A stretch of DNA of 32,116 nucleotides. Source: Bacteroidota bacterium (lineage in GTDB: Bacteria > Bacteroidota > Bacteroidia > CAIKAF01). This document shows positions 1 to 32,116 of this stretch, one piece after another (position 1 is the first letter of the stretch; every line of letters starts with the position of its first letter). Below the pieces are notes generated by a model. The model saw nothing but the letters and a program-made list of their open reading frames with translations, had not been told where the DNA came from and ran no database searches. The stretch is taken from assembly GCA_016866335.1 (NCBI GenBank), contig VGMT01000027.1, forward strand, positions 1 to 32,116. Direction: 5' to 3'. The position numbers and the translations under genes were made by a program.

Positions 1-1
1 A

Positions 2-103
2 ATTGAGTGGGGTAAATATACGCCTGAAGATGAGTTTTACAAAAAAACACTTGGATTTTATTTGAGAAACAAAAAGGAATTCCCTACATTTGCCCTCCAT
101 TAA
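2..103 (+). CDS. C-terminal fragment of an unidentified protein
   Basis: The reading frame is open from the window edge and ends at a TAA at 101-103, giving 33 residues that end in FPTFALH. The fragment is polar with several aromatics and has no recognisable motif. The real gene begins upstream of the window. It lies 11 bp before rpsU on the same strand, so the two may be cotranscribed. No function can be assigned. Confidence 0.5.
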   Translation: MEWGKYTPEDEFYKKTLGFYLRNKKEFPTFALH

Positions 104-114
104 AAAGAGTTCAC

Positions 115-312
115 ATGTTGATTATCCCCATCAAAGAAGGCGAAAACATCGACCGCGCACTAAAAAAGTTCAAACGCAAGTTTGAAAAAACAGGCGCCCT
201 TAAGCAGCTTCGCAAACGTCAGGCCTTTACCAAACCTTCGGTAGAACGCCGCGACGAAATCACCAAAGCCGCTTACATCGAGCAAATCCGCCGTCAGGAA
301 ACCAACATTTAA
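115..312 (+). CDS. rpsU: 30S ribosomal protein bS21
   Basis: This 65-residue basic protein matches bS21 in length, in composition and in the typical stretch ALKKFKRKFEKTG near residues 15-27, followed by an Arg/Lys-rich helix (LRKRQAFTKPSVERR). bS21 is a small-subunit protein near the anti-Shine-Dalgarno region of 16S rRNA. No strong Shine-Dalgarno sequence precedes the ATG, as is usual in Bacteroidetes. xerC starts 8 bp after its stop and hpf follows, so rpsU-xerC-hpf looks like one transcription unit. This order is, to my knowledge, common in the phylum. Confidence 0.93.
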   Translation: MLIIPIKEGENIDRALKKFKRKFEKTGALKQLRKRQAFTKPSVERRDEITKAAYIEQIRRQETNI

Positions 313-320
313 TCGCCCCC

Positions 321-1256
321 ATGCTGCCTCCGACCACGCTGGGCGGTTTTGATGGCATAGCGGCGTTTATTTTATACCTGAAATCGGAGCGGCGTTTTTC
401 ACCGCATACTTTACGAGCATATCAAAACGACCTGGAGCAATTCCAGGTTTTTTTGTTTGGATTGGAAGGCAACCCCACCTGGCATGAAGTTGATTCAGAC
501 GACCTTCGAAGGTTCCTGATCCACCTACGGCACCGGCAATTGGCCAGAACATCCATCAACCGCTCCCTTTCAACCCTACGTTCGTTTTTTCAATTCCTGA
601 AGCGGCAAAAACAAATTGAAAACGACCCTTCTAAAGACCTGAAAAACCTAAAAACCCCCAAGCGCCAACCCCATTTTTTAACCCCTACCCAAGCCGATTC
701 CCTGCTTAAAGATTTTAGCCTCGACGCCGATTTCGAAGGACTCCGAGACAAGGCCATGTTGGGTTGCTTTTTATTCACCGGCATGCGCCGGGCCGAACTG
801 ATTTCCATTAAAATCAACGATCTTTCCTTAGAAGCTGCAAGCCTTCGGGTTATGGGAAAACGCCAAAAAGAACGCATCTTGCCCCTGCACCCTATGCTGA
901 TCGATTGGCTTCGATTGTACCTGGACGCACGAACCTCTTTCCTGTCCAATTTTCCCAATACCGATTCCCAAGACCATCTGTTTCTAACCGACAAGGGCAA
1001 ACCCTGCTCCGGCGAATGGGTGTACCGGCAAACCAAAAAACACCTGAGCCGCATCACCCAAACCGATTACCGGGGGCCCCACCTGCTGCGGCATACCTTT
1101 GCTACTTGGCTGCTGAGTCAGGGTGCCGATATTTTGGCCGTAAAAGAAATCTTAGGCCATGCAGGTCTTGCAGCCACTCAGGTGTACACCCATGTAAGCA
1201 TTGAAAGGTTAAAATCGGCCTACGCCAAGGCCCATCCCAAAGGAAACAACGGTTAA
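321..1256 (+). CDS. xerC: Tyrosine recombinase XerC/XerD family (chromosome dimer resolution)
   Basis: The 311-residue protein has the two-domain layout of Xer recombinases. Residues about 12-100 form the SAM-like core-binding domain (ERRFSPHTLRAYQNDLEQF), and residues about 115-300 the catalytic domain. The catalytic set is complete: Arg156 (TGMRRAEL), Lys180 (MGKRQKER), His254 and Arg257 (PHLLRHTFA), His280 (LGHAG) and nucleophile Tyr289 (QVYTH). Length is slightly above the usual 295-305 because of about 10 extra N-terminal residues, so a later start is possible. Its place between rpsU and hpf, with no phage genes nearby, argues for the housekeeping dimer-resolution enzyme rather than a mobile integrase. 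XerC and XerD cannot be told apart from one copy. Confidence 0.9.
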   Translation: MLPPTTLGGFDGIAAFILYLKSERRFSPHTLRAYQNDLEQFQVFLFGLEGNPTWHEVDSDDLRRFLIHLRHRQLARTSINRSLSTLRSFFQFLKRQKQIENDPSKDLKNLKTPKRQPHFLTPTQADSLLKDFSLDADFEGLRDKAMLGCFLFTGMRRAELISIKINDLSLEAASLRVMGKRQKERILPLHPMLIDWLRLYLDARTSFLSNFPNTDSQDHLFLTDKGKPCSGEWVYRQTKKHLSRITQTDYRGPHLLRHTFATWLLSQGADILAVKEILGHAGLAATQVYTHVSIERLKSAYAKAHPKGNNG

Positions 1257-1354
1257 AATTTCCAAAAGCTCTTTTCTTTCCCTACCCTTTTTGGTAATTT
1301 GAGCCTGTTGGGCATCGTTTGCCTGCCGTACGCTTAACCTTAAAATCAAACCCT

Positions 1355-1639
1355 ATGAACATCCGCATTCTTGCTCCCGGCTTAAACTTGAAAGAATCCG
1401 TTAAAGAAAGAACCAATGCGAAGCTTTCAAAATTTTCTGAACGCATTCAAGATTTGGTGGCCGTAGAAGTTACCTTCAAGCGCACACCCAACGTGGAAGC
1501 TCCAAAAAGTGCCGAGGTTCGGTTGCGAATTCCTGGCAACGATTTGTTCGCTCAAAAAAAAGCAGTTCGGTTTGAGTCTGCCCTTGACGAGTGCATCGAT
1601 GCCCTAAGAAAGCAATGGGAAAAACAAAAAGGAAAATAA
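1355..1639 (+). CDS. hpf: Ribosome hibernation promoting factor (HPF/RaiA family, short form)
   Basis: The 94-residue product starts MNIRILAPGLNLKESVKERT and has the beta-alpha-beta-beta-beta-alpha pattern of HPF/YfiA proteins, with a basic tail (KQWEKQKGK). The family binds the decoding centre and helps ribosomes become inactive in stationary phase. The frame stays open 36 bp further upstream to an ATG at 1319, but residues 1-12 of that longer form do not look like the family, and TTTG-type promoter-like sequence lies at about 1297-1317, so 1355 is preferred. There is no long C-terminal dimerisation domain. The TAA at 1637-1639 lies inside a 37-bp sequence repeated at 2137-2173. Confidence 0.88.
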   Translation: MNIRILAPGLNLKESVKERTNAKLSKFSERIQDLVAVEVTFKRTPNVEAPKSAEVRLRIPGNDLFAQKKAVRFESALDECIDALRKQWEKQKGK

Positions 1640-1683
1640 TCACCTTGGATAATGCGCCTCGATGCTCCTGACTCCCGCGTCTA

Positions 1684-1884
1684 GGTTTTTAGCCAGGAAT
1701 GCACGAATGGTTGGGGTTGGGGCTGTGGCCACACGTGCAGAAATATACGGGGCAATACTTTTGGCGGCTGGGTTTTTAGCCACGAATGCACGAATGGTTG
1801 GGGTTGGGGCTGTGGCCACACGTGCAAAAATATACGGGGCATTACTTTTGGCGGCTGGGTTTTTAGCCACGAATGCACGAATGG
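1684..1884. repeat. Left tandem array, 87-bp unit
   Basis: Units begin at 1684, 1771 and 1858 with GGTTTTTAGCC; the period is exactly 87 bp. The first two units are near-identical throughout, and the third ends after the 20-bp core AGCCACGAATGCACGAATGG. Core copies lie at 1691-1710, 1778-1797 and 1865-1884. The rest of each unit contains a GGTTGGGGTTGGGG run and the palindrome GTGGCCAC. Because 87 is divisible by 3, spurious open frames run through on both strands. Confidence 0.85.
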
Positions 1885-1902
1885 GTTTGGTTGTGTTGGT
1901 AG

Positions 1903-2110
1903 CCCCAAAAACATTCCATTCCTGCATTCGTGGCTACCCTTTACAACGCATTTCAAATAACCACCAATTATGAATACCACGCCAAACCCGCCCCAAAAAC
2001 ATTCCATTCGTGCATTCGTGGCTACCCTAAAAACGCATTTCCAATAACCACCAATTATGAATACCACGCCAATCTCGCCCCAAAAACATTCCATTCGTGC
2101 ATTCGTGGCT
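1903..2110. repeat. Right tandem array, 87/88-bp unit, core inverted relative to the left array
   Basis: Units begin at 1903, 1991 and 2078 with CCCCAAAAACATTCCATT, giving periods of 88 and 87 bp. Each contains CCATTCGTGCATTCGTGGCT, the exact reverse complement of the left-array core, at 1916-1935 (one mismatch), 2004-2023 and 2091-2110. Outside the core, the right units (AATAACCACCAATTATGAATACCACGCC region) do not resemble the left units. The cores at 1865-1884 and 1916-1935 could pair as a hairpin. Confidence 0.82.
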
Positions 2111-2145
2111 CAGCTACCCGATGCTTAACTTACTATGGAAAATAA

Positions 2146-3018
2146 TCACCTTGGATAATGGGCCTCGATGCTCACTTTATAAACCAAGTTATCAAAGGGG
2201 CTCAAGCCATACACTTTCCATTCCTTCGGGCGGTTTGATGTCCAATGCGTAAAAGGCAACAACAGCATGCCCTGTTCTCCTGCTTTAAACTCCTGCAAAC
2301 CCTGTAAAAAAGCAGTTGGAAACCGTTCGTTGGGCGCAATTCGCAGCCCCATTTGTCCTGCCTCCGACCAATCGCCCTCCACCGGGCGGCCCTCTAAGGT
2401 CAGCAACAAATACCGCAACCGAATGGAATCTCCGTATTGAAGGTTCTTAGCCCTTTCGTTGAACGTTTCTTTAATCGCAAAGGGAGAAAAAGGTACAGAC
2501 TCTAAATCAGGTCTATAAAGTTGAATATAGGCTTTAAATTCATCAACGGCATAGGCGGCAGCACGATGTTGCTTTTGCCGGTTTAGCTCGGCCAATCCCT
2601 CGGCATTCCGAACTTCCAACACCCTGAACCGCAAGCGAACCAAACTGTCGTGCAGCAGCCCCCCCAATCCAAGGTTCCGGAATTCAGGTATGCTATGAAA
2701 AGCCCTTGCCGTCCATTGAATGGCTCCCGAATCGCCCGCACTCAAATAGGGCAGCACGGCCATTAAATCGTTCGGATTGTTGGATTCCACTTTATGGACT
2801 TCCAAACTAAACCCCGACGTAGGCTCTAGAATGGAGTCGGCCGAATTGGCCAGCCAAACCGACATGCTTAGCCAAGCACTTGAATCGCCCGTTGGCCCTC
2901 CATCCAAATCGCGGTCAAAATGCAAAGCCACCTCTGGGCCGACTTTTTCAAAATCAGACCGCCAAAAACAACCGTAGGCACTCAAAACCAATCCGGCCAA
3001 AAACAATCGAAACATCAT
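2146..3018 (-). CDS. Lipoprotein with two degenerate FKBP-like domains
   Basis: The 290-residue protein opens with a lipoprotein signal (MMFRLFLAGLVLSAYGC), so it is probably anchored in the envelope. Two stretches resemble the FKBP fold: residues about 45-130 (YLSAGDSGAIQW, then DSLVRLRFRVLEV) and about 190-287 (YGDSIRLRYLLLTLEG, FLQGLQEFKAGEQGMLLLP, DNLVYKVSIE). They are joined by a charged helical linker. Aromatic active-site residues of true FKBPs are poorly kept, so a chaperone role is more likely than strong isomerase activity; this is inference. Its start overlaps the end of the upstream FKBP lipoprotein by 4 bp (ATGA), showing translational coupling in an nrnA operon. Its last codons are duplicated at 1640-1667. 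Confidence 0.7.
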   Translation of the reverse strand: MMFRLFLAGLVLSAYGCFWRSDFEKVGPEVALHFDRDLDGGPTGDSSAWLSMSVWLANSADSILEPTSGFSLEVHKVESNNPNDLMAVLPYLSAGDSGAIQWTARAFHSIPEFRNLGLGGLLHDSLVRLRFRVLEVRNAEGLAELNRQKQHRAAAYAVDEFKAYIQLYRPDLESVPFSPFAIKETFNERAKNLQYGDSIRLRYLLLTLEGRPVEGDWSEAGQMGLRIAPNERFPTAFLQGLQEFKAGEQGMLLLPFTHWTSNRPKEWKVYGLSPFDNLVYKVSIEAHYPR

Positions 3019-3542
3019 GGTTGTATCTGCATTAATTTAACCCGATACGCTACGGGTGTATATGGAGGTATTTTATCTAAATCGCCCAACAACCCAAAGG
3101 CCAAATACGAGGGAATCAACAACAGGCACTCCTCTCCTACTTCCATGCTCAACAGTCCGTCCTGCAAACCCGATTCAATGGGGTCGTAGGCCAACCTAAA
3201 CACCTCGGAACTGTCGTGGGTAGAAAAACAAGGACTGCCGTCCAGCAAGGAGGCTTCATATTGAACCGCGACCCAATCCCCCGCCTTGGGCTTCATCCCT
3301 GATTTTTCTTTTGAAATCCGAACCAAATGCAAGCCCGTCCCCTTGGTTTCATACCGAAGTTTGCGGCGTTCCAGGTAATTTTTAATCAGCCATTGCTCCT
3401 CTTGTATTTGCCGCTGGTTAACCTGAACCAACTCCTCCTGAAGTTTTTCCTGCGAAATCTGGGGCACATTTGGCTGTTCTTCGGCCGTTCCCCCGCAGCT
3501 CCAGGCAATCTGCATCAAAGCAAACAGCAACAGAAACCTCAT
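3015..3542 (-). CDS. FKBP-type peptidyl-prolyl isomerase lipoprotein, GldI-like
   Basis: The 175-residue protein has a short lipoprotein signal ([16 protein letters not shown]), a Gln/Glu-rich coiled segment at about 30-62 and a C-terminal FKBP domain. FKBP hallmarks visible are WVAVQYEASLLDG, the segment GLQDGLLSMEVGEECLLLIP, and YLAFG in place of AYG. GldI, a lipoprotein of this type, is needed for gliding in Flavobacterium, and similar genes sit next to nrnA-type genes there, to my recollection. It overlaps nrnA by 4 bp at its start and the second FKBP-like gene by 4 bp at its end. GldI orthology is likely but unproven; another periplasmic FKBP is the alternative. Confidence 0.75.
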   Translation of the reverse strand: MRFLLLFALMQIAWSCGGTAEEQPNVPQISQEKLQEELVQVNQRQIQEEQWLIKNYLERRKLRYETKGTGLHLVRISKEKSGMKPKAGDWVAVQYEASLLDGSPCFSTHDSSEVFRLAYDPIESGLQDGLLSMEVGEECLLLIPSYLAFGLLGDLDKIPPYTPVAYRVKLMQIQP

Positions 3543-4537
3543 AGCGAAAAGGTAAAGATCTCACCTACCCTCTCCATAAAAAATTGAACGGTGTCCTGGC
3601 AATGGCTGTCAAAGCGTCCGCCTGCAGCATACTTGTGTCCTCCGCCATTAAAATACTTTTCTGCAAACCCGTTAACCTCTATCCCTTGTTTTGAGCGGAA
3701 TGAAATGCGGGTTACCCCGGCTTCTTTTTCATGAAACAAAAAGGCCGCTCGGTTGCCTTGAATGGACAAGCCAAAATTGACCCAACCTTCTGTGGCGCCG
3801 GGCTTAAGCCCCAAGGCTTGGCTCTCTTCAAAGTTAATTTCAATCCAGGCCAAGGGCAATTCAGGGTGCTGAACCAATTTATCTTTTAAAATAAAACCCC
3901 TTAATCGAAGAGCCTCCAACGATTCTTGTTCAAACAAGCGGTCGGTTAAAGCCCTGTAATCCAGGTCAGATTTTAATAGGGCGGCCGCAATTTCAAAGGT
4001 GTTGGGACTAAGGGCGTATTGAAAGCGACCTGTGTCGGTTAACAAACCTGTCATCAGGCACTGGGCGGCATCGGCGGGGCAATCTCCCTGAATCAATCCG
4101 GCCAGCAGTTCGCAGGTAGAGCTGGCCGAGGTCCTATGAAAAAGCGCATCAAAGGTTTCGGGTTCGGGGTGGTGATCGATGCACCAAATGGGGCAAGTTA
4201 ATCTGTTTATGGCCTGGCTCAGTTCTTCACCACACCGGTTTCGCCGCGAAAAATCCAGAAGCACTACCAAATCAGCCCCCTGCAAGGGACCATCGGGTCC
4301 CTGTAAATCCTCAGACCTTGGTACAACAATTGAAGCGCTGCCCGGTAAAAAGGTCAAAAAATCGGGTACCGTATCTGGGCTTATCGGTAAAGATGAAATA
4401 CCATAATGACCGCACAAGGCATGCCAACCCAATAAACTGCCAATGGCGTCTCCATCGGGGCGGCTGTGGCAAATGGCCACCACTTTTTCCTTTGCTTTTA
4501 AGGAATTCCAATCTAGTTGTGGTATTTCAGGTTTCAA
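3539..4537 (-). CDS. nrnA: DHH-family phosphoesterase, NrnA-type nanoRNase/pAp phosphatase
   Basis: The 332-residue protein shows the DHH/DHHA1 architecture. Motif I is [11 protein letters not shown] (residues 24-34), motif II is LLDFS near residue 92, motif III is IDHH near residue 120, and the DHHA1 motif is [10 protein letters not shown] near the C-terminus. These Asp/His residues bind two Mn ions. NrnA enzymes degrade short oligoribonucleotides and dephosphorylate pAp. It is the first gene of a three-gene operon with 4-bp overlaps, followed by two FKBP-like lipoproteins. It is divergent from ndk, whose promoter lies just outside its start codon. Confidence 0.88.
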
Positions 4538-4560
4538 ATCGGCTGGTTTATGTACTTTTG
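4532..4560 (+). promoter_or_regulatory. Bacteroidetes-type promoter for ndk-trmH
   Basis: TACTTTTG at 4553-4560 is an exact match to the TAnnTTTG -7 element. A TTTC at 4532-4535, 17 bp upstream, could serve as a weak -33 element. Transcription would start near 4567, leaving a leader of about 20 nt before the ndk ATG at 4586. This excludes the longer open frame that begins at 4517. Confidence 0.6.
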
Positions 4561-4585
4561 CACGAAATTAACAAAACAAAACGCA

Positions 4586-5008
4586 ATGAGCGGAAACAGA
4601 ACTTTCACCATGGTTAAGCCCGATGCCGTAGAAAACGGACACATGGGTAACATTATTGCCGACATTACAGCCGCCGGATTTAAAGTGGTAGCCATGCGGT
4701 ATTTGAAATTAAGTGCAGAGCAAGCCGGCAAGTTTTATGCTGTGCACAGCGAGCGTCCTTTCTATGGAGAACTGGTTTCCTACATGTCTTCAGGCCCGAT
4801 TGTGGCTGCGGTTTTAGAGAAAGAAAATGCGGTTTCCGACTTCCGTACGCTGATTGGCGCTACCGACCCCAGCAAAGCCGAGGCAGGAACCATTCGCGCT
4901 AAATACGCCCAAAGCATTGCTGCCAATGCCGTTCATGGAAGCGACAGCGATGAAAATGCCGGCATTGAAGCTGCTTTCTTCTTTTCAAACCTCGATATGG
5001 TTTCTTAA
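4586..5008 (+). CDS. ndk: Nucleoside diphosphate kinase
   Basis: The 140-residue product has the family's normal length. It shows the N-terminal strand [13 protein letters not shown], the substrate loop [12 protein letters not shown], and the active-site segment [20 protein letters not shown] with the phosphorylated histidine at His117. The enzyme moves the gamma phosphate from ATP to other (d)NDPs via phosphohistidine in the cytoplasm. The ATG at 4586 is preferred over an in-frame ATG at 4517 because of family length and the promoter at 4553-4560. The stop codon overlaps the trmH start by one base (TAATG), so the two genes are coupled. Confidence 0.95.
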
Positions 5009-5694
5009 TGGAAATTCCAGGAGAACGGCTACCGAACTACCTGGATTTTCTATTGGAGCATCTTACTCCGCACAAAGCGGCGCTTTTTTCTGAAAAAGCC
5101 GCCCAAAGAACCCGAAAGGTTACCGTAGTGCTCGAAAACCTGTTTCAGGCACACAACGCCAGCGCTATTCTTAGATCTTGCGATTGTTTTGGGGTGCAAG
5201 ATGTGTACATCATTGAAAAATCGAACACCTTTAGTACCACCCATCAAATTTCCTTGGGCAGCAGCCGCTGGTTAACCCTTTACCGGTTTGACGGCGATCA
5301 AGCGGTGGCCAACTGCTACGCCGCCCTACGCAAAGCGGGATTCCGTATTTATGCAGCAACGCCCCACCAAGAAGATGTAAATATAGAAGACTTGGAATGC
5401 GACCAACCCATTGCGCTGGTTTTTGGTACTGAAATGCAAGGCCTAAGCCCAGAAGCCTTGCAAGGAGCCGATGCCTACGTTAAAATCCCAATGGTTGGTT
5501 TTACCGAAAGCCTAAACGTCAGTGTGTCGGCCGCCGTTTGCCTTCACCACCTCACTTGGAAACTAAAGCAAAAGAACAACCTGCCTTATGGTCTTTCCCC
5601 TCAAGAACAGCTTGAGCTAAAAATCAGTTGGGCCGAGAACTCCTCCCGCCGAAGCACCGAATTGCGGGAAGCCTTTCTTCGAAACCTTAAATGA
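5008..5694 (+). CDS. trmH: SpoU/TrmH-family tRNA (guanosine-2'-O-)methyltransferase
   Basis: The 228-residue protein carries the three SPOUT knot motifs: motif 1 HNASAILRSCDCFG near residue 50 with the conserved Asn and Arg, motif 2 LVFGTEMQGLSP near residue 140, and motif 3 IPMVGFTESLNVSVSAAV near residues 167-184. N-terminal helices (PNYLDFLLEHLTPHK) and a C-terminal helical tail match TrmH, which methylates the ribose of G18 in the D-loop of tRNA. It starts on the last base of the ndk stop codon. A different SpoU target such as 23S rRNA cannot be ruled out, but the motif-1 and tail arrangement favours TrmH. Confidence 0.85.
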   Translation: MEIPGERLPNYLDFLLEHLTPHKAALFSEKAAQRTRKVTVVLENLFQAHNASAILRSCDCFGVQDVYIIEKSNTFSTTHQISLGSSRWLTLYRFDGDQAVANCYAALRKAGFRIYAATPHQEDVNIEDLECDQPIALVFGTEMQGLSPEALQGADAYVKIPMVGFTESLNVSVSAAVCLHHLTWKLKQKNNLPYGLSPQEQLELKISWAENSSRRSTELREAFLRNLK

Positions 5695-5782
5695 GCTAGG
5701 GGTATCCCATTGACGCAGGTCCATAATACAAACCTAGGGAAGAGGCATCCCATTGAATTCATCGGGCAGCCAAATACCCAGG

Positions 5783-6562
5783 TTAAAAACCAATATCCAA
5801 CCAATATCCGCTGTGGGAGCGAAGATTAAACACCAAATCTCCTTCCAAGAACAAATACTGCCCACGCAGTCCCAATAAGGTGCCCGACCAAGAAAAAGGC
5901 CGGTCTAACTTTAGGGATTGAGGTTTGGAAGGATAGGCCAAAACAGGGTATTCAAACCGATGCAGTTCCCAATCCTTCTCAGGAATCAAATACGTTTGAA
6001 GGGAAGGGGGAAGCGCTTGCCAAACTTTAGGCATTTGCTCCTTGAAATCGATGCGGGCATCGTCTTCTCCTTTTAGCATTTTATCGCGGGGCGTTTTGTC
6101 GCTGAAAACCGCTTTCAAGGCTACTTCCATTTTTCCAGCCAAAGCCCTGTATGGAGTGGAAGCAATAGCCAAGGCGCTGATGGCACCTTGGTCGATCCAA
6201 CGCGTTGGCCTTTGATGTGTGCGGGTAACCCCTACCTTGACGTTTGAGGTGGCTGCCAGGTACACAAAATGAGGTTGAACATGCTGTTCAAATTCAAACT
6301 GGGCATCTCTGCCTTTACCCAAATGCCCTAAACACAATTCAGGACGCAAAATACACTCTGAAGCCTCGGGGCTGATTTGATGGCAGGAAAAACAAAATCC
6401 CTGTGAAAAAATACGGTCTGCCCTTCCGCAGTTCAAACATTCTGTATCTCCATGAAATTCCAAACGAATTTGCTTCCCAACCCATTGGTTCAGGTTGATT
6501 CGTGCATCACCTTGGGCAGAAACCAAAGAATACGAAACAGGAGAGGTATGTTCAACCTCCAT
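5783..6562 (-). CDS. DUF2797 family protein with a zinc-ribbon-like cysteine set
   Basis: I recognise the DUF2797 pattern: an N-terminal beta-rich part, a Cys cluster (CLNCG, then CFSCH; C-x2-C twice) near residues 45-65 that should bind zinc, then VYLAATSNVKVGVTR, RWIDQGAISAL and GKMEVALKAVFSDKTPRDKML. The KVGVTR/RWIDQGA stretch recalls GIY-YIG-like folds, but that link is my inference. Function is unknown. The open frame extends to an ATG at 6592, but a perfect -7 element lies at 6597-6604, which would put transcription start at about 6591. I therefore prefer the second Met (6562, MEVEHTSPV); otherwise the message would be nearly leaderless. It is convergent with trmH, 88 bp away. Confidence 0.75.
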   Translation of the reverse strand: MEVEHTSPVSYSLVSAQGDARINLNQWVGKQIRLEFHGDTECLNCGRADRIFSQGFCFSCHQISPEASECILRPELCLGHLGKGRDAQFEFEQHVQPHFVYLAATSNVKVGVTRTHQRPTRWIDQGAISALAIASTPYRALAGKMEVALKAVFSDKTPRDKMLKGEDDARIDFKEQMPKVWQALPPSLQTYLIPEKDWELHRFEYPVLAYPSKPQSLKLDRPFSWSGTLLGLRGQYLFLEGDLVFNLRSHSGYWLDIGF

Positions 6563-6596
6563 TTTTTGAAGAAGAAACCGCGCATTTTGCATAGAC

Positions 6597-6604
6597 CAAA
6601 GGTA
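6597..6604 (-). promoter_or_regulatory. -7 element of the DUF2797 gene
   Basis: On the minus strand this reads TACCTTTG, an exact TAnnTTTG match, five bases before the first possible ATG (6592). No good -33 TTTG is seen at the expected spacing. If it is used, it sets the gene start at 6562 or implies leaderless translation from 6592. Confidence 0.45.
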
Positions 6605-6734
6605 GGTATTGGCCGCTGGAATCGGCAGAGTAACAACCCATTTTGCAGGGACCGAATGCCTCTAAAATTCCTTTTTCGTATCATCTACAAAGGCAAGGCA
6701 TTTATTTTTCGAACGCAAGCCCTACCTTTAAGCT

Positions 6735-7223
6735 ATGATTCGAATTCTAATTTCGTGTACCCTTTTCTTCTTCGGTATGACCTTGCATGGCCAATATACT
6801 TCTAATCCGGTAGGCCGAGTTGCCAACCACATGTTCTTTAGCAAACAATACGCACCCCTTTTTGAACCCGGTTTTAAGGTCTATAATCCCAATAAGGAAA
6901 GCATAGAATTTCTGAAAAAACACAAAAAACAGATTGGTTTTAAATGCATCTTGGGGTTCTGGTGCGACGATTCAAAAGCACATGTTCCATCTTTTTTAAA
7001 AATAATGGAACAGGTGGGTATGGACGAAGAGGGATACAGAATGTATGGTGTTGACGAAAATAAGCAAGCCGCTTTTGAAGGGTTTAATGCCATGAGAATT
7101 GAGTTTGTTCCTACCATTATTGTATTCTACGACAAACAAGAGATAGGGCGTTGGGTTGAATCGCCAAAAGAAAGCCTTGAGCAAGATTTGGTGAAGATTT
7201 TAAAAACGTATTTGAACAAATGA
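6735..7223 (+). CDS. Exported thioredoxin-fold protein with a single-cysteine WCxDS motif
   Basis: The 162-residue protein begins with a hydrophobic signal-like segment (MIRILISCTLFFFGMTLHGQ). It then has a thioredoxin-fold core: CILGFWCDDSKAHVPSF near residues 73-89, a linker GVDENKQAAFEG, and VEFVPTI-type cis-proline strand IEFVPTIIVFYDKQEIGRWV near residues 127-146. The usual WCxxC redox pair is replaced by WCDDS, so it has only the first cysteine. Related single-Cys 'thioredoxin family' proteins occur in Bacteroidetes. It may act in monothiol chemistry or simply bind; the true role is unknown. Its stop overlaps the meaB start (ATGA), so both are made together. A near-consensus -7 sequence, TACCTTTA, is at 6723-6730. 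Confidence 0.78.
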   Translation: MIRILISCTLFFFGMTLHGQYTSNPVGRVANHMFFSKQYAPLFEPGFKVYNPNKESIEFLKKHKKQIGFKCILGFWCDDSKAHVPSFLKIMEQVGMDEEGYRMYGVDENKQAAFEGFNAMRIEFVPTIIVFYDKQEIGRWVESPKESLEQDLVKILKTYLNK

Positions 7224-8254
7224 AAGGGATTAACCCCGACTTTCAAAGACCCGGTGGGCCCTCTCTACCCAATTCGGTGGCAGACTGGATGAATGCTATC
7301 CAAAAGCAGGGTATTTCAGGACTTTCAAGGGCCCTTAGCCTACTTGAAAATAAAAAACCTGAGCTTCGAAAAATGGCCATGCAGGTCTTGCAAGCCAGCA
7401 TGCCTTTTGCTGGCAAAAGTCAGCGCATAGCCATTACGGGAATACCTGGAGCCGGAAAATCGACCTTTATTGAGGCCATTGGCTCCTATTTCGCATCAAA
7501 AAACTACCGCATTGCCATCTTGGCCATTGACCCAAGCTCAAGAAGATCCGGTGGCAGCATCTTGGGCGATAAAACGCGAATGGAAAATCTATCCAAGCTT
7601 CCCAATGTCTTCATACGCCCTTCTGCATCAGATGGAACCCTAGGCGGTGTAGCATCGCACACCCGCGAGGCCATATATTTATGCGAGGCAGCAGGGTACA
7701 ACCTAATCCTAATCGAAACGGTAGGCGTAGGTCAGTCTGAAGTGGAGGTTCATTCTATGGCCGATGCCTTAGTCCTACTAACCATACCTGGGGCTGGCGA
7801 TGAACTCCAAGGTATTAAACGAGGAATAATGGAAATGGCCGACTGCATTGTGGTAAATAAATCGGAGCCCCCAAACCAAGAACGGGCATTCCAAGCCGCA
7901 AGAGATCTGAAAAATGCCCTCCATGTATTTCCGCCTCATCCCTATGGTTTAGATGTACAGGTGAAAATGGCTTCGGCTCAAACAGGTATGGGAATAGTTG
8001 AATGTGCGGATTACATCCTTGAACTTATAGCCCAAGCAAAAAGCCAAGGAACCTTCGAAAAACGAAGAATCGAACAAACCCAATACTGGTTAAAAGAGGC
8101 CTTAAACCAAACCGTAATGCAAGGGATTATGAATTCCAAGCAAGCCTCGGAACATTGGAAAGAACTAAATTTAAAGGTCGAAAAAGGAGAATTGAATCCC
8201 TTTGTTGCTGCCCAACTTTTCTGGGAAGAAGTCCAAGGAAAATTTAAACAATAA
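7220..8254 (+). CDS. meaB: MeaB/ArgK-family G-protein chaperone of methylmalonyl-CoA mutase
   Basis: The 344-residue protein shows Walker A GIPGAGKST (residues 74-82), IDPSSRRSGGSILGDKTRM, the Gly-rich switch FIRPSASDGTLGGVASHT, ETVGVGQSEVEV (Walker B/switch region) and the G4 motif VVNKSE. This is the G3E-type GTPase MeaB, which protects and reloads adenosylcobalamin-dependent methylmalonyl-CoA mutase. No mutase subunit lies in the window, so the client would be encoded elsewhere. It overlaps the preceding thioredoxin-like gene by 4 bp and ends at a strong bidirectional terminator. Confidence 0.92.
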   Translation: MKGINPDFQRPGGPSLPNSVADWMNAIQKQGISGLSRALSLLENKKPELRKMAMQVLQASMPFAGKSQRIAITGIPGAGKSTFIEAIGSYFASKNYRIAILAIDPSSRRSGGSILGDKTRMENLSKLPNVFIRPSASDGTLGGVASHTREAIYLCEAAGYNLILIETVGVGQSEVEVHSMADALVLLTIPGAGDELQGIKRGIMEMADCIVVNKSEPPNQERAFQAARDLKNALHVFPPHPYGLDVQVKMASAQTGMGIVECADYILELIAQAKSQGTFEKRRIEQTQYWLKEALNQTVMQGIMNSKQASEHWKELNLKVEKGELNPFVAAQLFWEEVQGKFKQ

Positions 8255-8255
8255 A

Positions 8256-8275
8256 AAAGGGCCCCAAGGCCCTTT
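8256..8275. terminator. Bidirectional terminator between meaB and gldN
   Basis: AAAGGGCC (8256-8263) pairs perfectly with GGCCCTTT (8268-8275) across a 4-base loop, CCAA. It sits just after the meaB stop and before the convergent gldN stop, with A-rich sequence on the left side. It can serve the minus-strand T9SS operon and, with a weaker T tract, meaB. Confidence 0.75.
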
Positions 8276-8295
8276 AGTTAATCAAGTAGACTAAA

Positions 8296-9156
8296 TTATT
8301 GTTCCCACATATCGTGTTCGAACAAAAAGATTTGCTCTTTAATTTCCTCTCCTACCAACAACGCATCCAATCCGGTGGTGTAATCTGAAATGTACCTGTC
8401 GTGCACGTTATCCACTTTCAAAATTCTGGAAGAAAACATACGTTTCATAAACAAATCATCAAAGGTTATGCGCTGTGCATAGTTTTTGATATTGTACACT
8501 TCTTCACGAGCCATTACGTGGCGGGCCTGGGGGAAATAAATCCAAGCCATACCAACCATTCCCTCGAAATCGCCTGTCGAGGCATTGAACTGCTGCATCA
8601 TAGGAAGCATTCCAATAATCCGGCATTCCATAACCGAACGCTGACGGTCAAAAAACCAATCTTCTTTCAAACGAACAGCTTTAACGGCATCCGGTTTAAA
8701 TGGCTCATCGATAATTTTTTGAACAGGCTCATAAGGGGGATCGGGCGATGGAACCCACTGGGTATCTCTGCGGGTACCAATTTTAGCAAAATCAGAGGTA
8801 GTTAGTTGAACTTTAAAATCGTCGTTCTCAGAATTAAAAGGAGTAACGATTAAATCGGTTAAAATACCTGTACGCAGAATTTCAATGTAGTTTTTACGAC
8901 CATTTGTAGGTGTCAAAGGGTAGTAAAAAACCTGATTAACCTTTTCACGAAAATCAATTTCACGCCACACCCTCCAAGCTTCAGTAACATCGGACTCCCT
9001 CATATGAGGATAGGGAACAACCCTGCGGTTATCACCATGGATTTTATCGTAAAATCCATCGCGAGGCTCCAAAGTTACGCCACCTGTACCGTCATTTTGA
9101 GCAAGGGCAGAAAGGCTAACAAAACCTAAAGTAAGAAGTAAAACCAATTTTCGCAT
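8296..9156 (-). CDS. gldN: T9SS/gliding protein GldN (PorN)
   Basis: The 286-residue protein has a Sec signal peptide (MRKLVLLLTLGFVSLSALAQ). GldN features are DGFYDKIHGDNRRVVPYP, ESDVTEAWRVWREIDFREKVN and the segment FKPDAVKAVRLKEDWFFDRQ. GldN/PorN forms, with lipoprotein GldK/PorK, the large periplasmic ring under the T9SS outer-membrane translocon. It lies 9 bp after gldM and is the last gene of the porP-gldKLMN order, ending 20 bp from a terminator. The assignment rests on both sequence and synteny. Confidence 0.93.
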   Translation of the reverse strand: MRKLVLLLTLGFVSLSALAQNDGTGGVTLEPRDGFYDKIHGDNRRVVPYPHMRESDVTEAWRVWREIDFREKVNQVFYYPLTPTNGRKNYIEILRTGILTDLIVTPFNSENDDFKVQLTTSDFAKIGTRRDTQWVPSPDPPYEPVQKIIDEPFKPDAVKAVRLKEDWFFDRQRSVMECRIIGMLPMMQQFNASTGDFEGMVGMAWIYFPQARHVMAREEVYNIKNYAQRITFDDLFMKRMFSSRILKVDNVHDRYISDYTTGLDALLVGEEIKEQIFLFEHDMWEQ

Positions 9157-9165
9157 AAGAAAAGA

Positions 9166-10803
9166 TTATTGGATTTTAAAGACGCCATCTACTTTGCGGC
9201 GCTCTCCTGAAGGCAATTGAATAACAACCTCAGAGAAGAACACCTTATCTCCACGACGCATAGAACGAATCTTGCCTTGAAGGTCACCAGGAATTTGATT
9301 TCCGGCCACTTCACGCTTTTGAAGCAGACCACCCTGACCTGTGTACGACATTTCGAAACTGAGGATTCGTGAATAAACTTCGAAATCGAAATTCTCCATT
9401 TCAGGAATCAAAGGTGAAGCAGCAGCCAAACCACCAGGGACAAGTTCACCAGAACGCTTTCCGCCCCATTTTAAAACGGGAGTAGGAATTTGTTTGACGC
9501 GGAAATCTTGAGCACCCATAGAAATGGTGCGGCCATCTTCCATTTTTACAGAAACATTGATTTTAGCAGGGCCGGTATTCGTTCCTTTAACAATGTAATT
9601 TCCGTTTGCACCAGAAATAGTAATGGGCCCAGAAGCCGAAACCACCAATTGAGAAGGAGGATACCCAGGAACGGAAACCGTAACAGGATTATCTAAACCC
9701 TTATAAAACACGTTCATTTTGGTAGCAGCAACAGAAGCCATTGGAGGCGACACAGTGTACTTGGTTTGGAAAGGGTAAGGTATTTTTTTGCCAGTGGCCT
9801 TTTCAAATAAATTGATAACACCCGCAAAGGTACGCTCACCTGTGCCAGAAGCAGGAATTTGTACCCGACCCACCCCATCAACAATCTTGGATGTATCTAG
9901 AACAGAACCCCCAGGAACATTCCCTGTAACCGTATCCACTGAACCACCCGTAACAATTTCAGGTTTCATTGCGGTATTGTAGGCAGCTAAAAACACATCT
10001 GCCTCAAAATTAGAACCCGAAACAACGAACGTTGATTTAGGTACTACCTGAGCGCGAACAGCATCAAACTTAACGGCATCGGCAGAAATTTGATCCCAAA
10101 TGAACTTCAATACCTCAGCCTCTGAACTGCGTACTATGTTTTCCCATTTGCTAATTTCAAGCAAAGCAGCCGCTAAAGGAAGGTGATAGAAATACTTCAT
10201 TTCCCAAGTAGTCAAACGGTGTTTTGTAACCGTCTCGCTTTTGGGATCTGGGTCATTCAAATCAATAATCTCCACGGATTTTGTAATGGTCGGATTGTTT
10301 TTAGTCATAACCAACAATTCCTTTTTAAAGGCAGCCAGATCTTTTTTCAACTGACCTGCTTTTCCTTGGTTGCCGGGAGCCTCACCTGTTCCAAAAAAAT
10401 TGGTGGGCATATCGTAATCGTCCTTCTTGTTAACCTCAAAAGGATTTTCAGCTAATTTCTTTGCTCCAGCCTCATCCACACCTTCAACATTCATCAAAAG
10501 GTCTAATTTAAGACGGTTCAACTTCTTTAGCATCTCCTGAGTAGCCTTAGCAAGTTCTGTTGCCTGAGCATCAGCACGCTTGTACTTCTCGTCTTTTGGG
10601 TTAAGCAACACTTGATTTGCCAATTCATTATAGGTCCCCTTATTCTTGGACGCCATAATTTGTTCCTGCTGCATAAGTGAAATGTTGGCCTTTACAAAAG
10701 CATCCAACACTTCTTTTGATACGTTCAAGGCTAAAAGGGCCGTTAACACGAGGTACATCATGTTAATCATCTTCTGCCTTGGACTCGTTTTACCTCCTCC
10801 CAT
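9166..10803 (-). CDS. gldM: T9SS motor protein GldM (PorM)
   Basis: The 545-residue protein starts MGGGKTSPRQKMINMMYLV and has one transmembrane helix at about residues 12-35. It then continues as a long periplasmic part with beta-sandwich segments, as known for GldM/PorM domains D1-D4 (for example VSVPGYPPSQLVVSASGP and INVSVKMEDGRTISMG). GldM dimers pass through the GldL helices and carry the proton-driven rotation to the GldKN ring. It follows gldL by 41 bp and precedes gldN by 9 bp. Confidence 0.95.
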   Translation of the reverse strand: MGGGKTSPRQKMINMMYLVLTALLALNVSKEVLDAFVKANISLMQQEQIMASKNKGTYNELANQVLLNPKDEKYKRADAQATELAKATQEMLKKLNRLKLDLLMNVEGVDEAGAKKLAENPFEVNKKDDYDMPTNFFGTGEAPGNQGKAGQLKKDLAAFKKELLVMTKNNPTITKSVEIIDLNDPDPKSETVTKHRLTTWEMKYFYHLPLAAALLEISKWENIVRSSEAEVLKFIWDQISADAVKFDAVRAQVVPKSTFVVSGSNFEADVFLAAYNTAMKPEIVTGGSVDTVTGNVPGGSVLDTSKIVDGVGRVQIPASGTGERTFAGVINLFEKATGKKIPYPFQTKYTVSPPMASVAATKMNVFYKGLDNPVTVSVPGYPPSQLVVSASGPITISGANGNYIVKGTNTGPAKINVSVKMEDGRTISMGAQDFRVKQIPTPVLKWGGKRSGELVPGGLAAASPLIPEMENFDFEVYSRILSFEMSYTGQGGLLQKREVAGNQIPGDLQGKIRSMRRGDKVFFSEVVIQLPSGERRKVDGVFKIQ

Positions 10804-10844
10804 TGTATTATTTTCTTAAAAATTGACTATTAAGGTTAGAGATA

Positions 10845-11645
10845 TTAGGCCCGATTCATATTCATAGCTGCCAACATGTTACCATACACGGTGTTAAGGT
10901 TGCTCAAGTTGTTGCTAAGATTATGAATTTCAGATTTGTAACGCTTGGTATCTTCCAACGAAGAATCAAGGTTGGCAAGCAATTCAGAAATGTTGGAATA
11001 GACCTTAGCAGAAGACTCGATGTACTCTTTGCTGCCTTGGATTTGCAATTCATACACGCTGTTCAACACCTCCAAATTCTTGCTTACGCGCTGAAGTTGT
11101 TCGCCATACGAAGAACCATCGGCAGAAGAAAAACTAGTTAAAGCGTCAGCAGCTTTAATGTAGCTATCAGAAAGCTCACTTACCGAAGAAGCGGCACGTT
11201 TTACGTTGTTCACATAATCAGAGGTTGCTGCACCGGCATCGCCCATATCGGCCAATTTAGAGGTTGACTCACTTAGACGGCGCATACCGCTACCAAGGCT
11301 TTCAATCAACTCTGGACCAATTTTAGCCTCTTCGAGCATTTTATCAAGCTCTTGGCTAAGTCCATCTCCGCCCTTTTTAGCTTTACCATCAAGACCATCG
11401 CCTTCACCATCATGCATAGCTAATTCGGGGTAAACCAAAGTCCAATCCAATTCATGGTGGGGTGGTTCAAAGGCAGAAATTGCGAAAATAACAGCCTCTG
11501 TCGATAAACCGGCTACAATCATAACGCTCGCCCCAGGCCAGTGCATAATTTTAAACATAGCACCTAGAATTACAATGGAGGCTCCGAACCCGTATACGAA
11601 GTTCATTACTACTTTTCCCTTTTCGGATTGAAGGAACTTATTCAT
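10845..11645 (-). CDS. gldL: T9SS motor protein GldL (PorL)
   Basis: The 266-residue protein has two N-terminal transmembrane helices (about residues 13-33 and 38-58). Between and inside them is the family signature FKIMHWPGAS, and the second helix contains the acidic residue in STEAVIFAISAFEPP, a candidate proton-path glutamate. The rest is a cytoplasmic coiled-coil region (SESTSKLADMGDAGAATSDY, then Ser/Leu/Asn-rich heptads). With GldM it forms the inner-membrane motor of the T9SS. It lies 54 bp downstream of gldK and 41 bp upstream of gldM. Confidence 0.95.
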   Translation of the reverse strand: MNKFLQSEKGKVVMNFVYGFGASIVILGAMFKIMHWPGASVMIVAGLSTEAVIFAISAFEPPHHELDWTLVYPELAMHDGEGDGLDGKAKKGGDGLSQELDKMLEEAKIGPELIESLGSGMRRLSESTSKLADMGDAGAATSDYVNNVKRAASSVSELSDSYIKAADALTSFSSADGSSYGEQLQRVSKNLEVLNSVYELQIQGSKEYIESSAKVYSNISELLANLDSSLEDTKRYKSEIHNLSNNLSNLNTVYGNMLAAMNMNRA

Positions 11646-11699
11646 TTTGTTTGGTTTTGGTTTGTGGGTTAATTAAAGGTTAAAAGTTTAGGTTTAAAA

Positions 11700-13010
11700 T
11701 TATTCAGCGTCCATTTTATCGCGACCCATGTAGGTTTGAACGCAACGGAATCCAATATAGCTTTTCGCGGTATCTTCGTATTCGTAAGCGCGGGTAGAAA
11801 CCTGAAGGTAAAAACCAACATCTTTCCAGCTTCCACCACGAACAACTTTTCTTTTCAACGCAGGCGGATCGTTGTCTTGGGTATTGTACATCAAATCTGG
11901 GTTAAGGTCATGAGACCAATTGTATCCAGCTTCTTCAAAAGCAACCGAAGTCCATTCTGCAACGTTACCCGCCATGCAGTACAATCCAAAATCATTCGGG
12001 TTATACGAGTCAACAGGCACAGTATGAAAACCACCATCGTCGATGTAATTTCCGCGCATGGGTTTAAAGTTCCCTAAGAAACAACCACGGCTGTTGCGGA
12101 TGTAATTTGAGCCCCAAGGGTAGGCTGCTAAATCGCGACCTCCACGAGCAGCATACTCCCATTCGGCCTCGGTAGGAAGGCGAAAATCATGAACAGGAAA
12201 ATCCCCTGAAGCGACCAAAAAATTGTTCATGTATTCTGTCCTCCAATTGCAAAATGCCATGGCTTGCTTCCAATCTACACCAACAACAGGATAATTGTCG
12301 TAGGCAGGATGCCAAAAATACATTTTTGCCATGGGCTCATTGTAACTGTAAGAGAAGTCGGCGACCCAAACCAAGGTATCGGGATAAATACGAACCCTTT
12401 CTTGGTGCAAAAACTGTTTCCGATCGGCCATTGGGGTGGTAATGTCGTCCGAATTTCTACGAAACTTATATTTAGCAGCTTCTTGCAGATCAATCCACCA
12501 ATAGGTATATACCAACTTATCTACATTTATTTCGCGTTTGCGGAAATAACGCTGGTCTTCCACATAATACAATTCCTCCAAAACCTGACGAAATTCTGGA
12601 TCATCCCAATAAATTTTATCCTTCCAAACCAGAATGGGCGGATCAAGTACTTCTTCGTACTCGTTCTCCATAATATGGTAATCCTCATCAACCCCCTCTG
12701 CAATTAAGCGACGGGCCAAAGAATCACGAACGTAATACACGAACTGACGGTACTCGTTGTTGCTTATTTCGGTCTGGTCCATGTACATCGCCTGTATAGA
12801 AACCGTTTTTGCTGGTGCATAAAACGATCTCGGTACATCTTGGTCGCTGGAACCCATATTGTAACTTCCCATTGGCATGTAAATCATTCCAAATGGGTCG
12901 GCTTGGTACCACTTAGGTCTACCTTGCACCCCGATCAACTGTCCGTTGTCGGAATTAGCACACCCGAAAGAGAGCATACCAAAAAGAAAAATTAGCAAAG
13001 TGTATCTCAT
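11700..13010 (-). CDS. gldK: T9SS/gliding lipoprotein GldK (PorK)
   Basis: The product has a lipoprotein signal, MRYTLLIFLFGMLSFGC, with Cys17 as the predicted lipid site, if translation starts at 13010. The frame is open up to 13061, but those 17 extra residues would bury the signal, so 13010 is chosen; it gives 436 residues. The body is a formylglycine-generating-enzyme-like (sulfatase-modifying factor) domain: GSYNMGSSDQDVPRSF, DFRLPTEAEWEYAARGG, CMAGNVAEWTS, KVVRGGSWKD and IGFRCVQTY. GldK lacks the enzyme role and builds the periplasmic ring with GldN. A promoter-like -7 element is at 13076-13083. Confidence 0.94.
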   Translation of the reverse strand: MRYTLLIFLFGMLSFGCANSDNGQLIGVQGRPKWYQADPFGMIYMPMGSYNMGSSDQDVPRSFYAPAKTVSIQAMYMDQTEISNNEYRQFVYYVRDSLARRLIAEGVDEDYHIMENEYEEVLDPPILVWKDKIYWDDPEFRQVLEELYYVEDQRYFRKREINVDKLVYTYWWIDLQEAAKYKFRRNSDDITTPMADRKQFLHQERVRIYPDTLVWVADFSYSYNEPMAKMYFWHPAYDNYPVVGVDWKQAMAFCNWRTEYMNNFLVASGDFPVHDFRLPTEAEWEYAARGGRDLAAYPWGSNYIRNSRGCFLGNFKPMRGNYIDDGGFHTVPVDSYNPNDFGLYCMAGNVAEWTSVAFEEAGYNWSHDLNPDLMYNTQDNDPPALKRKVVRGGSWKDVGFYLQVSTRAYEYEDTAKSYIGFRCVQTYMGRDKMDAE

Positions 13011-13075
13011 GGGAGGGAGTATTTTAGGGATAGGTCCTTTCATCCGGAAACGGAAACTCATTGAAATTTAGTATG

Positions 13076-13083
13076 CAAAGGTA
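13076..13083 (-). promoter_or_regulatory. -7 element upstream of gldK
   Basis: The minus strand reads TACCTTTG, an exact TAnnTTTG match, in the gap between porP and gldK. Transcription would start near 13069, leaving a leader of about 60 nt to the chosen gldK ATG. This suggests gldKLMN can be transcribed apart from porP. No clear -33 TTTG is seen. Confidence 0.5.
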
Positions 13084-13089
13084 ATGGAA

Positions 13090-14076
13090 TTATTTAAATA
13101 CGGGCTTAACTGGATCTCTTGTATCGGTAAACCGCACCGAATAACCCGGAATAATATCTTTAACAGGCTTTAAATCAATGCAATAGCGGAGTGAAATTTC
13201 ATGCGACCCGCTGTTGTAAGAACTTAACCTTGATGTATTGATGTCGTACGAATAACCAATTTGAAGCGAACGCAACGATGGACGAATAAAACCAAGGTCT
13301 GCTCCTATATTGATAGCAATAGCATCTTCTAAGCGGTACGTCAGGCCACCCCAAACGAACTTGCGCCAAATGGCGTTCACGTTTACATCGAAGGTTGCTG
13401 CGGCAAAATCCGTCTTAATCAATACGTTTGGATTAAAATCCCAATCGGGGTGAAAAGGCTCTTCAAAGGTATAGCCGCCCATAGCGAAAAGGTGGCGCGC
13501 CTGGGCAATGTTGATGTCGGCAAAACGCATGCCTGCCAAGTGCAAGGCTGAAACACCGGCATAAAAATTTGAACCATAATAATACACACCTACTCCAGCC
13601 TCCATAACCATATTGGTATTGTTGTTCAAGGATTGAATGCTTGGCTCAGGAATGCCCGTAGGATAAATCCAATTGGTGTTCTTGATTCCCTTGCTGGTTA
13701 CGCCCAAATCCAAACCGGCACGCAAATAACCAGGACCAATCATCTGCGGAGAACGCCAGTTGGCGGCCAAGCGGAACGAATAATTCTCTTCGTAACCAAT
13801 AAAATCACCCAAGGCCGTTAAGCCAACCCCAAAATTTTGGCCGGCCAAACGAATGGGAGCATCGCCCGAAAAAAGAAAACTGCTGGGGGCTCCTTCCAAG
13901 CCAACCCACTGGCTGCGAAACAAACCTGTAAAACAAAGTAAATCTTTACTACCGGCATAGGCAGGATTCATGATTAACTTGTTGTAAAAAAATTGAGTAA
14001 ATTGAGGATCCTGCTGAGCTTGAGTTCTTGAAAGAAACCCAACTAAAATCATAACTGCAACCGCTAGTTTTTTCAT
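13090..14076 (-). CDS. porP: PorP/SprF-family outer-membrane protein of the T9SS
   Basis: The protein begins MKKLAVAVMILVGFLSRTQAQ, a clean Sec signal, and continues QDPQFTQFFYNKLIMNPAYAGS, the hallmark start of the PorP/SprF family. Alternating aromatic beta strands fill the rest, as in an outer-membrane barrel of about 14 strands. The Met at 14076 is preferred over the upstream ATG at 14106, which would add ten residues before the signal. The last strands (SGSHEISLRYCIDLKP) fit a barrel end. porP directly before porK-L-M-N is the classical order in Porphyromonas, so this copy is likely the T9SS-core member rather than one of the dispersed SprF paralogues. Confidence 0.9.
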   Translation of the reverse strand: MKKLAVAVMILVGFLSRTQAQQDPQFTQFFYNKLIMNPAYAGSKDLLCFTGLFRSQWVGLEGAPSSFLFSGDAPIRLAGQNFGVGLTALGDFIGYEENYSFRLAANWRSPQMIGPGYLRAGLDLGVTSKGIKNTNWIYPTGIPEPSIQSLNNNTNMVMEAGVGVYYYGSNFYAGVSALHLAGMRFADINIAQARHLFAMGGYTFEEPFHPDWDFNPNVLIKTDFAAATFDVNVNAIWRKFVWGGLTYRLEDAIAINIGADLGFIRPSLRSLQIGYSYDINTSRLSSYNSGSHEISLRYCIDLKPVKDIIPGYSVRFTDTRDPVKPVFK

Positions 14077-14119
14077 ACGCTGGTAAAATATTGTCAAATA
14101 CGACAAAACGTTTGAGTTG

Positions 14120-14150
14120 TAAAGGTATAGAATTTTTTTTGTTAAAAATG
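14120..14150 (-). promoter_or_regulatory. Possible promoter of porP
   Basis: On the minus strand, TACCTTTA (14120-14127) matches the -7 element in seven of eight positions. A TTTG sits about 23 bp upstream at roughly 14151-14154, at the wide end of the usual spacing. The predicted start lies about 40 bp before the porP ATG. The 130-bp gap between porP and the arginase-fold gene holds no gene. Confidence 0.4.
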
Positions 14151-14206
14151 CAAATATGCCTTGTTAACCACCGAAAAACCGTTCATTTTAAGGGTTAAAA
14201 CACAAT

Positions 14207-15412
14207 TTACTCGTTTAATTTTTTAAAACGACGAAGCCAACGCTGGGGCAATTCTTCGGTGGTTGCCTGAATGTAATCTTCTTGCCCACAGGGAACCAAG
14301 TACTCTTCGTCTTTAAAGTGCTGACTCCATTGTCCCTTTATTGGTACACCCATCCACCATGCATCTGTTAGGGTGTTTTTGTAAAAATGCAAACCCATGC
14401 CAACATCTTCTCTTTCCACAGTAAAACGAATATAGGGCGGGTGATTTACATCTAAGGTTTCGGGTTTGCGTAGGTAAACCCCTTCAATTAAATGCCATAA
14501 AACTTGGGCCGACAATTGAATTTCCAATCCATCGGGGCTTGAATTGGGGATCAATCCCGACAAACAAAAACCCCGTAATTTATGGCTTAATCCAGCGTAC
14601 CTAGCCAACCTGCATACTTCATCCGATGAAAATCCGTTGGGTGAGGCCAACAGGGTGTGGGGAGCATCTGCGGCCTTTACGGCCCCCATATTTAAATTCA
14701 CCAAATGGGCGTCGCGCAGCAGAGGTTCGGTCAAGCGCATGTTCTCTCGGGCTTCACCCAACCGAAGCAGGTCAAAATGAAAATCCTTAAACAAATGAAG
14801 GTACTCTGGAGAATTAAAATAGGTTTGATAGCCTAAAATGCAGTAATGAAAAAGCAGTTGGTTTTTTTCACCCAATATTCTGCCCAGTACGTTTTCGGCC
14901 AACAGTTCTTCGGCCGTCAGTGCCTGAAATGGCAGCCGCGGTGATATGTCCAAATAATTTGCGTACTGCCCTGCCAGAGTAAAAGACCTATACAAGGCAA
15001 AGCCCAGTTCGCCCCCCCCGCCAATTAAAACCGGCAAGGCTCCCAAATCAACTATGCTGCGAAACAACCGGCCCAACATCAGGCAGGTTTCTTCTACGTT
15101 GCTTCGAATCCCAAAATTCCCTAAGTCGGCAATGTGCACCTGATAATCACCCCTGTGAAGTTCATACAGTTGCTGACGTACCGAATCTGGAATCGCGGTT
15201 ATGGACGCCGACAAATCGGAAGCATCGTAACCGCAACCTACCAACACGACATCAAATTTGTGTTGCCCTACATCCGGAAAATCGGATTTCCCCGTATAAT
15301 AACGAACATGGCTTCCCAATTGCGTAGGAAAATACTCCATTGCCTGTATTTGCGTTGTTACAGGGCCGAAGTATTCTTCCCAACTAGTCCAGTCTGATGG
15401 AACTTGACTCAT
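14207..15412 (-). CDS. Arginase/formimidoylglutamase-fold protein lacking most metal ligands
   Basis: The 401-residue protein has the ureohydrolase-like alpha/beta pattern and is of the type usually annotated as formimidoylglutamase in Bacteroidetes. The Mn-binding motifs are degenerate. The GGDH site reads IGGGGELG (residues 130-137, His replaced by Gly134). The DAHxD site reads LDISPR (154-159; only Asp155 kept). The SxDxDxxDP site reads NLNMGAVKAADAP (239-251). An active binuclear hydrolase is therefore unlikely; a structural or ligand-binding role is my inference. It starts 6 bp after topA stops, so both are probably cotranscribed, and porP-gldKLMN follows. topA, this gene and the T9SS core are often neighbours in flavobacteria, to my knowledge. 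Confidence 0.72.
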   Translation of the reverse strand: MSQVPSDWTSWEEYFGPVTTQIQAMEYFPTQLGSHVRYYTGKSDFPDVGQHKFDVVLVGCGYDASDLSASITAIPDSVRQQLYELHRGDYQVHIADLGNFGIRSNVEETCLMLGRLFRSIVDLGALPVLIGGGGELGFALYRSFTLAGQYANYLDISPRLPFQALTAEELLAENVLGRILGEKNQLLFHYCILGYQTYFNSPEYLHLFKDFHFDLLRLGEARENMRLTEPLLRDAHLVNLNMGAVKAADAPHTLLASPNGFSSDEVCRLARYAGLSHKLRGFCLSGLIPNSSPDGLEIQLSAQVLWHLIEGVYLRKPETLDVNHPPYIRFTVEREDVGMGLHFYKNTLTDAWWMGVPIKGQWSQHFKDEEYLVPCGQEDYIQATTEELPQRWLRRFKKLNE

Positions 15413-15418
15413 GATGGC

Positions 15419-17752
15419 TTATTTTTTGGCCGCACGGCCTTTTTTCTTGCCCCCGCCCTGAGCCTTATGCAATTCTAGGCATTCTTGCAAGGTTAATTCT
15501 TCGGGAGCTTTTCCTTTCGGAATCTTTACGTTGTCTTTGCCAACTGCTATGTAAGGCCCCCAGCGTCCATTTAGTATTTGAACCTCTGTATTTTCTTCAA
15601 ATACCTTTATCCGTTTTTTAGAATCTGCTTCTCGTTTGGCTTGAATCAGCAAAACAGAGCCTTCCAAATCAAGCGCTAAGGGGTCTTGTTCCTTGGGTAT
15701 CGATACAAATTGGTTGTTGTGGCGTACATACGGCCCAAAGCGCCCTTGACCTACCACCACGGTTTTTCCTTCAAAATCTCCTAGGGTTCTGGGCAACTTA
15801 AATAAGCTCAGGGCTTCTTCTAAGTTGATGCTTTGAATACTTTGGTCTTTTTGCAGGGACGAAAACCTGGGTTTTTCTTCGTCTTCGGCCTCCCCTATTT
15901 GAATCATTGGGCCATACCTTCCAACCAAAGCAAAAACAGGTTTTCCGCTTTGGGGATCTACACCCAATTGCCGTTTTCCTGAAGCCTTTCCTGAAATAGA
16001 TTCGGTTTCTTTAACGGCCTTATGGAAGGGGCCGTAAAAATCCTCGATCATTTGATTCCACTGGCTTTGACCTTCGGCAATTTCATCAAATTGCTTTTCA
16101 ATCTTTGCCGTAAAATGCACATCCAATATCCCCGAAAAATGGGTAACCAAAAAATCGTTGGTTACCATACCTATGTCGGTTGGGAACAACTTTCCTTTGT
16201 CGGCACCGGTCCGTTCGGTGGCCACCGACTTCTTTATTTCCTGGCCTTTTAGGTTTAAAACGGTGTACTTGCGCTCCTCACCTTCCCGCTCTCCCTTTTC
16301 CACATATTCCCGGCTTTGAATCACCGAAATGGTTGGTGCATAAGTCGATGGCCGACCAATGCCTAACTCTTCCATTTTTTTTACCAAAGCGGCTTCTGAG
16401 TAGCGCGGTGGGGGTTGAGTAAACCGCTCGGCAGCACTCACTTCTTTTATGGAAACAGATTCTCCGGCCTTAAGTGGCGGAAGCAATTGCTCGTCTTGCC
16501 CCTCGTTCCCTTCCTCTTCGCCCTCGTCTTCTTCCTTGCTTTCCATATATAAGCTTAAAAAGCCTTTAAAGGTTATGACTTCTCCCCTAGCCACAAAATG
16601 ATGCGGTTGGATTTCATTCGCCTCCAACTTCACGGTTGTTTTCTCCAGTTTGGCATCTGCCATTTGCGAAGCCAAGGCTCGCTTTCTAATTAAATCATAC
16701 AATTTCTTCTCGGCCGCATCTTCTCCGGCCAGCTCTAGATTAAAATCGGTTGGCCGTATGCATTCATGCGCCTCTTGAGCTCCTTTTGCTTTGTTTGCAA
16801 AATTGCGTTCCTTATGGTAATCGGCTCCGAAAATTTGTTCTACAGCTTGTTTGGCAGCTCCACGGGCAAAATCCGATAAATTCACCGAATCGGTTCGCAT
16901 GTAGGTGATTTTTCCGCTCTCGTACAGTTTTTGAGCCAAGGACATGGTGCGCGCCACCGAAAACCCGAGTTTTCGGGCGGCTTCTTGCTGCAAAGTCGAG
17001 GTGGTAAAGGGGGCCGAAGGCGAACGTTTTAGGGGCTTAACCTCCACTCCAGCAACCTTTAAGTTGGCCTTTTTAAGCTTTTCAAGCAGGTCTTGAGCTT
17101 CCGATTCTGAGGAAAGTCGATTGGGCAATTCGGCTTTGAATGATTTCACTCTTGAATCGGTAAATTTTCCTTGAACCTTAAAAAATCGGGTAATGTCAAA
17201 CTGTTCCCGTTCGCGTTCCCGATCGGCAATGAGTCGTACAGCGACCGATTGAACCCGCCCGGCCGACAATTTTGGCTTTACTTTTTTCCAAAGTACCGGG
17301 CTTAATTCATAGCCCACCAGCCGGTCAAGCACCCTTCGGGCCACTTGGGCATCTACCAACCGGTAATCAATTCCCCGTGGCGATTCAATGGCCTTTAAAA
17401 TGGCCGTTTTGGTAATTTCATTGAATACAATGCGGCGGGTTTTTGACTCGTCCAGTTCCAATGTTTTCAATAAATGCCATGCAATGGCTTCCCCTTCACG
17501 GTCTTCGTCGGAAGCCAACCATACCTTTTCGGCGCCCGCAGCCAGTTTTTTAAGCTCGGCAATCCATGGCTTTTTCTTGGGATCTACCTCGTATATAGGT
17601 TCAAATCCATGTTCTAAATCAACGGCCAATCCCTTGGAGGGCAAATCTCGAATATGACCCATTGAAGACTTCACCACAAAGTCTTTACCAAGGTAATTTT
17701 CGATGGTTTTTGCCTTTGCAGGGGACTCAACAATGACCAAATTTTTTGCCAT
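15419..17752 (-). CDS. topA: DNA topoisomerase I (type IA)
   Basis: The 777-residue protein starts with the Toprim domain (VIVESPAKAKTIENYLG with catalytic Glu9; LASDEDREGEAIAWH). It has the type IA core, with GRVQSVAVRLIADRERE and the active-site Tyr284 in ITYMRTDSVNLS, and PPPRYSEAALVKKMEELGIGRPSTYA further on. The C-terminus has several topoisomerase C-terminal repeat units (GRYGPMIQIG, GQGRFGPYVRHNN, NGRWGPYIAVG) and a Lys/Gly-rich tail, with no zinc-ribbon cysteines, as in many Bacteroidetes. It relaxes negative supercoils. A 527-bp gap with a large palindrome precedes it. The arginase-fold gene follows by 6 bp. Confidence 0.97.
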   Translation of the reverse strand: MAKNLVIVESPAKAKTIENYLGKDFVVKSSMGHIRDLPSKGLAVDLEHGFEPIYEVDPKKKPWIAELKKLAAGAEKVWLASDEDREGEAIAWHLLKTLELDESKTRRIVFNEITKTAILKAIESPRGIDYRLVDAQVARRVLDRLVGYELSPVLWKKVKPKLSAGRVQSVAVRLIADREREREQFDITRFFKVQGKFTDSRVKSFKAELPNRLSSESEAQDLLEKLKKANLKVAGVEVKPLKRSPSAPFTTSTLQQEAARKLGFSVARTMSLAQKLYESGKITYMRTDSVNLSDFARGAAKQAVEQIFGADYHKERNFANKAKGAQEAHECIRPTDFNLELAGEDAAEKKLYDLIRKRALASQMADAKLEKTTVKLEANEIQPHHFVARGEVITFKGFLSLYMESKEEDEGEEEGNEGQDEQLLPPLKAGESVSIKEVSAAERFTQPPPRYSEAALVKKMEELGIGRPSTYAPTISVIQSREYVEKGEREGEERKYTVLNLKGQEIKKSVATERTGADKGKLFPTDIGMVTNDFLVTHFSGILDVHFTAKIEKQFDEIAEGQSQWNQMIEDFYGPFHKAVKETESISGKASGKRQLGVDPQSGKPVFALVGRYGPMIQIGEAEDEEKPRFSSLQKDQSIQSINLEEALSLFKLPRTLGDFEGKTVVVGQGRFGPYVRHNNQFVSIPKEQDPLALDLEGSVLLIQAKREADSKKRIKVFEENTEVQILNGRWGPYIAVGKDNVKIPKGKAPEELTLQECLELHKAQGGGKKKGRAAKK

Positions 17753-17905
17753 ACTTCAATTTTACTTTTTGCGCGCTGTCGGCACAAAGAAAAGAAAATA
17801 AAAGTTCAAGCCCTATGAAAAATTGGGATTTAACGGAAAGCCAATCTCAGTCGAAGGTTCAAAATGCTGGAAAAAATGGGGGTTTTAGTGGTTGTATTTT
17901 TTAGG

Positions 17906-18195
17906 GCGGCAGCCGGGCTTTCGTAGCTAGTCCGCGGCGGCAGGTGGCGGGGGCAGCGGGTTTACGGGGGCTCCCAAGGTCGCCTCCGCACAGCGCGCCC
18001 CCGGCACCTGCCGCCTTGCGTTCTAGCTTACTCAATCCCTGCCGCTTTTCCTTTCGGCGGCAGGGATTGAACTAGGTAGCCCACAGGGTGTCGGGCCCTG
18101 GCCCGCGCGGCGCGGAGGCGACCTTGGCTGCCCACGCAAGCCCGCTGGGGCAGAGCCCGGCACACGAGGACTACCTGTGAAAGCCCGACTGCCGC
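17906..18195. repeat. GC-rich nested palindrome of 290 bp with alternative folds
   Basis: Three paired segments share one centre at about 18051: 17906-17933 with 18168-18195 (24 of 28 matched), 17973-17989 with 18112-18128 (16 of 17), and 18032-18045 with 18057-18070 (14 of 14, 11-base loop). Each arm is also self-complementary: 17936-17954 pairs with 17997-18015 (18 of 19), and 18088-18104 with 18147-18165 (imperfect). Each arm hairpin leaves a 42-base loop that holds one member of the 17-bp pair. The GC content is far above the flanks. It lies alone in the 527-bp gap between sufT-type and topA genes; no open frame or transposase is associated. It may be a dispersed non-autonomous repeat or a structured RNA. 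Confidence 0.85.
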
Positions 18196-18279
18196 ACAAA
18201 AAAGAAATCTATTTTTCCATAAAACACCGGCGCCGACCCGAAATTTGGGTGGGGTTCAAGAGCGAAAAATCGGCAAGGG

Positions 18280-18585
18280 CTACAGAAATCCGAGTTCCAA
18301 CTGGGCCTCTTCGCTCATCATGTCTTTGTCCCAAGGCGGTTCAAAGGTGAGCTTTACCCGAACCGTTTCAACCCCTTCTATTGTTTTGACCTTTTGTTCG
18401 ATCACGACCGGAATTTCCTCGGCCGAAGGACAATTGGGTGAAGTTAAGGTCATTAAAATGCTAACTTCTTTGTTGTCTGGACTCAGCTCGATTTGATAAA
18501 TCAAACCCAATTCATACACATCAACCGGTATCTCAGGATCGTAAACCGTTTTAATTTTTGCAATTACCTGGTCTTCCATCGTCAT
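18280..18585 (-). CDS. DUF59/MIP18-family Fe-S maturation protein (SufT-type)
   Basis: The 101-residue form starting at 18585 (MTMEDQVIAKIKTVYDPEIP) carries the DUF59 hallmarks: DPEIPVDVYELGLIY at about residues 16-30 and MTLTSPNCPSAEEIP near residues 45-59 with the conserved Cys52. The frame runs to 18609, but that would overlap the end of sufE and adds no family sequence. SufT/MIP18 proteins help mature Fe-S proteins, often tied to lipoate or aconitase maturation. As last gene of the suf cluster, 4 bp after sufE, the role is well supported; the exact client is not. Confidence 0.88.
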   Translation of the reverse strand: MTMEDQVIAKIKTVYDPEIPVDVYELGLIYQIELSPDNKEVSILMTLTSPNCPSAEEIPVVIEQKVKTIEGVETVRVKLTFEPPWDKDMMSEEAQLELGFL

Positions 18586-18589
18586 ACTG

Positions 18590-19012
18590 TTAAGCGTTTT
18601 GCAGGGCAATGGCGGTACGTTGAATCGTATTTAACATGGACAAAAGTCCGTTGCTTCGCGTTGGAGACAGATGTTGACTCAATCCGATTCGGTCAATGAA
18701 ATCAGGCTTAAAAGCCAGAATTTCAGCGGGCGTTCTTCCAGAATACAGGCTTAAAAGCATGGCAACCAAGCCCTTAACAATAAGCGCCTCGGAAGAAGCA
18801 TAAAACACCATTTTTCCGTCTTTCATTTCATGGTCCAACCACACCCTAGATTGGCAACCGCGTATCAGCATGTTGTCGGTTTGGGCTCGGTTTTTAGGCC
18901 AATGTAGGTCCCTGCCTAAATCCATCAGGTATTCGTATTTTTCTTCCCAGGAATCAAACATGGCGAAATCTGATTCGAGCATATCGGCCTTTTCGTTCAT
19001 GGAGGGATTCAT
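18590..19012 (-). CDS. sufE: SufE-family sulfur acceptor
   Basis: The 140-residue protein has the SufE pattern: WEEKYEYLMDLGRDL, the acceptor cysteine in MLIRGCQSRVWL (Cys53), FYASSEALIVKGLVAMLLSLYSG and a C-terminal GLSQHLSPTRSNGL. It takes persulfide sulfur from SufS and passes it to the SufBCD scaffold. The start at 19012 overlaps the sufS stop as ATGA; an open frame continues upstream into sufS sequence but lacks family similarity, so it is rejected. Confidence 0.93.
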   Translation of the reverse strand: MNPSMNEKADMLESDFAMFDSWEEKYEYLMDLGRDLHWPKNRAQTDNMLIRGCQSRVWLDHEMKDGKMVFYASSEALIVKGLVAMLLSLYSGRTPAEILAFKPDFIDRIGLSQHLSPTRSNGLLSMLNTIQRTAIALQNA

Positions 19013-20256
19013 CGCAGCAATCGGATTGTTTTTCGCAAAGCAAGTAAAAAGCGGGCAATTTCCTGTTCGGTATTGTAAAAAGCAAGCGAAGCCCGAACCG
19101 TACCATGAATTCCAAAGCGATCCATTAAAGGTTGGCAGCAATGATGGCCGGTGCGAACGGCTATTTTTTGATTGTCGAGCAGCACTCCCACATCCATTGG
19201 ATGGTGGCCTTTTACCAGAAAAGAAACAACGGAGACGCTATCGGGAGCGGTTCCTAGCAGTTGGATTTCAGGGAAGTCGGCTTTTAGTTGGCAGCGTAAG
19301 CTGTGCGAAAGCTGCCGCTCGCGTTCTTCAATTTGCCGCATGCCAATACCCGACAGGTAATTTAGAACGGCGGCAAAAGCAACCGCGCCTAAAATATGAG
19401 GGGTTCCAGCCTCAAACCGAAAAGGCAGACCTTGAAAGGTTGTTTTCTCGAAGGTAACCCGATCTATCATGTCGCCCCCTCCTCTGTAAGGCGGAAGGTT
19501 TTCGAATAAGGCACGCTTTCCGTACAGAATTCCTAAACCTGTTGGGCCGCCCATTTTATGTGCTGAAAAGGCCAAAAAGTCGCAGTCAATGGCTTGCACA
19601 TCAATGGGCATGTGAGGGGCAGCCTGAGCCGCATCAACCATAACTGGAATGCCGTAGGCGTGGGCCTTTTGAATAATGTAAGGAATTGGATTAACGGTTC
19701 CCAGGCTGTTTGAGACCCAAACCAAGCTCAACAATTTGGTTTTTGGGCCCATCAAAGAATCAAGGGACTCAAGATTCAGGCTACCGTTTTCAAGAACGGG
19801 TATCACTTTAATGAATGCGCCTTTGCGTTGGGCCATAAGCTGCCAAGGCACAATATTGGCATGGTGTTCCATGCCTGAAATCAGAATTTCGTCGCCCGGT
19901 TGAATGTGGGCTTCACCGAAAGAAAAAGCAATGGTATTGATGGAATCGGTGGTTCCGCTTGTAAAAACAACCTCGGCATCATCGGCGGCATTGATAAATC
20001 GAGCCACGGTTTTTCGTGCGGCTTCGTACTGGTCTGTTGCCTCTTGGCTCAAGGTATGAACACCTCGGTGCACATTGGCATAGGAATGCTCCACCATGTT
20101 TTCCATGGCTTGCAGCATTGCTTTTGGTTTTTGACTGCTGGCTGCGTTGTCAAAATAAACCAGGTCATTCCCCGAAATCAACGGAAAATCCAATCGAATG
20201 GAATCCCAATCAACACGGGCTTTTGAACCAAATCCATTTGTTAGGGTGGGGCTCAT
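19009..20256 (-). CDS. sufS: Cysteine desulfurase SufS
   Basis: The 415-residue PLP enzyme shows YFDNAASSQKP near residue 34, the cofactor-binding FTSGTTDSIN and MEHHANIVPW, Lys234 in FSAHKMGGPTG (PLP Schiff base), and the catalytic cysteine Cys373 in RTGHHCCQP. The double Cys at 373-374 is slightly unusual. It makes alanine and an enzyme persulfide from L-cysteine. It lies between sufD (1-bp gap) and sufE (4-bp overlap), so the three are tightly coupled. Confidence 0.95.
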   Translation of the reverse strand: MSPTLTNGFGSKARVDWDSIRLDFPLISGNDLVYFDNAASSQKPKAMLQAMENMVEHSYANVHRGVHTLSQEATDQYEAARKTVARFINAADDAEVVFTSGTTDSINTIAFSFGEAHIQPGDEILISGMEHHANIVPWQLMAQRKGAFIKVIPVLENGSLNLESLDSLMGPKTKLLSLVWVSNSLGTVNPIPYIIQKAHAYGIPVMVDAAQAAPHMPIDVQAIDCDFLAFSAHKMGGPTGLGILYGKRALFENLPPYRGGGDMIDRVTFEKTTFQGLPFRFEAGTPHILGAVAFAAVLNYLSGIGMRQIEERERQLSHSLRCQLKADFPEIQLLGTAPDSVSVVSFLVKGHHPMDVGVLLDNQKIAVRTGHHCCQPLMDRFGIHGTVRASLAFYNTEQEIARFLLALRKTIRLLR

Positions 20257-20257
20257 G

Positions 20258-21415
20258 CTATGGCAGGGATTGAATCAAATCTGTACGAACTTTTTGTTGC
20301 AGGGAATCATGGAATTCATGCAAACATTCTTCAATAAACGCTTCGATAAGCAAACGCCTAGCCGCAGGTTTAGAAATTCCTCTAGCCTGCAAATAGAACA
20401 GGGCTTGCTCATCTAAACTTCCTGTGGTGGCTCCATGGCTGCACTTTACATCGTCGGCATAAATTTCCAAAACAGGTCGATGGTAGGTTCGGCCGCCCAC
20501 TTCCAAAACCATGGCTGCCGAATGTTGATATGCTTGGGTTTTTTGAGCATCAAGGGCCACATGAATTTTGCCGGTAAACGAAGAAACACCTGAATTTAAG
20601 GCCAACTGCCGAATGTTTTGATGGCTTTCTGCCTCTGGGCTTTGGTGCACCATATTCACATAGCTGTGCACTTGGTTGTTTGCTTGGGCAAATTGGAGTG
20701 AGGATATCCATGCCAACGATTTTGCTCCGGCCAAGTTTACCTGAATAGAATGCCGTTGAGCCGCTGCACCCTGAAGCCATTGCACCAAATTTAACTGAGC
20801 CGATTCGGCCAATTGGGCTTCAATGTGGCTCATAGCAAAAACGGAATCGCTGCCCGACAAATCCCTGTGCAGGTTGAGTTTAGCTGAAGCTTCTAGACCC
20901 ACGTAGGTAAAGGAAAACCGGCTTGATTTAGCCTCTTCGGGTAGAATAAGGTCGATTTCGGCCCCTGCCTGCAACAAAATCAACAATGCGTCGGTGGTTT
21001 GGCCGTTGGTTTGAATGGCGGGTGCAAGGGAGATGGGTGCATTGGCAGAAAATGCCTTGGGAACCCAAAGGACCATAGCTTGAGACCCAATGGCCTGCTT
21101 AAACCGATGGGCCATTCCATCTAAATTGGCTGTTTGAATGGCATTAAGGGCTTGTTCTATGCCAGGAATAGCCTGACTTAGGGCCTGCGAAACAGTTAAA
21201 TAGCGTATTTCGGTTGGAAGCCCGTCTGGGCAGGGGCGTTGATTTAGGGACAGGGGTTGTTCCGGCTTAGGATACAAATGTTCCATTAAAGCTTCAACGG
21301 GCACGTATTTCCATTCCTCTTGCTTTCGGTTAGGAAGGCCAGCCCCAAGTCCAGTCCAATGCCGGGTTATGCCAGCTGGTCCAACAAAATCCAATACAGG
21401 GTTGCTGTTTTCCAT
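20258..21415 (-). CDS. sufD: Fe-S assembly scaffold protein SufD
   Basis: The 385-residue protein has the N-terminal helical part (GLPNRKQEEWKYVP) and the long right-handed beta-helix of SufB/SufD. It ends with the signature YADDVKCSHGATTGSLDEQALFYLQARGI shown in part as VKCSHGATTGSLDE, followed by an AARRLLIEAFIEECL helix. SufD forms the SufBC2D scaffold. Its ATG shares one base with the sufC stop (TAATG), and sufS starts one base after its stop. Confidence 0.93.
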   Translation of the reverse strand: MENSNPVLDFVGPAGITRHWTGLGAGLPNRKQEEWKYVPVEALMEHLYPKPEQPLSLNQRPCPDGLPTEIRYLTVSQALSQAIPGIEQALNAIQTANLDGMAHRFKQAIGSQAMVLWVPKAFSANAPISLAPAIQTNGQTTDALLILLQAGAEIDLILPEEAKSSRFSFTYVGLEASAKLNLHRDLSGSDSVFAMSHIEAQLAESAQLNLVQWLQGAAAQRHSIQVNLAGAKSLAWISSLQFAQANNQVHSYVNMVHQSPEAESHQNIRQLALNSGVSSFTGKIHVALDAQKTQAYQHSAAMVLEVGGRTYHRPVLEIYADDVKCSHGATTGSLDEQALFYLQARGISKPAARRLLIEAFIEECLHEFHDSLQQKVRTDLIQSLP

Positions 21416-22173
21416 TAGGCTTGGTCGGTTTCAAGAATCCAGTCGTAGCCCTTGGCTTCCAATTCAAGGGCCAAATCTTTGCTTCCTGTTTTGATGATTT
21501 TACCGTTGGCAAGTACATGTACAACGTCGGGAACAATGTAATCAAGCAACCGCTGGTAGTGGGTAATTACCAGAAAGGAATTTTGGGAATTGCGCAGGGC
21601 GTTCACTCCCTGGGCTACAATACGAAGGGCGTCAATATCGAGTCCTGAATCCGTTTCATCTAGCACCGCAAGTTTGGGATCAAGCATAGCCATTTGAAAC
21701 ACCTCGTTGCGTTTTTTTTCACCCCCCGAAAAACCTTGATTCACACTTCGGTTAGCCAATTTAGCATCGAGCTCAACCAAGGCTTGTTTTTCCCGAACCA
21801 ATTTTAAGAAAGCCGATGCTTCGATGGGCTCTTGGCCTTTTTGGGCACGTATTTCGTTGATGGCCGATTTCATAAAATTCATCATGGAAACGCCAGGAAT
21901 TTCAACAGGATATTGAAAGGCCAGAAAAACCCCTGCGGCTGCCCTTTCGTGGGGTTGCAAATCCAACAATGAAATGCCTTGGAACAAAACATCGCCCTCC
22001 GTGATTTCGTAGGCTTCGTTTCCGGCAATAATAGAAGCCAGGGTACTTTTTCCCGAGCCGTTTGGGCCCATAATGGCATGGACTTCTCCGGCTTTAACAC
22101 TTAAATTGAGGCCTTTCAAAATGGGTTTCCCATCAATTGAGGCATGTAAATTTCTAATTTCCAACATATACAT
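21415..22173 (-). CDS. sufC: Fe-S assembly ATPase SufC
   Basis: The 252-residue ABC ATPase has Walker A GPNGSGKST (residues 36-44), the signature FSGGEKKRNEVFQMA, Walker B with AVLDETDSGLDIDAL and the H-loop VITHYQRLL. The FSGGEKKR and DETDSGLD combination is specific to SufC. It drives shape changes in the SufBCD scaffold. Translation may start at Met1 (22173) or Met3 (MLEIRNLHA, 22167). It lies 6 bp after sufB. Confidence 0.96.
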   Translation of the reverse strand: MYMLEIRNLHASIDGKPILKGLNLSVKAGEVHAIMGPNGSGKSTLASIIAGNEAYEITEGDVLFQGISLLDLQPHERAAAGVFLAFQYPVEIPGVSMMNFMKSAINEIRAQKGQEPIEASAFLKLVREKQALVELDAKLANRSVNQGFSGGEKKRNEVFQMAMLDPKLAVLDETDSGLDIDALRIVAQGVNALRNSQNSFLVITHYQRLLDYIVPDVVHVLANGKIIKTGSKDLALELEAKGYDWILETDQA

Positions 22174-22179
22174 AAATCA

Positions 22180-23628
22180 TTAACCAACAGAACCTTCCAG
22201 AGATATTTCAAGCAATTTACGGGCTTCCACAGCGAACTCCATAGGCAGTTGGTCCAGCACTTCCCTACAATATCCATTTACAATAAGAGCCACGGCCTTT
22301 TCGGTGGGTATACCCCTTTGATTTAGGTAAAAAATTTGATCTTCAGCAATTTTTGAGGTTGTAGCCTCGTGTTCCACTTTTCCGGTAGCATTATCAACCT
22401 CAATGCTTGGGAAGGTATGGGCACCACAGGTGCTGCCCAACAGCAAGGAATCGCATTGGCTAAAATTTCGAGCGCCGGTTGCTGAGGGAGCCATTTTCAC
22501 CAAGCCACGGTAGCTGTTGTTTGAGTTTCCTGCGCTGATTCCCTTAGAGATGATGGTAGAGCTGGTATTTTTACCTAGGTGCACCATTTTTGTACCGGTA
22601 TCGGCTTGTTGTGCATTGGCAGTAACGGCAACCGAAAAAAATTCTCCTTTAGAGCCATCGCCTTTCAGTAAGACCGAGGGGTACTTCCAAGTAATGGAAG
22701 AGCCTGTTTCAACCTGGGTCCAAGATATCAAGCTGTTGTCGCCCAAGCAATTGCCGCGTTTGGTCACAAAATTGTAAATCCCCCCCTTGCCGTTTTTATC
22801 GCCAGGATACCAGTTTTGAACGGTGCTGTATTTGATGTGTGCTCTGTTCAAAGCGACCAATTCAACCACAGCCGCATGCAGTTGATTTTCGTCCCGCATG
22901 GGTGCCGTACAGCCTTCAAGGTAGCTAACATAACTGTCGTCGTCGGCAATAATCAGGGTTCTTTCGAACTGCCCGGTATTCATAGCGTTGATGCGGAAGT
23001 AGGTGCTTAACTCCATAGGACAGCGAACGCCGGCGGGGATGTAAACAAAACTACCGTCGGAGAAAACAGCAGAATTTAAGGCGGCAAAGAAATTGTCTTT
23101 GATGGGCACAACGGATCCTAAATAGGCCTTGACCAAATCGGGATGCTCTTGAACCGCCTCAGAAAAAGAACAGAAAATGACGCCCTTTTCGGCCAGTTTT
23201 TCTTTGAAGGTAGTTTTTACAGAAACACTATCGATTACGGCATCAACCGCCACGCCCGCCAGCATTTTTTGCTCTTGTAGAGAAATTCCAAGCCGGTTGA
23301 AGGTTTTCAGCAATTCAGGGTCCACTTCATCTAAACTAGATAGTTCAGGTTTTTTTTTAGGGGCTGAATAGTAACTTAAAGATTGATAGTTAATAGGAGG
23401 GTAATGAAGCAAGCCCCAGTGGGGTTCGGCCATTTGTTGCCACTGCCGAAAAGCTTTAAGCCTCCATTCAAGCAGCCAAGAAGGTTCGTTTTTTTTGGCT
23501 GAAATAAAGCGAACGGTTTCTTCGGTAAGTCCTGGCTCTAGGGTTTCCGCATCCAAATCGACCGACCATCCGTGTTCGTATTCCCGGTTGGTGATGTCGT
23601 GCAATAGTTGATCCTGATTTTCTGGCAT
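22180..23628 (-). CDS. sufB: Fe-S assembly scaffold protein SufB
   Basis: The 482-residue protein matches SufB in length and motifs: [52 protein letters not shown] (here cited as [16 protein letters not shown]), [21 protein letters not shown] and FVTKRG. The C-terminal [20 protein letters not shown] contains the conserved His and Glu. It is the main scaffold on which the cluster forms. It starts 9 bp after the sufA stop. Confidence 0.96.
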
Positions 23629-23637
23629 ATTCCCTAG

Positions 23638-23967
23638 TTAGACGGAAAAACTTTCGCCGCAACCGCAGGTGCGCGTTGCGTTTGGATTATTAAAAACGAA
23701 ACCTTTTCCATTCAAACCGTCGGAAAATTCTAGGCATGTTCCAGCTAGGTAAAGCATGCTTTTTTTCTCGACAACAATGCGAATGCCATTGTCTTCAAAC
23801 ATTTGGTCGTTTTCTTGCCGAGTCTGGTCAAACTTCAATTCATAACTAAGGCCTGAACAACCGCCTCCCTTAACCCCAACCCGAACAAAATGCTCGCTGG
23901 GATTTAGAGATTCTTTGGCCATGAGCTCTATTAACCTACTTTTTGCAGTTTCTGTAACCGTAACCAT
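23638..23967 (-). CDS. sufA: A-type Fe-S carrier SufA/IscA family
   Basis: The 109-residue protein has the A-type layout with three cysteines: Cys37 in GGGCSGLSYEL, and Cys101 and Cys103 in TRTCGCGESF. These bind or transfer an iron-sulfur cluster. It leads the suf operon (A-B-C-D-S-E-DUF59). The 129-bp gap before thiL holds a perfect 21-bp palindrome at 24015-24035, 48-68 bp upstream of its ATG. ErpA or IscA naming is possible, but the position supports SufA. Confidence 0.93.
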   Translation of the reverse strand: MVTVTETAKSRLIELMAKESLNPSEHFVRVGVKGGGCSGLSYELKFDQTRQENDQMFEDNGIRIVVEKKSMLYLAGTCLEFSDGLNGKGFVFNNPNATRTCGCGESFSV

Positions 23968-24014
23968 AATTCGTACTTAAAAGCCTAACGTTGATACAAC
24001 GGAAAATGTTTAAC

Positions 24015-24035
24015 TATTTAGAATAATTCTAAATA
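24015..24035. promoter_or_regulatory. Perfect 21-bp palindrome, candidate Fur/PerR-family operator
   Basis: The sequence is TATTTAGAAT-A-ATTCTAAATA, with ten bases on each side matched exactly around one central base. The AAT-N-ATT core and 7-1-7 layout resemble Fur and PerR boxes (TGATAATNATTATCA and TTATAATNATTATAA). It lies between the divergent sufA and thiL. The suf operon is a classic target of iron and peroxide control, so regulation of suf is more likely than of thiL. A stem-loop read as RNA is the alternative. Confidence 0.6.
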
Positions 24036-24096
24036 ATTGAATTTTGCTCAAAAATACAGGAAGGAATCGGTTTACGCAAACGATATTTGCAAAGAA

Positions 24097-25149
24097 ATGG
24101 AAAAAGGAAACGAAAATAAGACGCCATTGCACGTTTTGGGCGAGGCAGGAATCCACCAGCGGATTCGGGAGTTTAGTGCCTCAAACCGACCTGAAACCAT
24201 TCTAGGTCAGGGTGATGATGCGGCGGTACTGAGGCAAGCCCAAGGAAAAGAAACGGTGGTGACCAAAGACCTATTGGTAGAAGGGGTTCATTTCGATTTG
24301 ATGTACTGTCCCTTGCACCATTTGGGCTATAAGGCAGTATCAGTAAATGTAAGCGATTTGATAGGAATGGGTGCCGAACCTGCCCATATTGTATTGGGCC
24401 TGGGTCTGCCGCCAAAGTTTACTGTAGAGGCATTGGATGCATTTATGGAGGGGGTAAGGCTGGCCTGCAACAGGTATAGAATTGACCTTGTTGGAGGCGA
24501 TACGGTGGCCACCTTGCATGATTTTTTCATTTCAATAACCGCCTTAGGCTATGTGAACGCGGGCGAAGGCATTTTGCAATCGGGAGCCCAAAAAAATGAA
24601 CTGTTGTGCGTAAGTGGAAACCTGGGTGCAGCCTATGCTGGCTTTTTAATGTTGGACCGTGAACGGCGAATTTTCTTAGAAAATCCGGACGTTCAACCCG
24701 ACCTAAGTGAGCATGCCTATGTTTTAGAACGGCAGTTGAAACCAGAGGCACGCACCGACATTTGGGATCAGCTCAACAGAGCCGGAATTCGCCCAACTTC
24801 CATGACCGATGTTTCAGACGGATTATCGAAGGGTTGCTTTATGATTGGTAGGGCATCGGGGTTGGGGGTTCGAATTGATTTGGAACGCCTACCCATTCAC
24901 CCGGCTACCTTAAAGGTGGCCGAAGAACTTAAAATGGATCCTTACCATTTGGCATTGCACGGAGGCGAAGACTATGAAATTCTGTTTACCATTCCATTGG
25001 AATCGTATTCGGCCATTGAGAACATAGAAGATGTTACTGTGATTGGATTTATGGAAGAAGATCCGCAGGTTTTTCAGATGATCGATAGATCGGGGAAATC
25101 CTTCCCAATGCAAGAACAAGGCTGGAACGGATTTGGGCAGCAGGATTAA
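24097..25149 (+). CDS. thiL: Thiamine-monophosphate kinase
   Basis: The 350-residue protein shows the AIR-synthase/ThiL fold: GQGDDAAVL, VVTKDLLVEGVHFDL, KAVSVNVSDLIGMGAEP, DLVGGDTVA, MTDVSDGLSKGC and ALHGGEDYEILFT. It phosphorylates thiamine phosphate to thiamine diphosphate. The frame continues to a TTG at 24037, but that region directly follows the palindrome and lacks family sequence, so the ATG at 24097 (MEKGNENKTPLHVLGEAG) is chosen. No other thiamine genes lie nearby. Confidence 0.93.
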   Translation: MEKGNENKTPLHVLGEAGIHQRIREFSASNRPETILGQGDDAAVLRQAQGKETVVTKDLLVEGVHFDLMYCPLHHLGYKAVSVNVSDLIGMGAEPAHIVLGLGLPPKFTVEALDAFMEGVRLACNRYRIDLVGGDTVATLHDFFISITALGYVNAGEGILQSGAQKNELLCVSGNLGAAYAGFLMLDRERRIFLENPDVQPDLSEHAYVLERQLKPEARTDIWDQLNRAGIRPTSMTDVSDGLSKGCFMIGRASGLGVRIDLERLPIHPATLKVAEELKMDPYHLALHGGEDYEILFTIPLESYSAIENIEDVTVIGFMEEDPQVFQMIDRSGKSFPMQEQGWNGFGQQD

Positions 25150-25434
25150 ATGAAAGAATTTCAAAGTCCACACTTAAAAATCGACTTCAAGAATATAGAA
25201 AAAAACTTTCCTAAAAAAATGTTAACAACCCACTATTCATACAACATCAAATACTTAGAATAAACAATTTTTCAAATAGAATCCCTACCACAATTCTCTA
25301 TTTTTGAATTGTTGCATTTTAGGCTTACATAATAAATGTTTTATTTGTTTTTAAATAAAGTTCCTACTTTAAAAAAACAGGGTTCTTTGGATTTAATTTT
25401 TGGCTACTTGTATGTTGATATTTTTTTCAAAAAA
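25150..25434. other. AT-rich intergenic stretch with one weak inverted repeat
   Basis: No convincing gene is seen. Bases 25263-25280 and 25297-25313 form an imperfect stem (outer 7 bp, a 4x3 internal loop, inner 7 bp, 16-base loop) that may terminate thiL transcription, although no long T run follows it. Confidence 0.4.
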
Positions 25435-25460
25435 AAGCGGTCAATGTAAATTGACCGCTT
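25435..25460 (-). terminator. Rho-independent terminator of the tRNA-Pro gene
   Basis: AAGCGGTCAAT (25435-25445) pairs perfectly over 11 bp with ATTGACCGCTT (25450-25460), loop GTAA. On the minus strand the stem is followed by an eight-base T tract, immediately downstream of the tRNA. Confidence 0.85.
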
Positions 25461-25461
25461 G

Positions 25462-25536
25462 TCGGGGTGAGAGGATTCGAACCTCCGACCACACGCCCCC
25501 CAGACGTGTACTCTAACCGGGCTGAGCTACACCCCG
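25462..25536 (-). tRNA. tRNA-Pro (anticodon GGG)
   Basis: The minus strand folds as a 75-nt cloverleaf. The acceptor stem is CGGGGTG/CACCCCG (7 bp), followed by TA, a D-stem GCTC/GAGT, an anticodon stem CACGT/GCGTG with loop CTGGGGG (anticodon GGG), and a T-arm GGAGG-TTCGAAT-CCTCT. The discriminator base is A, and the 3' CCA is not encoded. It reads CCC and CCU proline codons. It stands alone between thiL and the T9SS substrate gene. Confidence 0.95.
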
Positions 25537-25655
25537 CTTTCCCTTTAGAAGGGGTGCAAATGTAATACCCGCCTGTTACATTTGCAAATCAAGTGAGAAC
25601 CAAAAACCGCGGCATTGATTTGTTTGCTCTTGGTAGATTGTATTCCTTCATCGCA

Positions 25656-25686
25656 TTGCCATTCAACATCCTAATGCGTACCTTTG
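25656..25686 (+). promoter_or_regulatory. Promoter of the large T9SS substrate gene
   Basis: TACCTTTG at 25679-25686 is an exact -7 element, and TTG at 25656-25658 lies 20 bp upstream as the -33 element. Transcription would start near 25692. It fixes the gene start at 25701 or 25707 and excludes the in-frame GTG at 25593. Confidence 0.65.
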
Positions 25687-25706
25687 ATTTTTACACCCCA
25701 ATGTGT

Positions 25707-28700
25707 ATGTCTAAAATCTCCCTTTTTTCTCTTGCGTTAACCTTGCTGGCCTACCCAATTCAATTGATGTTTGGGCAAAAAGGGTTCGTCGAAAATAAAG
25801 GTCAATGGCAAAGTCCATTTCAATACAAAACGGATATTCCCTCCGGCGCCCTTTTTTTCACAAAATCTGGCTGGAAATTTCATTGGGCAGACATGGAACC
25901 CTTGCATGCAGCTCATACAAACGGGCAGCCCGAGGAGATAATCCTTAAATCGCATGCGGTAGAGGTCAACTTTGTAAATCCTTTTGGCCCCCTTCAATGG
26001 AAAGGTCAATCGCCCGGTAAAACTTGCTACAACTATTTTCTAGGAAACGACCCTTCCCTTTGGGCATCAGGCCTTTATGCCAACCAATATTTGGTTGCTC
26101 AAGATGTTTGGGAAGGAATTGCCTGCCGTTTTTTCTCGGATGGACATTCGATGAAGTATGAGTTTATGGTTGAAGCGGGAGCATCGCCACAAGAAATAGG
26201 CTTGGAATTTAAGGGAGCTCAATCGCTGTACTTGGATAAAGGCAATTTGCTCATTGAGACAACATTGGGAACCGTTTCAGAAAAACCACCCGTTGCTTAC
26301 CAAGTGATGGGCAGCGGCGATACCGCATGGATTCCATGTTCATTTATCTTGCAGGGCGAAAAATTGGGCTTTAATCTGGGCAACTACAATAAAAAATTGG
26401 AGCTTATTGTTGACCCCTATTTGGTTTTTGGCTCATTTTCGGGTTCCACCACCGACAATTGGGGGTATACAGCCACCTACGATTCAGATGGGTTCTTGTA
26501 TTCTGGGGGTGTGGCCAACGGCATTGGGTACCCTACCAGCAACGGTGCATTTCAAACCGTTTGGAATGGCGGGCATGGGTTTGTTTTTCCGTCGGATGTT
26601 ACCCTGTCGAAATACGATACCTTAGGGGGCTTTATGGTATGGTCTACCTATTTGGGGGGCAGCGGCAGCGAGTTGCCGCATAGTTTGGTTGTAAACAATT
26701 TTGATGAACTCTTTGTGTACGGAACAACCGGGTCTGCCGATTTCCCAATAACCCAAAATGCCTTTGATGCCTCTTTCAACGGGGGGGCAAACGGTACAAC
26801 CACCTCCATGAACATTAATTACAACTCGGGTTCCGACATTTTTATTAGCCGTATTTCTGCAAATGGAACTGCACTCCAGGCATCTACCTTCGTAGGTGGG
26901 ACGGGAAACGATGGACTAAACCAGGGTGCCCCCCTGCGTTTTAATTATGCCGATGAGGTTAGGGGCGAAATCATTATTGACAACCTCAACAATATCTATG
27001 TAGCCACCGTTACAGCCTCTTCCGATTTTCCTGTTACACCAAATACGGTTCAAACTACCTATGGTGGTGGGGGCCAAGATGGTATTGTGTTTAAAATGGA
27101 CAATGGACTTACAACAATGATTTGGGGGTCGTATTTGGGAGGCTCGAACAACGACGCCATCTATTCATTGGATTTATACAACAACGACGATTTATTGGTT
27201 ACCGGAGGAACAAATTCCTCCAATTTCCCCACTGCAAATTCACCCTTCAACACCTATTATGGCGGAATTTGCGATGGATTTGCCTCCCGCTTTTCTGCCA
27301 ATGGCAACACCTTGCTGAACAGCATGTATGTGGGCTCACCTACCTACGACCAAAATTATTTTATTCAACTTGATGCCTCAGAGAACGTTTATGTTTTAGG
27401 TCAAACCAATGCGCCCGGCACCTATTACATTCAGAATGCCATTTTTAATATACCCTCGGGGGGGCAGTACATTCGAAAATACACGCCGGATTTTTCCGCC
27501 CTTATTTGGTCAACCGCCTTTGGCACCGGCGACGGGAATCCAGATATCTCTCCTTCGGCCTTTTTGGTGGATGTATGCAGTAAAATTTACCTGTCTGGTT
27601 GGGGTGGCCTGGTCAACAATGGTTTTTATACCGGCTCAACCACCTCGGGCATGCCCATAACCCCAGGCACGGCCTTTCAGCAGTTTACCACCGGGTCCGA
27701 CTATTATTTGATGGTGATGGACGACAACGCCAATCAACTCATTTATGGATCCTTCTATGGAGGTTCTATCAGTGCTGAACACGTGGATGGTGGCACCAGC
27801 CGATTTGACAGAAAAGGAATGATGTACCAGAGTGTTTGCGCTGGCTGCGGAGGCAATTCGGATTTTCCCACTACCGTTGGAGCCCATTCTGTAGTGAACA
27901 GTTCTCCCAACTGCAACAATGGAGTGTTTAAATTCTCCTTTGATTTTCCGACCACCATCGCTGATTTCAATGTACCCTCATCGGTATGCCTACCCTCTGC
28001 TATGTTTTTCCAAAACAATTCGGCGGGAGGCACCAATTACCTTTGGAAATTTGGAGACGGAAGCACCTCTACCCTAACCAATCCAGCCCATACCTACGCC
28101 CAATCTGGGGTATATGAAGTAACCTTGTATGCTTATGATAATACGGGTGGCAATTGCAATGCGGTGGATTCTATTAAGAAGAAGGTAGTTATTTTAGACA
28201 ACAATACCGAAACAGCAGATACGGCCCTTTTGTGTTTGGGTGAGTCCATTTATATTGGCCTAACTCCAAACGGCGACCCCACGGTGAATTATACCTGGAC
28301 ACCAACCGTGGGCCTTTCAGACCCCAACAGTTCCTTTCCTTTGGCCTCTCCTACCACTTCAACAACCTACAGATTAATCTTAAACAACGGCAGTTGTTCC
28401 GACACGCTGTTTGTGCCTATTGTGGTTGAAACGCTCATTTCGCTGCCCGACACCAGCATTTATATTTGCCCTGGCGAATCCATACTTCTTGGAAATGCTA
28501 GCATTTCTTCCTTTGCCGATTTTCAATGGTCTCCAAGCATAGGTTTGCAAAATGATTCCAGCCAGTTCACCTTGGCTACCCCCCCTAGCGATACCACGTA
28601 TAAACTTGTGTACAGCCTTGGTTCGTGCAAAGACTCTCTTTTGTATTCCATTGAATATCGAATTAATGGCCTAGTAAATCTGCCTCCTTTGGCCTTGTGC

Positions 28701-29657
28701 CCTGGCGATACCATTGCCTTAAATCAAGCTGACACCACAGGCAAGGTATCTTTTACCTGGATTCCTTCCTCTGGCCTTTCAAATTCAACTGTACCGTTCC
28801 CGAATGCCTTCCCCTCCGTTAGTACTACGTATCGGTTGGTGGCCTCAGACGGCTTTTGCATTGACACCATAGTCCAACCAGTAATGGTGTTAGACCCTAC
28901 CACTTTTGCCGGAACAGATAAACTCATTTGTCAGGGGGAAAGTGTTGCTTTGGGCTTTAACGACACCATTGGTTTAGGCTACCTTTGGTCTCCGCCTGCT
29001 GGTCTTTCAAATCCGAATATTCCCAACCCCATTGCCACCCCAACGGGCAGCACCACCTATGTTTTAACTACCTTTTTCCCTGGTCAGCCGGGGGTTTGTG
29101 AGCGTACCGACACGGTGGCAATTCAGGTCCATACCGATTTTCCCATTGCCGGATTTGACTGGATAGCTTCGGGTGGATGTTTGGGCATGAAGCTCGCCTT
29201 AAATGACTTGTCGCAAAATGCAGATTCGGTACTTTGGCTTGTTAATGGTCAACCCTTAACTCCTGGTCAGAATGTGGCTCAAATCCCCTACGATTCTACG
29301 GCAATATTGACCCAAATTGTATGGAACGGGCCATGCAGAGATACCTTATCCTTAAATTTTGCCGGCGGCAGCATGTCCGATTATTTAAAATTTGTCATGC
29401 CGAACCTTTTCACCCCCAATGGCGATGGCTTGAATGAATTGTTTTGCCCCGTAGGCCTTGAAAACGAATTCTGTTTTACCCTTTGGATTTACAACCGCTG
29501 GGGGACACGGATTTTCCAGAGCAATGGAAATACAACCTGTTGGGATGGGGTGGTTGACCATTCTGGGGTTCCAGCTTCCGATGGGGTGTATTATTACGTT
29601 ATTCTATTGGACGACAATGTTACCCAAGAACAAGGCTTTTTGCACCTGTTTAGATAA
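25707..29657 (+). CDS. Large secreted repeat protein with PKD domain and T9SS type B sorting domain
   Basis: The 1316-residue product starts with a Sec signal (MSKISLFSLALTLLAYPIQ, then FGQ). Residues about 22-245 form a beta-rich domain (KGFVENKGQW, NYFLGNDPS, YDVWEG-like QDVWEGIACRF) typical of Bacteroidetes SBBP proteins. Residues about 245-750 hold beta-propeller repeats (for example WSTYLGGSGSE, SADFPITQNAFD, SDFPVTPNTVQTTYGGG). A PKD domain follows at about 752-830 (YLWKFGDGS...NPAHTY). Four Ig-like repeats of about 77 residues come next, each starting C-x-GES/GD and ending STTY-R/K-L. The C-terminus (about 1228-1316) is the CHU_C/type B sorting domain: LFTPNGDGLNELF, IYNRWG, WDGVV, GVYYYVI. 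It should be exported by the T9SS and displayed or released at the surface. Ligand unknown; adhesion is an inference. An ATG at 25701 is also possible. Confidence 0.9.
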   Translation: MSKISLFSLALTLLAYPIQLMFGQKGFVENKGQWQSPFQYKTDIPSGALFFTKSGWKFHWADMEPLHAAHTNGQPEEIILKSHAVEVNFVNPFGPLQWKGQSPGKTCYNYFLGNDPSLWASGLYANQYLVAQDVWEGIACRFFSDGHSMKYEFMVEAGASPQEIGLEFKGAQSLYLDKGNLLIETTLGTVSEKPPVAYQVMGSGDTAWIPCSFILQGEKLGFNLGNYNKKLELIVDPYLVFGSFSGSTTDNWGYTATYDSDGFLYSGGVANGIGYPTSNGAFQTVWNGGHGFVFPSDVTLSKYDTLGGFMVWSTYLGGSGSELPHSLVVNNFDELFVYGTTGSADFPITQNAFDASFNGGANGTTTSMNINYNSGSDIFISRISANGTALQASTFVGGTGNDGLNQGAPLRFNYADEVRGEIIIDNLNNIYVATVTASSDFPVTPNTVQTTYGGGGQDGIVFKMDNGLTTMIWGSYLGGSNNDAIYSLDLYNNDDLLVTGGTNSSNFPTANSPFNTYYGGICDGFASRFSANGNTLLNSMYVGSPTYDQNYFIQLDASENVYVLGQTNAPGTYYIQNAIFNIPSGGQYIRKYTPDFSALIWSTAFGTGDGNPDISPSAFLVDVCSKIYLSGWGGLVNNGFYTGSTTSGMPITPGTAFQQFTTGSDYYLMVMDDNANQLIYGSFYGGSISAEHVDGGTSRFDRKGMMYQSVCAGCGGNSDFPTTVGAHSVVNSSPNCNNGVFKFSFDFPTTIADFNVPSSVCLPSAMFFQNNSAGGTNYLWKFGDGSTSTLTNPAHTYAQSGVYEVTLYAYDNTGGNCNAVDSIKKKVVILDNNTETADTALLCLGESIYIGLTPNGDPTVNYTWTPTVGLSDPNSSFPLASPTTSTTYRLILNNGSCSDTLFVPIVVETLISLPDTSIYICPGESILLGNASISSFADFQWSPSIGLQNDSSQFTLATPPSDTTYKLVYSLGSCKDSLLYSIEYRINGLVNLPPLALCPGDTIALNQADTTGKVSFTWIPSSGLSNSTVPFPNAFPSVSTTYRLVASDGFCIDTIVQPVMVLDPTTFAGTDKLICQGESVALGFNDTIGLGYLWSPPAGLSNPNIPNPIATPTGSTTYVLTTFFPGQPGVCERTDTVAIQVHTDFPIAGFDWIASGGCLGMKLALNDLSQNADSVLWLVNGQPLTPGQNVAQIPYDSTAILTQIVWNGPCRDTLSLNFAGGSMSDYLKFVMPNLFTPNGDGLNELFCPVGLENEFCFTLWIYNRWGTRIFQSNGNTTCWDGVVDHSGVPASDGVYYYVILLDDNVTQEQGFLHLFR

Positions 29658-29679
29658 TACGGAATTGCCTAGTTAAGCA

Positions 29680-30906
29680 TTAATCGCGGTACAGCACAAA
29701 TTCTCGATCCAAAGCAATTTTCTTTGGCTCATCTCTGTCCCCTGAAATCAGGTATAATGGAGCCATTTTCGAGCCCACAGCTCGAACAATTTTTTTCTTA
29801 ATGCGCGACAAAACCTCGTGTTGGTTTGAATCGGTTCTATCAACCAAGCGTTCAATGGCTTCCCTAACTCCACCTTGGTCTCCTGAACGAACGAATCGGC
29901 TGTACAGCTGTTCCAGTTCCCTTTTGTGGTCGCACAAATGGGTCAACCTTACCCCTTCAGGATGGTTCAAGAAAAACAAATACAGGGTTTTCTCTTTGGG
30001 GTTGAGTTTCAATTCGGTGTTGCCTAGGTCGGGTAAAAACAATTGTCGGCTAAAACCAAGCACCTCAATACGGCAGGGCTTGTTTAGCAGTGCGGCCCTT
30101 TCGCGGAAAAGCAAATTCACCCGAACCCGCTCAAAAACCTCTAGTATTTGAGCCAGGTATAAAGGATTGTAGGAATTGGCTTGCAGTTTTTCCATGCAAA
30201 AGTGGCAAACGTCTGCGGTGCGCATTTTCAATTGAATTTCTTCTTTATTCTGGCAGAAATCATTGGCGCAGCCTTTGGGTTTTGAATGAATACCGGTGAG
30301 CATGCTTTGGCGGTCGGTAAACATCAGATGCCTAAGTAGCCAGACCACAACCTCGTAGGCTATGGGGAATTGCTCATCGGCATCTTTAAAAAAATAGTCC
30401 CAATTGGCTGTATGGATAAAATAATCGCGGCCGCTGGGCCCTATGGAACCAAACCAGTTTTTATCGTTGCCCATGTTGCTCAACAAGAAAACATGGTCTT
30501 GGTCTGGAATAGCATGAATTTCGCGAAAACTACGGCATTGATCAAAAAAATAATCCCAAGGCATGTAGGCTTCTTTTTTGGGGAAATCTGGGCTGGGTTC
30601 AGGTTCCGGTTCTTCTATTTTGCCTTTCTGGGTGCGGAATTCTTCTGCACTGTTCCAGGTGCGTATTTCACCCTTCTGTTTTGGTAGGGCAAGCTTCTTG
30701 TTTAACGAAATGGAATGAAAAATGGTTTCGTTCGAACTGAATTGTGGGCGCACTGAAAGCGGAGTAATTTCATGCCGATAATCCAGTTTGCCAGCCGTAA
30801 ACTGGATGGGGCCCTTGGATTGCTGCAGGAAGTCAACCACATTCTCAAAAACGTCGAGATCGATTTGTTCTTTGGGGAGAGAGGAGTAAAATAAATGAAC
30901 TTTCAT
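29680..30906 (-). CDS. Conserved-looking protein with a Cys cluster and a possible winged-helix C-terminal part
   Basis: I do not recognise a named family for this 408-residue protein; it has no signal or transmembrane helix and looks cytoplasmic. The middle part (about residues 210-243) has the cysteines GCANDFCQNKEE and RTADVCHFCMEK, four Cys that could bind a metal. The following part (residues about 300-345) reads LNPKEKTLYLFFLNHPEGV then HKRELEQLYSRF, which looks like a helical or winged-helix module seen in some Bacteroidetes regulators. The N-terminal part (MKVHLFYSSLPKEQIDLDVFE) is alpha/beta, followed by a Glu/Pro-rich linker near residue 100. It is convergent with the T9SS substrate gene, 22 bp apart. 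Confidence 0.7.
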   Translation of the reverse strand: MKVHLFYSSLPKEQIDLDVFENVVDFLQQSKGPIQFTAGKLDYRHEITPLSVRPQFSSNETIFHSISLNKKLALPKQKGEIRTWNSAEEFRTQKGKIEEPEPEPSPDFPKKEAYMPWDYFFDQCRSFREIHAIPDQDHVFLLSNMGNDKNWFGSIGPSGRDYFIHTANWDYFFKDADEQFPIAYEVVVWLLRHLMFTDRQSMLTGIHSKPKGCANDFCQNKEEIQLKMRTADVCHFCMEKLQANSYNPLYLAQILEVFERVRVNLLFRERAALLNKPCRIEVLGFSRQLFLPDLGNTELKLNPKEKTLYLFFLNHPEGVRLTHLCDHKRELEQLYSRFVRSGDQGGVREAIERLVDRTDSNQHEVLSRIKKKIVRAVGSKMAPLYLISGDRDEPKKIALDREFVLYRD

Positions 30907-31181
30907 TGATTAAAGATTGCATTTACCTAATATGAAACACTTGAAAAATACGATACAAATATGTGTCAATTCTTCTGCAATTTTTCACCCTATGCGAACC
31001 CGTTTGAAGAAATCTTTCAGATCTTTAAAGGTAAGTTTTTTAGGTCAGGAAGTCCAGACTTTTTAAATTCGAATAAACCGAATTTGTTTCCCGTTGATGT
31101 AAACAAAAAAATCTACCTAAGAAAAGTCAGTTACAGGATTCTTTGCATCAAAAAGTGAATCGCTCTTTGGTGAAGTTGAGG
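30907..31181. other. Intergenic stretch without a convincing gene
   Basis: This 275-bp region is AT-rich and precedes the start of the minus-strand gene at 30906. It probably holds that gene's promoter, but no clear TAnnTTTG is seen. It ends at the strong terminator hairpin. Confidence 0.4.
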
Positions 31182-31217
31182 AAAAAAAGTAGCCGCCATA
31201 AGGCGGCTACTTTTTTT
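31182..31217. terminator. Bidirectional terminator hairpin
   Basis: Bases 31182-31197 pair perfectly over 16 bp with 31202-31217 (core AGTAGCCGCC/GGCGGCTACT, loop ATAA), including seven A-T pairs at the base that supply a T tract on either strand. It lies 5 bp downstream of the small secreted-protein gene on the minus strand and terminates that gene. Confidence 0.9.
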
Positions 31218-31221
31218 CTTT

Positions 31222-31560
31222 TTACCACTTAGGAACGTATGTTTTATTTCCATTTGAATTGTAGTAATACTGACCACCTTTTGGCCCAGTATATCTTGTT
31301 TGGCCATATCCATAGTTGCTAGCCCCACTTGAATAATCTCTTGCTCTATAACCAGACCTACCAGTGATACTATTTGTATTACCCCATGTAGAATAGTTGT
31401 CATGGTTGGTATAATTACTTCTTGTTTTGTAGTGAGATTGGACATACGTTCCTGTGCTTGGTTTATAATAACCATTTTGATACCGAATATTGCTGTTCGT
31501 TTGTGCTATGGTAAATTTCGAAAACAAAACGAAGCTTAATAAAAACAAAACCTTTTTCAT
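31222..31560 (-). CDS. Small secreted Tyr/Asn/Ser/Gly-rich protein
   Basis: The 112-residue product has a Sec signal (MKKVLFLLSFVLFSKFTIAQ) and then a low-complexity body very rich in Tyr, Asn, Ser, Gly and Thr (NGYYKPSTGTYVQSHYKTR, TNHDNYSTWGN). The C-terminus GPKGGQYYYNSNGNKTYVPK resembles the short basic motif seen in the PBCV-type adaptor domain (GPRGGxYYxNSNGxKxYV). Export to the periplasm or surface is likely; function is unknown. A strong terminator lies directly downstream. Confidence 0.75.
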   Translation of the reverse strand: MKKVLFLLSFVLFSKFTIAQTNSNIRYQNGYYKPSTGTYVQSHYKTRSNYTNHDNYSTWGNTNSITGRSGYRARDYSSGASNYGYGQTRYTGPKGGQYYYNSNGNKTYVPKW

Positions 31561-31660
31561 AAAATGATAGTTTGATACTTGCCTACTCTAGAACAGTTTT
31601 CGGCTACCCTGTTTGCTGACGCTATTTATTTAATTTTAAATACGGCTTTCCTTTAAGAAC

Positions 31661-32116
31661 TCACTTTTTCTCCGACTTCAAAAACTCAATGGAATCTTTC
31701 CCGGCCTTCTTTTCTTGGGCATAGGATAAAATTGAAAAAGACAAATCCTGTTGCATTTCAAAAAATTCGCCTTTGGAATACTGCTTTGTTGAAGATTGTT
31801 TAAGGTTTAAGCCTTCGGCCAATTGATGTACATCAAAATCGGCCCCCAACATGGTGAACGACCAAGATCCACTTTGCTCAAGCTCTTTCACCTTGGCAGA
31901 TACGGCAGAAGCGGTGTGCCTGCGGCTGCTGTTTTCCATTCCATCGGTTAGAATAACCACCACCACGCTGGCTTCTTTGCTTTTTAGCTCTGGAGCAAAA
32001 AAGGTTTGAATGCGGGCAATAGAATCGCCTATCGCATCATACATGGCAGTTCCTCCGGAAGGTTGATAATCGGCCAATTTTAAATTGGGCATTCCAGAAA
32101 CGGCTGAAAATCCAAT
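31661..32116 (-). CDS. C-terminal part of a VWA-domain protein (partial, 5' end off the window)
   Basis: The frame is open from the window edge (IGFSAVSGMPNLKL...) and runs to a stop at 31661; the ATG at 32092 is inside the domain, not a true start. Visible VWA features are YQPSGGTAMYDAIGDSI, VVVVILTDGMENSSR and WSFTMLGADFDVHQLAEGL; the N-terminal DxSxS metal motif must lie upstream. The Lys-rich end (SIEFLKSEKK) closes the protein. VWA proteins of this type are metal-dependent adhesion or regulatory modules; the role here is unknown. Confidence 0.8.
   Translation of the reverse strand: MGFSAVSGMPNLKLADYQPSGGTAMYDAIGDSIARIQTFFAPELKSKEASVVVVILTDGMENSSRRHTASAVSAKVKELEQSGSWSFTMLGADFDVHQLAEGLNLKQSSTKQYSKGEFFEMQQDLSFSILSYAQEKKAGKDSIEFLKSEKK

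Follow-up and report, generated by a model that had tools for sequence, protein, structure and literature searches.

The GC-rich palindrome that lies between topA and a SufT-like gene in the stretch of DNA analysed here (the window, 32,116 nucleotides) is a composite of two copies of one unit of about 147 bp, which stand head to head across 11 bp. We are close to certain of the identity and family of the element, which is a dispersed hairpin of about 147 bp belonging to the Flavo-1 superfamily. The reading that we favour, as a probable one, is that the unit is a REP/BIME-like DNA hairpin element and constitutes an elongated branch of this superfamily.

A sequence-only reading of the window had placed the palindrome at 17906-18195 and described three complementary segments nested about a single centre. 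The palindrome is present, its limits are better set at 17898-18203, and a repeat search of the window recovered the three inverted repeats in the geometry described: an outer one (17898-18004/18097-18203, arms of 107 nt, 74% complementary), an inner one (18007-18045/18057-18095, arms of 39 nt, 72% complementary) and a self-complementary repeat of the left arm (17936-17954/17997-18015), for which the earlier figures of 18 paired bases out of 19 (95%) and a 42-nt loop were obtained again. The GC content of the element is 0.71, compared with 0.38 and 0.48 in the flanks and 0.46 in the window, and the interval is intergenic, as had been noticed, between topA (15419-17752, minus strand) and the SufT-like gene (18280-18609, minus strand). 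When both strands of 17896-18205 were folded, the structures were far more stable than those of shuffled sequences, whether as plus-strand RNA (-204.6 kcal/mol, z -10.8), as minus-strand RNA (-207.9 kcal/mol, z -10.1) or as DNA (-119.3 kcal/mol, z -11.4), and in each case none of 100 shuffles was as good. The palindrome is real and well beyond chance, with a fold z of about -11. It had also been proposed that the element can switch from one long stem to a multi-armed form and back. Alternative folds are indeed available: as RNA, the two arms folded separately total -177.9 kcal/mol, the single long stem alone reaches -197.2 kcal/mol, and the unconstrained optimum given above is a hybrid. A functional switch found no support, as nearly all units of the family are solitary; the bistability of the 290-bp form is incidental, because two homologous units in inverted orientation give a long stem automatically. 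Similarly, the 17-bp pair reported between 17973-17989 and 18112-18128 does exist, with 16 of 17 positions paired, but it does not demonstrate contact between loops: pairing is expected from the duplication, because each side is the conserved apical core of one of the two homologous units, which run in opposite directions. Elsewhere in the window, a tRNA-Pro(GGG) gene (25461-25536, minus strand) is divergent from an open frame of 1354 amino acids (25593-29657, plus strand).

The composite nature of the palindrome became apparent from a similarity search of the genome to which the window belongs (G000; 2.45 Mb in 62 contigs), because almost all of the 81 matches covered one half of the element. 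Unit L occupies 17898-18045 on the minus strand, with its head (GCGGCAGGG) at 18045 and the end of its A-tail at 17898, and unit R occupies 18057-18203 on the plus strand, with its head at 18057 and an A-tail (CAAAAAA) ending near 18202. Both heads (GCGGCAGGGATTGA) face the centre of the palindrome, which is the 11-bp spacer at 18046-18056, and the A-tails point outward, that of unit L at the 5' end of topA and that of unit R at the 3' end of the SufT-like gene. From a MAFFT alignment of 44 copies (A1) we made a covariance model (R1), which in cmsearch scored unit L at 153.5 bits (17899-18045) and unit R at 149.2 bits (18057-18202). The basal 5' arm of unit R (18057-18071, plus strand, GCGGCAGGGATTGAA) pairs with its basal 3' arm (18177-18195, plus strand, GTGAAAGCCCGACTGCCGC) in the order GCGGC/GCCGC stem, GGG/CCC, A.G, two pairs and tandem G.A/A.G; the basal 5' arm of unit L is at 18031-18045 on the minus strand (GCGGCAGGGATTGAG). 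The apical core, defined from the alignment of 44 copies, lies at 18112-18132 in unit R (plus strand, GCGGAGGCGACCTTGGCTGCC) and at 17966-17989 in unit L (GCGGAGGCGACCTTGGGAGCCCCC on the minus strand). In the 44 copies it consists of GGC/GCC, in most of them G.A/A.G, a closing C-G pair and a CTTG or TTTA tetraloop, whose ends covary.

The earlier suggestion of a dispersed element proved correct, inasmuch as the half-element recurs at least 150 times in the source genome, all of these units having R1 E-values of 2e-24 or lower. In an unbiased scan of two contigs (C1 and C3, together 311,857 bp) about 30 units were left after removal of antisense echoes, which corresponds to a unit every 10 kb or so and, extrapolated from these two contigs, to about 240 units per genome. 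The unit is also abundant in sister freshwater Flavobacteriales: R1 found at least 52 units each, among the matches listed, in three lake and Caspian MAGs of the same genus (G001, G003 and G004; ErkenSummer_bin-6618, LaPlata_bin-1703 and casp15-mb.160), 44 diverged copies in each of two further genomes of this genus (G002 and G005), and weak relatives in other families. No carrier of the apical core was found among viral contigs, and the element had no match in the plasmid collection. At one locus of another genome (G056, L068 1280-1398) a TPP riboswitch-like match adjoins a unit, at 47.8 bits compared with a gathering cut-off of 54.3.

The kinship with Flavo-1 (RF01705) was established in steps. 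Rfam searches of the window, at the gathering cut-offs and at E<=10, gave no Flavo-1 match and returned only chance miRNA-like matches to GC-rich hairpins; the Flavo-1 gathering cut-off (42 bits) was not reached in the window, the rest of its genome was likewise free of RF01705 matches, and at the units of the G005 loci Rfam found no Flavo-1 either. R1, in turn, had no direct match to canonical Flavo-1 loci, so intermediates were needed to join the families. Relatives reach 30-32 bits with RF01705, below the gathering cut-off, and three single elements from three other genera or families were recognised by both models, which agreed in strand and ends: L047 (R1 E 7e-12, Flavo-1 32.3 bits), L051 (1e-5, 30.1 bits) and L144:7825 (4e-6, 31.4 bits). 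A second model, R2, was made from 43 aligned intermediates, with the sequences of the window's own genome and the Rfam-significant ones left out. R2 scores both window units at about 120 bits (120.0 for unit L, 119.8 for unit R) and recovers Rfam-significant Flavo-1 loci, with E-values that must be taken as rough (L160, 2.7e-7; L176, 1.9e-4; L177, 3.9e-4). Register and GGGATNGA...GANAGCCC module are nevertheless concordant, and the exact basal module (GGG, A.G, two pairs, tandem G.A) was present in 18 of 24 loci of the own genome, 9 of 16 intermediates and 10 of 24 Flavo-1 loci. Judged by these models, the window units form a long, GC-rich branch of a Flavo-1 superfamily wider than the Rfam model. 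The two branches share the strand, the ends and the basal module followed by an internal-loop stem, and both are dispersed intergenically in Bacteroidia without strand bias (Flavo-1 was present in 75 of the 198 Bacteroidia genomes sampled, often with the full number of matches listed per genome). They differ in length, about 76 consensus positions in Flavo-1 compared with 147 in the window units, and the window units are GC-rich, have a conserved apical core and reach their high copy number in a 2.45-Mb genome.

Each unit is one long rod under strong selection. RNAalifold applied to A1, an alignment free of fitting to the model, predicted a single rod of 46 pairs, of which 25 showed compensatory changes. 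In a larger alignment of 130 copies (A3), which was fitted to the model and is hence biased towards it, 97.3% of the cells were paired compared with 77.2% after shuffling, changes on both sides occurred in 38 of the 46 pairs, and the covariation score was 0.475, compared with 0.111 in shuffled and at most 0.066 in slid controls. Compensatory change across copies, by which the earlier proposal of a selected structure was to be judged, is thus massive. The two basal Watson-Crick pairs also covary in the relatives (UU/AA, UA/UA, UG/CA, CA/UG), and at the apex a second GA/GA pair closes a CUUG or UUUA loop with covarying ends, as read on the top strand.

Perfect pairing could in principle be maintained without selection, by mutational templating (quasipalindrome correction) alone. 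Comparison of orthologous copies provides some arguments for this: 20 comparisons yielded 137 double Watson-Crick changes and 10 single breaks, with almost no G.U intermediates (4 single changes to G.U), and in G003 compared with G004, which are close sister species, most changes were single, with single broken pairs predominating. Templating, however, would erase the A.G, the tandem G.A and other mismatches, yet the six noncanonical basal positions showed 0 changes out of 78 between orthologous copies, while shaft columns differed in as many as 10 of 13 comparisons (77%), and the basal A.G and tandem G.A were constant even where the orthologous rods largely differed. We therefore regard templating alone as very improbable. 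Where two copies are at least 0.85 identical, double changes were still above expectation. Some orthologous copies are only 0.60-0.66 identical, not above random paralogues (mean 0.74), therefore unit replacement or conversion at the sites must also occur.

The units have a characteristic position relative to genes. According to counts made on 729 kb of G000 and G003 with a simple codon-usage gene caller, and therefore approximate, units were found in 20 of 57 convergent (35%), 38 of 211 tandem (18%) and 10 of 71 divergent (14%) intergenic regions. The A-tail faced a gene 3' end in 42 of 71 units, in 29 of these 42 at no more than 32 bp from the stop codon with a mode of 5-6 bp, and a gene 5' end in the other 29, always at a distance of at least 27 bp. 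Behind the SufT-like gene a unit occurs in G000, G001, G003 and G004. Its topA-proximal partner was found only in G000 and G001 of these four species; the earlier idea of a supercoil-sensitive cruciform specific to topA is not supported, given this absence from the orthologous site in two sister species and the genome-wide occurrence of the units. It must be noted that many orthologous loci were selected for carrying the core, which inflates the apparent retention; unbiased contigs (C1, C3, K23 and K29) pointed in the same direction.

Two explanations start from this placement. The first, also raised earlier, is that the palindrome is the intrinsic terminator of the suf operon, for which its location behind the last suf gene and its stable hairpin would speak, but a U-tract after the hairpin is absent on both strands, the T-run precedes the hairpin for transcription leaving sufT, and a terminator scan gave 0 matches where 1.1 were expected in shuffled sequences, which makes this explanation extremely improbable. 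The second is more general: a hairpin at mRNA 3' ends, working on either strand, could block 3' exonucleases or separate convergent transcripts, as has been proposed analogously for REP/BIME in E. coli. The strong preference for stop codons, the enrichment in convergent regions, the retention behind the SufT-like gene in four species and the nearly equal folding of the two strands (mean difference 0.2 kcal/mol) are in line with such a role. It does not account for the units in 10 of the 71 divergent regions and for the 29 of 71 A-tails directed at gene 5' ends, and it leaves the invariance of the G.A purines on one strand unexplained, because any stable hairpin would serve; we consider it unlikely.

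A structured non-coding RNA, made by transcription of the top strand of each unit (now or in the past) and acting in its folded form, is what the label of Flavo-1 in Rfam presupposes: Flavo-1 is catalogued as an sRNA, Weinberg et al. 2010 (PMC2864571) listed it as "probably RNA", and in one survey it was among the most abundant sRNA families (PMC9029176). The conserved noncanonical G.A motifs and the CUUG/UUUA tetraloop on one strand are compatible with RNA, and so is the excess of G.T over A.C mismatches on the top strand (65 compared with 28), which marks the top strand as the one that folds, without by itself distinguishing RNA from single-stranded DNA. Against RNA speaks that a sense bias is lacking: in tandem arrangements of the same 729 kb, 22 units were in the bottom-strand and 19 in the top-strand orientation with respect to the mRNA, and 23 Rfam-significant Flavo-1 loci were likewise without strand bias (7 vs 6). 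RNA helices under selection use G.U freely, yet G.U made up only 1.1% of the consensus pairs and 1.5% of the minimum free energy pairs, compared with 8.2% in shuffled sequences. The copy number of about 240 per genome does not suit an RNA gene either, and a scan of the window copy detected neither a promoter-like nor a terminator-like site. In the published F. psychrophilum transcriptome Flavo-1 was sense, antisense and untranscribed (Guerin et al. 2021, PMC9723704). With these observations we rate the RNA explanation as rather unlikely. The absence of sense/antisense bias, the rarity of G.U and the missing RNA signals at the window copy suggest that it is the DNA strand that matters, and, judged from sequence patterns, a DNA-level mode of action may be taken as evenly balanced.

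It is interesting to compare the element with REP, BIME and REPIN sequences. These are likewise numerous intergenic imperfect palindromes near stop codons, few in divergent regions and with doublets in inverted arrangement, and their folded single strand is thought to matter, as we propose here. The placement of REPs close behind stop codons has been described (PMC3733652). REPs differ in being 20-40 bp long and in having GTAG or CGTC as a tag at their foot and, in the GTAG type, a RAYT gene, whereas the present element is about 147 bp long, has the ends GCGGCAGG...GCCGCCC-A(n), carries no such tag and has no RAYT in the genome. The preference for gene 3' ends with avoidance of divergent regions is shared, and so is the pairing of inverted units at short spacing: among 237 matches there were 8 close pairs (7 of them independent), all 8 facing head to head, 11-87 bp apart. 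The element is best filed as a new long branch that is REP/BIME-like in behaviour while falling outside the definition of REPs. In length, large imperfect palindrome and gene-border position, ERIC (a 127-bp intergenic repeat of enterobacteria) and comparable MITE-like repeats are similar, and they too have no known mobiliser (PMC2229807). ERIC is not known to have the invariant tandem G.A base seen in our element.

Several candidate mobilisers were considered and rejected. Y1_Tnp (PF01797) is absent from G000 and G001, which argues against a RAYT, and the Y1 genes of the relatives carry short hairpin arrays of their own; large units near these genes match the general unit density. Tandem short hairpins were seen at Y1 (IS200-like) genes in G005 (L103, 1999-2150) and G003 (L098, around 1399-1857), and these flanking hairpins (GACCCCTTCGGGGTC; ACCCCGTAGGGGT) are apparently REPs belonging to those genes. 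The 3' A-tail, reminiscent of SINEs, brought a retro-element to mind, but the reverse transcriptase domain PF00078 (RVT_1) is absent from G000, G001, G003 and G004. A composite transposon bounded by inverted units about 1.2-2 kb apart (L034, L036, L220) was dismissed as well, since the genes between them are ordinary ones (formyltransferase-like, MmcQ-like, toxin-antitoxin) and include no transposase. The nearby inverted units at these three loci (L034 4260-5766, L036 1503-3008, L220 3444-5769) are 0.95-0.99 alike, vs the paralogue average of 0.74, which suggests local copying or gene conversion.

Copying or conversion inside the genome follows also from units that are 0.96 identical at sites with different flanks (L017/L018). 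Some other near-identical units (L009/L010 and L006/L014) share about 60 bp of left flank, which suggests segmental duplication and not movement. Presence/absence differences were observed for the topA-proximal unit and between L034:4260 and L189, with flanks too diverged to delimit an empty site. In G001, the site orthologous to L034:4260-4407 holds an array of short GTAG-tagged palindromes (L189, about 2694-2839; GTAGAGACGCAAAATTTTGCGTCTC), so such spots accept unrelated hairpin repeats.

The favoured reading, a REP/BIME-like DNA hairpin, can be put together as follows. One strand of each unit, the one recognised by R1 and Flavo-1, folds into a rod. The base of the rod (GCGGC-A-GGG, A.G, two Watson-Crick pairs, tandem sheared G.A/A.G) is invariant, the sequence of its shaft changes freely while the pairing is always kept, and its apex, with a CUUG/UUUA-type tetraloop, is conserved. 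Selection may act on a single DNA strand in its folded state, as it would be exposed on the template of the lagging strand or by cruciform extrusion, and a putative protein would recognise the G.A base and the tetraloop of this rod. The family may have spread by transposition as a non-autonomous REP-like repeat, its units now residing at gene borders, mostly right behind stop codons, and the head-to-head doublets would be its BIME/REPIN-like form. Some facts count against this explanation: the mobiliser domains looked for (Y1_Tnp and RVT_1) are missing from the own genome, one strand is favoured (G.T over A.C), as RNA would also show, GA motifs and CUUG tetraloops are familiar from RNA, the orthologous loci compared did not yield a clean empty site from which a target could be defined, and the units mostly persist at orthologous sites. 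Such persistence is no less compatible with a resident functional element than with a jumping one.

If the estimate of about 240 copies of 147 bp is right, a single unannotated element makes up about 1-1.5% of a compact 2.45-Mb genome. Flavo-1, on record since 2010 as a probable RNA of unexplained function, is now tied to a much larger and more structured element. A further-reaching reading, to which we give slightly less than even odds, takes Flavo-1 out of the RNA families and makes it the short branch of a superfamily of single-stranded DNA hairpin repeats that extends across the Bacteroidia; such a superfamily would have its own recognition or mobilising protein, recurrent head-to-head doublets and selection of the DNA fold at gene 3' borders. 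Should the DNA reading be true, one would look not for an RNA but for a protein with affinity for the hairpin in single-stranded form.
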